Below, one piece after another: positions 1 to 64,000 of a stretch of DNA of 64,000 bases. Each line of letters opens with the position of its first letter. Positions within the stretch are counted from its first letter, which is position 1. The stretch is taken from assembly GCA_034003325.1 (NCBI GenBank), contig JAVEYW010000003.1, positions 124,001-188,000 of the forward strand, in the 5' to 3' direction. The DNA comes from Desulfobacterales bacterium. Its GTDB lineage: Bacteria; Desulfobacterota; Desulfobacteria; Desulfobacterales; JAFDDL01. The notes below the pieces were generated by a model, which saw nothing but the letters and a program-made list of their open reading frames with translations, did no database searches and had not been told where the DNA came from. A program made the translations under genes and the position numbers.

Positions 1-628
1 GTTGAATATCATCAAAAATGATATGCTCATAGACCTCATCACTGACGATCAGCACACCTGTTTTACTGACAAGCCCTATCAATTCAGAGATATCTTCAGC
101 GGACAGCACTGCGCCGGTCGGGTTATGCGGCGAGTTAAGGATAATCAGTCGCGTCCTGGCCGTAATCGCTCTTCGAACTTCACGCCAATCAATGTGATAG
201 GATGGATGGTGCAATGGTACAAACACGGGAATCCCACCGCTCAATCGAACGACCGGCACATAGGCGTCGTAGGCCGGTTCAAACATCACCACCTCATCGC
301 CCGGTTTCACGACTGAAGTAATCGCGCAAAACAGCGCTTCGGTCGCACCCGAAGTCACCGTCATTTCAGTGATCGGGTCGTAAGTCGCACGGTATAACTG
401 CTTAACCTTGTCGGCAATGGCTTCTCGTAGGGGTAAAATTCCCTGCATCGGCGCATATTGGTTATGCCCGGCGCGCATATGCCGGTCCACCAGTGCCACC
501 AGTTCAGGGGAAACATCAAAGTCTGGAAATCCCTGGGAGAGATTAATGGCGTTATTTTCGTTGGAAAGCGCCGTCATTACAGCAAAAATAGTGACGCCCA
601 CATCAGGCAACTTGGAGTCTATCTCCAT
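1..628 (-). CDS. Methionine aminotransferase-like PLP enzyme (3' part missing)
   Basis: Fold-type I PLP aminotransferase, cut by the window edge; about 209 N-terminal residues are visible. The start of the protein (KLPDVGVTIFAVM, then INLSQGFPDFD) closely resembles E. coli YbdL, a methionine-preferring transaminase that may help recycle 2-oxo-4-methylthiobutanoate. Further on come NQYAPMQG, TSGATEAL, a Tyr-containing EPAYDAY segment, LNSPHNPTG and SDEVYEH, all PLP-contact motifs of the class I/II family. The Schiff-base lysine would lie beyond the window. The ATG at 628 is preceded by a purine-rich GAGGGGGG stretch. Substrate is inferred from similarity only; a kynurenine or glutamine transaminase of the same subfamily is the alternative. 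Confidence 0.88.
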   Translation of the reverse strand, partial: MEIDSKLPDVGVTIFAVMTALSNENNAINLSQGFPDFDVSPELVALVDRHMRAGHNQYAPMQGILPLREAIADKVKQLYRATYDPITEMTVTSGATEALFCAITSVVKPGDEVVMFEPAYDAYVPVVRLSGGIPVFVPLHHPSYHIDWREVRRAITARTRLIILNSPHNPTGAVLSAEDISELIGLVSKTGVLIVSDEVYEHIIFDDIQ

Positions 629-841
629 ATGGCTACACCCCCCTCTTCTCGTATTATTTGAATAGCGCTGTATCAAAAGAAGATTCTGTACGTCCGGCAA
701 GGGTTTTCAAAAGGGGCCATCATATACAAGGCGTTATTATTGGTGGGGGTCGAGCGAAAGAACTCAGCTGTTCCATTCATCGCGGAAAGATTGCCCGCCC
801 AAGAGCAAGCCGATAGCTCCGGACAGTCGGCAAAAAAAATG

Positions 842-1117
842 TCAATTTTTGATAAACCCACTGATAATCACCAATATTCCGCCCACGATCAGCAGCAGGA
901 CATAGAGCGGTGAAGCGGCGATATAATCAGCCGCGCGATCCATACCCAGCCAGGAGAGTTTATCGATCCATTCGAGATGTTCGGGGTTTACAACATCATA
1001 AAGGCACAGGCTTTTCCATTGCCCCTCTTGCCCCGTTAAACTGGATAGCGCCTGAAAACCCAACAGCAGCAAGCCCGCAATACAAAACAAACCCCCGGTG
1101 ATTGACCATTTCGACAT
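842..1117 (-). CDS. Small two-helix membrane protein, unknown function
   Basis: A 91-residue protein with two hydrophobic segments, roughly residues 6-28 and 67-88, joined by a polar loop containing WKSLCLYDVVNP and a Trp-rich patch. It ends in a short basic tail. The ATG at 1117 is preferred to the GTG at 1126 because a GAGGAG ribosome site lies 8 bases upstream of it. The gene lies between the aminotransferase and a cytochrome c3 gene on the same strand. I do not recognise the family; it looks like an inner-membrane protein with both ends on the same side. Nothing links it functionally to its neighbours. Confidence 0.6.
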   Translation of the reverse strand: MSKWSITGGLFCIAGLLLLGFQALSSLTGQEGQWKSLCLYDVVNPEHLEWIDKLSWLGMDRAADYIAASPLYVLLLIVGGILVIISGFIKN

Positions 1118-1323
1118 GTTGCACACTCCTCTGGGCCATTAATGTGCCACCCTATTTAACCGTTCAAAAACAGACGGGAATATAACCTACTTTTTTTCAG
1201 ATGTCGATGTTAACGCTAAAAAATCTTGCGAATATTTTGAAAGAGATCGATGCGTTTTCAGAAGATCATCGTGGCAATGGATGGTGAGAACGCATGAAAA
1301 ATGCAGACTGGAAAATACGGAAA

Positions 1324-1360
1324 CAGTGCCCGTTTTCTTTATGCGGAAAACGGGGCACTG
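1324..1360 (-). terminator. Strong inverted repeat, possible terminator of the cytochrome c3 gene
   Basis: Arms CAGTGCCCGTTTTC and GAAAACGGGGCACTG pair with one bulged G around an 8-base loop. Read on the minus strand it lies 71 bases past the stop of the cytochrome c3 gene and is followed by a T-rich, imperfect tail (GTTTCCGTATTTTCC). The rest of the 313-base gap 1118-1430 shows no convincing gene. Confidence 0.4.
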
Positions 1361-1430
1361 CATCGATTTAAGAGAAACGACCAATTCAACACGTATGCCA
1401 AATTATATCAGACAGTTTTGATTAGACTGA

Positions 1431-1910
1431 CTAATTTCCCTCTTTGGGATGGCATTCAATACAACCGGTTGGCCCGGTTTTAGGCAACTCGGCGGTCAAC
1501 TGGGTCTTCGAAAGTTCAAGCGCTTTATTTTCTTGCTTAATCTGTTTGTGACAGCCGATACATAGCTCATGATAGGCTTTTTTATAATATTTCAAAGCCA
1601 GTTTGTCAGGTGAAGTATCTGCGTCGGCCGTTTGCGGCGTTTTAAGCTGGTCATGACATCCCGATGTTGTGCAGTTCTGAACCGTCTCTTTTCCAGTCCA
1701 TGTATGGTGGCAACGCTGGCAGGCATAGCTGAAATGAGTGCCATGAGGAAATTCAACCGATGCCCTGAGCTGCTCAGCCCCACTGAGCGGCTCAAGCGTC
1801 AGGACCTGCATCGGAATACACAATTCATCCAATTCCTCGGAAACCGCAACTGAAAAACATACAGCCGTCGACAAAACTACGCACAGAACCACCAAACCTA
1901 TGCTACGCAT
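1431..1910 (-). CDS. Tetraheme cytochrome c3-type periplasmic protein
   Basis: 159 residues with an N-terminal signal peptide (hydrophobic residues 4-24). Four heme-attachment sites are visible: CQRCH, CTTSGCH, CIGCH and CIECH. The second has four residues between the cysteines, a spacing known in class III cytochromes. The HFSYACQRCHH segment supplies likely axial histidines. Such proteins shuttle low-potential electrons between periplasmic hydrogenases or formate dehydrogenases and membrane complexes in sulfate reducers. The ATG at 1910 follows AGGAGG at six bases. It seems to stand alone, with a possible hairpin terminator downstream. The precise redox partner cannot be read from the sequence. 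Confidence 0.88.
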   Translation of the reverse strand: MRSIGLVVLCVVLSTAVCFSVAVSEELDELCIPMQVLTLEPLSGAEQLRASVEFPHGTHFSYACQRCHHTWTGKETVQNCTTSGCHDQLKTPQTADADTSPDKLALKYYKKAYHELCIGCHKQIKQENKALELSKTQLTAELPKTGPTGCIECHPKEGN

Positions 1911-2075
1911 CCTCTTCCTCCTAAATTAAAGCTTAAGTTCCCATATATTATCATTGGCTCCAAGGCGGTTTCTATAGTATGTCTTTAAAAAACTTTCAAT
2001 CATAAATTCATCCGCGGCTTGTTTTTTCAATTTATCGAACTTTTAGCGGCCAATGCCGGATACTTGACATCGCGC

Positions 2076-2104
2076 TTGCAGGAATGATCGGCTCCGCTTA
2101 TACT
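2076..2104 (+). promoter_or_regulatory. Sigma70-type promoter candidate
   Basis: TTGCAG at 2076-2081 and TATACT at 2099-2104 are separated by 17 bases. They would start a transcript about 40 bases before the ATG of the DUF4197-like gene at 2152. Confidence 0.5.
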
Positions 2105-2151
2105 TGGGAAAATGTCTTTTATTCAATTTCAAACAAAAGGAGGATCTGTTC

Positions 2152-2895
2152 ATGAATATGTTTCGAATTACATTCATAGCGATTGGCATCTTTTTGTTCG
2201 CCCCTCAGTATTGCCATGCCGAATGGGGTGATATCATCACTCAAACCAAGGACCAGGTGCTGAAAGGTTCTCTTGGGGGCGCCGGCGGCTCCCTGAGCGA
2301 TTCCGATATTATTCAGGGGCTGAAGGAAGCTTTGAATATCGGTACAGAAAACGCGGTCGGTACGTTATCCCAATCGGATGGTTTTTTGTCAAACCGGGAC
2401 GTCAAAATATTACTGCCCGATTCCGTAAAAAAGGCGGAAGGCCTGCTTAGAGCGGCCGGATATGGCCAAACAGTAGATAACTTTGAACTCAGCATGAACA
2501 GGGCTGCGGAAAAAGCCGTCCCCGAAGCCACCGGCATTTTTAAGAACGCCATTCTGCAAATGAGTTTTGAGGATGCGAACAAAATATTAAATGGGCGCGA
2601 TAACGAAGCCACTTTGTTTTTTAAAGAAAAAACCTCGGATGATCTCACCGGGCTCTTTAAACCGATCGTTCATAACGCCATGAACGAAGTGGGCGTCACC
2701 AAAAACTTTCAGGACATGAGCCAAAAGCTTGAGATGATACCCATGGCAAGCAGCCTGAACCTTGATCTGGACAGCTATGTCACCGATAAAACATTGGATG
2801 GCCTTTTTTTCATGATCGCCCAAGAGGAAAAAAAGATTCGGGAAAACCCGACTGCCAGAGTCACCGATATTCTTAAAAAAGTTTTCGCCAAATAA
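2152..2895 (+). CDS. DUF4197-like exported protein
   Basis: 247 residues. The signal peptide (MNMFRITFIAIGIFLF, cleavage probably after CHA) is followed by a mostly helical domain. The order of motifs (GLKEAL near the start, the central NRAAEKAVPEA segment, FKPIVHNAMNEVG, and a C-terminal LDGLFFMIAQEEKKIRENP stretch) matches what I remember of DUF4197, a widespread secreted family of unknown function. The ATG at 2152 has an AAAAGGAGG ribosome site and the sigma70-like promoter at 2076-2104 in front. An upstream in-frame TTG at 2104 would destroy the signal peptide context and is not favoured. It appears monocistronic. Confidence 0.78.
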   Translation: MNMFRITFIAIGIFLFAPQYCHAEWGDIITQTKDQVLKGSLGGAGGSLSDSDIIQGLKEALNIGTENAVGTLSQSDGFLSNRDVKILLPDSVKKAEGLLRAAGYGQTVDNFELSMNRAAEKAVPEATGIFKNAILQMSFEDANKILNGRDNEATLFFKEKTSDDLTGLFKPIVHNAMNEVGVTKNFQDMSQKLEMIPMASSLNLDLDSYVTDKTLDGLFFMIAQEEKKIRENPTARVTDILKKVFAK

Positions 2896-3099
2896 ACATC
2901 AAGACTTTTAATGTTGACCAACCTGCCGAGATGACCTAATTAAACAAGTTTTATGACGGCAAGGGGGCATGGTCAACCATGTTACGTCAGTGCGCCGGGG
3001 GAGGTCGCGATGTTCCGGGTGAATTGATGCGCCATCGTGTCGTTATTGCTTAGGCCGATGAACAACAGATGAAAAAAGGAAGGATGCAAGGAGCACACC

Positions 3100-4182
3100 A
3101 TGAGTAAAACTTATAACATCGCCGTTATTCCGGGCGACGGGACAGGGCCTGAAGTGGTTGCCGAAGGGAAAAAAGCGCTCCAGACGGCTGCAAGCAAGTA
3201 TGACTTCAAATTGGAAATGACTGATTTTGACTTCGGTGGAGATCGCTATATCCGCACCGGTGAAATTCTTCCGTCCTCGGCCATTGAGGACTTGAAACAA
3301 TTTGATGCGATCTTCCTCGGCGCTATCGGTCATCCGGAAGTTAAGCCCGGCATTCTCGAAAAGGGTATTTTGTTAACCCTCCGTTTCGGGCTGGATCAAT
3401 ATATCAATTTGCGACCGGTCCGGCTTTATCCGGGCGTTGAAACGCCATTGAAAAACAAAACACCGGAACATATCGACTATGTGGTCGTCCGGGAAAATAC
3501 CGGTGGCATTTATACCGGAACCGGCGGCATTTCCATGAAGGGAACGCCCCATGAAGTAGCCGTTCAAAGCATGGTTTATAATCGATTTCAGGTGGAACGA
3601 TGCCTTCGCTATGCCTTTGAATATGCGCAAAAGCATGGCAAGAAAGCACGCGGCAAGGGGGACGCCAACACGCTCGCGCTCGTTGGAAAAACCAATGTTC
3701 TTACCTTTGTATTCGACCTTTGGGACCGGGTGTTTCACGAGGTGGGTGCCGCCGATTACCCGGATGTTAAACGGGAATACTATCATGTGGACGCTACCTG
3801 TATGTATATGGTCAAAAGCCCCGAGTGGTTCGATGTGTTGGTGACCAGCAATATGTTCGGCGACATCATCACGGATCTCGGTGCGGAAACGCAAGGCGGC
3901 ATGGGTATCGCCGCGGGCGGAAATATCAATCCGAGTGGTGTCAGCATGTTTGAGCCTATCGGCGGCTCGGCGCCCAAGTATACGGGGCAGAACATCATTA
4001 ACCCCCTGGCGGCCATCTGTGCCGGTGCCATGATGCTGGAAACCCTCGGCGAAGATGAAGCCGCCAACGCCATCGAGGCCGCGGTAAGGAATGTTACCGC
4101 TACCAAGATACAAAGCCTGAGTGCCGGTCGTATGGGGCATACCACCACCCAAGTAGGCGATCTCGTGGCTGAGCGAATATAG
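3100..4182 (+). CDS. leuB: 3-isopropylmalate dehydrogenase
   Basis: NAD-dependent beta-decarboxylating dehydrogenase, 360 residues, the usual LeuB length. It oxidises (2R,3S)-3-isopropylmalate to 2-oxoisocaproate in cytoplasmic leucine synthesis. Visible signatures are [11 protein letters not shown] at the N-terminus, the substrate-binding arginines in [25 protein letters not shown], the catalytic region around [13 protein letters not shown] with its metal-binding aspartates, and the NAD-binding stretch [14 protein letters not shown]. The ATG is preceded by AAGGAG. No other leu gene is in the window. Tartrate or isocitrate dehydrogenase relatives share the fold, but the length and motif context favour LeuB. 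Confidence 0.9.
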
Positions 4183-4223
4183 CGTCCAGTGATTAAAATC
4201 AGATAATATTTACCCATTGCGAT

Positions 4224-5399
4224 ATGGTAACCATGAAAACGGTTCACCGAATATTTTTTCAAAACGCCAAGAAAATGGCGGCGCTGTCAAACGAAAGCGT
4301 CGCCCTGATGGTCACTTCTCCCCCATACCCGATGATCGCTATGTGGGATGAGTTATTTGTTCAAATGGATCGTTCCATTAAAAAGGCGCTTCGGGACGGT
4401 GAGGCGATGACGGCCTTTGAACTGATACATCACTGTCTTGATCCCGTATGGCGCGAAGTATACCGGGTACTGGTTCCCGGCGGCATCGCCTGTATCAATA
4501 TCGGGGATGCCACCCGAACCATCGCGGGTAATTTCGGGCTTTACCCGAACCATGCGCGCATTCTGAGCGCTCTGGTCACCATCGGATTTTCTCCGTTGCC
4601 GGAAATTCTCTGGCGCAAACAAACCAATGCGCCCAATAAATTCATGGGCTCGGGCATGCTGCCGCCCGGCGCTTATGTGACTTTGGAGCACGAGCATATT
4701 CTCATCTTGAGAAAAGGCGCAAAACGGGAATTTGCCACCCCGGAGGAAAAACGAAACCGTCAGGAAAGCGCGTTTTTCTGGGAAGAGCGCAACCAATGGT
4801 TCTCAGATGTTTGGATGGATTTAAAAGGAACAACCCAGCGGCTGATCGATAATGACGCCCGTCAACGCAGCGCGGCCTATCCCTTTGAATTGCCGTACCG
4901 GCTGATCAACATGTTCTCTGTCAAGGGGGATTTGGTGTTGGATCCTTTTCTCGGAACCGGCGCCACCATGGCTGCGGCCATTGCGGCCGGGCGGGACAGC
5001 GTCGGGTTCGAATTATCTTCCGAGTTTCTCACCGTCATTCACAATCGAATTGACACCATCGTACAATTCGCCAATGAACGGATTAAAGAAAGACTTGCCG
5101 CGCATGTTGAATTTGTGAAAGAAAGAGTGCGAACAAACGGCCCGTTGAAGCATCGAAATGAATATTACGGCTTTCCCGTGGTCACTAGCCAGGAAGCCCG
5201 TTTGATCATCAACGCGCTGCAGAAAGCCGAAAAGATCAATGACACGACGATTTCCATCGATTATGGGAAAAACCCTCAACCCGACTTTATACTGAAATGG
5301 GAAGAGCCTCCGGAAACCGGCGCCGGGCCGGGCAGACCAAGCGGAAAAAAGAAAGCAGTTCCTGAAAAACCTTCACAGCAGCAGCTGTTTGGTTTTTAA
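4224..5399 (+). CDS. Orphan DNA methyltransferase, beta-class, probably N4-cytosine
   Basis: 391 residues. The catalytic motif TSPPY is near residues 31-35. The AdoMet-binding motif DPFLGTGAT is near residues 240-248, followed by GFELSSEF. Motif IV before motif I is the beta-class order, and the Ser/Thr-PPY form is typical of N4-cytosine rather than N6-adenine enzymes. The C-terminal third is charged and has a GRPSGKKK basic tail that may contact DNA. It starts 41 bases after leuB. No restriction enzyme, specificity subunit or Vsr gene is nearby, so it looks like a solitary methyltransferase. The start could be ATG 4224 or 4233; neither has a clear ribosome site. Confidence 0.82.
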
Positions 5400-5420
5400 T
5401 TCAAAACGGATCACACCGAT

Positions 5421-6401
5421 TCATCTTCTCCCCACCAGATATATCAGGTAGCCGGCGTAGCAGGCCAGTAACACCAATCCATTTACACGGGTAAGGGTAT
5501 AAGTCCGTCTCATCATCACCCACGGTAGAAAACTGATGAACATCATCACGAAATAATCCATCATCAAGCCGCTTTTTAAAAACCCGCCTGGAATCAATAT
5601 GGGCCGAAAAATGGCGGCGCCGCCGATGACGGAAAGAATGTTAAACACATTGCTGCCCACTAAATTTCCAAGGCTGATATCCATTTGCCTTCGAACGGCG
5701 GCAACCACGGAGGTAGCCAGCTCCGGCAGGGACGTGCCGAAGGCAACGATCGTAAGACCGATCAGCTTTTCGCTGAGCCCCAAGGTTGTCATAATGTTAA
5801 CGGCCGCATTCACCACTATCTGAGCGCCTCCAATCACGCCGGCAATACCGATCAGAATCCATAAAATCTGACGGGATCGTTTTTTAACAATGGAAATTTC
5901 TTCTCTTTCCAAAATCACCGCCGTTTTCTCGTCTCCGACGCCTAAATCAACCTTTTCCTTAACCAGCACATAGTTGTAAAAGATGTAGAAAATAACACCG
6001 CCGAAAAGACTTGCCCCCTCCCACCTGCCGATAACGGAATTGGCTGTTACGACCAGCAGATAAACGGACACACCCATCATAATGGGAATATCGCGCTGAA
6101 GGATAGAGGGGTGGCATGAGATGGGATGAAACACAGTGGCGGTACCCAGCACCAGAGCAATGTTACAAATATTACTGCCCACCACATTTCCGACGGCAAT
6201 CATGCTCTTGCCCTCAATAGCGGCAACAATGCTCACCACCAACTCCGGCGCAGAAGTACCGAACGCCACCACGGTCAACCCGATCACGACGGGACGAATA
6301 CCGAGACTGCTTGCCAGATTGGAGGCGCCTTTAACCAGCCATTCCGCACCGTAGTATAATAAGGAGAACCCCATCAAGCACCACGCAATATTCGCGCCCA
6401 T
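5421..6401 (-). CDS. Sodium/calcium exchanger family antiporter (YrbG type)
   Basis: 326 residues with about ten hydrophobic segments arranged as two homologous halves, the hallmark of the CaCA superfamily. The alpha-repeats are present in both halves: VAFGTSAPEL with GNVVGSNI in the first, and VAFGTSLPELATS with GNLVGSNV in the second. The acidic residues in these repeats bind the cation in characterised exchangers. A short acidic cytoplasmic loop lies in the middle. It probably exchanges Ca2+ for Na+ or H+ across the inner membrane. A purine-rich GGAAAGAGAGAGAG tract precedes the ATG. It is convergent with the methyltransferase gene. Ion specificity is inferred. Confidence 0.88.
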   Translation of the reverse strand: MGANIAWCLMGFSLLYYGAEWLVKGASNLASSLGIRPVVIGLTVVAFGTSAPELVVSIVAAIEGKSMIAVGNVVGSNICNIALVLGTATVFHPISCHPSILQRDIPIMMGVSVYLLVVTANSVIGRWEGASLFGGVIFYIFYNYVLVKEKVDLGVGDEKTAVILEREEISIVKKRSRQILWILIGIAGVIGGAQIVVNAAVNIMTTLGLSEKLIGLTIVAFGTSLPELATSVVAAVRRQMDISLGNLVGSNVFNILSVIGGAAIFRPILIPGGFLKSGLMMDYFVMMFISFLPWVMMRRTYTLTRVNGLVLLACYAGYLIYLVGRR

Positions 6402-6602
6402 TGCTCTCTCTCTTTCCTGACTGGTCTCGCCGTCAACCGCGCGTGTGGGTGTTATATGGAACGATATTCTGTCGTTTCAATGGGCATACGCGGGAATAAG
6501 TAATTGTTACAACACATCAGCAGTCCTTGTACAAAATCATGTCTTTAAGAAACCAGGAAATAAAAAATGGGCTCGGCATTATCCGTAACCCATTGTTTTA
6601 TT

Positions 6603-6690
6603 TGGTGCCTAGGACGAGAATCGAACTCGTACAGTCACAAGGACCGAGGGATTTTAAGTCCCTTGCGTCTACCTATTCCGCCACCCAGGC
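6603..6690 (-). tRNA. tRNA-Leu (UAA), CCA encoded
   Basis: The acceptor arm GCCTGGG pairs with CCTAGGC, followed by discriminator A and an encoded CCA. There is a long variable arm, a T-loop GTTCGATTC, and an anticodon loop CTTAAAA in a five-pair stem, giving anticodon UAA. The D-arm GGTGGCGGAATAGGTAGACGC is typical of leucine tRNAs. Confidence 0.97.
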
Positions 6691-6721
6691 ATTTATCGCC
6701 GACTCTTGTTTTGTGCCGTTT

Positions 6722-6750
6722 CTGATACCCCAAATCTCATTGGATTGCAA
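6722..6750 (-). promoter_or_regulatory. Promoter candidate for tRNA-Leu
   Basis: On the minus strand TTGCAA and TATCAG are separated by 17 bases and end 32 bases before the 5' end of the tRNA. Confidence 0.5.
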
Positions 6751-7003
6751 GGGGAAATGCCCAGAAAGCCATATTACTGAGCACATGGCCATGGACCTTT
6801 TCCGCCCCTTGGGCCAAGAGCAACAGACGCACAGGCCAAGGCATAAAACCCTCGTCAAAGAGCGCCGGAGGTGATAACCGCCACGCTGAAAAGATTTGTA
6901 TGGATTGGTGAACTATGGTACGAGATTTCATTTGTTAAAATTATTTCGAATTCGATACCCGACGCCGTATTGTTTTGCCTTCAATTAAAGTTGATTGATT
7001 CGC
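6751..7003 (+). other. Non-coding stretch upstream of xseA
   Basis: Part of the 313-base gap between tRNA-Leu and xseA. Small open frames here show no start signal or recognisable protein. It presumably holds the promoter of the xseA-tlyA operon, but I find no clear -35/-10 pair. Confidence 0.4.
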
Positions 7004-8371
7004 ATGGAATTAAAAAATTCGCAGATTCAACAACCGATATATTCCGTTTCAAAGCTTACTAAAGAAATTAAAGCAATACTTGAGAACAAATTCCCATTCA
7101 TTTGGATTTCCGGCGAAATATCAAATCTAAGCATCCCTGCTTCCGGCCACTGCTATTTTACGCTAAAGGATAAAAACGCCCAGATCAGCGCCGTTATGTT
7201 TCGTGGTCAAAACCGTCAATTGAAATTCGAAATTGTCGACGGAATGCAAATGGTCGGGTTGGGAAGAATTAGCGTGTATGAACCCCGGGGAAGCTATCAG
7301 TTGATATTCGAGTTTCTCGAACCCAAGGGGGTGGGCGCGTTACAATTTGCCTTTGAACAGTTAAAAACGCGACTGGCGGATGAGGGGTTGTTTGATGCGG
7401 CGCATAAAAAGCCCCTACCCTTTCTCCCGAAAAAAATCGTTTTAATCACTTCCCCTTCCGGTGCCGTGGTTCATGACATGGTTCAGGTATTGAATCGTCG
7501 CTTTCCGGGCATGGATCTTTTAATTTTACCGGTGAAGGTGCAAGGGGAAGGCGCGGCCGAAGATGTGGTGGCCGCGATTCGGTTACTAAATGTTATAGAG
7601 CACGTGGATCTGGCAATATTGGCGCGGGGGGGAGGGTCGATAGAAGATCTTCAAGCGTTCAATCATGAGTCTGTCGCGCGCGCCATTTATGAGGCGGATA
7701 TTCCCATCGTATCGGCAATCGGTCATGAAACGGATTTTACGATAGCCGATTTTGTTGCAGATTTGCGTGCCCCGACGCCGTCTGCCGCCGCTGAACTGGT
7801 TGTCCCGCTCAAATACGACTTGGTCCGACGGGTGGAAATGCTCTCGCAACGGCTTCGCTTGTATTTCCATCAGGACATTGACCGAAAACGATTCCGAGTC
7901 GTCCAATTGGAGCGACGGCTGATTGATCCGCGCAAAAAGTATCAGGATTTTCTGCTTCGTCTTGATGAGTTGGTGGGCCGTTTGATCCGGAGCATTCAAG
8001 GCTCACAGACGTTATCCCGAGAGCGTCTCGCCCGGCGCACTGAACGACTCGGCGCCAATAACCCCGCCGTACGAATCGAACGATTTTATGATCAGTTGCG
8101 GCAAATCAACGGCAAGCTGTTTGTATCGCATCGATTCAATTATAATGAAAAACAAAGAGTGCTTCGGGAACTGATGGCAAAGCTGCATGCTTTAAGTCCG
8201 CTAGCAGTGCTCTCTCGCGGGTACAGCATCACGCGAACCGTGCCGGGTGAGGATATCGTAAAGGACGCAAGACAGGTTGTCAGCGGACAGGAATTGGAAA
8301 TTTTAATTCAAAAAGGATCTCTTCGGGTTAGTGTGTTAACGCCGGTGCCAAGCGTTAACGATATTCAATAA
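7004..8371 (+). CDS. xseA: Exodeoxyribonuclease VII large subunit
   Basis: 455 residues. An N-terminal OB-fold (about residues 10-105, with WISGEISN and GHCYFTLKD) is followed by the catalytic region, which has ITSPSGAVVHD, ARGGGSIEDL, IGHETDFT and RAPTPSAAAE. The tail is coiled-coil rich. With XseB it forms the cytoplasmic exonuclease VII that trims single-stranded DNA from both ends in repair. It heads a plus-strand run xseA-xseB-ispA-dxs-tlyA, a common order in proteobacteria. The ATG at 7004 is chosen. An in-frame TTG at 6995 is an alternative because the only purine-rich stretch (AAAG) lies nearer to it. Confidence 0.95.
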   Translation: MELKNSQIQQPIYSVSKLTKEIKAILENKFPFIWISGEISNLSIPASGHCYFTLKDKNAQISAVMFRGQNRQLKFEIVDGMQMVGLGRISVYEPRGSYQLIFEFLEPKGVGALQFAFEQLKTRLADEGLFDAAHKKPLPFLPKKIVLITSPSGAVVHDMVQVLNRRFPGMDLLILPVKVQGEGAAEDVVAAIRLLNVIEHVDLAILARGGGSIEDLQAFNHESVARAIYEADIPIVSAIGHETDFTIADFVADLRAPTPSAAAELVVPLKYDLVRRVEMLSQRLRLYFHQDIDRKRFRVVQLERRLIDPRKKYQDFLLRLDELVGRLIRSIQGSQTLSRERLARRTERLGANNPAVRIERFYDQLRQINGKLFVSHRFNYNEKQRVLRELMAKLHALSPLAVLSRGYSITRTVPGEDIVKDARQVVSGQELEILIQKGSLRVSVLTPVPSVNDIQ

Positions 8372-8413
8372 ATATTGCCCTATATGACCATAACGCCGAA
8401 TAAGGAATCCCTC

Positions 8414-8647
8414 ATGGCCATTCAATCATTTGAAACCGCTTTAGTAAAACTTGAAAAAATTGTGGAGGAAATGGAGTCCGGGGAATTGCCGCTTGAAAAA
8501 TCCTTAAAAAAATTCGAAGAAGGGGTGGCACTGTCAAGATTTTGCACCGAAAAGTTGGATGAATATGAAAAAAAAATCTCGCTCTTGCTAAAGGATTCAA
8601 ACGGCCATATGAAGGAGCAACGCATTGATGCCGAGTTCGATGGATAA
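8414..8647 (+). CDS. xseB: Exodeoxyribonuclease VII small subunit
   Basis: 77 residues with the family signature FETALVKLEKIVEEMESGELPLEKSL, here read from its parts FETALVKLE, ESGELPLE and FEEGV. It forms two helices that wrap the coiled-coil arms of XseA and is needed for nuclease activity. The ATG at 8414 follows AAGGAAT and gives the usual length. A start at 8375 would add 13 unconserved residues. It lies 42 bases after xseA and 21 before ispA. Confidence 0.94.
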   Translation: MAIQSFETALVKLEKIVEEMESGELPLEKSLKKFEEGVALSRFCTEKLDEYEKKISLLLKDSNGHMKEQRIDAEFDG

Positions 8648-8668
8648 CTATTTGAAATGAGGTTCGGA

Positions 8669-9562
8669 ATGTTTGACCTAACGGCCTATCTGTCTGAAAA
8701 ACGGAAGGGGATTAATCATGCACTTGATGAAATTTTAGATAAGTCCACTTTTTCGGGACGATTATCCGATGCCATGAAATATGCAGTGACGGCGGGCGGA
8801 AAACGACTTCGACCCATTTTATGCGTTGCGGCCGCCGAAGCGGTTGGTGACACCGATTCGGGGGCCCTACTCCGAGCCGCTTGTGCATTAGAGCTTATCC
8901 ATACCTACTCGCTTATTCATGATGATCTGCCGGCAATGGATAATGATGTGCTCAGGCGGGGAAAACCGACTTGCCACATTGAATTTGATGCGGCTACGGC
9001 CATTTTGGCCGGCGATGCGCTGTTGACCCTGTCATTTGAAGTGTTGACCACTGCCTATATCCCGGAAACCACCCCTCTGGAAACGTGGCTTTTTATAATT
9101 CAAAGCATTGCCGGAGCGGCCGGACCAAGGGGGATGGTGGAAGGGCAAATGCGGGACGTCGCAGCCGAGGGGCGCCTAATAGCCGTCGATGAGCTGGAGG
9201 CGATTCATCGTTTAAAGACCGGTGCGTTGATCACTGCATCTGTAATTGCCGGCGCGGCAATTGCGGGCGCCACTCCGGCTCAAACTGAACAGTTACAAAC
9301 CTATGCGCAAAACATCGGTATTGCCTTTCAAGTGACCGATGATATTTTAAATGTGGAAGGCGACATGCTTCTAATGGGCAAGTCGGTGGGAACCGACCAG
9401 GCCCATCGCAAAAACACCTTTCCGTCCATCTGCGGTATGGCCGCCTCAAAGAAAAAGGTGAGCGTACTGGTGGACAATGCCTTGCAAGCGCTTTCCATTT
9501 TTGATAGCAGGGCTGAACCGCTTCGCGCGATTGCAACTTATATTATTGACAGAAAAAGGTAA
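8669..9562 (+). CDS. ispA: Polyprenyl (farnesyl/geranylgeranyl) diphosphate synthase
   Basis: 297 residues of the trans-isoprenyl diphosphate synthase family, which condenses IPP with allylic diphosphates. The first aspartate-rich motif is in HDDLPAMDND (about residue 85). The second is DDILN, where the last Asp of the classic DDxxD is Asn; as I recall, some related short-chain synthases share this. TAGGKRLRP supplies the IPP-binding Lys and Arg. Chain length is probably C15, by similarity to IspA. The ATG at 8669 is favoured over 8657 because an ATGAGG stretch sits at ribosome-site distance. The gene lies between xseB and dxs. Confidence 0.92.
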   Translation: MFDLTAYLSEKRKGINHALDEILDKSTFSGRLSDAMKYAVTAGGKRLRPILCVAAAEAVGDTDSGALLRAACALELIHTYSLIHDDLPAMDNDVLRRGKPTCHIEFDAATAILAGDALLTLSFEVLTTAYIPETTPLETWLFIIQSIAGAAGPRGMVEGQMRDVAAEGRLIAVDELEAIHRLKTGALITASVIAGAAIAGATPAQTEQLQTYAQNIGIAFQVTDDILNVEGDMLLMGKSVGTDQAHRKNTFPSICGMAASKKKVSVLVDNALQALSIFDSRAEPLRAIATYIIDRKR

Positions 9563-9632
9563 ACGACGTCTCGAAGGTGGTTCGTTTCATTAACTTTTTT
9601 TATCAACCTACGGTGCTGGAGTTTCCTGAAAT

Positions 9633-11528
9633 TTGAGTTATCTGGACAAAATTAATTCCCCGATCGATCTTAAAGCGTTGCCGCGCACAGCCCTCCCCGA
9701 CTTGGCGCAAGAGATTCGAAACGTTATCGTGGAGGTGGTTTCCAAATCAGGGGGACATCTGGCTTCAAGCTTGGGGGCTGTCGAGCTGGCCATTGCGATT
9801 CACTATGTTTTCGATACACCGACGGATAAGGTTATCTGGGATGTCGGCCATCAAGCTTATGCACACAAATTGTTGACCGGAAGACGGGATCAATTCCAAA
9901 CCCTTCGTCAATATAAGGGGCTTGCCGGCTTTACCCGCATGAGCGAAAGTCCTTATGACGCCTTTACAACCGGCCATAGCAGCACGTCTATATCCGCAGG
10001 ACTGGGAATGGCTTGCGCCAAACGCATGAAAGAGGAAGATGCCAAGGTTGTCGCCGTTATCGGTGATGGATCAATGACTGCGGGAATCGCCTATGAAGGC
10101 CTTAATCAAGCCGGCGGCATTCATAAGGATTTGATTGTTATACTCAATGACAATGATATGTCCATTGCCAAAAACGTCGGGGCGCTATCGTCCTTTTTAA
10201 GCCGGGCCTTTTCCAAAAAAAGACTTCAAGGCTTCAAGAAGGAAATAGGAGAATTTTTGAAATCATTGCCGAAAATTGGTGATGATGTCTATAATTTCGC
10301 TAAACGCTCCGAAGACTCATTCAAGACATTTATAACACCCGGTATGCTCTTTGAGGCATTCAATTTTGACTACTTTGGCCCGATAAACGGTCACCGTCTG
10401 AATCATTTAATCGATATATTGCAAAATGTGAAATACCTGAACGAGCCGGTTCTGCTGCATGTCACGACCAAAAAAGGCAAAGGGTATTTACCCGCCGAGA
10501 AAAATCCCGTCTACTTTCACGGAGTGGGATGCTTTGAAGTGAAAACGGGTGCCAGCCTTAAAGAGTATTGCGGCATACCGTCTTATACGCAGATTTTCGG
10601 GGACACCATGGTCAAGCTTGCCCAAAACGATTCCCGGATTGTGGCAGTGACGGCTGCCATGCCGGAAGGCACCGGTCTTGTTAAATTCGCGGAAACCTTT
10701 CCGGATCGTTTTTTCGATGTCGGAATTGCCGAACAGCACGGCGTGACCTTTGCGGCAGGCCTGGCGGCTGAAGGCCTTAAGCCCGTGGTAGCGATTTATT
10801 CCACTTTTCTACAGCGGGCTTATGACCAGATTCTTCATGATGTGTGCATCGAATCCTTACCCGTGGTATTTGCATTGGATCGGGGCGGGATTGTCGGAGA
10901 AGACGGTTCGACGCATAACGGCCTGTTTGACTTGTCTTTTCTAAGAAGCCTTCCCAACATGGTGCTTATGGCGCCAAAGGACGAAAACGAGTTGGCCCGA
11001 ATGATTAGAACCGCCCTGGAACATTCCGGCCCCATCGCATTTCGATACCCGCGCGGAAGCGCTACCGGTGTTCCTGTCGATTCGAACATCACCCCTATTC
11101 CCATAGGCGAAGCAGAGCAACTCACCGATGGAAATGATATTTTAGTTCTTGCCGTTGGTTATTCCGTCCAGGAAGCGCTTACCGCAGCAGAGAGATTATC
11201 CAAAGACGGCATTGGTGCTACCGTCGTCAATTGCCGTTTTATAAAACCACTCGATTCAAACTTAATCTGCCGCTTGGCAATGAAAATACCCCGGATTATC
11301 ACCGTGGAGGAAAATGTACGCCAAGGCGGTTTCGGAAGTGCCGTCCTGGAATGTTTAAGTGACCGGGGAGTTACCGGCTTTCAGATGAAGCGTATCGGCA
11401 TCGCAGATCATTTCGTTGAACATGGTCCTCAGAAAATGCTTCGTTCGTTGCATGGAATCGATGCCGATGCAATTGTCCATGCGGCCGGCGAACTATTACA
11501 AAAAGACTCATCGCCATTCCTTTTATGA
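9633..11528 (+). CDS. dxs: 1-deoxy-D-xylulose-5-phosphate synthase
   Basis: 631 residues. A thiamine-diphosphate enzyme that joins pyruvate and glyceraldehyde 3-phosphate, the first committed step of the MEP pathway. Visible motifs are [25 protein letters not shown], the TPP/Mg [18 protein letters not shown] region, [23 protein letters not shown], and [17 protein letters not shown] with the catalytic glutamate. The C-terminal transketolase-like domain is intact. The start is a TTG at 9633: a stop codon lies two codons upstream, and the following residues [13 protein letters not shown] match the normal Dxs N-terminus. A GGAG lies 12 bases before it. Its last four bases overlap the tlyA start. 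Confidence 0.96.
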
Positions 11529-12262
11529 CAGAAAAAAGAATAAGACTTGATCGATACCTGGTTGAAAAAGGACTGGTTTCAAGTCGTGAACGCGCGCACG
11601 ACAGAATCCTCGCCGGCGATGTGCTTATCAACCGGTTTCCCGTTGATAAACCCGCAACGCTGGTAACCATCAATTCTCATGTTGAACTAAAGGGTTCGGA
11701 TATTCCCTATGTCAGTCGCGGTGGGCTGAAATTGGAAGCCGCCTTGAAAGCTTTTCCGGTGAGTGTTCAAGATACCGATTGCCTGGACATCGGCGCATCC
11801 ACCGGCGGATTTACGGACTGTTTGCTGCAGCATGGCGCTCGCCGCGTTTATGCAGTGGATGTCGGATACGGCCAACTGGCATGGAAATTACGGCAAGACC
11901 CGCGTGTCGTGGTGCTTGAGCGACAAAATATTCGCCATTTACCCGCAAACAAAATTGAAGCGCATGTGGATGTAGTTACTATCGATGTTTCTTTTATCTC
12001 TTTAAAGATAGTGGTTCCGGCGGCACTGAAATTTATGAAGGAAGATGCATTCATTCTGGCGCTGATCAAACCCCAGTTTGAAGTGGGACGGGGCCATGTC
12101 GGCAAAGGCGGTGTGGTTCGAAACAAGGCGCAACATGATGCCGTGATTCATGATTTAAGTCTCTTTTTTCAAAAAATCGGCTTATGCGCCAACCATCCGA
12201 TTCCATCCCCGATTCTGGGCCCCAAGGGAAACCGGGAGTTTATCATTCGGTTAACGCGTTAA
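11525..12262 (+). CDS. tlyA: TlyA-family rRNA 2'-O-methyltransferase
   Basis: 245 residues. An N-terminal S4 RNA-binding domain ([18 protein letters not shown], about residues 7-65) is followed by an FtsJ/RrmJ-type AdoMet domain with [23 protein letters not shown] and IDVSFISL. TlyA proteins methylate ribosomal RNA 2'-hydroxyls; the length suggests the shorter, bacterial hemolysin A-like group, whose exact target site I cannot assign. It overlaps dxs by ATGA, indicating translational coupling, and closes the xseA-tlyA operon. Confidence 0.9.
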
Positions 12263-12404
12263 GCCAATCAGGATTCCGTGATTCATGCGCACCGGCCCTT
12301 TTTTCCCTTGATTTTTCCGGATGATGTGGATAAAAATCACAATTTTAACACTTATTCATATCCATAGCGGGGAGCCAACATATTTTTTGCAGAGAGGAGA
12401 TTAA

Positions 12405-14477
12405 GTGACTGAAATGGTTGATAAAATCAGAAGCATCGCACTCGTCGCGCATGGCGGCGCCGGGAAAACTTCCCTTGCCGAGGTCTTGTTATACAATAAC
12501 GGACTGACCAACAGGCTGGGCAAGGTGGAAGAAGGCAACACCGTGATGGATTTCGAGCCGGAGGAAATCAAACGACGATCGAGTATCAGTACCGGAATTC
12601 ATCAATTCCCCTGGAAGAAACATACAATCAATATTCTGGACACGCCCGGCGATCAGAACTTTTTCACGGATACCAAAAGCTGCATGCAGGCTGTTGATGG
12701 GATTGTAATGGTCATTGATGCAGTCGATGGCGTGAAAGTTCAAACGGAAATGGGATGGGACTTTGCGGAAGAATTCGGTCTCCCCGTAGTTATTTTTATC
12801 AACAAGCTAGACCGGGAACGGTCTGATTTTTCCAGGGCGTTTGAGGATGCGGCGCAATGCTTCACGCCAAAACCCATTGTCACACAACTACCCATCGGCT
12901 CGGAAGCTGACTTTAAAGGTCTTGTCGATTTGGTGAATATGAAGGCATACATTTATGACGAAAAAGGAAAGGCCTCTGCAATCCCTATCCCCGCTGACAT
13001 GACGGATAGCGTAGAAGCTGCGCGGGAAGCCTTGATTGAAAACGTCGCCGAAGCCGATGACGCGCTGCTTGAAAGATATCTTGAAGGAGAATCCTTAACG
13101 GATGAGGAAATAAAATCGGCCTTGAAAACCGGCACCCTCTCCAGAACTTTCGTGCCGGTGATCTGCGGTTCCGCCACACAAAATATCGGGATTGATTTAT
13201 TGTCTGATTTTATAGTCAATTGTATGCCCTCTCCGATCGATCGCGGCGGTTTTAAGGCGATGGACGAAGCCGGGAAAAATGAGATTGAATGTACACCGGA
13301 CCCCGCGGCCCCCTTTTCCGCTTTTGTTTTTAAAACCATTACAGATCCTTATGCGGGACGGTTATCGGTCTTTCGCGTCGTATCCGGTTCCATCGGCGGA
13401 GACGGCACGTTTTATAATACCAATAAAGGAATTAAAGAACGATACAGCCAACTGCTTCGTCTGGCCGGAAAGGAACAAAAACCTGCTGAAGCAGCCGGTC
13501 CCGGATCGATTGCGGCAGTGGCCAAACTTAAGGATACCAGCACCGGAGACACCCTTTGCGCGGAGAATAGAAAAGTTCGGTTTCAATGCGCGGAAGCGCT
13601 TCCCACACTTATCTCATTTGCAGTCGAGGCAAAAAACAAGGGCGATGAGGATAAAGTGTTTTCTTCCCTGAATAAGTTGCTGGAAGAAGATATCGCCTTG
13701 AAATTGACTCGCAACTCGGAAACCAAGGAGATTCTGTTAGCCGGGCGCGGGGAAATTCATATCGAAACCGCGGTTGAAAAGGTGAAACGCAAATTTAATG
13801 TTGAAGTGAATTTAAATCCGCCAAAGGTTCCCTATCGTGAAACCATTAAAAAGAAAGTGCGGGTTCAAGGTCGCCACAAAAAGCAGACAGGTGGTCACGG
13901 CCAATTCGGAGATTGCTGGATTCAAATGGAACCACTGCCCCGCGGGGCCGGGTTTGAATTTGTGGATGGAATTGTCGGGGGTGTTATTCCCAAGACCTAC
14001 ATTCCGGCAGTTGAAAAAGGCATCATTGATGCCTCTGCAAAAGGCATTTTGGCGGGGTATCCCATGGTTGATTTCAAGGTCATTCTAGATGACGGCTCCT
14101 TTCATGCGGTGGATTCGTCCGAAATGGCATTCAAAATCGCAGGGTCACTCGCATACAAAAAAGCCCTTCAGGAGGCCAATCCAGTACTCTTGGAGCCGAT
14201 TATGACCGTTTCCATTACCACGCCCGACGAGTTTATGGGTGATATTATGGGAGATTTAAACGGACGCCGGGGGCGTGTGCTGGGCATGGACACCAAGGGG
14301 AAAAACCAGGTAATCAATGCTCATGTTCCCATGTCTGAATTTTTAACCTATGCAATGGATCTGCGATCTATTACCGGCGGCAGAGGGGTTTTTTCAATGG
14401 AGTTCTCTCATTATGATGAGGTTCCGGCTCAACTGGCCCAGAAAGTCATCGAGGCAGCCAATAAAGAAAAAGAGTAA
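12405..14477 (+). CDS. fusA: Elongation factor G-like translational GTPase
   Basis: 690 residues with all EF-G domains. The P-loop reads AHGGAGKT (residues 15-22) instead of the AHIDAGKT of the main EF-G. DTPGDQNF is the G3 motif and NKLD the G4 motif. Domain IV has GRHKKQTGGHGQFGDC and the C-terminal domain has GDIMGDLNGRRGRVLGMD. These features place it in a second EF-G lineage common in deltaproteobacteria, which may be the working factor, a recycling factor or a specialised paralogue. GTG at 12405 is chosen because GAGGAGA precedes it; ATG 12414 is an alternative. No ribosomal protein or tuf genes are adjacent, unlike the str-operon fusA. A strong hairpin follows. Confidence 0.86.
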   Translation: MTEMVDKIRSIALVAHGGAGKTSLAEVLLYNNGLTNRLGKVEEGNTVMDFEPEEIKRRSSISTGIHQFPWKKHTINILDTPGDQNFFTDTKSCMQAVDGIVMVIDAVDGVKVQTEMGWDFAEEFGLPVVIFINKLDRERSDFSRAFEDAAQCFTPKPIVTQLPIGSEADFKGLVDLVNMKAYIYDEKGKASAIPIPADMTDSVEAAREALIENVAEADDALLERYLEGESLTDEEIKSALKTGTLSRTFVPVICGSATQNIGIDLLSDFIVNCMPSPIDRGGFKAMDEAGKNEIECTPDPAAPFSAFVFKTITDPYAGRLSVFRVVSGSIGGDGTFYNTNKGIKERYSQLLRLAGKEQKPAEAAGPGSIAAVAKLKDTSTGDTLCAENRKVRFQCAEALPTLISFAVEAKNKGDEDKVFSSLNKLLEEDIALKLTRNSETKEILLAGRGEIHIETAVEKVKRKFNVEVNLNPPKVPYRETIKKKVRVQGRHKKQTGGHGQFGDCWIQMEPLPRGAGFEFVDGIVGGVIPKTYIPAVEKGIIDASAKGILAGYPMVDFKVILDDGSFHAVDSSEMAFKIAGSLAYKKALQEANPVLLEPIMTVSITTPDEFMGDIMGDLNGRRGRVLGMDTKGKNQVINAHVPMSEFLTYAMDLRSITGGRGVFSMEFSHYDEVPAQLAQKVIEAANKEKE

Positions 14478-14560
14478 GTTGTGATGTAACTGCTCAGTAG
14501 CCAGGAGACAGAATCCTGAATTCTGTATTCCTGAGTAGTTATGTTGTGATTTAAAATACG

Positions 14561-14591
14561 AAAGGCCGGTATGGTGCACATACCGGCCTTT
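14561..14591. terminator. Bidirectional terminator hairpin between convergent genes
   Basis: Twelve perfect base pairs, AAAGGCCGGTAT with ATACCGGCCTTT, around the loop GGTGCAC. It lies between the EF-G-like gene (plus) and the SPL-like gene (minus, stop at 14595) and probably serves both. Confidence 0.8.
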
Positions 14592-14594
14592 CCG

Positions 14595-15698
14595 CTAGGG
14601 AAGAACCCCGCAATGCTTTGCCGCACTTGCATCCAGCATGTTTGAAAGCCCGCCATGCTCAGCAGGCGTAAATCCAAAAGACTTTTGCCACACCTCATCG
14701 TCTTCCATACATAAATACACCACCGCATTCGGCGCGAGTTCCCGAAACCAGCTCACCATTTTCCGATACAGCGCGATACGTAGCGGCTTGAAATATCGCA
14801 TTTTACCGTCTATGCCGGAAATGAACTCGCCATATACGATTTTTGATTCCTTAAAACGCCTCTGAATTATCGGTTTTAAATCGGGCATAAAGCGAAAGGT
14901 ACCGAGACTCACCCAAACGATATTGTCCGCAGAGACGTGTTTTACAATCTGTTCGACCACATATCGATACTCTTGCTCGCACCCTTCGTAAATCATCATG
15001 GGGTCAAAGTGAAAAGCCAAGGGATAGCCCCAGGCTTCGCAGGTTGATGCCGCCTTCAATCGTGCAGTCAACGAAGCGGTGCCACGTTCTTGTTTTTCGA
15101 TGACACTCAGGGCGTTTAGGGACCAGGCCATAATGGTTTTACGCTGGTGATCGATTCCCTCAAGCCCGCCGATATTGACGGTTTTGGATTTGAGCTCAAG
15201 CACCGCCCGTGATTGATGGGAAAACCTTGATACGAGAGATCTGGAAAGATTCGTTACCGGCTCCCAAATCATGCTGTCCGTAAACTCACCGGTGCCGATT
15301 CGGTGAATTCCCTTTGACGAGAAAAGATCGTCAAGTTCTTTGAACAGATTCGAGTGATTGACAAAAAATTGAAGGACGGGCGGGTGAAAATATGACTGCA
15401 AAATACAGTAAGCACAATCCATGGTGCAATAAGTGCCAATATGAAGAATCTTATATCCGCAACAAGTATAATGCGCGGTGCCCGGGCAAGACCTGACAAA
15501 TGCGCCTTTGTTGCGCGTCAGAAATAATATCTGTTTCCCCCGAGCAACAGGATCTTCTTGCCCTTTTGTTACGGCATCATAAACCGTAGCGGAAGCGTTA
15601 ACCGTTTCATGAGGAATATGAGAAAAACGGGATACGATGTCAAGGGCAACACGATCCCGAGCCACACACTGATCAATATATAGTTTTAAGGGCCGCAA
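14595..15698 (-). CDS. Spore-photoproduct-lyase-family radical SAM protein
   Basis: 367 residues. The iron-sulfur cluster motif CTMDCAYC (Cys91, 95, 98; CX3CX2C) is preceded by FLTRNKGAFVRSCPGT, and WSLNALSVIE and FHFDPMMIYEG follow. These resemble the SPL family of radical SAM enzymes, which in spore formers reverse the 5-thyminyl-5,6-dihydrothymine photoproduct by hydrogen abstraction. The rest of the window shows no sporulation genes, so the substrate in this organism is uncertain; it may be a DNA lesion or something else. No partner gene is obvious. It is convergent with the EF-G-like gene and on the same strand as the cytidylate-kinase-like gene. Confidence 0.82.
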   Translation of the reverse strand: MRPLKLYIDQCVARDRVALDIVSRFSHIPHETVNASATVYDAVTKGQEDPVARGKQILFLTRNKGAFVRSCPGTAHYTCCGYKILHIGTYCTMDCAYCILQSYFHPPVLQFFVNHSNLFKELDDLFSSKGIHRIGTGEFTDSMIWEPVTNLSRSLVSRFSHQSRAVLELKSKTVNIGGLEGIDHQRKTIMAWSLNALSVIEKQERGTASLTARLKAASTCEAWGYPLAFHFDPMMIYEGCEQEYRYVVEQIVKHVSADNIVWVSLGTFRFMPDLKPIIQRRFKESKIVYGEFISGIDGKMRYFKPLRIALYRKMVSWFRELAPNAVVYLCMEDDEVWQKSFGFTPAEHGGLSNMLDASAAKHCGVLP

Positions 15699-15747
15699 TA
15701 AAAATAATCCGGATCCAAGTTGTCTTATAACAGCTGATCGTTTTCAG

Positions 15748-16362
15748 TTATAATGCGGCCACCAGTTGGCAAACCAGATCACACGCGGTTTTAAGATCCA
15801 CCTTGCTTGTGTTAATAACCATGTCATATAGTCCGGGCTCATCGTAGTCTTCTTTTCCAAATTTCTTATATAAACCACTTCGCCGTTTATCTTCTGTAAG
15901 AATCGATTGCAACGCTTGTTTGTGTGAGAGGTTATATTTATTTTCAATAAATTCGATTCGGTCGTCTTTTTCGGCGACCAATAACACACTAATGACGCCT
16001 TTGCGTTCTTTTAAAATATACTGGCTTCCGCGACCGATAATAACGGCATTTCCCTCATCCGCTATTTTTGTAATAATTTTATCAAGAAGATCGACATATA
16101 TTACTTCGTCAATGTACCCATGTTCATCCGATAGGATTCGATCTACAAGTGATTTGGACACCAATCCGGATAAAATTTTCTGAAATGTGCCGCCTGCCTC
16201 TTTTTCCATTGCTTTTACCCAATCAGTCGAGACCTTGGCCTTTTCCGCAACCATCGTCAAAATTTCACTATCAAAAAGAGTGTATCCGTTTTTTTGGGCG
16301 ATCATTTTTCCCAATGTCAATCCACCCGCCCCAAATTGGCGTGAAATGGTCACAACCCCCAT
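15748..16362 (-). CDS. Cytidylate-kinase-like family protein
   Basis: 204 residues. The N-terminus GVVTISRQFGAGGLTLGKMIA is a P-loop variant (GAGG without the usual GK[ST]) typical of the cytidylate kinase-like family; IIGRGSQYIL and DDRIEFI are further conserved patches. A C-terminal YDMVINTSKVDLKTA matches the nucleoside monophosphate kinase core. It may phosphorylate CMP or be a regulatory homologue; it does not look like the standard Cmk. The ATG at 16362 has GGAGGAG six bases before it, so the longer open frame beginning at 16389 is rejected. It lies 49 bases upstream of the SPL-like gene. Confidence 0.8.
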   Translation of the reverse strand: MGVVTISRQFGAGGLTLGKMIAQKNGYTLFDSEILTMVAEKAKVSTDWVKAMEKEAGGTFQKILSGLVSKSLVDRILSDEHGYIDEVIYVDLLDKIITKIADEGNAVIIGRGSQYILKERKGVISVLLVAEKDDRIEFIENKYNLSHKQALQSILTEDKRRSGLYKKFGKEDYDEPGLYDMVINTSKVDLKTACDLVCQLVAAL

Positions 16363-16545
16363 ATATCTCCTCCTCGTAGTTGAAAACACACCGGCTCAAC
16401 ATTATTATCGGCGTTAGAATAACGCCATGCTTTTCCTTTATCATGATAATTTGCATAGATCAAAAAAAAATCATGCTGAATAGCAGCATCTGATCATTGG
16501 GGGGCGATAAGATAAGAAGATGCAAACGGGTCTTGTCGCTTCCGG

Positions 16546-17208
16546 TTACAATCCGGGAATTGTTTTTGAAGTCACTGGCTCCATCCGACTAATACCACGT
16601 GAAAAAATCTCAAAGGCGCTGTCTAATGTTTGCAGGGCACGGCTTTGCTCGTGGTCGCCACGTTGACTTTCATCAAACAGAACCGCGCCCGAAAAAAGTG
16701 CCCAAAGTACGGAGGCAACGCTATTGGCCGGTCGGTCGATAAATACGCCGGAAACAATGCCTTTTGCCAAAATATCGGCCATGATACTGACAATTCTGCA
16801 TGTGTATGCATCGATCTCCGCAACAAGCTCATCGGTTAAGTTTCTAAGCATATCGCTTGCCTGAAGACGAAACGTATTGATTAGTATCCAAGAATCGAAG
16901 GCGCAGGCATCGTATAACACATCTTTTAACGCTATAAGTCGCAGATCAGGGGAAAGCTCGGTCTCAGAACATAGTTTTTCCAGGCGCGCAATGAGATATT
17001 TTAGGATTTTAATGGACAGTGCGGCAAAAAGTTCGTCCTTGTTTTTAAAATATAAGTAGAGTGTTCCAGGGCTTAACTCTGCTTCTGTTGCTATTTCCTC
17101 GATTGTCGCTCGGCTAAATCCTTTGGCCGCAAAAAGCTTCTTGGCAGCAACCATAATTTGTTGGCGCCGGTGTTCCTTTTCGCGCTTTTTTCTTTCATGT
17201 ATGCCCAT
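16546..17208 (-). CDS. TetR/AcrR-family transcriptional regulator
   Basis: 220 residues. The basic N-terminus is followed by a TetR helix-turn-helix (IMVAAKKLFAAKGFSRATIEEIA then SPGTLYLYFKNKDELFAA, about residues 18-64). The C-terminal ligand-binding half is helical, and its ligand cannot be inferred. TetR proteins usually repress their own or a neighbouring operon. No transporter or enzyme target is adjacent; the upstream gene is the ParB-like one on the same strand. An AT-rich imperfect palindrome lies 28 bases upstream and may be its operator. Confidence 0.87.
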   Translation of the reverse strand: MGIHERKKREKEHRRQQIMVAAKKLFAAKGFSRATIEEIATEAELSPGTLYLYFKNKDELFAALSIKILKYLIARLEKLCSETELSPDLRLIALKDVLYDACAFDSWILINTFRLQASDMLRNLTDELVAEIDAYTCRIVSIMADILAKGIVSGVFIDRPANSVASVLWALFSGAVLFDESQRGDHEQSRALQTLDSAFEIFSRGISRMEPVTSKTIPGL

Positions 17209-17236
17209 ATAAATAATGAACTGTATTTATTTCTTA

Positions 17237-17260
17237 AAATACTATGTAAAATATGTATTT
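17237..17260. promoter_or_regulatory. Possible TetR operator palindrome
   Basis: Inverted repeat AAATAC ... GTATTT with partly symmetric TATG/ATAT centre, within the 5' region of the TetR gene. Assigned by position and symmetry only. Confidence 0.3.
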
Positions 17261-17342
17261 AAATTTGTCAAGCGAATGGCCCCAAAACAATTTGTTTTAT
17301 CCAAATATTCAGGTTGTTAGTAGGTTGCCGAGGGAATAATGT

Positions 17343-18311
17343 CTATTTTGTCGAGTCGATAAGATTACAAAAATCGGGATGGGATAGAAGGCGATCTATG
17401 GTTTTTATATGTTTTTTTAGATCGTGTGGATTTGAAAAAGACAGATTGAGTGTGTAGTGGGTGCCTTCAAAATCCGGTGGCGGGATTAATTTTGCGGTAT
17501 GGCCGAGCTGTAGGGACTTGAGCAGGATCTCATAGGCAGTTTTTGCCTGCGTGATGGCTGGAAAACGTTTTCGTTTCAGATAGGTTCGAATCATATCGGT
17601 TTTTCTGGCGCGATCAAGATTCGAATCATTCAATGCGGATTGGATGGCCTCGTCCTTTAAGACCGAAAGAATAGAACGATCCTCCCTAAGTGAGATTTCC
17701 TGCATCAATGTAATTATTTCTCTTTGCTTGCTCAGGCTGATTTTCAACCTGTTAAACAGAGTCGCGAACATTTTGGCAGTGTTCGGGTCAAACGCAGCCA
17801 GCATCAGCGCGACGGACAAAGAAATATCGTTTGATAGGATGCCTTCTTGAATCTCCAGAGACAATTGACAAACCGGCACCATCTTTTCAATGAGACGGTC
17901 GTTCACAGGTAGTCCGAGCGCATTCGATATTCGAATCAACTCCTTGCTATCGCTGATCGATGAGATCAACAAGTTGATGGCTCTGGAAGCCTCAACAGGA
18001 TTAAGCGGTCTTTGACCGGCATTGTCGGCGATAGCAAGTTGGATGCATGCTAAGTGAGAGATGTTCGAATCCAAAACCTTGGCCGGCAAATCTGTCCAGC
18101 GCAATTGCGCGGCTGCAAGCACACGGCGAAAACCGCACACAATGATATATGCGCCATCTCGCGGCAGCAATATGGGAGGATTAATCATTCCGACACAACT
18201 TATGGATAACGATATATCGTTCTTTTGTCTGTCGGTTGTAATTCGATAAGTCTCCTCATCCAAATTGATTCGGGACAAGGAGACGATTTGAATATCATCA
18301 AACGACATCAT
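17343..18311 (-). CDS. ParB N-terminal-domain protein coupled to purC
   Basis: 322 residues. Residues 8-90 match a ParB/Srx-like nuclease fold: INPPILL, then [13 protein letters not shown] in the position of the GERRxRA box of ParB, and DLPAKVL. The following region (about 95-230) is helical and includes [14 protein letters not shown] and a possible helix-turn-helix with [12 protein letters not shown]. The C-terminal part is unlike chromosomal ParB, and no ParA is nearby. It begins with ATGATG inside the last codons of purC, a 14-base overlap. It is more likely a regulator or DNA-binding protein than a partition factor. Function unknown. Confidence 0.72.
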
Positions 18312-19197
18312 TTCTGCCCGTCAGCGCTTTTAGCGCCTCCACGTATTTGGCGCGCGTATTTTCAATTACTTCTTTGGGCAATGGCGGTCCCGGCGGGGTT
18401 TTATCCCAGTCAAGAGACAAGAGATAATCCCTGAGATATTGTTTGTCATAACTTTTTTGACCGCTACCTGGCTGATAGAAGGCACTGGGCCAGAAACGCG
18501 AGGAATCCGGCGTAAGCACTTCATCAATGAGAATCAATTCGTCGTTCAACATGCCGAATTCAAATTTTGTATCCGCAATGATTATTCCTTTGGCAGCCGC
18601 TATTTCAGCGCCTTTTTGATAAATCGCAAGGCTTAACGCGCGCACTTTTTCAGCAACGGATTTCCCGACAATGCGAGCGGCTTCTTTGAAATCGATATTG
18701 ATATCGTGTTCGCCGAGTTCCGCTTTGGTAGACGGGGTGAATAAGGGGGTTGGCAACTGTTCCGACTCCTTTAAACCGGAGGGCAGCTTAATACCGCAGA
18801 CACTTCCCGTTTGTTTATAGGCGCTCCACCCTGAACCCGAAAGATACCCTCTGACGACGCATTCGATGGCAAGCGGTTCCGCCTTTTTGACCAGCATGCT
18901 CCGCGACGCAAGGGCATCCGCATAAGGCTTGCAACACCTCGGATATTTAGTAACATCGCTTGTTATTACATGGTTTTTTACAAGGGGCTGCATGATATCG
19001 AACCAAAACAGGGAAATTTGAGTTAAAATTTTTCCTTTGTCCGGAATAGGATCAGGCATGATGACATCAAAGGCTGAGATTCGATCCGAGGCTACCATCA
19101 GAAGGCTATCTCCCATGTCATATATATCCCTGACTTTTCCTTTTTTAATGAGCGGTAAATCGGGAAAATCGGTCTCTATTACTGCTTGGCTCACCAT
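18298..19197 (-). CDS. purC: Phosphoribosylaminoimidazole-succinocarboxamide synthase
   Basis: 299 residues. SAICAR synthase, which joins CAIR to aspartate using ATP in cytoplasmic purine synthesis. Visible family motifs are [11 protein letters not shown] at the ATP site, [53 protein letters not shown], and IADTKFEFG with [14 protein letters not shown]. Length is that of the longer bacterial/yeast-type enzyme. It is first in a two-gene unit, overlapping the ParB-like gene. No other pur gene is in the window. Confidence 0.95.
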
Positions 19198-19376
19198 AAC
19201 TTATCCATCCTTTTTTTTTGAGGAAGAAATGCGCTAAAAGGTATAACACCCCTCAGTTCAACGCGTCGTGACTTATAAAACGAAATAGTTGAGTGATCAA
19301 GGCAAATCAGAGTTGTGCCACTTAACGCAATTATCGCCAAACGGCACTGTTAATTCGAAGGAAAACAATAAATCTT

Positions 19377-19730
19377 TTATGGCTCGATAAAATGATGGGT
19401 GTGCGTTTCAAGAAACCGCTTCAGCGCTTCGAGCTCGGTATCCGATACGTCGATAAATTCGATACCTGTTCCAAACATTCCTTTTTCAAGTGGACGGCTG
19501 TGCGCCACTTTCCCTCTTATATCTATAAGCTCATCGGCAAGCCCGATGGAAAGAACAACGATATGATTCGACGCAATATTGAAAGATGTCTCTAAAAATG
19601 CGCCTTTTGCAGACAGATTCAGCGTGCGGCCCATCCCTTGATGAATAATCTGATCCGCTTCATTTAACAGGATATATGACAAATTCAGAGAGTCGAGACG
19701 ACCGGATATTCTTTTGTTAGGCATGGACAT
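19377..19730 (-). CDS. PilZ-domain protein
   Basis: 117 residues, essentially a single PilZ domain. Both c-di-GMP contact motifs are present: RISGR (RxxxR) near the N-terminus and NLSAKG ((D/N)xSxxG) about 27 residues later. GMFGTGIEFIDV is the conserved beta-strand end. It probably binds c-di-GMP and relays it to a partner. It is the last gene of a minus-strand operon with the PATAN/cNMP-like protein (29-base gap) and the MglA-like GTPase, suggesting a shared signalling role. Confidence 0.87.
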   Translation of the reverse strand: MSMPNKRISGRLDSLNLSYILLNEADQIIHQGMGRTLNLSAKGAFLETSFNIASNHIVVLSIGLADELIDIRGKVAHSRPLEKGMFGTGIEFIDVSDTELEALKRFLETHTHHFIEP

Positions 19731-19759
19731 AACGCTTCAAGCGCCTCCTTTTTTTTGTT

Positions 19760-20944
19760 TCAACGCTTTCCCGTGCCACTCTTTGCTTTTAAAAAAGCAT
19801 CCATCACCAATTGTGTCGTGATGGTCGTACAAGCGATTGTGTGCTCAAGAAGGTTTTTCAACGTGTTTGATTGTTTTGCATATTCAACCTGAAGTGCCTC
19901 TTCATCTATCTCGGTGACTTCAAGATCGGAAGAAGCATACACTGCGGCGGAAAAAGGCTCATGACCGGTCTGAACAAATGAAAGATAGCCGAATATATCC
20001 CCTTTTACAAGCTTGGCAAGCTGAATATGGCCATAATCCGTGTGGCGAACAATTGCGAGTTGTCCTTTTTTAATGAAAAACAGCTTGTCCTTTCTTTCTC
20101 CATCCAATGAAAAGGGCTCAAGCCCTTTCGGTACTTCAAGACCATCCAATTTCTTTTCACGAATTTCCAACAAACGGCTGGTCACTTCTTTGAGTCGTTT
20201 GTCAAGGCTGATTAAAATTCGACGAAATGTGGGGGAAAGGCTAGCAAATTCACCGGCAAGACGAGGCGCATCGAGAACCCCGAGCTGAACATTGCCCTTG
20301 GCGATAGCGGCTGCACTACGGACGTGATCTCCCGGCAAAAAAGAAGCGAAGCTGCCGACGAAAGCACCTTCGGATAGCCTTAAAATCACCTCGGGTCCCC
20401 TTTTGGTTTCTTTTACGATGTCCACCATTCCTTCGAGCACTACCCAAATCCAACTGCCGTGCTTGCCCTCTGCAGCAACAATTTGACCATCCAGAAAGGA
20501 TTCTTCATCCACCACATAGATATAATCAACGAGTGGGCCTTTGACCTCCAGCATTTTGTCATGTGATACGGATAAAGGAGATAAATGTGTGTCCACAGAG
20601 CGTACCCCTAAAATTTTAGTTTTCCCGTCGTCAACCATTCTAAGGCCATCTAAAATAATTTCCATCCGGTTTTTCGAAATGACCTTATGTCTTCTTGCGG
20701 ATTCTTCGCTAAAAAAAAACTCGCCCGATTGCCATCCAAAAAGATCGTATACAGCCGGTAACCCCCTGGCTTTTCCGGCATGCGCATCGACCGGATTTCC
20801 ATTTAAAAAATAGATAACACCCAGCGCAGAGGCGGCTGAATGCCGAATCTCCAGGATTCCGGTCGATCCGTTATTCCCGATCAATTGGATTAACTCCGCG
20901 AGATTCAAGAATTCAAGCTTTCCGGAAAATACGATATTTTTCAT
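19760..20944 (-). CDS. PATAN (DUF4388-like) protein with two degenerate cNMP-binding domains
   Basis: 394 residues in three parts. Residues 1-110 look like a DUF4388/PATAN domain (FSGKLEFLNLAELIQLI, TGILEIRH, FLNGNPVDA, GEFFF). Two cyclic-nucleotide-binding-like folds follow (about 125-255 and 260-385). In both phosphate-binding cassettes the usual FGE is altered: FVGSFASFLPG with HVRSAAA in the first, IFGYLSFVQTG with PFSAAV in the second. The first keeps the Arg; the second lacks it. It may therefore not bind cAMP or cGMP in the classic way. It lies 25 bases downstream of the MglA-like gene, so it could be an effector of that GTPase. Confidence 0.8.
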   Translation of the reverse strand: MKNIVFSGKLEFLNLAELIQLIGNNGSTGILEIRHSAASALGVIYFLNGNPVDAHAGKARGLPAVYDLFGWQSGEFFFSEESARRHKVISKNRMEIILDGLRMVDDGKTKILGVRSVDTHLSPLSVSHDKMLEVKGPLVDYIYVVDEESFLDGQIVAAEGKHGSWIWVVLEGMVDIVKETKRGPEVILRLSEGAFVGSFASFLPGDHVRSAAAIAKGNVQLGVLDAPRLAGEFASLSPTFRRILISLDKRLKEVTSRLLEIREKKLDGLEVPKGLEPFSLDGERKDKLFFIKKGQLAIVRHTDYGHIQLAKLVKGDIFGYLSFVQTGHEPFSAAVYASSDLEVTEIDEEALQVEYAKQSNTLKNLLEHTIACTTITTQLVMDAFLKAKSGTGKR

Positions 20945-20969
20945 ATACCGTCTCGTCTGTACAACGCGT

Positions 20970-21584
20970 CTACTTCGCCCATTTAAGCTCTTTTTGAAGA
21001 TGTTGAAGGGTAAGTTTCAACCCTTCCAGAAGCGTTTTGCCGACGCCGTCACCCGAAACCGCACTCGCCGGAAAAGTTGGAACCTTGAGCTGATGATTCA
21101 GTTCTCGCTCCATCTGTTCAATAGGCATCAATGGAATACCCTGCTTTTCGAGGTCGCGCTTATTGTATTGCATTACAAGCGGTATTTTAAAAATACTTAA
21201 TCCATAATCCTTTAGATTTTCGTGAAGATCTTTCAGCGATTTCATATTGCTTTCGCGTCGGACGATGAGTGAGTCGGCGACAAAAATAATGCCGTCTACG
21301 CCTTTGAGCACAAGTTTCCGCGTCGATTTATATTTCACCTGGCCGGGCACCGTATAAAGTTGCACCCGAACCTCACAATCACGAATTTTTCCCAACCCCA
21401 TGGGAAGAAAATCAAAAAACAGTGTTCTATCACCTTCGGTGTTAATTGAAACCATTTCTCCTGAGATCTGTTTTTTATACGATTTAAAAATTTGCTCAAG
21501 ATTGGTGGTTTTGCCGCAACGGCCGGGTCCATAATATACAATTTTACACTCGATTTCTCTTTTTTTCATGTTGAAAATTGCCAT
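20970..21584 (-). CDS. MglA-like small Ras-type GTPase
   Basis: 204 residues. The P-loop GPGRCGKTT, the switch region with RTLFFDFLP, YTVPGQ as the G3 motif and NKRD as the G4 motif follow Myxococcus MglA closely in sequence and spacing. MglA binds the leading cell pole and switches polarity of motility and secretion machinery. No MglB (Roadblock) gene is visible next to it, so the activating protein is either elsewhere or replaced by the PATAN-domain neighbour. It is second in an operon with a TPR-like protein upstream. A GTPase is certain; the pathway is inferred. Confidence 0.88.
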   Translation of the reverse strand: MAIFNMKKREIECKIVYYGPGRCGKTTNLEQIFKSYKKQISGEMVSINTEGDRTLFFDFLPMGLGKIRDCEVRVQLYTVPGQVKYKSTRKLVLKGVDGIIFVADSLIVRRESNMKSLKDLHENLKDYGLSIFKIPLVMQYNKRDLEKQGIPLMPIEQMERELNHQLKVPTFPASAVSGDGVGKTLLEGLKLTLQHLQKELKWAK

Positions 21585-21718
21585 AAAGCCTACTCCGTCT
21601 CAATTGCGATGCGATAGAACCAAACCCTCTGTAAACCCCACATAAAAACTGATATCAAACTACTTGCGGATGGGTGCTATTTGATCATCATCTTCATCCT
21701 GATATTTTGTTGAGTCGT

Positions 21719-22636
21719 CTATGATTGCGCAATCTTTATATCCAGATGATAAGCTCCCCTCTTGGGACCGGAGTCAATCCGGGCCTTGGCGGACACGATG
21801 CCGTCCCCACGAAAGATTGCGACCGTCGAATTGAATTGTATATTCGTCAAACGGAATCCCACGCTTAAGTTATCAAGAAGAGACTTCTCCTTGCTTTCAA
21901 TAATCACGCTGACGATGTTGCCGGCCTGCAAACGAACATCCAGCTCGATGGGTTTTCCTTGCAGCGGCCCGCTGTCCAATGTAATTATGACAGAGCCGAT
22001 ATCCAATTCATTGGGGGCTTCCCCATATACGATGGGCTGAGTTCTTTGGGTATCAAGAAGGGCGGGGTCAATTATCGAAGCGCCTGTTTCGTTTTTCGCA
22101 ATAAGCTTATCCAGAAACAAACGAACCTGTTCGAGATCCTTGGGCGAAAAAAACGAATTGGAAAGCCATTCGCGATACATTTCTTCGGCTTTCTGCGGTT
22201 TTGAAAGAAGCTGGTAGCACCGAAGTATATTTTTAGCCGCAGCCACTCGAACTGAATCTCTTTCAAGCAAATTGCCGAGTTCAAAAATGGCCCGCTCGAT
22301 CTGACCGAATTTTGCCAGCGTTATGGCGCCATCAAGTGCCGCGTTGTCCGGATCTTCTTTGTTGGAAAATGTAAAGAGATTTTTAATCAGCGATTGAACC
22401 TGAGGGGTCATTTCATGCGTCAATGGAGCAGCTTCGACCTTCTCAAATGTTTCTTCAAGCTCATCGATCCTCTGCACCATGGCGGAGAGAAGGTTTTCCC
22501 TGTTTTTAATTTGGGGATGGGCCTCGATAATTTTGACGGCTGCATCGTAGGCCTTCCTAGCTTCGACGTAAAGGCCCTGCGACTTGTATAGTTCCGCCGA
22601 TTTCAATTCTTTTTCAAGTCCCGTTTTAATATCCAT
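21719..22636 (-). CDS. TPR-like protein with a PilZ-like C-terminal domain
   Basis: 305 residues. The N-terminal 190 residues are helical with TPR-like pairs (KSAELYKSQGLYVEARKAYDAA; AAAKNILRCYQLLSKPQKAEEMY). The C-terminal part (about 215-305) is beta-rich, with DSGPLQGKPIELDV, GFRLTNIQFNSTVAIF and DSGPKRGAYHLDIKI. It looks PilZ-like, but no clear RxxxR motif is visible. It is the first gene of the GTPase signalling group, 134 bases upstream of the MglA-like gene. ATG 22636 is chosen because GGAG lies 8 bases before it; a start at 22666 lacks one. Family not recognised with certainty. Confidence 0.6.
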   Translation of the reverse strand: MDIKTGLEKELKSAELYKSQGLYVEARKAYDAAVKIIEAHPQIKNRENLLSAMVQRIDELEETFEKVEAAPLTHEMTPQVQSLIKNLFTFSNKEDPDNAALDGAITLAKFGQIERAIFELGNLLERDSVRVAAAKNILRCYQLLSKPQKAEEMYREWLSNSFFSPKDLEQVRLFLDKLIAKNETGASIIDPALLDTQRTQPIVYGEAPNELDIGSVIITLDSGPLQGKPIELDVRLQAGNIVSVIIESKEKSLLDNLSVGFRLTNIQFNSTVAIFRGDGIVSAKARIDSGPKRGAYHLDIKIAQS

Positions 22637-22946
22637 TCGCTCATCTCCAATGCGACTGGCCTGCACGCCTATTTACCGGATAAAGATCGATGTGTTAAAA
22701 CGGTGTCAGTTTTTCCGTTTTTAACTCGGATGTCAAGAAGATACCTTACTTATAACACTGATTTCAAACATAATAAAGCCAAGATTCTCTCTGGCTCATC
22801 GGCGCCATTTTTAGTTATTTTTTAATAATTTTGTGGCGTTACGACAAATATCGTCCAAAATGATCGACGATGATACCGGGAATGCGCGTTGTTGTGTGAA
22901 AAAAGACGCTATTCTGGAATATAGCGGTCCGATTTTCTTGGTTATG
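22637..22946. other. Non-coding gap before the signalling operon
   Basis: 310 bases between uvrC (which ends at 22947 on the minus strand) and the TPR-like gene. A minus-strand TTGACA (22736-22731) could be a -35 box, but no good -10 follows. Nothing else is recognised. Confidence 0.4.
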
Positions 22947-24764
22947 TCAATCCGACAAGGTGTTACGCAACGTTTTGATTGCCGCACGATTCATGCCCGG
23001 CACAGATAACAACGCTGTATTGGAAGCAGTGCGAATTTCTGCAATACTGCCGAATTTTTTTAACAGAGCCTCTTTTCGCTTTTTCCCGATACCCGGAACC
23101 GTATCCAAAATCGATTCGATAGCCGTACTCCCCCGTTGCCGCCGGTGAAAGGATACGGCAAATCGATGCGATTCATCACGGATTCGTTGCAGAAACAAAA
23201 GCAGATCCTCTTCCCTGCCGAAATTGACCGGGTTGGCACGGCCCGGCAGAAAAATCTTATCTTTAACTTCCCCTCGTTTTTCATCTTTTTTTGCAATGCC
23301 CAGGATATCGAAATCATTTTCAAGCCCTAGTGACGTCAGTACACTGCAGGCGATTTGCAGTTGCCCCTTGCCGCCGTCTACCATCAGGAGATTCGGATAG
23401 GGCATCAAATCGTTTTTTTTATCGAATCGTCGGGTTAACACCTCAGCCATACCGGCATAATCGTCAGGCGCTGCAACCGTGCGAAGCTTATAGCTCCGGT
23501 AGTCAGATTTTTTGGCCCTTCCGTTTTCAAAGACGACCATTCCCGAAACCGGATTCGATGCATAGGTGTTCGAATTATCGAAGCATTCGATTCGAGCTGG
23601 ATACCTTTTCAATTTCAATCGTTGTTGAAGTCGATAGAGCAACTCCTTTTCGAATGTGGCGGCCATTCGAAGATCGTTTAGCCGGTTATCCGCATTTTCT
23701 TTCGCCATGCGCACGAGTTTCCATTTTTCGCCTCGCTGAGGGCACAGGATGCTGATTTTTTTTCCTTTTTGGTCCTTTAACCAGTTTTCAAGCAAGGGGG
23801 CCTCTTCAATGGCAATGGAAAGAAGTATTTCCTCCGGTGCTTGCTGGGCTTGCTCGTAATATTGCCGGATAAAGGCAGCCGCCATCTCCTCATCGGTGGC
23901 GATCGTTTCCTGAAATTCGAAGTGACGATAGCCCACCATATACCCGCTGCGTATGGTCAATAAGGTCATGACGGATAAATCCGGCGTGCGCGAAAGGGCA
24001 AGCACATCCCTGTCCTTTTGATCACGTGTGACTACCACGAGTTTTTCCGTGATGTGTTGAATGGAATACATCTTGTCCCTCAGCACGGCGGCTTTCTCGA
24101 AATCTTGAACACCGGCGGCCGTTGTCATTGCCGCTCTTATTTTTCGAATAAGATCCGGTGTGCGACCACCAAGGAACAAAACCACCTCATGCACCATATC
24201 GTCATAGGCAGCTGCATCAACAGGCAAACAACAGGGCCCTAAACACCGTCCCATTTGATAATTCAAGCAAGGCCGGGATCGATTGCTAAATTTGGATTTC
24301 CCGCATTTTCGAAGTTGAAAGGTTTTATTGATGAGATTAAGCGTCTGATGAACGGCCTTTGCTGAGGAATAAGGGCCAAAATACAGTGCGCCATCCTTTG
24401 CCGTTTTACGGACAATCGTCAGATTCGGGTATGGGTTCGTGGTGTCGAGTCGTATCATCGGATAGCGCTTATCATCCTTCAAAATAACATTATAGCGCGG
24501 GCGGTATTGTTTAATCAGGTTTGATTCAAGAATCAGCGCCTCTTGTTCCGTGGCAGTGACAATGGTGTCAAAACTCGCAATTTTTGAGATGAGAACGACT
24601 GTTTTGATATCTGTTTGGCTTTGATTGACGAAATAGGAGGAAAGTCTGGCTTTCAGGTTACGGGCCTTGCCGACATAGAGAATGGTCTGCTCGGTATCTT
24701 TCATCAGATAGACACCGGGACCCTTGGATACATGCAACAGTTTTTCTCTAAAACTTTCGGACAC
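22947..24764 (-). CDS. uvrC: Excinuclease ABC subunit C
   Basis: 605 residues. A GIY-YIG nuclease domain at the N-terminus (GPGVYLMKD, LYVGKARNL) is followed by the Cys-rich CLNYQMGRCLGPCCLP segment, a UVR motif (FEKAAVLRDKM), the RNase H-like second nuclease (ECFDNSN, VVFENG, MVDGGKGQL) and C-terminal helix-hairpin-helix motifs (VPGIGKKRKEALLKKFGS). It makes the two incisions flanking a lesion once loaded by UvrA/UvrB. It starts 16 bases after uvrB and closes the ispF-cysS-uvrB-uvrC run. The uvrA gene is not in the window. Confidence 0.96.
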   Translation of the reverse strand: MSESFREKLLHVSKGPGVYLMKDTEQTILYVGKARNLKARLSSYFVNQSQTDIKTVVLISKIASFDTIVTATEQEALILESNLIKQYRPRYNVILKDDKRYPMIRLDTTNPYPNLTIVRKTAKDGALYFGPYSSAKAVHQTLNLINKTFQLRKCGKSKFSNRSRPCLNYQMGRCLGPCCLPVDAAAYDDMVHEVVLFLGGRTPDLIRKIRAAMTTAAGVQDFEKAAVLRDKMYSIQHITEKLVVVTRDQKDRDVLALSRTPDLSVMTLLTIRSGYMVGYRHFEFQETIATDEEMAAAFIRQYYEQAQQAPEEILLSIAIEEAPLLENWLKDQKGKKISILCPQRGEKWKLVRMAKENADNRLNDLRMAATFEKELLYRLQQRLKLKRYPARIECFDNSNTYASNPVSGMVVFENGRAKKSDYRSYKLRTVAAPDDYAGMAEVLTRRFDKKNDLMPYPNLLMVDGGKGQLQIACSVLTSLGLENDFDILGIAKKDEKRGEVKDKIFLPGRANPVNFGREEDLLLFLQRIRDESHRFAVSFHRRQRGSTAIESILDTVPGIGKKRKEALLKKFGSIAEIRTASNTALLSVPGMNRAAIKTLRNTLSD

Positions 24765-24779
24765 CCTGCGATTCCCTTA

Positions 24780-26774
24780 TCAAAGTTCAAACACCATCAA
24801 TTTTTTCAACTCGTGTATCCGGTCCCTAAGAACAGCCGCTTGTTCAAAATTTAAATCCCTGGCGGCCGCATGCATTTCTTTCTCCAGTCCCAGAATCGTT
24901 TCTTCAATACTTTCTTTTGAGTCGTATGGACTAATAGACTCGGAAACACCTGTTTTTTCAATCGGCTCCGCTTTGTAAAAAATATCAAGGGCGGTGCCCA
25001 GGGGTTTGGTAATAGTCGCCGGCGTAATGCCGTGCCGGAGGTTGTATACCATTTGCGTCTTTCGTCTGCGTTCGGTTTCTTCCATTGCCTGTTTCATAGC
25101 GTTTGTCATTCGATCCGCATACATGATCACTCGCCCCTCGACATTTCGAGCCGCTCGGCCGAAAGTCTGAACCAGTGAGCGCGCGGATCGGAGGAATCCC
25201 TCCTTATCCGCATCGAGTATGGCCACCAGCGACACCTCGGGAATATCCAATCCCTCTCGCAGCAAATTGATGCCCACCAGAACATCAAAAACGCCGATTC
25301 GCAGATCTCGAATAATCTCCATTCGCTCCAGTGTCGTTACATCGGCATGCAGGTAGCGCACACGAACGCCCAGGTCTGCATAGTATTCCGTTAAATCCTC
25401 GGCCATGCGCTTGGTCAGGGTGGTCACGAGCGCCCGTGCTCTGTTACGGGTACATCGCAAAATTTCTTCATACAGATCATCCACCTGATGGGTGGCTTGC
25501 CGGACGTCTATCAGCGGGTCCAAAAGCCCTGTGGGCCGAACAATCAGCTCCACGGGCGGATGGGCTGATCTGCTTAACTCATATGTCGCCGGCGTGGCCG
25601 AAACATAAATGGTCTGGGAAACCCGCGCTTGAAATTCCTCAAACATCAATGGCCGGTTGTCCAGAGCGGACGGTAATCTGAAGCCGTATTCCGCCAATGT
25701 TGATTTGCGAGAGCGATCCCCTTTGTACATAGCGCCCAACTGCGGCACGGTAATATGGCTTTCATCAAGAAATACAATAAAGTCGTCGGGAAAATACTCT
25801 AGCAAGGTGGGCGGGGGCTCGCCTTGCTTTCGGCCGGTAAGATGGCGGGAATAATTTTCAATGCCATTACAATACCCGAGCTCCAGCATCATTTCGAGAT
25901 CAAAATTCGTTCGTTCCTCGATTCGTTGCGCTTCCACGAATTTTTTTTGTGAAACGAAATAGGCCACCCGATCCTTCAGCTCGGCTTTGATGGTGTCTAT
26001 GGCACGGCGCAAGGTGGCCTTGTCCGTAACAAAATGGCTTGCCGGGAAAATGGTTGCTTTTGCCATCCGGTTTACAACAATTCCCCTAAGCGGATCGATC
26101 TCGGCAAGGCAATCGATCTGATCCCCAAAAAACTCGATCCGTAACGCCTTGTCTTCTTCATATGCCGGAAAGATCTCCACGCGATCTCCCCGTACCCTGA
26201 AAGTTCCCCGGTGAAAATCAACATCATTTCGTTCATATTGCATATCCACCAGGCCGCGAAGGAGTTTTTCACGGCTTAATTCCCCATCGGTTTTAAGGTT
26301 GATGCGCATGCCCAGGTAGTCTTCCGGGGCACCCAAGCCGTAAATACACGACACGCTGGCCACCACGATCACGTCTTGACGCGACAGAACGGATCTGGTC
26401 GCGCTGTGCCGCAGCTTATCGATCATTTCGTTGATGGAAGAGTCTTTCTGAATGTAGGTATCACTGGCGGGAATATAGGCTTCCGGTTGATAATAGTCGT
26501 AGTAGCTGACAAAATATTCGACGGCGTTAAATGGAAACAACGACCGAAACTCGTTATACAACTGCGCAGCCAAGGTTTTATTCGGGGCGATCACCAGGGC
26601 CGGTTTTTCAACAGAGGCAATCACATGTGCCATGGTAAAGGTTTTCCCCGAGCCGGTCACGCCCAACAATACCCGGTGCGCTTCACCGGATAATATACTG
26701 CGGCTGAGTTCGGCGATAGCGGCGGGCTGATCGCCTTTGGGTGTAAAAGGCGAGGTAAGTTCGAATAACGGCAT
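24780..26774 (-). CDS. uvrB: Excinuclease ABC subunit B
   Basis: 664 residues. DEAD-like helicase core with Walker [21 protein letters not shown] in the beta-hairpin region, DESH as motif II, the helicase C domain with [13 protein letters not shown], and a C-terminal UVR motif ([15 protein letters not shown]) that contacts UvrC. It verifies damage in nucleotide excision repair. The start is set at the ATG giving [17 protein letters not shown], matching the conserved N-terminus. A TTG at 26822 overlapping the cysS stop would add 16 residues and seems unlikely. Confidence 0.95.
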
Positions 26775-26814
26775 GAAGGTTCTCAGAGTTTCTTCTGGCC
26801 ATCGCGTTTTGGGG

Positions 26815-28251
26815 TTAATCAACCTTCCAGGTCGTACCTTCGGGACCGTCCTTTATGGTCACCTTCAATTCGGCCAACCGGTCTCTGATTTGATCCGCCT
26901 TTGCCCAGTCCTTGGCTTTTCGCGCTGCTTGTCTCTCCTGAATCATCGTTTCAATTTTAACGGGGTCGATCTTTGTTTCGGTAAGAGCTCGTTCCCGTTT
27001 TTTGCTAAAATAATCGTTCCACGATTCAGTCAACAACCCGAGCACATTCCCCATTCGTTTTATTTCAAAAACGGCGGTTTCGACAAATTCAATATGATCC
27101 ACCGCGTCAGTGCCCCTGTTTTCATCCAATAGACGGTTGATGGCGCGAACAGCCTCAAAAAGGATACCGATGCCCAGCGCGGAATTAAAATCATCATCCA
27201 TGGCCTGTTTAAATCGCTGCCAATAAATGTCGGCATCGGAGGCCTGCTTTATCGCACCGGGCAACTCTTTTTCAACTCGCTCAAGCAGGGCGTATATTTT
27301 ATCCAGCGCACTATCGGCTTCTTCCATGGCTTTTCCCGTGAAATCAACCGGGCTTCGGTAATGGTTGGACAGGAGAAACAAACGAACCGCCTCCGGGTGA
27401 AAGGATTTCAATACATCGCGAATCAATAAAAAATTTCCAAGGGATTTGGACATTTTTTCATGATCAATATTAACGAATCCATTATGGATCCAGTATCTGG
27501 CAAAGGGTTTGCCGTTGGCGGCTTCGGATTGGGCAATTTCATTTTCATGATGGGGAAAAATCAAATCCTTTCCTCCGCCGTGAATATCAAAGGTTTGCCC
27601 CAGATAGGAGGAACTCATGGCCGAGCATTCGATATGCCAGCCGGGCCGGCCCTTTCCCCATGGGCTTTCCCAAAATGGCTCCCCGGGTTTGGCAGCTTTC
27701 CAGAGTGCAAAATCAAACGGATTGTGTTTTCGGGTGTCGACATCCACCCGAGCACCGGCTTCCATATCCTCTAACTTCCGGCCCGAAAGTTTTCCATAGC
27801 CGTCAAAGGACTTCACTGAAAAAAATACATCGCCATCAATCCTGTAGGCAAAGTTTTTTTCTATTAAGGCTTCGATAATATGGATAATATGTGCGATATG
27901 ATCTGTGGCTTTCGGTTCGATGGTCGCTCGTCGCACATAGAGCGCATCCATATCGTTATAAAATTCAGCAATGTACTTTTCCGCGATAATTTTGTAATCC
28001 GTATTGAGTTTCTGTGCCCGCTGAATAATTTTATCGTCCACGTCGGTGAAATTCCGGACATAAGTCACATCATATCCACAAGCTTCGAAATATCGAATGA
28101 TAACGTCAAAGACAACCGCGGATCGCGCATGGCCGATATGGCAACTATCATAGACTGTCGGTCCGCAGACATACATGGAGACCTTTCCGGCCTGAAGCGG
28201 TTCGAAATGTTCTTTTTTTCTGGTAAGCGTATTATAAATACGGATCGACAT
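26815..28251 (-). CDS. cysS: Cysteinyl-tRNA synthetase
   Basis: 478 residues, class I synthetase that charges tRNA-Cys in the cytoplasm. Seen are the zinc-site Cys in [10 protein letters not shown], the HIGH box as [18 protein letters not shown], the KMSKS box in [11 protein letters not shown] and a C-terminal anticodon-binding helical region ending in [10 protein letters not shown]. Length is normal. It lies between ispF and uvrB on the same strand; its stop is 40 bases before the uvrB start chosen here. Confidence 0.96.
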
Positions 28252-28358
28252 TCTTTTTTCCTTATCGAGTAACCCTCAGCATCCTGTTCGGCCATACGAT
28301 GCGCTTGGATTAAATTGATTTTAAATGTTTACAAAATATAAGCTGAGTTGTGGCTGAA

Positions 28359-28850
28359 TCAAGTCTCGTTATCAGGTTCCCGCCGACGAATCAGTACGGT
28401 GCACATGGCGGCGATCCCATCACCTTTTCCGATATAACCAAGCCCTTCCGTCGTGGTCGCCTTGATATTGACCTGATCTTCGTTCACCCCCAACGCTGTC
28501 GCAATTCTTTGACGCATAAGGAGGCGATGGGGAGACATTTTGGGTGCTTGCGCCAATATAACGGCATCGAGGTTTTCGATCAAATAGGCGTGATCAGATA
28601 GGATATCTCTAGTTTGTTCCAGCAAGCGAATACTATTGATATTCTGATATTCAAGGGCGGTATCCGGAAAATGCACACCGATATCATCTAAGCCGGCCGC
28701 ACCCAACAATGCGTCACAAATTGCATGAATCAACACATCTGCATCCGAATGGCCCAACAACCCTTTTTCATAAGGAATGGCTACACCGCCGATGACCAGT
28801 TTTCGTCCCGGAACCAACCGATGGACATCATATCCCGTTCCGACCCGCAT
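28359..28850 (-). CDS. ispF: 2-C-methyl-D-erythritol 2,4-cyclodiphosphate synthase
   Basis: 163 residues. Zinc-dependent MEP-pathway enzyme. YDVHRL carries the metal-binding Asp and His; GHSDADVLIHAICDALLGA and DIGVHFPDT are the other signatures, with ATTTEGLGYIGKGDGIAA at the C-terminus. ATG 28850 gives the normal start MRVGTGYDVH; an upstream in-frame TTG at 28880 adds ten residues. It stands apart from ispD, which lies nine kilobases away. Confidence 0.95.
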   Translation of the reverse strand: MRVGTGYDVHRLVPGRKLVIGGVAIPYEKGLLGHSDADVLIHAICDALLGAAGLDDIGVHFPDTALEYQNINSIRLLEQTRDILSDHAYLIENLDAVILAQAPKMSPHRLLMRQRIATALGVNEDQVNIKATTTEGLGYIGKGDGIAAMCTVLIRRREPDNET

Positions 28851-29066
28851 AGATTTATTTCCGATCGATGAATTGATCAATAAGCATCCGCGCCGGAGTG
28901 CGCGAGAAACAGACTGTTAACATAAATAGGGGGATACGTAAAGCCGACCAGATAGTCGATCGACCGGCGCCAATCACGGCAAGGTTATAGGGTGATGGCG
29001 GCATATTCATTTTTTTATTCTCACTTAAATCTCATTCGAGGCGATATTTCTATTTTTACAATGCGG

Positions 29067-31865
29067 TCAATCGTGAAGGATGAGACCGGATGGTAATTGC
29101 TCTCCAAAAATCGCACTTTCTTCTATCGCCGCCAAGGGAGTTGTTTCAGTGACGAACGGCAGGCAGGAAGATAGCTCCGGAAATCTTTTCATCCAATCGA
29201 CGATACGCGTCAACTGGTCATCGGCCAGGTCGCGCATTCGGTCGCCCGTTTTTCTGGCCAATTGAGAAACTGCCATGCCAACCGGTCGGACGTGAAGCCA
29301 CGACTGATCCATTAATGCTTGACACCAATGAAAGGCTTGGTCCGGTGGAATAACCCGGTCCACGGAACCATAGAGGAGTTCTCTTGCGCCGAAGCGCGAG
29401 AGCGCCCAAAACATCTGCGGATTGCTCCTCTTAGGCGTAATTTCAGAAAGCAGCATCTCACCCCATCGCGTTTTGTCGGTCGGCTGCAAATGTTCCAGGT
29501 TGGCCAGCAGCAGCCAGATTTCGAGCACCTCCTGGGCCGGCATCTTGGTTCGCGCCCCTTTTTTGGGCATCAGTACGGATGTCAGTTCCTGACTCAACTG
29601 CCGTTGTTGGCCTGCGGTAAGCCCGGCGCAAATTCGGCGCCACATAATCCACCACTCGGAGCGCACCTGTGCGTTTTTTGAATGAATCGGCCCCTGTTTG
29701 TGGAATTTCCATAGTTTTTTAAGCCGTTGGGGGTCAAATGCGTCCCCGAACCCAGGCCGCATGCAAAATCCCACGAGGTTCATCCAGCGGCTTTCCTGCT
29801 CCGCAACGATATAGCGGGCCGATTCCAATTCAAGCAGATCATCGCTCAGCATACGGATAAAGGACAAGGGCCAGTGTTCTTTTGCATGCCCCACCGTCTG
29901 CGAGATCTCCTTGACAACCGACTCAAGTTCATTTCGATTGACTTGTGATGAGAACACCCGTTCGATTTTATGGCGAATCCCATCCACAATCGAGGCCTCT
30001 ATCACGCGTGTATCGGCCACCGTAGGGGATACATTCACTCGGTCCCGAAGTTGAAATTGAAGCTGCCAGCGGTGATTGGTCGCTCGACTGCGGCACCAGA
30101 GCGACAGTGTTCCTATTTCGGTATAGGTCGCTTCGAGTTGAACCGGAATTTCGGTTTGCTGGCTCTTTTTTCCGAATTCAATCACGGTTTGCAATGGCGG
30201 CATGGGGGTCAACGAATCATCCACAGTTACCAGATCACCGCAAGCATCACCGGACCGAAAGCTGGAGCTATAGACATCAAAGCGAACCGGTTGATTGGCC
30301 AGCACCTTAAAATTACGGTCTCTTAGTTCAATTTCCGATCCTTCATCCAGGCCGCGTTCTACCAGACATATGGCTTCACCGGGTGTATTTTCCGGACTAT
30401 CCGTTTGGGTGGCCACACCAAGATAATAGGCCCGGGCGCTGCCGGAGCCGACACGAATACCGATACCGGTTTTAACCAGTCCGTAATAAGCGGCGCCCAA
30501 GGCCACCGCCAGATCCGGAACCGGGTTATCCAGCACGTTGGGACGTCCCTTGTTCGATTCACCAAACCAGTGACGCAGCGCTTCTCTAATATTATCCTGA
30601 ATGATATCTGGCTTTAAAGATCCACCATTGAATAAGATATGGTTGGGGGCGGGATCCTCGCGCTGCAGCGCCATCGTGATATCGTTTCGGTGTTGCTCAA
30701 TGAACCAGCATAAATGCTTGGTCACGGCCGCTTCGGGTTCATAAAGAAGACCGAGTTCCGATATGCCTTTTCGTTCGGTTCGCTTTCTGATCGTGCCGGA
30801 GGGTACCAACGGGAAAAATCCCTCCGTCACGACCGACTCCACGTCCTTTCGGGTCAGCTCGGCGGACAAGGTACCGGAAATAAGCTTTCCGCCCTCGCCC
30901 ATCAAGGTAATTTTAACCGCTGCGGCATGGCCATCCAAAAGGGTTTCTTTGGCCTGACGGCATTGATGGCAGAGAGATTTCCAACGATCCGCGCCAAGCG
31001 ATGCGGACTTGCCGGAAAACCGCATTTCTACTGTGCGGGCCAACGCGAGATCAACATTGTCGCCGCCCAGAATCAAATGATCGCCCACCGCAATTCTTTC
31101 AAAACGAGGGCTGCCATCTGTCTCCCGCAAGCTGATCAATGTAAAATCGGAGGTGCCGCCCCCCACGTCGCAGACGAGAATCAATTCACCGGGCCGGACC
31201 AAGTCTTGCCAATGGTGTTCATGCCGAATGAGCCAGGAATAAAAAACAGCCAGGGGTTCTTCGAGCAAGGTGATATTTTTTAAACCGGCCATGGCGGCGG
31301 CTTCAACCGTCAGATCCCGGGCCACCTCGTCAAAAGACGCCGGCACGGTAATAATGATCATCTGGTTTTCGAAAAACAGATCGTCGTTGTCTCCCTTGCC
31401 GTGGTTCCAGGCATTGCGAATATGAGAAAGGTAGGCGGCCGTCGCCTGCACTGGCGACACCTTATTGATATTTCCGGAAACGCCCCAGGGAAGAATTTTC
31501 GCCTGCCGGTCCACGTTGCTGTGGCAAAGCCAGCTTTTGGCGGAAGAAATTAATCTGGCAGGCACTTTGATCCCATGGTCCCTGGCAAAAGCGCCCACCA
31601 CATGCGCGGGAGAATCCGACCAGGGAAGCGCAACGGCTTCTTTTGAAATGTCGTACTCCCCCGGAATGTATAAAAAGGAAGGCAGCACGGAAAGCTTGGT
31701 TATCTCGCCGGGACCAGTTAATTGGGACACGCGAAACAGCTTGATTGCTTGTTGTTTGGCTTTTTGAGAAATATGGGGGGGGATTTCCTGTAAATCCACA
31801 TAGGATACCGCTGAGTTGGTTGTGCCCAGGTCAATACCGATGATGTACCGCTGATCAATCGCCAC
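29067..31865 (-). CDS. Large Hsp70-family protein with C-terminal extension (DUF3731-like)
   Basis: 932 residues. Residues 1-570 or so are a divergent Hsp70: IIGIDLGTTNSAVSY, TVPASFDEVARD, VCDVGGGTSDFTLI, GGDNVDLALA, FNGGSLKPDII. The canonical peptide-binding C-terminus is replaced by about 350 residues that are probably helical; DUF3731 is the family I remember attached to such proteins. Two regions (SSAKSWLCH; SGSARAYYLGVA) are shared with the adjacent 608-residue paralogue. The start is GTG, overlapping the stop of that gene by 11 bases, with AAAGGGA before it. It is the last gene of a three-gene minus-strand operon with the membrane protein at 33744-34508. Function is unknown; a dedicated chaperone is inferred. 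Confidence 0.85.
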   Translation of the reverse strand: MAIDQRYIIGIDLGTTNSAVSYVDLQEIPPHISQKAKQQAIKLFRVSQLTGPGEITKLSVLPSFLYIPGEYDISKEAVALPWSDSPAHVVGAFARDHGIKVPARLISSAKSWLCHSNVDRQAKILPWGVSGNINKVSPVQATAAYLSHIRNAWNHGKGDNDDLFFENQMIIITVPASFDEVARDLTVEAAAMAGLKNITLLEEPLAVFYSWLIRHEHHWQDLVRPGELILVCDVGGGTSDFTLISLRETDGSPRFERIAVGDHLILGGDNVDLALARTVEMRFSGKSASLGADRWKSLCHQCRQAKETLLDGHAAAVKITLMGEGGKLISGTLSAELTRKDVESVVTEGFFPLVPSGTIRKRTERKGISELGLLYEPEAAVTKHLCWFIEQHRNDITMALQREDPAPNHILFNGGSLKPDIIQDNIREALRHWFGESNKGRPNVLDNPVPDLAVALGAAYYGLVKTGIGIRVGSGSARAYYLGVATQTDSPENTPGEAICLVERGLDEGSEIELRDRNFKVLANQPVRFDVYSSSFRSGDACGDLVTVDDSLTPMPPLQTVIEFGKKSQQTEIPVQLEATYTEIGTLSLWCRSRATNHRWQLQFQLRDRVNVSPTVADTRVIEASIVDGIRHKIERVFSSQVNRNELESVVKEISQTVGHAKEHWPLSFIRMLSDDLLELESARYIVAEQESRWMNLVGFCMRPGFGDAFDPQRLKKLWKFHKQGPIHSKNAQVRSEWWIMWRRICAGLTAGQQRQLSQELTSVLMPKKGARTKMPAQEVLEIWLLLANLEHLQPTDKTRWGEMLLSEITPKRSNPQMFWALSRFGARELLYGSVDRVIPPDQAFHWCQALMDQSWLHVRPVGMAVSQLARKTGDRMRDLADDQLTRIVDWMKRFPELSSCLPFVTETTPLAAIEESAIFGEQLPSGLILHD

Positions 31866-33681
31866 CGCTGTCCCTTTCTCGAACGTTGAATTCGAGCTTC
31901 CATTTGCGATCGTTTGTCGTGGAAGCGCACCAGACTTCCAATGTACCGATTTCCGTTACCGCGATTTCCAGGGTAACGGGAACCAGAGAGCCCAGTTCGC
32001 CATCCAGGGTGGTTTCCAAGGTCGTAATCGGTTCGATCTGCCCTTCCCAATCATCGATAATGGTACCGGGCGCATCGTCAAATCGCTCTGCGGAACCCAA
32101 AAAATCAAACATAACCGGCTCGCCTACAACCAGCACGAATTCCCGGGAAGACACAACCGCCATGCTCCCCTCCTCCATGCCGAATGGCGCAATGCATAAG
32201 GCGCGAATGGGCGTGGGCATGCCTGGAACTGCCGGCATGGCCGCGGCAATACCCAAATAATAAGATTTTCCAAGACCGCTGCGAATTCGGATGCCGTGGC
32301 CGCGTCGCGCAAGACCATAATAAGCCGCCCCCTTAGCGACCGCCAGATCATAATCGGTCGCGGCTATTTCCCTGACCGGAGCGGCTTTTTCGGAATCTTG
32401 CCATTGATTGAGAATATGCAACACACGTTTTCGCAGTTCATCGGCCTTCATCACGCCGCCGTTAAACAACACGGCCGTCGGATGGGCCGGTGCCTTCAAA
32501 TGCGCATCCAGCCTGCTTAGAAAACGCGCCAAGTGCCGGGAAATAGAGGGATCAGCCTCATAGGCCAAGCCAATCTCCTTTAATCCGATCCGTTGCGGCG
32601 CCTTCGGTGTCTCGCTCCTGTCACAGGCGGGGAAAAAACCGTCCAGAATGATCGATTCGGCATCCTGCCGTGTGAGATCCGTTCGAAGGGTGCCCCCGAT
32701 CAAGCTTCTTCCGGAACCGAGAATGGAAATCGGGTGCTGTGCCAGACCATCGGCGGCCAATATTTTTTCCTTGGCGTTTCGGCAACTATGCCATAATCCT
32801 TGCATTTGGCGGGCGTCCAGACGTTTTCCCTGATCTGAAAGCCGTTTTGAAAGCGAATAGGCAAGGGTCAGATCCATATTGTCGCCTCCCACCAGCAAAT
32901 GCTCGCCCACGGCGATTCGCTCCAAGGCCAACTCCCCTTCACTTTCGGACACACGAATCATGCTGAAATCGCTGGTGCCGCCACCAATGTCAAACACCAG
33001 AATCATATCCCCAACGGAAACCTGTTCCCGCCAGGACTCACCAGACGCGGCGATCCAGGCATAAAAAGCAGCCTGTGGCTCTTCCAAAAGGGTCACATGC
33101 GAAAGTCCGGCCAACCGGGCCGCTTGAACGGTCAGTTCCCGGGCGACGGCGTCAAAGGAAGCCGGTACCGTCAACAAAATGTCCTGGTTTTCCAGCAGGA
33201 GCCGTTCATCGACCCCGTTGTCCTTTTGTGCCATCAAGTGGTTCCAGGCCTGTCGAATATGATGTAAAATTTTGGCGGACGCTTCCACGGGTGAGAGCTT
33301 CGGGCAATCCTCCGGGCCTTTCCAGGGAAGAATGGCTTTATTGCGATCCACGTGCGTATGGCAAAGCCATGATTTTGCAGAGGATATGAGCCGTTGAGAA
33401 ATTTCAACGCCTCTTGTCTTGGCAAATTCTCCCACGGTAAACGCGGCCTCATCGGGCCAGGGAAGCGATAACGCGTCTTGCGGCACATCATGCGGACCCG
33501 GGGCCAGAATAAACGACGGAAGCATCTGCCGTTCTTCCACCACGCCGGGCCCGACGGTCTGAGGAATATTCAACACATGAACAACCGGGGTTTGACCGGG
33601 TTGTAACCTTGCTTTCGTATACGAGACCACGCTGTTTGTGGTACCGAGATCGATCCCGATGATATATTCAGATTCCATCAT
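31855..33681 (-). CDS. Hsp70-family protein, shorter paralogue
   Basis: 608 residues. Actin-type ATPase signatures of Hsp70 are intact: IIGIDLGTTNSVVSY, TVPASFDAVARE, FDIGGGTSDFSMI, GGDNMDLTLA, FNGGVMKADEL. The last 110 residues form a beta-rich part (TTLETTLDGELGS, VTEIGTLEVWC) in the position of a substrate domain. It resembles the YegD/Hsp70-like families rather than DnaK: it lacks the typical DnaK tail. ATG at 33681 or 33678; no clear ribosome site is seen. It is the middle gene of the operon and overlaps the larger Hsp70 gene. Confidence 0.86.
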   Translation of the reverse strand: MMESEYIIGIDLGTTNSVVSYTKARLQPGQTPVVHVLNIPQTVGPGVVEERQMLPSFILAPGPHDVPQDALSLPWPDEAAFTVGEFAKTRGVEISQRLISSAKSWLCHTHVDRNKAILPWKGPEDCPKLSPVEASAKILHHIRQAWNHLMAQKDNGVDERLLLENQDILLTVPASFDAVARELTVQAARLAGLSHVTLLEEPQAAFYAWIAASGESWREQVSVGDMILVFDIGGGTSDFSMIRVSESEGELALERIAVGEHLLVGGDNMDLTLAYSLSKRLSDQGKRLDARQMQGLWHSCRNAKEKILAADGLAQHPISILGSGRSLIGGTLRTDLTRQDAESIILDGFFPACDRSETPKAPQRIGLKEIGLAYEADPSISRHLARFLSRLDAHLKAPAHPTAVLFNGGVMKADELRKRVLHILNQWQDSEKAAPVREIAATDYDLAVAKGAAYYGLARRGHGIRIRSGLGKSYYLGIAAAMPAVPGMPTPIRALCIAPFGMEEGSMAVVSSREFVLVVGEPVMFDFLGSAERFDDAPGTIIDDWEGQIEPITTLETTLDGELGSLVPVTLEIAVTEIGTLEVWCASTTNDRKWKLEFNVRERDSGGD

Positions 33682-33743
33682 TTAGGTTATGTATTTCCAA
33701 CTCATGGCGCCGACTGGGGCGGTACGGGTTTATAAAAGAGATA

Positions 33744-34508
33744 TTATTGGATTTCCACTTCCGCAGGGGCCAGAATTCCTTCATCCTGGGTTCCGGATAG
33801 CGTCGGCAACTCCTCTTTTTTGGATTGCCATCCGCGATGACGCAAAATGCCCTGAAATGGCGGTTCCCCGCTCACATTTCCAATCAGTTTGATCGCTGCC
33901 GGATTAAACCCCGGTTCAACCGTAACGGCGTCCCCTTCGGTTTTATCGATGATCGGTTTGGGAGCAAGGGATTTATCGATAATTTTTTTGCAGCTTTCGT
34001 GAATACCGCGGACCGCGGCACCGATTTGCGCATCGTCATACAAGCTCAAATCTTCAGCCATAAAGTCGATCAGGCGCCCTTCACGCTGAAGCAGTGATAC
34101 TAAATAAAAATACATCTGTTTATCATGGCGGCGCTTTTGTGCGTGAAGCTCACTGTCATCCGATTTTTTGGGTGTTAGCGTCCGCCCCTGCTTTTTGTCA
34201 ATTGAGAGCGGCATCAATTTCTTGAGCGATTTTCTAACCCCCATCCACAGGGAAAGAGCGGTAATCAAAAAAACAATGGCCAAGGTCGGCAGCGCGCACT
34301 GAAACAGATGCTTTTCGGTTGACGCCAGCAGCTGGGTGATTTTCGGAAATAGCTCGGAATCAGGGGTGATGCCGATCATTCCCGGCAGGTCGGTTTTCAA
34401 GAGCGTCATGCCAAAAAACATGAGTAGAAATACCAAAGCGCCCAGCAGAAAAAAATAAATGATAATTCTGAAAAAAGCGCGGCGTGAAAACATTTTTAAA
34501 ATATCCAA
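33744..34508 (-). CDS. DUF2760-like membrane-anchored protein
   Basis: 254 residues. Two hydrophobic segments near the N-terminus (about residues 14-36 and 75-95) are followed by a polar C-terminal half. That half has QMYFYLVSLLQREGRLIDFM, LYDDAQIGAAVRGIHESCKK and GFNPAAIKLIGNV. These patterns match DUF2760, which I remember as encoded next to Hsp70-like proteins in several proteobacteria. The start is taken as TTG 34508 because AAGGAG lies nine bases upstream; GTG 34526 and ATG 34493 are alternatives. It heads the minus-strand operon with the two Hsp70 genes and may tether them to the membrane. Confidence 0.75.
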   Translation of the reverse strand: MDILKMFSRRAFFRIIIYFFLLGALVFLLMFFGMTLLKTDLPGMIGITPDSELFPKITQLLASTEKHLFQCALPTLAIVFLITALSLWMGVRKSLKKLMPLSIDKKQGRTLTPKKSDDSELHAQKRRHDKQMYFYLVSLLQREGRLIDFMAEDLSLYDDAQIGAAVRGIHESCKKIIDKSLAPKPIIDKTEGDAVTVEPGFNPAAIKLIGNVSGEPPFQGILRHRGWQSKKEELPTLSGTQDEGILAPAEVEIQ

Positions 34509-34610
34509 AATCACTATCTCCTTCACAGCAGATTTTATAACATGCAGTTATCGTGTTGAATGAGGTTGAAACATACCGCTTCCGATTGGGAAGTGCCTGT
34601 TTTCGTTTGG

Positions 34611-34639
34611 ACACTAAATACATCGAATGCTGCTGTCAA
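34611..34639 (-). promoter_or_regulatory. Promoter candidate for the DUF2760/Hsp70 operon
   Basis: On the minus strand TTGACA and TAGTGT are separated by exactly 17 bases, about 100 bases upstream of the first gene of the operon. Confidence 0.5.
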
Positions 34640-34709
34640 GGGGCTTTTGCGGCTTCTCCCCCTATCATCTTCCGTTTTTTGTTGTATCGACAAAGCTGTG
34701 CGCGAATAA

Positions 34710-35111
34710 GTGGATATTGAGGCTTTACCTGCGCCGGTACTCCATGCTAAGGAAATGATGCAAGCGTCAGGGAAGTGGACAACGAACCGAATACAACGGG
34801 AACAAATATCAAAATTTAAAGTAATGACCTTAAAATACGGAAAAAAGACTTTTCAAAACGAACTAATTGCACCTGAGCAACTCTTATCCGGTATCCCTTC
34901 AATACCGATTGAGTCCGGTTCCGGCAATGAGTCTCTATTATCCCCCGCATCCGGTTATCAATTCAGATTTGATTTTGACATCGGCTATCTTAGAAAAAGT
35001 CCGTGTCGCATCTGTGCGAATCAGCCGGAATTGCCGAATTGCGCAGAGTCCTGTCAAGTATTGGATAAACTCCATTCTGTTTTATCCAGAAGCATAACCT
35101 GTTACCGGTAA
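34710..35111 (+). CDS. Small protein with C-terminal cysteine cluster
   Basis: 133 residues from a GTG at 34710; starts at ATG 34755 or 34758 are possible and none has a good ribosome site. The N-terminal half is basic and polar. The C-terminus carries [17 protein letters not shown] and a final SITC, a spaced cysteine set (CxxC ... CxxxC) that could bind zinc or an iron-sulfur cluster. It lies 13 bases upstream of the J-domain gene and is divergent from the Hsp70 operon, so it may belong to the same system. I do not recognise the family; it is accepted because the cysteine-containing tail looks protein-like and context fits. Confidence 0.5.
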
Positions 35112-35124
35112 CCGTCACCATACG

Positions 35125-35574
35125 ATGTGGAAAACAGTCTTACTCATATTATTGGCGGTCCTTTACGGAGCCTCCCCCTATGATATTTTTCCGGATTTCA
35201 TTCCGGGCTGGGGGTGGCTTGATGATATCGCCGTTATATGGTTCCTATGGCATCTGTATAAGCGGATTCAGCAACGTCTCATGGAATCCGGGTCTGCAGA
35301 TCAACATGACGGGAAAGGCGCCCGACAAAATGATGCGGGTCGAGCGCACGAGTCAAAAGACCAAACCAACGGAAAACAATTTAAAAAGTCCCCGCATACC
35401 ATCTTGGGGGTCTTGCCGAATGCTTCCGGAGAGGAGATAAAGCAAGCCTACCGGCGATTGGCGAATCAATACCATCCAGACAAGGTCAGCCACCTCGGTG
35501 ATGAGTTTAAACTATTAGCGGAAAAGCGGTTTAAAGAAATTCAGGAAGCCTATCAATCCTTGATGAAACCATAG
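35125..35574 (+). CDS. DUF1232-like membrane segment fused to a J-domain
   Basis: 149 residues. Residues 1-50 have one membrane-associated hydrophobic stretch and the [18 protein letters not shown] motif typical of DUF1232/YkvA. A polar linker follows. Residues 88-149 are a J-domain with [20 protein letters not shown] and the HPD tripeptide in YHPDKV. The HPD loop is what stimulates Hsp70 ATPase activity, and two divergent Hsp70 genes lie immediately across the intergenic region. This makes it a strong candidate membrane co-chaperone for them. DnaJ zinc-finger and C-terminal domains are absent. Confidence 0.87.
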
Positions 35575-35598
35575 ATCTCCCCTGCTTTTCCGCGAATC

Positions 35599-37206
35599 CT
35601 ATTTTTTCAACCAGTAGGGGTTGATCAGATCTTCAAAAATGGCCAAGGCGGCCGCAGATCCCTGCCCGGTGGCCGTAACAATCTGTTTGTATCCGCCCTC
35701 CACATCTCCGGCCGAATATATTCCGGGAATATTGGTCCGGTGATGGCCATCGTGCTTGATAAATCCGTCAGGCGTGAGCTCAACGCCGATTTTTTGAGCC
35801 AGTTTCACGCTCGGTTCATAGCCGATCGCAATAAAAACGCCGTTCGTTTTAAATTCGGAGGTTTCATTGGTTTTGGTGTTGACGAGAAGCACGGATTCCA
35901 CCTGCTTTTTGCCTTGAATGGCTTGAATCCGAGTATTCCACAGAATGGGGATCTTATTTTCAAATAAATTCCTGGCAAGAAATTCCTGTGCCCGCAATTT
36001 ATCCCCACGATGAATCAGCGTCACCCGAACCCCCATATGATGCAAATGCAAGGCCTCCGTCACCGCACTGTTGCCGCCGCCGACCATCACCACTTCTTTT
36101 CCCTTAAACAAAGGACCGTCACAGGTACTGCAATAGCTGACACCTTTGCCGCTAAATTCCTTTTCACCTTCTGCGCCCAACAGTCTGTGGGTGGCGCCTG
36201 TTGCCAACAGAAGGGTCTTGGTATGAAACTTGCGGCGGGTGGTGGTGACGACCATGGGATTGCCGGGAGCGACATTCAAAACCTCCTCACCCTGAAAAAT
36301 CGGCACATACTCAAGGGCATGGCTGACCATAATATCCACCAGGGTTTTGCCGCCGACTTGCGTGAAACCGGGGTAGTTTTCAACAATAGGCGTTGTGGCC
36401 ACCTGCCCGCCCAGTGCATCACGCTCGATGACGGCGGCCTTTAAACCGGATCTTTCGGCATAAATACCGGCCGTCAACCCGGCGGGTCCCCCACCGACGA
36501 TGACCAGATCGGTTTCAACCAGCGCAGCGTCGCTTTCCGGTATAAAAACGGTCACCGGCTCCAGCTTTTGCAATGATGCCATAAAAAGCTCTTCGGGCCG
36601 AGCTCCCTGGCCTACCAGAATATCATTGGCATAACATTGCGGCACACTCATGGCCGAATATTTTTCAGCCAGATCGATGTTGCTTTGAATATCTATAATT
36701 TCCAATGATACCGTTTCCGGTGCTTCGATGGCCGCCCGAACGCCATTGACCGCTTCTTGTGGGCAATACGGACAGGTGGCGCTCACGAACACTTTAACAT
36801 CTCTGGGAGAATCGATTTTTTTTAATACTTTTTTAGCTTCATCACTTAATTGACTGCTGCCTAGACCAACCAGAATCAGTGTTTCCAGCATGGTTCGGCC
36901 TTCTTCGCCCAAAGGGGCACCAAGCCATCTAATCTTGTATTTTTCGGGTGCGATTAAAAGCGTTGGCGATCTTGTCGCATTCCATTTTTTGGCCAGTTCG
37001 TTGTCCAGAAAATATTCCCTGAATTTTATTTTATCCGTCAACTCTCTAAATGCCCGCATGATTTGCCGATTGGTCTGAACAAATAGGCTGTCATCGCCAC
37101 GAGATACAAAATGATAAACGGGAATTTCATTGGGAAGCTTCTCAAAGGTCGCTCGAAGCTGTTTCATGATATTGGCATTTTCAGATTCTTGTTCGTGCGT
37201 ATCCAT
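35599..37206 (-). CDS. Thioredoxin reductase-like flavoprotein with N-terminal disulfide oxidoreductase domain
   Basis: 535 residues. Residues 1-115 look like a thioredoxin fold without CxxC. Residues 130-215 form a second one with active site CPYC (Cys145, Cys148). From residue 232 a thioredoxin-reductase domain follows: VIVGGGPAGLTAGIYA for FAD, the redox pair CSTC (Cys359, Cys362), VGGGNSAV for NADPH and IYSAGDVEGG. The layout resembles AhpF, the NADH-dependent reductase of AhpC, but no ahpC gene is adjacent. It probably passes electrons from NAD(P)H through the CSTC pair to CPYC and on to a protein partner. It lies 56 bases downstream of ispD. Confidence 0.87.
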   Translation of the reverse strand: MDTHEQESENANIMKQLRATFEKLPNEIPVYHFVSRGDDSLFVQTNRQIMRAFRELTDKIKFREYFLDNELAKKWNATRSPTLLIAPEKYKIRWLGAPLGEEGRTMLETLILVGLGSSQLSDEAKKVLKKIDSPRDVKVFVSATCPYCPQEAVNGVRAAIEAPETVSLEIIDIQSNIDLAEKYSAMSVPQCYANDILVGQGARPEELFMASLQKLEPVTVFIPESDAALVETDLVIVGGGPAGLTAGIYAERSGLKAAVIERDALGGQVATTPIVENYPGFTQVGGKTLVDIMVSHALEYVPIFQGEEVLNVAPGNPMVVTTTRRKFHTKTLLLATGATHRLLGAEGEKEFSGKGVSYCSTCDGPLFKGKEVVMVGGGNSAVTEALHLHHMGVRVTLIHRGDKLRAQEFLARNLFENKIPILWNTRIQAIQGKKQVESVLLVNTKTNETSEFKTNGVFIAIGYEPSVKLAQKIGVELTPDGFIKHDGHHRTNIPGIYSAGDVEGGYKQIVTATGQGSAAALAIFEDLINPYWLKK

Positions 37207-37262
37207 GATAGCCTTCCTTTCCGCTTCGTTTTGGAACCATAAAAATAAAATTGCCGGTTGCC

Positions 37263-37964
37263 TTAGCGACTTTCGTTTTGTCTCATCAATTGAAGAAGGG
37301 CCTCGGCAAGCAAAAGATCCTCCGGCGTGGTAATTTTAATATTGTTTCGACTCCCGAGAATCATTTTAATCCGGTGGCCGGTCTTTTCCAAAAGAACCGC
37401 ATCATCCGTTCCCAAAATGCCCGACGCCAGTGCCTGCTCATGGGCATGCCGGATCAAATCATATCGAAATACCTGAGGGGTTTGTGCCAACCAGACATTT
37501 GCCCGGTCAACGGTGCGAATAATACCGCCATTTTCCGAAATGACCTTTAACGTATCCGAGGCCGGTATGCCCAATATGCAACCGTGATGATTCCGGGCTG
37601 CTTTATAGCAGGCGGATAACTGCGCCGTGGTGATAAACGGTCGAACCCCGTCATGAATGGCAACCAAGCCGGTTGGGTCATTAATGGTTCTTAACCCATT
37701 ATAAACGGATTCCTGCCGCACCTTACCGCCGGGAACCAGCGTAATGGGCTTTTTAGGTGAAACGGGAGGTAGTACAACCTGTCTGCAAAAATCAAAATCG
37801 CTTTCCGGAATTACCAATACGATATGATCTGTTTCCCGGCTTTGATTAAAAACACGCAACGTATGAGATAGAATCGGCAGGCCGTCCAATTGTAAAAACT
37901 GTTTTCGTACCAGCCCTCCCATTCGAAGGCCTTGACCGGCGGCGACAATTACAGCGGAATTCAT
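37263..37964 (-). CDS. ispD: 2-C-methyl-D-erythritol 4-phosphate cytidylyltransferase
   Basis: 233 residues. CTP-dependent MEP-pathway enzyme. The signature VIVAAGQGLRMGG with KQFLQL provides the CTP-binding loop; HDGVRPFI, ALASGILGTDDAVLLE and NIKITTPEDL complete the family pattern. Residue order and length are normal. It lies 32 bases downstream of the HPr-domain gene and 56 bases before the flavoprotein. Confidence 0.95.
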   Translation of the reverse strand: MNSAVIVAAGQGLRMGGLVRKQFLQLDGLPILSHTLRVFNQSRETDHIVLVIPESDFDFCRQVVLPPVSPKKPITLVPGGKVRQESVYNGLRTINDPTGLVAIHDGVRPFITTAQLSACYKAARNHHGCILGIPASDTLKVISENGGIIRTVDRANVWLAQTPQVFRYDLIRHAHEQALASGILGTDDAVLLEKTGHRIKMILGSRNNIKITTPEDLLLAEALLQLMRQNESR

Positions 37965-37996
37965 AAGATAATAAAGAATGCGTTATATGACTAAAA

Positions 37997-39343
37997 TCAT
38001 TTTAAGTAATTTAATTCTTGAGGCAAAGGGATCCCTTTGCCCATCGTGTCTTCACCATAATTGACCTCCGACAACACTTCAATATCCCGTAACGCACGAA
38101 TATCGCCTTGAAAAACGACATGGATAATATTTTCTTTTTGAATTTTTCCGCCGGCCCATTGAATATCCAACACGCTGCTGGCATCAAACCGGTCCTTATC
38201 AATGCACAGCTCCACATGGCCACCGTAATGCTGAACAATTTTAGCGACCAGAAGGCTCGGTCGGCTATGAAAACCCAATTTTTGGGGAATGCCGACGGTT
38301 ATGCTGCCTTTTTCAATATTTTCATTTAAAATTTCCCGCGCCAATTCTTTACCGGTCGTGAGAAAATGACAAACATAATAGAGTCCGTAATTGATGGTTC
38401 GATCTAAAAGTCTTTGAGAATCAATGAGTTCCGACAGCCTGTCGCTGACCTGTTTGTAAATGTTTTTATATCCGGCATCATGAAGATGCCGTTCATAAAA
38501 ATGAAGCAGCCTGCCAATTACCTGCAACAGGTGAAAAACAACGGAAAAATGTCCGCGAAGCTGCTTCATTTTTCGATTCCCGAACAGGTATCCGCCATGA
38601 ATGACATAGGTATCGAACTGGGATTGCAGATTGTGAACCATCATTTCAAAACTGCGCATTTTGACTTCGTTTACCTTGTCGGGAATAATGCTCATGATTT
38701 CCTGAATATCATAAGGATCATAAAACCCGAGCTGATCGAAACTGCGCGCAATATTTAAAAATTCACTGGCGATATAAACAATATTTTCTTTTTGACTTTC
38801 CTTATCCAGATCATCAATGTCATAAGGGAGCATCTCACTGGTCGTAACCCCCGGAAAATCATCGGCCTTATAGTCATCCGTCGGCAACTGAATATTAAGA
38901 CGCTTGGCCTCGTTCAATATCACCGGCGCCATCTTCATCAATGTATTGGTTAAAAAATCAAGCGTTTCAGCGCCTTCTCGTTCAAATTCGTCCGTATCCG
39001 AAAGAAAATAAAAATCCAGACGGTTGGAGATGTGTTTCTGTGAATAGCCGGCAGCCCCCAGATGGCGAACAGCCGCACATAATTCACGGTAAAAAAACCA
39101 ATCCTTGCTGTTTTTAGCCCCGTGAAAATCCAGAAAGTCTTCCAGAAGTTGAGAGGAAGAAATCAATGTGGAATAAAGTTTTTTAGTGAAAAAATGCTGG
39201 GGGGTGGTAAATGCGGCAATATAACGGCAACATTTCAAATAATCATGAGAAAATATTCTGACCTTTTCGGAGAAAGAAATGCCGCATGATTCATTTTCGG
39301 CGGCGTTAGCGCCCGATGATGCAATGGTTTCCAAAACGTTCAT
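37997..39343 (-). CDS. Large helical protein ending in an HPr-like domain
   Basis: 448 residues. The first 340 residues are mainly helical, with no family I recognise. Residues about 347-430 resemble HPr: GIPQKLGFHSRPSLLVAKIV has His359 in the place of the phosphorylated His15, and DASSVLDIQWAGG matches the region around Ser46. No PTS enzyme I or permease is nearby. It may sense phosphoenolpyruvate or energy state, or be a non-phosphorylatable scaffold. ATG 39343 is taken over GTG 39358 because the GGAAA ribosome-like stretch is better placed. It lies between rnpB and ispD on the same strand. Confidence 0.7.
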   Translation of the reverse strand: MNVLETIASSGANAAENESCGISFSEKVRIFSHDYLKCCRYIAAFTTPQHFFTKKLYSTLISSSQLLEDFLDFHGAKNSKDWFFYRELCAAVRHLGAAGYSQKHISNRLDFYFLSDTDEFEREGAETLDFLTNTLMKMAPVILNEAKRLNIQLPTDDYKADDFPGVTTSEMLPYDIDDLDKESQKENIVYIASEFLNIARSFDQLGFYDPYDIQEIMSIIPDKVNEVKMRSFEMMVHNLQSQFDTYVIHGGYLFGNRKMKQLRGHFSVVFHLLQVIGRLLHFYERHLHDAGYKNIYKQVSDRLSELIDSQRLLDRTINYGLYYVCHFLTTGKELAREILNENIEKGSITVGIPQKLGFHSRPSLLVAKIVQHYGGHVELCIDKDRFDASSVLDIQWAGGKIQKENIIHVVFQGDIRALRDIEVLSEVNYGEDTMGKGIPLPQELNYLK

Positions 39344-39395
39344 ATATCGTATTTCCACGCGTTAATAGCGACGACGTTGTAAAAAGCGGAAAAAA

Positions 39396-39782
<387 letters not shown>

Positions 39783-40496
39783 TTATGTTTCCTCTGATAC
39801 AGAATATATAATTCTATGACAATGCGGACAGAACTGCAAGCTATCTTGCCGTTGAAGCTCATTATACATCTGTGGGGGAATGGTCAGGTGACAGCCCTTA
39901 CAAACCGCTTTTGTTACCGGCACCACAACAAATGCCCCCACGCGCAACTTGACCCGGTTATAGGTCTCAAGCATTTTTGGGTCAACCAATAGATACTGGT
40001 CATCTTTTTTCTGTTTTATTATAGAAAGTTGTTGCTTTAATTCATCCGCCTCTTTTTGGATAATCGCTTTCTGGTCCGTCACCTTTTTTTCCAGTACCAG
40101 CATCTTCTCATTTAATTGCTTCAGATCCTTCTGTCCACTTTCGATACGATCCAACACGGCAAGCATTTCGTCTTCGATCAGGGAGTTTTTGTCTTGCATG
40201 TCCTGAATTTCCTTCAGGATAGATTGATATTCTTTGTTTGTTTTCACGGCATCCATCTTTTCCCTGCTTTTCTTGATTCGGGAAAGGTTGGTTTCCACCT
40301 CGATTTCCTTAGCGCGATACTCTTTTTTGAGAGCGGCAAGACTGTCGGATTTTTCGGATATTCTTTGTTTTAAATCCAAAAAAACGACATCCAACGCTTC
40401 GATTCTTTCCGGAATTTTTTCAAGTGCAGCACCAAGGCGGGCCAAATCAGTTTCCAGCGTTTGGAACGCAATCAGAACATCAAGTTTATTTTTCAT
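39783..40496 (-). CDS. Coiled-coil protein with C4 zinc ribbon
   Basis: 237 residues. A long coiled coil (about residues 5-175) precedes a C-terminal zinc ribbon with cysteines in CKGCHLTIPPQ and CPHCHRIIY. The family (DUF164/zf-RING_7-like) occurs widely in bacteria; its function is not settled, though nucleic-acid or ribosome-associated roles have been proposed. It lies 74 bases after the Nif3-family gene and its stop codon touches the 5' end of rnpB, an arrangement I recall from other deltaproteobacteria. Confidence 0.87.
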   Translation of the reverse strand: MKNKLDVLIAFQTLETDLARLGAALEKIPERIEALDVVFLDLKQRISEKSDSLAALKKEYRAKEIEVETNLSRIKKSREKMDAVKTNKEYQSILKEIQDMQDKNSLIEDEMLAVLDRIESGQKDLKQLNEKMLVLEKKVTDQKAIIQKEADELKQQLSIIKQKKDDQYLLVDPKMLETYNRVKLRVGAFVVVPVTKAVCKGCHLTIPPQMYNELQRQDSLQFCPHCHRIIYSVSEET

Positions 40497-40570
40497 GGCA
40501 CCCTGTAAATTCGTAGTTTGTTTTCAGGCCGAGCGGTTCCTTCTCGGCGCATTTTTGTTTTTTTATATGA

Positions 40571-41404
40571 TTACAAAATGACAAACGGATTGTTCTCAAC
40601 ATGACTCGCTTGAACTATAACGGAATCTCCCCGGGCATTGAACACTTCCGTCAGTCTTGCCGCAAGCGCATCCACCATAAGGTGTTCAGAGGCAAAATGG
40701 CCGATATCGATAAGTCCCAAACGGTTCATTTCGGCTTCCCGTGCATCATGATATCGCAGATCACCACTAACATACACCTCGGCCCCGGAAGCATAAACAG
40801 AACTCAAAAGGCCTGCTCCGCTGCCGGTACAAACCGCTATTGTATAAACCGCCATTTCCGGGTTGCCGACCATGGCCACATGATCGAGGGATAGGCTTTT
40901 TTTAATCGTTAACGCCAACGTTTTCAGATTGGTGGGCTGAGGCAGAGTTCCGATTCGCCCTAACCCCTGGAGAACCGGCAAGGAATTTTTTTTAGGGCTT
41001 TCCCCAGGCCTTTCAGCAGACAGCAAGACGGCAATATTCGTTAAGCCGATGCGTTGCGCCAGGATATCATTTAATCCATCCGCGGTGCTGTCCAGGTTGG
41101 TGTGAGCGGCATAAACAGCCAGTCGATTTTTCAACGCATCGTCAATCATCGCACCAACGGGGCTATCAAGATCAATGCTTTTGATGGGGCTAAATAACAA
41201 GGGGTGGTGTGTAATCAGTAAATTCGCTTGTTGATGGATTGCATCACGAAACACTTCCGGGCATGGATCAAGGGCTGTCACCACTTTTTGAACGGGCCAA
41301 TTTCGTTTTCCGATTTGAAGGCCGACATTATCCCATTTTTCAGCCAATTCGGGGGGCGCAATTGCCTCCATGATGGATATGATATCCTGTACGAATAGGG
41401 TCAT
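40571..41404 (-). CDS. Nif3-family dinuclear metal-centre protein
   Basis: 277 residues, the short form of the family (YbgI/YqfO). THHPLLFSPIKSID carries the metal-binding histidines, AHTNLDS a further His/Asp site, and a C-terminal GHFASEHLMVD supplies the last His/Glu. The family forms hexameric rings with a two-metal site; YqfO-type members have been linked to GTP cyclohydrolase-like activity, but the biological role is unclear. It is first in a unit with the zinc-ribbon gene and rnpB. The start MTLFVQDIISIMEAI fits the family. Confidence 0.9.
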   Translation of the reverse strand: MTLFVQDIISIMEAIAPPELAEKWDNVGLQIGKRNWPVQKVVTALDPCPEVFRDAIHQQANLLITHHPLLFSPIKSIDLDSPVGAMIDDALKNRLAVYAAHTNLDSTADGLNDILAQRIGLTNIAVLLSAERPGESPKKNSLPVLQGLGRIGTLPQPTNLKTLALTIKKSLSLDHVAMVGNPEMAVYTIAVCTGSGAGLLSSVYASGAEVYVSGDLRYHDAREAEMNRLGLIDIGHFASEHLMVDALAARLTEVFNARGDSVIVQASHVENNPFVIL

Positions 41405-41506
41405 AATCGAATCATCGATCTCTATAATAGATCGTTAACAATTTACTTACCTGAAGCCGATAGCCGGGTTTAGTGAAACTCATCTGTTGATTTATAATTT
41501 TAAAAC

Positions 41507-41537
41507 AAAAAAAAGGCGTGGTTTTTACGACCACGCC
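41507..41537 (-). terminator. Intrinsic terminator after the CAU tRNA
   Basis: On the minus strand GGCGTGG pairs with CCACGCC across a nine-base loop and runs into eight consecutive T. It lies 74 bases beyond the 3' end of the tRNA. Confidence 0.85.
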
Positions 41538-41610
41538 CACCCGTTCATCGCGCTCATTATGGTTTCGCGCCATATGTGTTTGCCCTTCATCATCGTATTG
41601 TAGCAAAACA

Positions 41611-41683
41611 TGGGCCCACCTGGATTCGAACCAGGGACCGACCGGTTATGAGCCGGTGGCTCTACCAGCTGAGCTATGGGCCC
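41611..41683 (-). tRNA. tRNA with anticodon CAU, probably tRNA-Ile2 (CCA not encoded)
   Basis: Acceptor GGGCCCA pairs with TGGGCCC, discriminator A; D-arm AGCTCAGCTGGTAGAGC; T-arm CCTGGTTCGAATCCAGG. The anticodon loop CTCATAA gives CAU. The C4-G69 and C5-G68 pairs of the acceptor stem are features used by TilS to recognise isoleucine tRNA before lysidine modification in E. coli, and the anticodon arm (GGCTCATAACC) resembles known tRNA-Ile2. Elongator methionine remains possible. The 3' CCA is absent, unlike tRNA-Leu here. Confidence 0.95.
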
Positions 41684-41706
41684 ACAGCGCTGTAATGAAA
41701 GTGCTT

Positions 41707-41734
41707 ATCTAACTTTAGAATACTGTTTTGTCAA
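41707..41734 (-). promoter_or_regulatory. Promoter candidate for the CAU tRNA
   Basis: On the minus strand TTGACA and TTAGAT lie 16 bases apart, ending 23 bases before the tRNA and beyond the rpoD stop, so the tRNA can be transcribed alone. Confidence 0.5.
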
Positions 41735-41760
41735 GTGTCGGTCCACATTTTGAATCGGAT

Positions 41761-43524
41761 TTAATTTTCAATAAAACTTTTCAGCTTTCGGCTTCGGGTC
41801 GGATGCCTGAGTTTCCGGAGCGCTTTGGCTTCTATTTGTCGAATACGCTCACGAGTCACCGCAAAGTCCTGGCCGACCTCTTCGAGCGTGTGGTCTGCTT
41901 TCTCGCCGATCCCGAATCGCATTCTCAACACTTTTTCCTCACGCGGTGTCAAGGTGGCAAGTACCTTTCGGGTTTGCTCTGCCAGATTCATGCTGACAGC
42001 GGCGTCTGAAGGCAGCATGAATTTTTTATCTTCAATAAAGTCACCAAGATGGCTGTCTTCCTCTTCACCGATGGGGGTTTCCAAGGATATGGGTTCCCGG
42101 GCTATTTTTAATACTTTTCGAACCTTATCCAATGGGATTTCCATTTTTTCAGCAATTTCTTCAGGCGACGGCTCGCGGCCAAGTTCCTGAACCAAATATC
42201 GGGAGGTTCTGATCAGCTTGTTGATGGTTTCTATCATGTGCACCGGAATACGGATCGTACGGGCCTGATCCGCAATGGCGCGTGTAATCGCCTGGCGAAT
42301 CCACCAGGTGGCATAGGTCGAAAATTTATATCCGCGCCGATACTCAAACTTGTCCACCGCTTTCATCAGGCCGATATTACCCTCTTGAATTAAATCAAGA
42401 AATTGAAGCCCGCGATTGGTATATTTTTTGGCAATGCTCACCACCAGTCTCAAATTTGCTTTTATCAATTCACTCTTGGCGGTTTTGGCACGGATTCTTC
42501 CATCTTCAACGCCGCTCATCACTCGTTTCAGGGCTCGGTTCTTTGCCCGGATTTCATTTTCCTTTACTTCGATTTCAGATAAGGTGTTTTTTATTTTTTC
42601 AAAATGATTGGCGATTTCATCGCTACCCTTTTCACACTGACCAGCGGCCCATGTGATAACATCTTCCCCTGAACCCATCTGAATGCGTATATCGTTTACG
42701 CTCACACCGAGGGCATTGGCGCTTCTGGTAAGCTGGTCTTCCCTTTCATCAAACCAATCGATGTGTTTTTTTATTTTATTTTCAATTCGCTCGATGACAT
42801 TGCTCTCAAGTCGCCAGCCTTTGAGAAGTTCAAAAATCTTTCTGTTCCGGCGCCCCACGCTTCGTCGAACCCGACGCCTCTCATCTTGCGGCATATCGAT
42901 CTCGAAAAGCTTATCTCGCAACTCAATACACTCGACGTTTATTTTTTTAATCTCGTGAATGGTACTGAGAAAATTCTCGATTTGAAGTGCTTCGTCAATG
43001 TAGGCATCACCTTCATCCAAATCCCTGAGAACATGTTTGGGGCGAAGAACCTCTTTTTCAATTTCATCTCCGAGCGTAATGAGAGAGTCGATGCCTATTG
43101 GTGTTTCCAAAAGGGATCTAAGGATTTCCTGCTCTCCGGCCTCGATTTTTTTGGCAATTTCAACCTCCCCTTCCCTGCTGAGAAGGGTCACCATACCCAT
43201 TTCGCGCAAATACATCTTCACGGGATCTGTTACAGTCCCGAAATCGGTATCATCACTGTCTTCTTTCAGGACAGGGGCATTATCGGGCTTTTCAAGCAAT
43301 ATCCCTTTTTCATCGTCCAATATTTCTATATTGAGCTCATCGAACATCATGAGCGTTTCATCTATCTGGTCCGATGAGAGCATCTCGTCCGGCAGGACAG
43401 CGTTAATTTCATCATATGTTAAATGCCCTTGTTTTTTTCCACGAGTGATAAGTTCCGTCAGCACCTTTGGGTCCACTTTTTTATCGTTCGTTTCATCTTG
43501 GGCGGTCTTCTTCGTCATAGACAC
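41761..43524 (-). CDS. rpoD: Primary sigma factor RpoD (sigma70)
   Basis: 587 residues. Housekeeping sigma factor that directs RNA polymerase to promoters. Region 1.1 is at the N-terminus, a long non-conserved insertion follows region 1.2, then region 2 ([35 protein letters not shown]), region 3 and region 4 with the helix-turn-helix [20 protein letters not shown]. Sigma70-like hexamers seen elsewhere in this window fit this factor. It lies 97 bases downstream of dnaG, the classical dnaG-rpoD order. Confidence 0.97.
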
Positions 43525-43621
43525 TCGCCTCCTGTTGGCTCAGGTGGTTTCAGTTTGGTATTTATTCCGGCACAATGCCGAAAAAAGGCATTGCGCCGGC
43601 AAGAACCCATCATATTAAAAA

Positions 43622-45439
43622 TTAATGTGTTCGACCATTCAAGGGTTGTTTTCCCTCGAGCAATTGCCGTTGTAATTGCGTCACCAACTCATAATCTCCC
43701 GCGCTTTCAGCAGATCGGATTCTTTGTATCAGGTTTTTATCGTATCTGCCGCAGCTTGTTTCAAACTGGTCCATCAGTTTTTGGCAACCGACATCATCCC
43801 ACGGGGCATTGCCGATCGCCAAAGATGCAGCGGCATTTCTATGCGCGTCATCGCCAATAGCCGATATGATATCGGCTACGTTTTTATCTTCACCACTGGA
43901 TGTTATTTGATCCAGTATGATTTCACCGAGATGCCTTAATTGAGTATTTTCAAATAAATCAAGCAATTTTCTTTTCCGAATTTCTGCGATAATGTCGGGA
44001 AACTGCAACATCATCGCAATGATGTTGCGTTCTATCCGGTTACGACCCGATATATTCAATCCGCCTGCATCCGTGTTAATGGCCCTTTTGCTATCGACCG
44101 GCGATGCGTTTTGCGTTCTCCTGCCCGTATGTTCAGTGATAGCGGCGGTTATCTTTTCCCTGACGGCCGTCTCATCCACACCAAGCCGTTCCGCCAAATC
44201 ACGAATATGGAGCGATCGGGTCAACCCATCTTCAATGGCCGCAAGCGCATCTTTCAAGTTGGAGACAATACGCACCTTCCCCTCGGTTGAAAGCCCATGC
44301 CGTTTAATGGCGGATTCGATTAAAAACGGGATAATCGAAAGAGAATGGGACGCTTTTTCAAGAAAGGCGCCTCGTCCCTTTTCCATTATAAAAGAATCCG
44401 GATCATGCCCCGTCGGCAAGACAATAATCCTGGCATCAACAAATCCTTTCGAGAAAACCTCAACGCTCCTTTCAGCGGCTTTAATTCCCGCATCATCGGA
44501 ATCAAATACCAGGATAATATGACCGGTACTCCCAATAAATCCTTTCAGAATCTGAATATGCTCGGGCGTCAAGGCGGTGCCTAACGTGGCAACGGAATTT
44601 TGAATGCCGTTTTGATGAAGCGCCAGCAAATCAAAATACCCTTCAACCACAAACACACATTCCCGCGCGCGACTCTCTGATCTAGCGGCCTGCATTCCGT
44701 ATAAGGAGCGACGTTTGTTATAAACCGGGGTTTCAGGAGAGTTCAGATATTTGGGCAGCGCCTTGTCCATCACTCTTCCCCCGAATCCGATGACACGGTT
44801 TTCCATGTCAAAAATCGGGAAAATTATCCGGTTTCTAAAATTATCGTAATAGCGACCCTGCTGTTGTTTGGCGCGCAACAATCCGGATTTTTCTCCCAAT
44901 TGAAGCGGCACGGTTTTTGATTTTAAAAAACGTGCAAGATGGTCCCATCCCTCCGGGGCAAAACCGATTTTATATTGATTAATTGTCTGTTCGTTAATCC
45001 CTCTTTTTGTCAAATACACCCTTGCTGATGACCCGATGGCTGTTTTTAGATTCGTATTAAAAAACGCCATCGCCATTGCGTTCACGGTCAATAGTTTTTC
45101 GCGTTCGTTTAACCGTTGCTTTTGGGTCGGTGATAATTGAGCCGAAGGCAATTCAATGCCGCACCGTCTGGCAAGCTTACTCAGTGCTTCAGGGAATGTC
45201 AGCCCTTCCTTCTTCATTAAAAAATTAAAAACGTTGCCGCCTGCGCCACAGCCGAAGCAATAAAATATCTGTTTTGCCGGGCTTACGGTAAAAGACGGGG
45301 TTTTCTCCGTGTGAAAAGGGCACAGCCCTTGGAAATCTTTCCCGGTTTTCCTTAAAATAACCGTTTCCGATACGATTTCAACAATATCAGCCGCGTTCTT
45401 GATTTCAGAGATTTTATCCTCAGGGATTGCAACGGTCAA
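43622..45439 (-). CDS. dnaG: DNA primase
   Basis: 605 residues from the chosen start. The N-terminal CHC2 zinc-binding domain (CPFHTEKTPSF, FYCFGCGAGG) recognises template DNA; the TOPRIM catalytic core has VVEGYFDLLAL and FDSDDAG; the C-terminal domain should bind DnaB helicase. It makes RNA primers at the replication fork. The start is uncertain: TTG 45439 has a G-rich ribosome-like stretch nine bases upstream, while GTG 45448 would touch it. It is followed by rpoD. A sigma70-like promoter lies at 45588-45616. Confidence 0.95.
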   Translation of the reverse strand: MTVAIPEDKISEIKNAADIVEIVSETVILRKTGKDFQGLCPFHTEKTPSFTVSPAKQIFYCFGCGAGGNVFNFLMKKEGLTFPEALSKLARRCGIELPSAQLSPTQKQRLNEREKLLTVNAMAMAFFNTNLKTAIGSSARVYLTKRGINEQTINQYKIGFAPEGWDHLARFLKSKTVPLQLGEKSGLLRAKQQQGRYYDNFRNRIIFPIFDMENRVIGFGGRVMDKALPKYLNSPETPVYNKRRSLYGMQAARSESRARECVFVVEGYFDLLALHQNGIQNSVATLGTALTPEHIQILKGFIGSTGHIILVFDSDDAGIKAAERSVEVFSKGFVDARIIVLPTGHDPDSFIMEKGRGAFLEKASHSLSIIPFLIESAIKRHGLSTEGKVRIVSNLKDALAAIEDGLTRSLHIRDLAERLGVDETAVREKITAAITEHTGRRTQNASPVDSKRAINTDAGGLNISGRNRIERNIIAMMLQFPDIIAEIRKRKLLDLFENTQLRHLGEIILDQITSSGEDKNVADIISAIGDDAHRNAAASLAIGNAPWDDVGCQKLMDQFETSCGRYDKNLIQRIRSAESAGDYELVTQLQRQLLEGKQPLNGRTH

Positions 45440-45587
45440 TAACAGCACCCCCCAATGTCAGGGAAAAGATTTTTTGACGATTAAGGAAGGACGTGTGAAT
45501 GGCACCCGATATTGAATTGCTGATCACGTGCCACAAATGCTTTCTTTTAAACGGTATCCATAGTGAGCAAAATAAATGAAAACCGGT

Positions 45588-45616
45588 ATAGTAGCTCGTT
45601 ATTTTTTGGCCATCAA
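45588..45616 (-). promoter_or_regulatory. Promoter candidate for dnaG-rpoD
   Basis: On the minus strand TTGATG and TACTAT are separated by 17 bases; the predicted transcript starts about 140 bases before dnaG. Confidence 0.45.
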
Positions 45617-45697
45617 CGGACAGCAACACCGCATTTCATTTTTTGTCAAACTGTTAACATAATCTTTCAGGTGGTGACTGTCAATATCGTTATTAAT

Positions 45698-46399
45698 TCA
45701 TTTTTCATTTTCATTCTGAATAGGGATCGTTTCAAGTACCCGCTCAATGGCCTCAAGCGCCAAATCTTCGGCGGACACCCATCTGGCTTTTCTTTTAATA
45801 AAAGCCCCCAGGCTGAATAAATTTTCGGATAAGGCCCGCTGCGTATCCTCAAACCGTCGACTCCATCGAATACTACCGGTTTTCGTTTCAATCAGGTCCA
45901 AGCCAAACCCTATGGATGCCGGAGATTCAGCGGCGTAGTCGCTGCCAATGCGCTCCTGAAAACGATATACGCTTCCCGTGAGAATCGCATCCGCATCCAG
46001 CTCCGCACCGATGGTCATCATAATTTCTTTTTCCGAAACTCCGTCCGGCTTCAACAGCAGAATGCGGGACCGCAGATCCCGGTAATGCTCTTCGGAAATA
46101 ACGGTGATGGGCTTTTTTTTCGACAAGGCTGTTCTAAGGTTTTCAGTCAGAAATGCCGGCGCTGAGGCCATGACCGGTCCGGTTACATAACTTGCGCCGC
46201 AAATTCTGCATGTTCCAACCTCACCCTCGCCATATATATCAACGGCATTGCTGATCGGCAGCAACAGTATTTTGCGATAATGGGACTGTTCTATATTTTG
46301 ATCCATGTTTTCGTTTTGTTCTGCATAGCCGGAACCTATCAATAGGGCCATCATGCCGATCACCGCGAGTGCCATCGCACGGCTAAAAACAGTTCCCAT
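45698..46399 (-). CDS. Exported protein, CsgG/TolB-like fold suspected
   Basis: 233 residues. A signal peptide (FSRAMALAVIGMMALLIGSGYA) is followed by an alpha/beta domain: KILLLPISNAVD at the start, LTENLRTALSK, then LDADAILTGSVYRF and GFGLDLIETKTGSIRWSRRF. This pattern is that of CsgG/GNA1162/LpoB-like periplasmic proteins. A CRIC motif lies near residue 50. No lipobox is visible. ATG 46399 is preferred because GGGGA lies just upstream; the longer open frame overlaps hisB and is rejected. It follows hisB by 22 bases. Function unknown. Confidence 0.65.
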   Translation of the reverse strand: MGTVFSRAMALAVIGMMALLIGSGYAEQNENMDQNIEQSHYRKILLLPISNAVDIYGEGEVGTCRICGASYVTGPVMASAPAFLTENLRTALSKKKPITVISEEHYRDLRSRILLLKPDGVSEKEIMMTIGAELDADAILTGSVYRFQERIGSDYAAESPASIGFGLDLIETKTGSIRWSRRFEDTQRALSENLFSLGAFIKRKARWVSAEDLALEAIERVLETIPIQNENEK

Positions 46400-46421
46400 T
46401 ATTCCCCGCATCGTATCTGGT

Positions 46422-47015
46422 TTAAAGGCGACCTTTGGATGACCGAACGCCGCTAATGCGTGCATCCATCGAGACAGCCTGGTCCATCGCTCTGCCCAAT
46501 GATTTAAAAACAGCCTCCAGAATGTGGTGTTCATTTTCACCATAGGCAACATTCACATGCAAGGTGATTCCACCCCTAACGGCAAAGGCTCTCAGAAACT
46601 CCTTGGCGAGGCAGGAAAAACTCACCCCGTTTTTTAGCAGTTCCTCGGGGACGTCGTAAACGAGAAACGGCCGGTTGGATAAGTCCAATGTAACAACCGC
46701 CAAGGCTTCATCCATTGGCGTTGCCTGGTGGCCATACCGGCAAATTCCCTTTCGATCCGACAAGGCAATGGAAAAGGCATCGCCCAGTGCCAGACCCAAA
46801 TCCTCCACTGTATGGTGGAAATCAACCTCCAAGTCTCCCTTTGCGTATACGCAAAGGTCAAAAAAGCCATGGTGGCTGAAAAGCGTTAACATGTGATCGA
46901 AAAAAGGAATTCCGGTGGCGATATCATTTGTTTTTCCCTGACCGTCCAGATTCAGCTCAATTCGAATGTCGGTTTCCGTTGTTTTTCTTTCGACACGCGC
47001 CGTACGATCTTTCAT
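46422..47015 (-). CDS. hisB: Imidazoleglycerol-phosphate dehydratase
   Basis: 197 residues, monofunctional HisB, sixth step of histidine synthesis. Metal-binding His clusters are seen in FDHMLTLFSHHG, FHHTVEDLG, GENEHHILEAVFK, and the DEALAVV and DLSNRPFLVYD stretches are typical. ATG 47015 is preferred, with GAGG eight bases upstream; the longer start would add 15 atypical residues. No other his genes are in the window. It precedes the exported protein gene, 22 bases away. Confidence 0.96.
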   Translation of the reverse strand: MKDRTARVERKTTETDIRIELNLDGQGKTNDIATGIPFFDHMLTLFSHHGFFDLCVYAKGDLEVDFHHTVEDLGLALGDAFSIALSDRKGICRYGHQATPMDEALAVVTLDLSNRPFLVYDVPEELLKNGVSFSCLAKEFLRAFAVRGGITLHVNVAYGENEHHILEAVFKSLGRAMDQAVSMDARISGVRSSKGRL

Positions 47016-47250
47016 AGCATTATCCTCACACATTCCGGGCCATCCATCGAAAACATACACGCAAAAACGGACAGCACACTAAGGGGCAATGGTACTGTCC
47101 GGCACATAGACGCACGCAATCGGTTTCAAGAAGACAACCTATTGATATAATGGATTATAAAATATTTACCGGTTTTTAACGTTATATTTTCTGTTCCAAA
47201 AAAGCAAGCAATGATTATTCAACACGTTAAGTGTACCCACCGTGATTTTT

Positions 47251-49179
47251 TCATGATTTAACAAGTGCGCGAGACAATAACTCGCCGATGGTTTGGGAGA
47301 ATTTAGACGGGTCTTCCACCTTTCCCCCCTCGGAGATAACAGCGACGTCAAACAAAAGGGTACTGATATTCGGAAGCATCGGGTTGTCCCGATCGTTTTC
47401 ATAAATCTCTTTAATTTTAGGCAGTACCGGATGATCCACGTTTAACTCCAGCACGCGCTTGACCTCTGGCGCCTCCTGACCGGTGGCTTTTAAGATTTTT
47501 CCCATATAGGCGCTCATATCCGCAGCATCACCTGATAGGCATGCCAGGGATGTTTTCAGCCGCGTAGAAGCTTTTACCTCTTTCACTTTGCCGTCAAGTT
47601 TTGATTTTATGAATCCGAATACGGCTGAGTACTCGTTTTTCTTCCCTTCATCGATCGTTTCTAGCTCGCCCTTTTCAGCACTTTTAAACGGTTTTCCGTC
47701 ATATTCCGAGAGCGTTTGCACCACCCATTCGTCCACCGGATCCGTCATGATCAGCACTTCGATATCATCGGCCTTAAGCCGCTCCAGATGAGGACTATTG
47801 AGCAGCAGCGTGGCATTTTCGCCCGTTATAAAGAAAATTTCTTTTTGATCCGCTTTCATTCGGCTGACATAATCTTTTAACGAAACCACCTGGCCATCGG
47901 ACTTCGTGCTTTGATAACGGATAAGATCAGCGATCTTGTTCCGGTTTTCAGAGTCGGTAGGAATGCCGATTTTAAGAATTTGTCCGAAATTTTGATAAAA
48001 TGATTCATATTTGTCCTTTTCGAGATTCCCTAATAGCTCAAATAATTTATTGACAAGATTTCTGCGGATATTTCGAACAATCCGGTCTTGTTGCAGAATT
48101 TCCCGGCTTACATTCAAGTTCAAATCCGCTGCGTCAACGACCCCCTTAACAAAGCTGAAGTATTCCGGCATCAGCTCCTTACAGTTATCCATGATAAATA
48201 TTCGTTTACAATACAGATTCACGCCATGCTTGCGCTCCGGATGAAAGAGATCGAACGGGGCCTGACCGGGAATGTATAACAAGGCCGTGTATTCGGTCGC
48301 CCCTTCCAACTTAATATGCAGGTGCGCGAGAGGGGGTGCCCAATCATGGCTGATATGGGTATAAAATTCATTGTATTCTTCTTCCGAAACCTCTTTTTTG
48401 TCTTTTGCCCAAATGGCTTTCATGGAGTTAAGGGTTTCGGTCCGTAATACCTTGCGTGTCGTTTCACCAATCGGCTTTCCGTCTTTATCTTTAAGTTGCT
48501 CGTTTTCAGGAATGGGCTCGGTGCGTTCCAACTCCATCACAATGGGATAGTTTACAAAGTCCGAATGTTTCTTGACAATTTGCCGAAGGGTCCACTCGTC
48601 CGTGTAGTCCTGCTCTTCTTTCTCCGGTTTTTTTAAATGCAGCACAATCGCCGTTCCGCGGGCGTCTCTTTCGTCTTCCGCAATGGTATAAGTGCCACCT
48701 CCGGTGGACTCCCACCGAACCGCTGATGGTGATCCGGCAGATCTTGAAATGAGCTCCACGCGATCTGCCACCATGAAAGCACTATAAAAGCCGACACCGA
48801 ATTGTCCGATCAGCTCGGGGGAGAGTGAATTTTCTTTTTTAGATTGCTCGATCGCTTTCAGAAAACCGGCGGTTCCGCTCTTGGCAATGGTGCCGATATT
48901 TTCAAGGACCTCATCGTAGGTCATACCGATACCGTTATCGGTAATGGTCAATGTGTTTTTGCCCTTGTCCGCATCAATTCGAATTTTAAATTCCGTATCA
49001 TTCCCCAGTAAGTCCGGGTCTGTCTGGGCCTGAAACCTCAATTTATCTAAAGCATCCGAGGCATTTGAGATCAGCTCGCGCAGAAAAATCTCCCGATGCG
49101 AATAAAGTGAATTAATAATCAGGTGCAACATTTGTTGGACTTCGGTTTGAAATTGACGTGTTTCCTTCTTGCCCGCCAT
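47251..49179 (-). CDS. htpG: Hsp90-family chaperone HtpG
   Basis: 642 residues. GHKL ATPase domain with [21 protein letters not shown] and [11 protein letters not shown], followed by the middle and dimerisation domains of Hsp90. It acts as an ATP-dependent cytoplasmic chaperone, usually heat-inducible. Full family length. I see neither a CIRCE element nor a clear sigma32 promoter in the 200 bases upstream. The start [18 protein letters not shown] is the usual one and has AAAGGAG before it. Confidence 0.97.
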
Positions 49180-49292
49180 GGTGTCTCCTTTCTCAAAAAT
49201 AACCGGTTGATCAATGAATCAAAACTTCCAGAATCATCAAGTGCGTTCCGCACGATAATTTAAAAAGAACCCATTCAAAATTCAGAGATAAA

Positions 49293-49327
49293 AATGGGGG
49301 CTGATTGTTATTTCGTCAACCCCCATT
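49293..49327 (-). terminator. Intrinsic terminator after the DHH-CBS gene
   Basis: On the minus strand AATGGGGG pairs with CCCCCATT across a 19-base loop and continues into a T-tract (ATTTTTATC). Confidence 0.7.
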
Positions 49328-49391
49328 CCTATAAAAAAACGAGCGCTGCATCCGGTGACCGGCACGTTTGTGTCAGCATTTTTAGTATAGG

Positions 49392-50693
49392 TTAATCCGG
49401 TAGAATATCATAAAAATAATGCATGGTATCCGTCCGTGTGACAATACCGATGAGGCGGCCATTCTCCACCACGGGCAACCGGCCGATATCGTGTTTGATC
49501 ATCAATCCGGCCGCCTCCGCAGGGCTCTTTTCCGGTTCAATCGTAACCGTGTGATGGCTCATATAGGCCTTTACGGGCGCCGTTAATTTCGGATCCTTTT
49601 TCACCTTTTTAAAATCCCTTCGGGAAATGACACCGACAAGTTCTTCATCGTCATTCACAACCGGTAAACCCGTCACCCCCTTTTCACGCAAAAATTGCGC
49701 TACTTCTCTCATGGGCATTTTTTCATGAACCGTCATTACCGGGAAAGACATTAAATCACTGATGCGTATGGATGTCCGCTGGTTACCGAGAATCAACTCC
49801 TTGATCGTCTCTTCAATCGCGTCCGGAGACGCGGCTTTAAGCATCGCTGATCCGGCGCCGGGATGTCCGCCGCCGCCAAAGCTTCGCATCAGAATGCCGA
49901 TGTTGATCCCATCATTATTGCTACGACCGATAATCATACTGCTGCCACGCTCTGGATCAAAGAAAATCCCAAAAGCAGCATCTACATTGAGCACCTCCCG
50001 GTACATATGAACCACCACCGACAAGCTGTCCACGTAACCGCTGATTTCGGTCTTACTGAAACTAACAGTGAAATTATTTAACTTTTGTCTCGTTGCGGTT
50101 TTCAACATTTCAAAAAGCGTATCTTTTTGTTGTTGACGATAGGTAGGCCGAAGAAGGCTGGCGAGAATCTTCAAATCCGCTTTTCGTTCCAACAACCACC
50201 CGGCTGAATAGGCATCTTCAGGCATCGTGGACGAGAAGGTCAGGTTGCCGGTATCTTCATAAATTCCGGTTAGAAAAAGCGTTGCCTGAATTGGGGTGAT
50301 AAGCTTTCTCTCCTCCCTGAGCCTACGAATCATTAACGTGATCGTCGCGCCCATTTCCTCCTGAACACATAAATTCGCTTGAATATTTCCGCCGTATGGG
50401 TGGTGGTCGAAAAGAATGATTTCCGAATTATTATTTTCAAAGGCTTCTTTTTTAACCTGAAGGCGATCCCAGTTGTTGGTGTCAACAACAATAAGGCTTG
50501 AAACGGAATCCAAGTCGACTTCATCGACTGTTTTTACCCGCAGAAGATCCTTATGCAGCGCAAGGAATGCCTTAACATTGGGGTTCAGAACCTTTGGCAA
50601 CACCGGGACAGCGTCCGGATAGATGATTGTGGCGGCGATGGTGGAAGCCAACGCGTCGAAATCCGTGTTCTTATGTGTTGTAACAATTCTCAT
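49392..50693 (-). CDS. DHH phosphoesterase with two CBS domains, no polymerase domain
   Basis: 433 residues. N-terminal DHH family domain (THKNTDFDALAS, VDTNNWDRL, FDHHPYGGN), DHHA1 motif GGGGHPGAGSA near residue 270, then paired CBS domains (SDLMSFPVMTVHEKMP ... PVVNDDEELVGVISRRD and VKAYMSHHTVTI ... PVVENGRLIGIVTRTD). In many bacteria this exact layout is the front half of an A-adding or CCA-adding tRNA nucleotidyltransferase; here the coding region stops at the end of the second CBS domain. Phosphodiesterase activity on nano-RNA or c-di-nucleotides is possible. A terminator hairpin follows. Confidence 0.88.
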   Translation of the reverse strand: MRIVTTHKNTDFDALASTIAATIIYPDAVPVLPKVLNPNVKAFLALHKDLLRVKTVDEVDLDSVSSLIVVDTNNWDRLQVKKEAFENNNSEIILFDHHPYGGNIQANLCVQEEMGATITLMIRRLREERKLITPIQATLFLTGIYEDTGNLTFSSTMPEDAYSAGWLLERKADLKILASLLRPTYRQQQKDTLFEMLKTATRQKLNNFTVSFSKTEISGYVDSLSVVVHMYREVLNVDAAFGIFFDPERGSSMIIGRSNNDGINIGILMRSFGGGGHPGAGSAMLKAASPDAIEETIKELILGNQRTSIRISDLMSFPVMTVHEKMPMREVAQFLREKGVTGLPVVNDDEELVGVISRRDFKKVKKDPKLTAPVKAYMSHHTVTIEPEKSPAEAAGLMIKHDIGRLPVVENGRLIGIVTRTDTMHYFYDILPD

Positions 50694-50867
50694 TCCGGAA
50701 TTCCCGAGAAACCATGGCGGGTACCAAGCACTTTGAAGGCCGGCTTATTTTGTAACAGGAACACATCCTCTTCGAAAGCGCTAGCATAGCCTATAGTAAG
50801 ATTATGTATTTTTAATGGTTATGATTCACAAACATGCCATAACTTCAAGGTGAAAAGGTAAACTTCG

Positions 50868-51647
50868 TTATTCTCCGGTAAAGTGCGGCGGCCGTTTTTC
50901 CAGGAAAGCCGATACGCCCTCTGCTTTGTCCCGCGTACCGCAAGACAGTGTATGCAGGTAAGACTCGTGAGCGAGGCCTTGCGCCAAGGAACCCTCACCC
51001 GAACGCAGGATCGCTTCTTTTGCATACTGAACAGCCAGTTTAGGCCTGTTCGCGATGGTGGCTGCCATTTTTTTTGCTTCGATCATCACCTGGTCCGGCG
51101 CCACCACATGGTTGACAAGCCCCATGGCCAGGGCCTGATCGGCTTTGATTAGATTCCCGGTGAGAATCAGTTCCATGGCCCTGCCCATGCCGACCAGTTT
51201 CGGCAATCGCTGCGTGCCGCCGGCACCGGGTATAATTCCCAGCTTCACTTCAGGCTGGCCCAATAATGCATGGGAGGAGGCCATTCGAATACTGCATGCC
51301 ATGGCCATCTCCAGTCCTGTACCCAATGCATATCCATTAATGGCGGCAATAGAGGGGATCTCAAGATTTTCGATGCGAGAATAAAGTTCCTGGCGACGCC
51401 GACTGACAGCGCGACCGCTCACGGCATTCCGGTTTTTCAGCTCGTCGATATCAGCTCCCGACACAAAGGATTTTTCTCCGGCACCCGTCAGAATGAGCAC
51501 CCGAATGTCGACCTCATTTTCCACCCGATCAAGCGCCTGTGCAATTTCTTCGGCCGCCGCATGATTCACGGCATTCATTTTGTCAGGGCGGTTGATGGTC
51601 AGTACCGCCACGCCGCCTTCCACATCGAATAAGATATTGTTAAACAT
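50868..51647 (-). CDS. Enoyl-CoA hydratase/isomerase family protein
   Basis: 259 residues, crotonase family. INRPDKMNAVN, the oxyanion-hole stretch GEKSFVSGADIDEL, NGYALGTGLEMAMACSIRMAS and PEVKLGIIPGAGGTQRL are seen; the Glu and Gly of the last two motifs are those used in hydration of the enoyl-CoA double bond. It hydrates short-chain 2-enoyl-CoA such as crotonyl-CoA. It lies 33 bases downstream of the thiolase gene, suggesting a two-gene unit for fatty-acid or butyrate-type metabolism; a hydroxyacyl-CoA dehydrogenase is missing here. Confidence 0.92.
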   Translation of the reverse strand: MFNNILFDVEGGVAVLTINRPDKMNAVNHAAAEEIAQALDRVENEVDIRVLILTGAGEKSFVSGADIDELKNRNAVSGRAVSRRRQELYSRIENLEIPSIAAINGYALGTGLEMAMACSIRMASSHALLGQPEVKLGIIPGAGGTQRLPKLVGMGRAMELILTGNLIKADQALAMGLVNHVVAPDQVMIEAKKMAATIANRPKLAVQYAKEAILRSGEGSLAQGLAHESYLHTLSCGTRDKAEGVSAFLEKRPPHFTGE

Positions 51648-51680
51648 AACTATTCTCCATAGAGATAAGAGCGTTTCTTA

Positions 51681-52859
51681 TTAGTTGAGCCTTTCAACGA
51701 CCAGTGCAACCCCGTTGCCTCCCCCCACACAGGCGCTGACGAGACCAAATTGTTTGTCACGGTCTTTGAGCGCATAGAGGAGCGTTGTCAGAATTTTTGA
51801 ACCGGTTGCCGCAATGGGATGCCCTAAGGCAATGGCTCCGCCATTCACATTTACCTTGCTGCGATCAAGTCCGAGTTGTCGTTCGCAGGCAATGTATTGA
51901 GCTGCAAACGCTTCGTTAAGTTCAATAAGGTCCATATTCGCTAAGGACAGTCCGGCCATTTTTAAGGCAGCCGGAATCGCCTTTACCGGTGAAAGCCCGA
52001 AGATCTTTGGTTCAAAGCCGACAAAGGAGTAGCCACGGATGAGCGCCAACGGCTTGAGGCCCAATGTTTCGGCTTTTTCTTTATCCATAACCACTTGTGC
52101 AGCGGCAGCATCACATAATGCGCAGGCGTTACCGGCCGTCACCGTGCCCCCTTGAATGAAGGCGGAAGGCAGTTTGGACAAGGCTTCCGGGGTGACGCCC
52201 CTTCTAAAAATTTCCTCATCCTTGAAATAGTCAGGCCCTTTTTTTCCGGGAATTTCGATGGGAACAATTTCCTCAACAAATTTTCCGGCCTTAATAGCCT
52301 GTTCGGTTTTGTTATGGCTTTGTGCGGCAAACTCGTCCTGCGCTTCACGTGTAATACCGAGATCTTTGGCATATGCATCGGTCAGCTCCCCCATCAGACC
52401 ACCGCCCAAGGGGCATAAAAACCCATCCTTATGAAGCAGATCGTCCATCGCACCTTGGCCCATTCGATACCCCCATCTGGCTTTTGGTAATCCGTAAGGC
52501 ACGTTGTTTGTGCTTTCTGCCCCGCCGGCAAGGACAGTGTCCACATCACCAGCCTTGATGGCCTGACTTCCCATAATAAGCGCTTGAATACTGGAGCCGC
52601 ATCGAACATTGATGGAAACCGCAGGCACATGGGTTGGAATACCCCCGGCGATAGCGGCAAGCCTGGCCGGGTTCGGCCCGACACCCGCCTGATACGCATT
52701 GCCGAAAATCGTCTGATCGATCATATCCGGGGTAATACCGCTTCGCTTGACAACTTCATGTATAACTTGTCCCCCGAACTGCGGAGCAGTCAATGCCTTC
52801 AATGACCCATCGTATTTTCCCCCGGCGGTTCTTCCGGCCCCCAATATGACCACTTGTCT
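51681..52859 (-). CDS. Acetyl-CoA C-acetyltransferase (thiolase)
   Basis: 392 residues. Catalytic Cys in INVRCGSSIQALIMG, LNEAFAAQYIA, GGAIALGHPIAATG with the general-base His, and CVGGGNGVALV with the second Cys. It condenses two acetyl-CoA or cleaves acetoacetyl-CoA. ATG 52859 is chosen: it gives MRQVVILGAGRT and has GGAGAGGG upstream, whereas the longer frame to 52934 adds 25 unconserved residues. It is first of the pair with the crotonase gene. Confidence 0.94.
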   Translation of the reverse strand, partial: RQVVILGAGRTAGGKYDGSLKALTAPQFGGQVIHEVVKRSGITPDMIDQTIFGNAYQAGVGPNPARLAAIAGGIPTHVPAVSINVRCGSSIQALIMGSQAIKAGDVDTVLAGGAESTNNVPYGLPKARWGYRMGQGAMDDLLHKDGFLCPLGGGLMGELTDAYAKDLGITREAQDEFAAQSHNKTEQAIKAGKFVEEIVPIEIPGKKGPDYFKDEEIFRRGVTPEALSKLPSAFIQGGTVTAGNACALCDAAAAQVVMDKEKAETLGLKPLALIRGYSFVGFEPKIFGLSPVKAIPAALKMAGLSLANMDLIELNEAFAAQYIACERQLGLDRSKVNVNGGAIALGHPIAATGSKILTTLLYALKDRDKQFGLVSACVGGGNGVALVVERLN

Positions 52860-53079
52860 CATTCGTTCCCTCTCCTTCCGGTTTTGCCGATCCCATTCAT
52901 TAAGATCCATATGATTGCAGGTAGTTTCACACATATCGGCTGAAATCGCAAAGAAAAAGGCGCTCTTTTCATAAAAATGAAGATCGCAGTTTCAGGAAAT
53001 ATTTGCTAAGAAATAAATGCAGCAACTCGTCGAATCAGTGGGGTGTCGGATTTTCAGCTGAAAAGAAATGGGGGCGGTC

Positions 53080-54192
53080 ATGCTTATTGGAATATTAAAG
53101 GAAGTTAAATCAGAAGAAAATCGTGTTGCCATGACGCCGGCCGGTGTCGAAGTTTTGTGCCATCACGGCCATCGCGTGGTCGTGGAAAAGAATGCGGGAA
53201 GAGCAAGCGGATTTCCGGATGCCTCCTACCTGACCGCCGGAGCTCAAATCATTCACACCGCACAGTCGATATACCGCCAATGCGATATGGTGATGCATGT
53301 GAAAGAACCGATCGCTTCCGAATACGATTGGATACGAGAGCACCAAATAATCTTTACTTATTTGCACCTGGCCGCCAACAAACAGCTGACAAAGGCGTTG
53401 ATGAAAAGAAAGTCGGTAAACATTGCCTACGAGACCATACAAACTTCAGAGGGCGCACTGCCCCTCCTAACGCCCATGAGTGAGGTAGCAGGCAGAATGG
53501 CCATTCAGCAAGCCGCTAAATATCTTGAAATGATCCACGGGGGACGCGGCGTCCTGCTGGGGGGGGTACCCGGGGTCGATCCGGCCACGGTGCTGATACT
53601 GGGCGGCGGCACCGTCGGCGTCAACGCGGCAAAAATGGCTTGCGGATTGGGCGCAAAAGTATATCTTTTGGACTTGAGTTTGGAACGCCTGCGGTACCTA
53701 AGCAACGTGATGCCGCCCAATTGTTTTTTACTCTTTTCCAGCCCCCAAAAAGTGCGCGAAATCATCGGGGTAGCAGATGTAATCGTCGGTGCGATATTGA
53801 TTCCAGGCGCAAAAGCCCCCAGACTGATCACCCGGGACATGATCAAAACCATGAAAAAAGGAGCAGTTATAGTGGATGTGGCCATTGATCAGGGCGGCTG
53901 TTTTGAAACCTCGAAACCGACCACCCATGCAGATCCGATTTATACGGTTGACGGTGTGGTGCATTATTGCGTAACCAATATGCCCGGCGCCGTCCCGAAA
54001 ACATCGACATGGGCACTATCCAATGCAACCCTTCCCTATGCGTTGGAAATCGCCGATAAGGGATGGGTTCGCGCCATGAGAGAAAATGAGGAAATCAGAC
54101 GCGGCGCCAACATTGTCAACGGAAAGGTGACACATCAACAAGTGGCGGAAGCTTTCGGACTGGTTTATACACCCATTGATACATTCTTGTAA
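53080..54192 (+). CDS. ald: Alanine dehydrogenase
   Basis: 370 residues, the standard length. NAD-dependent interconversion of alanine with pyruvate and ammonia. The N-terminus MLIGILKEVKSEENRVAMTP, the catalytic region with MHVKEP and FTYLHLA, the MSEVAGRMAIQ stretch and the Rossmann motif VLILGGGTVGVNAA are typical. ATG 53080 is favoured over 53068: GGGGGCGG lies in front and the family start is conserved. It is divergent from the thiolase pair and probably monocistronic. Confidence 0.95.
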   Translation: MLIGILKEVKSEENRVAMTPAGVEVLCHHGHRVVVEKNAGRASGFPDASYLTAGAQIIHTAQSIYRQCDMVMHVKEPIASEYDWIREHQIIFTYLHLAANKQLTKALMKRKSVNIAYETIQTSEGALPLLTPMSEVAGRMAIQQAAKYLEMIHGGRGVLLGGVPGVDPATVLILGGGTVGVNAAKMACGLGAKVYLLDLSLERLRYLSNVMPPNCFLLFSSPQKVREIIGVADVIVGAILIPGAKAPRLITRDMIKTMKKGAVIVDVAIDQGGCFETSKPTTHADPIYTVDGVVHYCVTNMPGAVPKTSTWALSNATLPYALEIADKGWVRAMRENEEIRRGANIVNGKVTHQQVAEAFGLVYTPIDTFL

Positions 54193-54530
54193 CTTCCGAT
54201 GCGATCATTATTCTTGACAATATAGCAAAGTTATGAGTAATGGCATGAGCAGCTTTTCATATTACATTTCAGCATTATAGCCACCAAAATTGAGCGGGTT
54301 TTTCCGGAGACGGCCTTCTGTGGGGGTTTCGGTGCGTCACTTGTTAGCATAAGAGCGAGTGCCTCTATTATATTTTCAGTCTGAGGCAATCTTAATATCC
54401 TTAATTGCCGTATAACGTTGGCGTTTCGGCCTTTGAAGGAATTGCCAATGCGGAAAGATTGGTTTCATTCCCACGAAAGCGGAAATTCAGGAACCCTGCG
54501 AGCTGAGATAACGCTGGGGGCAGATATAAA
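54193..54530 (+). other. Long leader or gap before the HD-GYP gene
   Basis: 338 bases without a gene. A TTGACA lies at 54213 but no good -10 follows. The sequence around 54438-54471 can fold into a two-part hairpin (GGAAT/ATTCC outside, CCAAT/ATTGG inside), and TGCCTC/GAGGCA is another pair near 54360-54395. No known riboswitch pattern is recognised. Confidence 0.35.
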
Positions 54531-55886
54531 ATGAATGAGACGCAACACATTTTAATTGTGGATGATAGTCTCGCCATGCGCGGCGCGTTGGTCAGAACGC
54601 TTCGAGACGGACGATTTCATTTTGAGCAGGCCGAAAATGGTATTAAAGGGCTTGAGAAAGTTAAAAGCTCCCATTTCGATCTCATTATCACGGATGTGGA
54701 CATGCCGGGGATGGACGGGTTCACCTTCTGCAAAACGCTGAGAGAAGAAGCGCTTATCAACGCCACGCCCGTCGTTATTCTCAGCTCCCACGACAAGGAA
54801 TCCGATATCGAACACGGCTTTCAAGTCGGTGCTTCGGCGTATTTATCAAAAACGGACGCCAAAGAATATTTGCCCGGTCTGGTAGACCGGTTGCTTAAAA
54901 AATCGTCGATGATTCGTCAGCGGTTGGTGTTGATCGTTGACGACTCTCCGGTCATACGAGACATCCTGAGCGAGGGGTTGATTAAAGAAGGTTTCCAAGT
55001 CGCCACTGCGCCCAACGGCAAAATAGCCTTGGAGGCACTCTTGGATATTAAACCTGATTTAATCATCAGCGATCTGAATATGCCCGAAATGGACGGGCTT
55101 TCATTTTGTCAGACCGTTCATCTACGATCGGATTGGTCGACAATCCCGTTTATCGCCATGAGTTCTGAAAGCGATCGGAGCAAAATGCGCCAATTCCTTC
55201 AAAGCGGGGCATCCACCTATATTATCAAGCCGTTTAACCTCGACCAGCTCATCATTACCATCGAAAAGCTGCTTTCAGATCATTTCTTGCTCTTATTAAA
55301 GGAGCGAGAGCGTTTTGAAGGTGAACAGCGATTGATGATCGCCAGTATCGCAAGCCTGGTTGAGGCGCTCGAAGCACGGGACCCTTATACGCGCGGCCAC
55401 TCCGAAGCCGTCTCGGACATGGTAACCAGTATCGGTAAAAAATTAAACGTCCCGGCAAAGGAAATCGAAGCCATCACCATTGCCGCCAGGCTTCACGATT
55501 TGGGGAAAATCGGCGTCCGCGATGAGGTGTTGCTCAAACCGGGACGCCTGACGGATGAAGAATTTGATCTTATAAAGCAACACCCCGTCATCGGCGCCAA
55601 AATACTTGAACCGATTCCCAGTCTCAAAAAAATGATTCCGATCGTGCTCAGTCACCATGAGCGCTATGACGGGAAAGGCTATCCCGATGGGTTAAAAAAA
55701 GACCAAATACCTTTCTGGGCAAGAATGACGGCCGTGGCGGATACTTATCATGCCCTGACCAGCGATCGGCCATACCGAAAGGGAATGCCTCAGGAAAAAG
55801 CGCTTCAAATAATTGTTGAGGCAAGAGAAACGCAGCTATGCCCGAAATGCGTAGATATTTTTATTGAATGGTTATTTGAATTATAA
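54531..55886 (+). CDS. Double-receiver response regulator with HD-GYP domain
   Basis: 451 residues. Two REC domains are in tandem: residues 5-120 with phospho-acceptor Asp in IITDVDMPGMDG, and 130-250 with IISDLNMPEMDG. A coiled linker follows, then an HD-GYP phosphodiesterase (HDLGKIGVRDEVLLKPGRL and HHERYDGKGYP). HD-GYP domains hydrolyse c-di-GMP; the full motif set suggests an active enzyme. Both receivers look intact, so two kinases or a kinase pair may feed it. No histidine kinase is adjacent. Confidence 0.93.
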   Translation: MNETQHILIVDDSLAMRGALVRTLRDGRFHFEQAENGIKGLEKVKSSHFDLIITDVDMPGMDGFTFCKTLREEALINATPVVILSSHDKESDIEHGFQVGASAYLSKTDAKEYLPGLVDRLLKKSSMIRQRLVLIVDDSPVIRDILSEGLIKEGFQVATAPNGKIALEALLDIKPDLIISDLNMPEMDGLSFCQTVHLRSDWSTIPFIAMSSESDRSKMRQFLQSGASTYIIKPFNLDQLIITIEKLLSDHFLLLLKERERFEGEQRLMIASIASLVEALEARDPYTRGHSEAVSDMVTSIGKKLNVPAKEIEAITIAARLHDLGKIGVRDEVLLKPGRLTDEEFDLIKQHPVIGAKILEPIPSLKKMIPIVLSHHERYDGKGYPDGLKKDQIPFWARMTAVADTYHALTSDRPYRKGMPQEKALQIIVEARETQLCPKCVDIFIEWLFEL

Positions 55887-55956
55887 TTATTCTTGCCACA
55901 TCGTTTCTCCCCGCTCGAACGAATCGCAACTTCAGGTGAATATTAGGGATTTATGG

Positions 55957-55984
55957 TTGATTCTTTTTTATATTGAATTATAAT
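55957..55984 (+). promoter_or_regulatory. Promoter candidate for ahcY
   Basis: TTGATT at 55957-55962 and a perfect TATAAT at 55979-55984, 16 bases apart, in the gap before ahcY. Confidence 0.6.
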
Positions 55985-56063
55985 TTTATTGCTTGTTCAT
56001 TTTTTTGATGTAACGCCGGCACCAGGAAAAAGCCATTGATGATATCAAAAGGGAGACACACAA

Positions 56064-57503
56064 TTGGAAAATAGAACAAAAGATATTCACATTCCGGACT
56101 ATTCCGGATTGTTAAACAAAGTCGCGGATATGGGATTAAAGGATTTTGGCAGAAAGGAAATCACCATCGCGGAAAACGAGATGCCGGGTTTGATGGCGGT
56201 GCGTGAAAAATACGCGAACACGCAACCGCTTGCCGGTGCGAGAATCTCCGGCTCCTTGCATATGACGATTCAAACAGCCGTGCTGATTGAAACACTCAAC
56301 CTTTTAGGCGCTGATATTCGTTGGGCATCGTGCAATATATTCTCCACACAGGATCACGCAGCGGCGGCCATTGCCGCTAACGGAACACCTGTTTTTGCAT
56401 GGAAGGGCGAAACGCTTGAAGAATACTGGGAATGCACCTTTCAAGCCTTATCGTTTCCGGAAGGCAAAGGGCCGAATCTGATTGTGGATGACGGCGGCGA
56501 TGCCACACTGTTGATTCATCGCGGTTATCAAGCAGAAGAAACCCCCGAAATTCTGGACGAACCGACGACCAACAAGGAGTTGGTCATCATCAACGCACTG
56601 CTGAAGCGGCAGCTGTCACGCGATAACCATTTCTGGCACAACCGAGTCCCCGAAATCAAAGGGGTTTCCGAGGAAACGACCACAGGCGTCAATCGTCTTT
56701 ATCAGATGATGGCCGCCAATACGCTCCTCTTTCCCGCCATTAACGTCAACGACTCGGTGACAAAATCCAAATTCGACAACCTTTACGGGTGTCGGGAATC
56801 CTTGGCGGACGGAATCAAACGGGCAACCGATGTGATGGTTGCGGGCAAAGTTGTTTGCATTTGCGGTTATGGCGATGTGGGCAAAGGCTGTGCGCAATCC
56901 ATGCGCGGGTTTGGCGCCAGGGTTCTGGTAACGGAAATCGACCCCATCTGCGCGCTTCAGGCTGCCATGGAAGGCTATGAGGTGACCACCCTGGAGGATG
57001 CATTGCCGAGAGCAATCATTTTCGTGACGGCAAGCGGAAACTGCGATGTTATTCGCATCGCGCACATGGAAAAGATGAGAGATCAATCCATTGTCTGCAA
57101 TATCGGGCACTTTGATAATGAAATCGACATGCGGGGGCTTGAGGCCTATCCCGGCATTCGGAAAGAAAACATCAAACCTCAAGTCGATCGGTATACCTTT
57201 CCGGATGGCCGCTCGATTTACTTATTGGCCGAAGGCCGCCTGGTAAACCTCGGCTGCGCCACCGGTCACCCGTCCTTTGTCATGTCCAATTCATTTACCA
57301 ACCAGGTGCTTGCACAGATGGACCTTTGGCAAGTTCCGATGCCGGTGGGCGTAACCACCCTATCCAAGAAACTCGATGAAGAGGTGGCGCGGTTGCATCT
57401 GAGCAAACTGGGGGTAAAGTTGACAAAACTATCAAAAACGCAAGCCGACTATATCGGCGTTCCGGTGAACGGCCCCTTTAAATCAGAACGATACCGATAT
57501 TAG
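56064..57503 (+). CDS. ahcY: Adenosylhomocysteinase
   Basis: 479 residues. Cytosolic NAD-dependent hydrolysis of S-adenosylhomocysteine to adenosine and homocysteine, closing the methyl cycle. Motifs include [45 protein letters not shown], the NAD site [10 protein letters not shown] and the C-terminal KSERYRY. Start is TTG at 56064, with AGGGAG eight bases upstream; an ATG-based start would cut the conserved N-terminus. A sigma70-like promoter lies at 55957-55984. Confidence 0.96.
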
Positions 57504-57607
57504 TTCCGTCGGAGTCGTTAAATTCATAGTTGATCTGGAGGCGCCCTATCGCGCCCCTGCAGCCAATCGCTTGTGTCGATCGCCGGTTGTCATAAAAGGA
57601 TATTCGG

Positions 57608-58855
57608 GTGAATCATATCGCCGTTATCATTCTGGTTGCGTTTTTTTTCGTTTTTTTTCTGAATCTTCTTGCCGACATTTTGAACTTAAGCCGACTATCT
57701 CAAGACCTGCCCACCGCTCTCAAGGACATCTATGATCCTGAAAAATACAGAAACGCTCAGTCGTATCTAAAAGCCAACACGCGCTTTGAATGGATTTACG
57801 CCGCAGTTCAACTCCTGATAACCCTATGCTTTTGGTTCGGAAAGGGTTTTCCGTTGTTAGACACCTGGTTGCAACAGCTAACCCAACACCGAATGATTCA
57901 AGGACTCTTATTCATCGGATTGCTGATCTTTGCCAAGGGACTCCTTGATCTGCCTTTCAGTATCTACAGCACGTTTGTTATTGAAGAAAAGTTCGGCTTT
58001 AATCAAACAACGCTTAAAACCTTTTTCCTTGATCGACTCAAAGGCGTCTTCTTGACCATCGTTTTGGGCGCCCCGCTGTTAGCCGGTATTTTGGCCTTCT
58101 TTGAATATGCGGGCGCCAATGCCTGGCTGTATTGCTGGGCCGCGGTGGTCATGTTCATGCTGGTCATCCAGTTCATCGCCCCGGCCTGGATCATGCCCCT
58201 CTTTAATCAATTTACACCCATTGAATCCGGTGAGCTCAAGTCGGCCATTCTTGCCTATGCGCAGCGAATCGGTTTTGCCCTTGAAAATGTCTTTGTGATG
58301 GACGGCTCCAAGCGCAGCAGTAAATCCAACGCCTTTTTCACCGGTTTCGGCAAACATAGAAGAATCGTGTTGTTCGACACTCTCATCCGGCAAGCCACCA
58401 CCACAGAATTGGTGGCTGTTCTGGCGCATGAAATGGGACATTATAAAAAACACCACATCTTCATCTCACTTGCCATCGGTATCGCGCATACTGGACTGAT
58501 ATTCTTACTTTTATCGTTTTTTCTATCCTATCAGGGGTTGTTTGACGCCTTTTATATGGATGCGCCCTCCGTCCATGGGGGGCTCATCTTCTTTGCCATG
58601 CTTTATACACCGATTGAACTTGTTTTGGGAATTCTCATGCAAATGCTTTCCAGACGAAATGAATATGCAGCGGATCGATTTGCGGCTGAAACCACCAACG
58701 ATGCAGAAGCGCTCGCCAGCGCCTTAAAAAAACTATCCGCTCTAAACCTGTCAAATCTTACGCCGCACCCGTTTTATGTCTGGTTACACGATTCTCATCC
58801 ACCGCTTTTGGAGAGGATGCGCGCTTTGGCATCCTATCGGCATTTACCCGCTTAA
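57608..58855 (+). CDS. M48-family membrane metalloprotease (Ste24-like)
   Basis: 415 residues with several hydrophobic segments. The zinc-protease motif HEMGH (in VAVLAHEMGHYKKHH) with a downstream EYAADRFAA Glu/Asp, and the N-terminal part with SRLSQDLPTALKDIYDPEKY, match the CAAX prenyl protease 1/Ste24 group. In bacteria these membrane enzymes probably degrade damaged membrane or periplasmic proteins. GTG 57608 is the start, with AAAGGA nearby. It precedes the lipoprotein gene by 26 bases. Confidence 0.92.
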   Translation: MNHIAVIILVAFFFVFFLNLLADILNLSRLSQDLPTALKDIYDPEKYRNAQSYLKANTRFEWIYAAVQLLITLCFWFGKGFPLLDTWLQQLTQHRMIQGLLFIGLLIFAKGLLDLPFSIYSTFVIEEKFGFNQTTLKTFFLDRLKGVFLTIVLGAPLLAGILAFFEYAGANAWLYCWAAVVMFMLVIQFIAPAWIMPLFNQFTPIESGELKSAILAYAQRIGFALENVFVMDGSKRSSKSNAFFTGFGKHRRIVLFDTLIRQATTTELVAVLAHEMGHYKKHHIFISLAIGIAHTGLIFLLLSFFLSYQGLFDAFYMDAPSVHGGLIFFAMLYTPIELVLGILMQMLSRRNEYAADRFAAETTNDAEALASALKKLSALNLSNLTPHPFYVWLHDSHPPLLERMRALASYRHLPA

Positions 58856-58881
58856 CGGCTTATCATTAAGGGCCTGATTAA

Positions 58882-60375
58882 ATGAAAATTAAATTTGCCG
58901 CATGGATGGTTTTGTTGAGCATCTGGGGTATCACCGGCTGTGCGTCATCAGGCCGGGTTCAACTGTTAAATGTCTCGGGCCGGCCTCAGGATTGCGCTTG
59001 TTTAATAGACCGGCTGGATCAAGTTATTATTCAAAACAAGGTTGCAAACGCCGGCGCGGCGCGCGTGAACGGTTTTCCTTATCTGCGCGCGGATCGGTTT
59101 TTAAGTGCTATTGCCCCAAAAAATACAAATGACCGCAGGTTTTTGGACTGGCTGAATTTAATGAGAAATAAAGCGGATTACACCATTGAAAAGGAAATCC
59201 TCAATCTTCCCCCGGGTGCGGTTGAACGCCTTGCCGGTGAGGCGCAAACCCAACCGGAACGGCAGGCACTCATCAAAAACGCATTGGATTGTAATGCAAT
59301 CGTTTTCAATCATGACATTGCTTTGGAAGGATACAGGGACGCGGTTTTCTCGGTAATCCACGTGCCGCATGAATATTCATTTCTCATGCGAGCTGCCGGC
59401 CTGTATCCTATTTTCTCGCTTCCGGTTGCTTATCTAACGTATAAAGCCCATAAAGAATTTAAAGGCTGGTTCGACACCCCTGAAACCGAATTGCCCGTTT
59501 TGGGACAACTAACGTGCTTCGTTCCGAAAGTTACGCTGAGTACGCCGGTAAATGTGCCGGCGTTATTCGCTTTGGCGCAGCGAAATTCCTTTGACATGCC
59601 TCTTTTCTCGGTCGCGGCGCTTGAAAAGCTGGCCTTCACGTTTGCGCCGCATCTGGTTCAGGATGTTTCCGGCACTTATGATATTCCCGGAAAAGTCACA
59701 TGGCAAAATGCGCAGGTTACCATTGATACGGACAAGCCGACACTCTATTATTACGCATCTTACGCCCGGTTGGCAGGCCGCACGGTTATTCAGATGAATT
59801 ATGTCGCCTGGTTTTCGGCTCGGGAAGGCCCGTTCGCGCCATGGATCGAACGAGGGCCTTTAGATGGCCTTACGATCAGATTGACGCTGGATCATATGGG
59901 AACCCCACTGATGTTGGACATCATGAACAACTGCGGGTGCTATCACATGCTGATTCCGCAAAGGGATTTGGTTGTCAAACAAAAGGATAAGCCCTTTGCG
60001 ATAGACGCATTCATCCCTCAGTCCCTTCCGCCCGAATTTCCCGATTCTCCGCTCGGGCTTCGCATCAACTCCGGTTGGCACCAGGTTCAACAGGTTACAA
60101 CCTATCGTGAAACCACCCTTCCCGCCACGGCCTATACCCTTCTTTCGTATGACGAACTTGAATCGTTGCCGCAACCGGACGGGCGGTTTGAAAGTGTCTT
60201 TAATCACCGGGGCATCATGAAGGACAGCTGGCGAATCGAGCCCTATATTCTGTTTTCAATGGGAATTCCTTCCGTGGGCGTTATGCGTCAGAGAGGGCAT
60301 CATGCCATAGTGCTAGTGGGCCGGGAGTATTTCGACAACCCTGATTTATTTGATGACAGTTTGGTATTTAAATAA
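58882..60375 (+). CDS. Lipoprotein of unknown function
   Basis: 497 residues. A signal peptide ends in the lipobox ITGC with Cys20. The remainder is a large soluble domain without recognised motifs; CGCYHML and GLTIRLTLDHMGTP are distinctive segments. Later regions (ESLPQPDGRFESVFNHRGIMKDS) are polar and probably periplasmic. It lies just after an M48 protease gene and may be processed or handled with it, though no link is shown. AAGGG precedes the ATG. Family not recognised. Confidence 0.7.
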   Translation: MKIKFAAWMVLLSIWGITGCASSGRVQLLNVSGRPQDCACLIDRLDQVIIQNKVANAGAARVNGFPYLRADRFLSAIAPKNTNDRRFLDWLNLMRNKADYTIEKEILNLPPGAVERLAGEAQTQPERQALIKNALDCNAIVFNHDIALEGYRDAVFSVIHVPHEYSFLMRAAGLYPIFSLPVAYLTYKAHKEFKGWFDTPETELPVLGQLTCFVPKVTLSTPVNVPALFALAQRNSFDMPLFSVAALEKLAFTFAPHLVQDVSGTYDIPGKVTWQNAQVTIDTDKPTLYYYASYARLAGRTVIQMNYVAWFSAREGPFAPWIERGPLDGLTIRLTLDHMGTPLMLDIMNNCGCYHMLIPQRDLVVKQKDKPFAIDAFIPQSLPPEFPDSPLGLRINSGWHQVQQVTTYRETTLPATAYTLLSYDELESLPQPDGRFESVFNHRGIMKDSWRIEPYILFSMGIPSVGVMRQRGHHAIVLVGREYFDNPDLFDDSLVFK

Positions 60376-60376
60376 A

Positions 60377-60964
60377 TCACTTTATTTTTTCAACCAATTC
60401 TCTGACCGATTGGCCGCTGGGGGTTTTGGCGGCCGGATTCACCTGAATCAGTTTTTCCCATACGGCTTTGGCCTCTTGCGGTTGATGCAGGTCATGCATT
60501 AGCACCACACCGGCATTAAAGAGAGAAATTTCATGCCGCGGGTCCAAGGCCTGTGCCTTATTAAAGGCGGCAAGCGCTTGCTTGGCGTCTCCTTTTCTGC
60601 GGTACATCACCCCGAGATCCGTCCATACGTCTGCATTCTCCGGCTGAATTTTCACGGCCGTCTCATACGCATGAATTGCCTTTTCGACCTGCTGGGCGTC
60701 AAAAAACAGATTCCCGAGTTCAATCCACGCCGCCGCATTGTTCGGTTCCTTTGCCACAGTTTCTTCAAGGGCCGCAATATGAGAATCCGCTGCATGATCA
60801 TGGGGGTCGGCAGGTATCACACCCATAAGATTGGTAGTGGAATCAAGCTTGAAAGCGCTGAATACAACGCCGCCGATAAAGCCGATTCCCAGCGCAATAA
60901 AAACGAACAGTAGGGTCGTTTCTTTTTTAACGCCGATTTGCGTCTGAAGTGTTTTGTCTTTCAT
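60377..60964 (-). CDS. Membrane-anchored tetratricopeptide protein
   Basis: 195 residues. One N-terminal transmembrane helix (about residues 17-38) is followed by a periplasmic TPR domain with at least three repeats (AAAWIELGNLFFDAQQVEKAIHAYETA, ADVWTDLGVMYRRKGDAKQALAAF, then LFNAGVVL). Such architecture resembles NrfG/CcmH-type adaptor proteins used in cytochrome c maturation, but no heme-binding or ligase motif is seen and the match is not specific. It converges on the lipoprotein gene with one base between the stops. Confidence 0.8.
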   Translation of the reverse strand: MKDKTLQTQIGVKKETTLLFVFIALGIGFIGGVVFSAFKLDSTTNLMGVIPADPHDHAADSHIAALEETVAKEPNNAAAWIELGNLFFDAQQVEKAIHAYETAVKIQPENADVWTDLGVMYRRKGDAKQALAAFNKAQALDPRHEISLFNAGVVLMHDLHQPQEAKAVWEKLIQVNPAAKTPSGQSVRELVEKIK

Positions 60965-61107
60965 GACGGACTCCCTTAAAAGAATGCAACATTGGTTATA
61001 CGTGCCCCCACATATAATACTTTTTCGGGCTTGTCCATAACCATGTCTTTTCCCATTGTTTCATGTTATCCTTGACAACCATAATCATGAATTTGAGAGC
61101 AGAAAAT

Positions 61108-62835
61108 ATGTTTTTACCGACAACACAAAAAGAGATGCAGCAACTTGGATGGCGGCAGGCGGATGTGGTGCTGGTGACCGGAGACAGCTATATCGATAGT
61201 CCGTACGTGGGGGTTTCGGTCATCGGCAAACTACTGATGCATGCCGGTTATCGCGTTGGCATCATCGCACAGCCGGACATTAATTCAGATCAAGATATCA
61301 AACGCTTGGGTGAGCCGTTGCTGTTTTGGGGCGTTACCGGCGGCTGCATCGATTCCATGGTTGCCAATTATACCCCCACCGGGAAAAAGCGAAAAAAGGA
61401 CGACTACACGCCGGGCCGGGTCAACAACCGTCGGCCGGATCGGGCGGTCATTGCCTATACCAACCTCATTCGTCGATATTACAAGGCAACTGTCCCCATT
61501 GTGCTGGGCGGCATCGAGGCCAGCTTAAGACGGATTGCACACTATGATTATTGGTCCGATCAAATTCGAAGGTCAATTCTTTTTGACGCCAAGGCGGATC
61601 TTCTTCTTTACGGCATGGCCGACCATACCATACTGAGGTTGGCCGAAACGCTGAAACAAGGGAAAGACCACAGACAATTGCCGGGCCTCTGCTTCATTTC
61701 TCATGAGCGACCGGACGGTTATCTTGAATTGCCGGATTTTCAACGTGTTGCGATTGACAAGATCGCCTTTATCGACATGTTTACCTCCTTTTATCAAAAT
61801 AATGACCCCATCAGCGCCATCGGGCTGACACAACGTCAGGACACGCGCTTTTTAGTTCAAAATCCACCGGCGCCGCACTTAACCGAAAAAGAACTTGACG
61901 CCATTTACGAAATGGACTTCGAGCATGACCACCATCCCTATTATCAACTGTTCGGCGCTGTTGCGGCATTGGACACGATCAAATTTTCAATTACCACGCA
62001 TCGCGGATGCTATGGCGAGTGTAATTTCTGCGCCATCGGCGTTCATCAAGGTAGAACCGTTATCAGCCGAAGCCGGGCCTCTATTTTGGCGGAAGCGCAA
62101 AGAATGGTCCAGCACGCTGATTTTAAAGGCTATATTCAGGATGTCGGCGGCCCCACGGCCAATATGTACGGCTATGAATGCAAAAAAAAACTTCGCCACG
62201 GGGCATGCACGGACAAGCGTTGTCTCTTCCCGACCCGATGTGACCAATTGCTGATAAATCACCGGCCTCAGATGGCGCTTCTTGAAGATATCCGGCGAAT
62301 AAAAGGCATCAAACGGGCGTTTGTTCGCTCCGGAATTCGCTATGACCTCCTTCTCACGGATTCATCCGACGGGCTTGATTATTTGAGACAAATAATTCAC
62401 CACCATACGTCCGGACAACTTAAAGTGGCACCTGAACATTGTGTCGCACACATTTTAAACTATATGGGTAAATGCGATATATCGAAATTGATTTCCTTTA
62501 AACAGCTGTTTGACCAATTATCCGGAGAGATGGGAAAAAGGCAGTTTCTTACTTATTATTTGATGGCCGCTCACCCCGGATGCACAATAGGGAACATGCA
62601 ACGGCTAAATGAATTTGCGCGCCATCAACTGCATATCACCCCCGAGCAAATTCAAATTTTCACCCCGACCCCGTCCACCTATTCGAGCCTCATGTATTGG
62701 ACCGAAATGAACCCGTTTGACCGAGAGCCGGTTTTCGTAGAAAAGGACAAAAGAAAAAAGGAAATTCAGAAAAAAACCGTTCTGGCGAAACGAAACACAC
62801 CGCATCATGTCCGAAAAACTAAAACATCCGGTTGA
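61108..62835 (+). CDS. YgiQ-family radical SAM protein
   Basis: 575 residues from ATG 61108. The N-terminal part starts FLPTTQKEMQQLGW as in E. coli YgiQ, followed by VLVTGDSYIDSPYVGVSVIG, a B12-independent Rossmann-like part and PIVLGGIEASLRRIAHYDYWSD. The radical SAM cluster is CYGECNFC. Later cysteines (CKKKLRHGACTDKRCLFPTRC) may hold an extra cluster. The family has no settled function. Upstream starts at 61063 or 61087 are possible; the family N-terminus begins at FLP. Confidence 0.92.
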   Translation: MFLPTTQKEMQQLGWRQADVVLVTGDSYIDSPYVGVSVIGKLLMHAGYRVGIIAQPDINSDQDIKRLGEPLLFWGVTGGCIDSMVANYTPTGKKRKKDDYTPGRVNNRRPDRAVIAYTNLIRRYYKATVPIVLGGIEASLRRIAHYDYWSDQIRRSILFDAKADLLLYGMADHTILRLAETLKQGKDHRQLPGLCFISHERPDGYLELPDFQRVAIDKIAFIDMFTSFYQNNDPISAIGLTQRQDTRFLVQNPPAPHLTEKELDAIYEMDFEHDHHPYYQLFGAVAALDTIKFSITTHRGCYGECNFCAIGVHQGRTVISRSRASILAEAQRMVQHADFKGYIQDVGGPTANMYGYECKKKLRHGACTDKRCLFPTRCDQLLINHRPQMALLEDIRRIKGIKRAFVRSGIRYDLLLTDSSDGLDYLRQIIHHHTSGQLKVAPEHCVAHILNYMGKCDISKLISFKQLFDQLSGEMGKRQFLTYYLMAAHPGCTIGNMQRLNEFARHQLHITPEQIQIFTPTPSTYSSLMYWTEMNPFDREPVFVEKDKRKKEIQKKTVLAKRNTPHHVRKTKTSG

Positions 62836-62954
62836 AATCCCGTTTAAGTCCGACTATGATTCAACAGCATATTCGTTTTATATTCCCGTCTTGTCCGGTT
62901 GCCTGCTTAAACACAACGCAAACCGGCAAAAGACCATAAGGAGGACAGCGGCTT

Positions 62955-63467
62955 TTGATCGTTATTGATTTGAATCAATCGGCCTATCGTGTCGGTGTTA
63001 TTTCGGACACCCATGGCAGGTTGCGCCCCGAAGCGGCTCGAACCTTACAGGACGTTCAGCTCATCATTCATGCCGGAGATATCGACTCTCCGAACGTCAT
63101 GAGCGCACTCAGGGAAATCGCACCCGTCATCGCGGTTCGTGGAAACATGGATCAAGGTGGATTCGGGCTCAGCCTTCCCGAAACCGAAAGCATTCGAATA
63201 GGCACGCTCAGTGTGCTTGTATTGCACGATATACTGCGTTATTACGGCACCCGTCACGAACAAGATTTTAACCTGGTGATTACCGGCCATACCCACCGGC
63301 CCAATATTACCCGTAGCGGTCCGACGACCCTTCTCAATCCGGGAAGTGCCGGCCCGAAACGGTCCGGCTTGCCGATTTCCATGGCCATTATCGAGTTTGA
63401 GGAAGAACAATTCATCATACGGCATGTTGACCTGGAATCTTTGAACTGTGATAACGGCATCGGGTAA
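62955..63467 (+). CDS. YfcE/MJ0936-type metallophosphoesterase
   Basis: 170 residues. Calcineurin-like metal-binding motifs are seen in order: SDTHGRL, HAGDID, RGNMD, LHDI and GHTHRP. Family members hydrolyse phosphodiesters such as bis-pNPP in vitro; physiological substrate unknown. The start is TTG 62955 with AAGGAGG ten bases upstream. It lies 119 bases after the YgiQ gene and before the structured leader at 63550. Confidence 0.9.
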   Translation: MIVIDLNQSAYRVGVISDTHGRLRPEAARTLQDVQLIIHAGDIDSPNVMSALREIAPVIAVRGNMDQGGFGLSLPETESIRIGTLSVLVLHDILRYYGTRHEQDFNLVITGHTHRPNITRSGPTTLLNPGSAGPKRSGLPISMAIIEFEEEQFIIRHVDLESLNCDNGIG

Positions 63468-63549
63468 CGCATGAACAAACATCAACCGGCAACGAGGCCT
63501 CTTTTGACCAAAAGTTTTTATTGCCATCATTGCCGAACCGTTAATCCTA

Positions 63550-63601
63550 ATCCGGCAAAGCCGGATGCTGGAAGGCTGGGATGCCGAGAGGCATAAAAGC
63601 C
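63550..63601 (+). promoter_or_regulatory. Structured leader element before a multiheme cytochrome gene
   Basis: Two mutually exclusive folds are visible. One has ATCCGGC/GCCGGAT around AAA (63550-63566). Another pairs CGGCA (63553-63557) with TGCCG (63582-63586) and AGCC (63559-63562) with GGCT (63574-63577). A further hairpin ATGCC-GAGA-GGCAT (63581-63594) has a GNRA tetraloop and sits inside GGCT/AGCC (63574-63601). It is followed by a terminator-like hairpin and then the cytochrome gene. This looks like a riboswitch-type arrangement, but no known class is matched with confidence. Confidence 0.45.
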
Positions 63602-63618
63602 ATCTTTCACCTTCAGTG

Positions 63619-63648
63619 AACATACACGCAAAAAACGTGTATGTTTTT
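63619..63648 (+). terminator. Terminator-like hairpin in the cytochrome gene leader
   Basis: AACATACACG pairs with CGTGTATGTT around CAAAAAA and ends in a short T run. It lies 150 bases after the phosphoesterase stop and 36 bases before the cytochrome ATG, so it may end upstream transcription or act as an attenuator. Confidence 0.6.
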
Positions 63649-63683
63649 GATAGAGGGTCTAATATTCTGACATGGAGGTCCTG

Positions 63684-64000
63684 ATGAAACACCAGACGGC
63701 TGCTGTTTTGAGTTTTGTCCTTTTTTTAACCTGTTACACCGTCGCCGCAGCCGGTGCTCCCCCCGTGAGCGAGGCAACCCAGGAGTGTCTGGATTGTCAC
63801 GCCGTATTCCATCCGGGCATCGTGGCGGATTGGGAAAAAAGCCGGCATGCGCAAACCACACCGTCGGAAGCAATGAAAGTGGACGGGCTTTCAAGGAAAA
63901 TTTCTTCGGACAAGATTCCGGAAGAATATACATCCCATGCGGTAGGTTGCGCGGAATGCCATGGATTGAATGAAAAGAGCCATAAAGACACCTTTGAGCA
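63684..64000 (+). CDS. Hydroxylamine-oxidoreductase-like multiheme cytochrome (5' part)
   Basis: About 105 residues before the window ends. A signal peptide (AVLSFVLFLTCYTVAAAG) is followed by two heme sites, CLDCH and CAECH. The spacing and the segment HPGIVADWEKSRHAQTTP resemble the octaheme HAO-like cytochromes found in sulfate and nitrogen-compound reducers, some of which reduce nitrite or oxidise hydroxylamine. GGAGGT lies five bases before the ATG. The structured leader upstream suggests regulated expression. Heme count and function cannot be settled from this fragment. Confidence 0.85.
   Translation, partial: MKHQTAAVLSFVLFLTCYTVAAAGAPPVSEATQECLDCHAVFHPGIVADWEKSRHAQTTPSEAMKVDGLSRKISSDKIPEEYTSHAVGCAECHGLNEKSHKDTFE

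Follow-up and report, generated by a model that had tools for sequence, protein, structure and literature searches.

HPr and NPr (PF00381, TIGR01003) are single-domain proteins of about 85–90 amino acids with an active-site GxHxRP loop and a Ser46-type helix start. Crh of Bacillus subtilis lacks the active-site histidine of HPr. HPr domains also occur within larger polypeptides, as in FPr/FruB and the HPr-EI fusions, and in the multi-domain HPr proteins described so far the additional domains are EIIA and/or EI (PMC2405797). Little is known about PTS output in anaerobes whose growth does not depend on sugars; for Desulfotalea psychrophila, a survey published in 2008 reported a PTS chain that was missing or incomplete (PMC2405797).

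The protein described here, from a member of the Desulfobacterales, joins an HPr domain to a large helical part and is a direct candidate for such a PTS output. With HPr and NPr it shares the HPr fold, the active-site loop and the Ser46-type helix start, but it is 453 amino acids long, has a helical part of about 320 residues, ends in a tail starting NYGED, scores near the PF00381 cut-off and falls below the cut-offs of TIGR01003 and the NPr model NF008146. Its gene is a neighbour of rnpB and ispD and is not clustered with ptsI or ptsN. As in the FPr/FruB type, the HPr domain is part of a larger polypeptide; unlike that type, in which HPr is joined to EIIA and/or EI, the fused protein has no EIIA or EI match. 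In common with Crh it keeps the Ser46 equivalent and possibly puts the HPr fold to regulatory use, whereas the active-site histidine, replaced in Crh, is invariant. Of the PTS-Ntr (PtsP, PtsO, PtsN), the source genome also encodes PtsP and PtsN, along with EIIA-Man, and the NPr equivalent would here be the C-terminal domain of a 453-residue protein; a regulatory PTS is the likely setting. The open literature yielded no description of this architecture, although subscription papers fell mostly outside the search and may hold an earlier account. The words ‘fused’, ‘fusion’ and ‘HPr-like’ appear nowhere in the text of a 2026 review of PTS-Ntr (PMC13104625).

Domain architecture of the fused protein

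The open reading frame of 453 codons occupies positions 37997–39358 of the window (the whole 64,000-nucleotide stretch analysed), on the minus strand, and is counted from a GTG start codon at 39358 to a stop codon at 37997–37999. An earlier note had placed the end of this frame at 39343; the frame exists, and 39343 is an in-frame ATG five codons inside the GTG-started frame. Because homologues align only from about residue 20–27, either start codon is possible.

The C-terminal domain (residues 350–434; 38057–38311, minus strand) is a true but diverged relative of HPr. The PF00381 profile aligns to residues 354–419 with 19.7 bits in one search and 23.1 bits in the genome search, against a cut-off of 23. 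Other members of the fused family score both above and below this cut-off, and hmmscan matched PF00381 in all 25 aligned homologues. TIGR01003 matches with an E-value of 1.8e-5 and 24.6 bits against a cut-off of 47.9, and NF008146, the NCBIfam NPr model, gives 17.1 bits against 119. In structure alignments, the predicted domain superposes on solved HPr structures over 80–85 residues with Z-scores of about 9.5–10.5 and an rmsd of about 2 Å. The AF2 model that includes the HPr domain has a pLDDT of 86.9 and a pTM of 0.85, with low confidence in the histidine loop (residues 336–339 of the trimmed numbering are below pLDDT 50). The profile matches and the fold bear out the earlier note, which had recognized an HPr-like C-terminus with a GFHSRPS loop and a Ser46-type region.

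Among 45 homologues of about 24–75% identity, Gly362, Phe363, His364, Arg366 and Pro367 (GFHxRP) are invariant. His364 (codon 38267–38269, minus strand; His359 when counted from the ATG) is the HPr active-site histidine. Its loss in close homologues, which the note had named as evidence against its reading, was not seen even at about 25–30% identity. Ser395 (codon 38174–38176, minus strand) aligns with Ser46 of HPr and is 98% conserved among the same 45 homologues; the region that follows is diverged (QWAGG). The homologue alignment also shows that the tail starting NYGED (38000–38062, minus strand), which extends past the standard HPr length, is conserved.

The all-helical part spans approximately residues 27–348 and is predicted by AF2 to form two four-helix bundles, one from residue 27 to 156 (38891–39280, minus strand) and the other from residue 182 to 349 (38312–38815, minus strand), both conserved and with pLDDT mostly above 90. 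The two bundles are also predicted when the helical part is modelled alone with 44 homologues (pLDDT 91.2, pTM 0.91). With alignment positions converted to residue numbers by adding 26, the invariant positions of the homologue alignment include E73, D77, W87 and E150 (first bundle) and H242, S246, D249, R268, H286, R290 and H291 (second bundle). L76, A81, L177 and P226 are further invariant positions.

No fold is named for the helical part, which has no clear fold match; helical bundles are hard to place. In the hmmscan of 25 members against Pfam, HPr was the only consistent family and none was shared by the helical part. A sequence search of the PDB with the helical part returned nothing above chance, and Foldseek gave no match at E<0.001. 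The best scores of the structural aligner, with Z of about 10, were to designed bundles; the scores to the CHAD structure 6qva (Z 7.9–8.3 over about 140 residues) and to the HPt-type bundle of CheA P1 (2lp4, Z 7.9) are no higher than unrelated bundles can reach. The N-terminus that the note had called unfamiliar thus has no Pfam family, PDB-sequence match or clear fold match, and the confident family assignment that would have counted against that description was not found by domain search or structure prediction. We also considered an internal duplication of the two bundles and rejected it, as a profile–profile comparison gave a probability of 0.5% and no detectable homology. Sequence matches of the fused protein to XOL-1 and to a salivary protein are at chance level.

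Distribution and Enzyme I partners

The fused protein is near-universal and single-copy in the Desulfobacterales. A protein search of 96 order genomes found it in 89, mostly at 53–75% identity; two of the initial 91 matches (G011 and G047) were removed because they were canonical HPr only. Three order genomes that are at least 90% complete (G022, G033 and G082) gave no match, by loss or gap. Across the phylum, after two short-HPr matches were dropped, 38 of 395 genomes carry the fused protein, 21 of them in families outside the order. Named relatives with the protein are Desulfosarcina, Desulfatitalea and Desulfosudis, together with uncultured Desulfobacterales.

The source assembly, in which the fused gene lies on contig C3, comprises 4.62 Mb and is 97.6% complete. 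A PF05524 search of this genome identified a single Enzyme I: PtsP, which is GAF-linked, is about 790 amino acids long and carries the active-site motif GGRTSH. A PF00359 search identified three EIIA-Ntr domains. One is ptsN in the cluster lptB-rpoN-hpf-ptsN-rapZ, with a gene for EIIA-Man after rapZ. Another is fused to a Na+/H+ exchanger (L042:7547-9229, contig C17) and is likely to place ion transport under direct PTS control. The third belongs to a helix-turn-helix protein adjoining a chloride-channel-like gene (L043:2373-4795, contig C16). The absence of PTS components near the fused gene, as first noted, therefore holds locally; PtsP, the three EIIA-Ntr domains and EIIA-Man are on other contigs. 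The proposal to look for Enzyme I and HPr kinase in the genome brought out PtsP but no bona fide HPr kinase: the PF07475 match in this incomplete assembly is a sub-threshold P-loop fragment (positions 8–58 of 171) inside an exopolysaccharide cluster, and we discarded it as a candidate.

Canonical HPr was not found in the source assembly. Relatives have canonical ptsH directly before ptsI, followed by smpB, and most members of the order keep this ptsH in addition to the fused gene. In the source assembly ptsH-ptsI and smpB are all missing (compare L174:3051-5841). Since smpB is missing along with its neighbours, loss of canonical HPr from the source genome is unproven. Six relatives (G001, G018, G031, G072, G074 and G077) yielded neither Enzyme I nor smpB, and in G046 the contig ends within a truncated ptsI. 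We read the absence of Enzyme I in these cases as an assembly or binning gap because smpB is also missing or the contig ends in ptsI, and a common gap of this kind is the best reading of the missing ptsH-ptsI-smpB in the source assembly and the six relatives. By the same control we rejected the idea that the fused protein occurs in genomes lacking Enzyme I and is hence independent of the PTS. Some genomes have integrases or transposases close to smpB or ptsI (L173, L176 and L185), and the ptsH-ptsI-smpB site may be a hot spot for islands, prone to being dropped in assembly and binning.

Enzyme I is present in every genome with the fused protein whose Enzyme I locus is assembled, including all 21 such genomes outside the order. 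In nine of these 21 the locus reads rsmI-ptsH-ptsI, with HPr detected at E<1e-32. In the other twelve (G129, G165, G197, G224, G225, G251, G275, G298, G340, G360, G380 and G452) rsmI directly precedes ptsI and the ptsH slot is empty; a search of the ptsI locus found no HPr even at E<1. All twelve Enzymes I keep the active-site histidine motif GGxTSH and a full-length HPr-binding N-terminal domain (PF05524). In G224 the PTS-Ntr cluster gene rapZ follows the fused gene (L169:9373-11594) at a distance of 30 bp, and ptsI is about 13 kb away. Judged from the ptsI locus, canonical HPr seems to have been lost in the twelve genomes. The simplest reading of these sequences is that the HPr domain of the fused protein would serve their Enzyme I, and the fused protein may have replaced stand-alone HPr in some related lineages. 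Whether a domain within a larger protein has replaced HPr can be tested directly in the lineages without ptsH.

Proposed role and alternatives

We suggest that the fused protein is, on balance, probably a soluble PTS output protein that would be charged at His364 by Enzyme I and would thereby switch a helical effector part. In this scheme PEP would charge PtsI, the GAF-linked PtsP or both, and this Enzyme I would pass the phosphoryl group to His364 of the C-terminal HPr domain, whose phosphorylation would then reflect the cellular PEP/pyruvate state. The paired four-helix bundles would act as an effector or bind a partner, with the activity or binding depending on whether the HPr domain is charged. 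Most members of the order keep canonical ptsH next to ptsI, and therefore the fused protein is not needed there as a carrier; in lineages without ptsH it would probably also act as the HPr for Enzyme I, with phosphate passing onward to EIIA-type proteins. A phosphorylation-controlled regulator, one of the roles that the earlier note had considered, is the best fit to the invariant histidine, arginine and proline, the co-occurrence with Enzyme I and the twelve genomes without ptsH; the energy sensor that it had also mentioned is not specifically supported. Counting against the output proposal are the divergence of the HPr domain, with its PF00381 score near the cut-off, and the low confidence of the histidine loop.

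The same divergence raises the question whether the HPr-like domain is charged at all. It could be an unphosphorylated interaction module, a use of the fold like that in Crh, with the conserved function residing in the helical part. The weak profile score, the diverged QWAGG region after the Ser46 equivalent, the unique conserved tail, the strong conservation of the helical part and the persistence of canonical ptsH in most of the order are consistent with such a module. Yet the active-site residues that Crh does without are invariant here, down to the most distant of the 45 homologues, and Enzyme I accompanies the fused protein wherever its locus is assembled; we consider an uncharged module unlikely. 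The opposite simplification, that the protein is simply NPr (PtsO), shuttling phosphate from PtsP/EI to EIIA-Ntr and EIIA-Man carrying an extra structural domain and lacking a regulatory output of its own, appears less likely still. It would account for the lack of canonical HPr in a source assembly that has PtsP, EIIA-Ntr and EIIA-Man, for the twelve ptsI loci without ptsH and for the single rapZ-linked copy. However, canonical ptsH and the fused gene are both kept in most of the order, the absence of ptsH from the source assembly coincides with that of smpB and may be a gap, and 320 helical residues with invariant charged residues and histidines exceed what a spacer needs.

These invariant residues lead to two further readings. 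The helical part could be an enzyme or ligand sensor tuned in cis by the HPr domain, a reading that makes the output proposal more specific. Conservation of E73, D77 and E150 in bundle 1 and of H242, S246, D249, R268, H286, R290 and H291 in bundle 2 argues for it; the helical part matches no enzyme family by fold or sequence, and we regard a catalytic or sensory role as possible though rather doubtful. An internal phosphorelay from the HPr domain to a histidine of bundle 2 (H242, H286 or H291) is the least probable of the readings considered here and would be quite surprising. It would make the protein a new histidine phosphotransfer class linking the PTS to an output, with canonical HPr displaced in several lineages.

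Gene neighbourhood

The fused gene is flanked immediately upstream by rnpB (39398–39776, minus strand), which encodes a class A RNase P RNA (Rfam RF00010, 306 bits), and 33 bp downstream by ispD on the same strand (37263–37964, minus strand). The block rpoD-NIF3-CT398-rnpB-fused-ispD is kept across the Desulfobacterales, with ispD at most 2 kb downstream of the fused gene in 91 of 97 loci (some genomes being counted twice). The distant families showed no such block. None of the conserved neighbours rnpB, ispD and rpoD has a link to the PTS, a further point against the output proposal. Adjoining ispD in the window is a gene for a 535-residue thioredoxin-reductase-like protein (35599–37206, minus strand) with an N-terminal thioredoxin-type domain containing CPYC. 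An Hsp70-like protein is encoded at 31855–34526 (minus strand), adjoining a DUF2760 protein.
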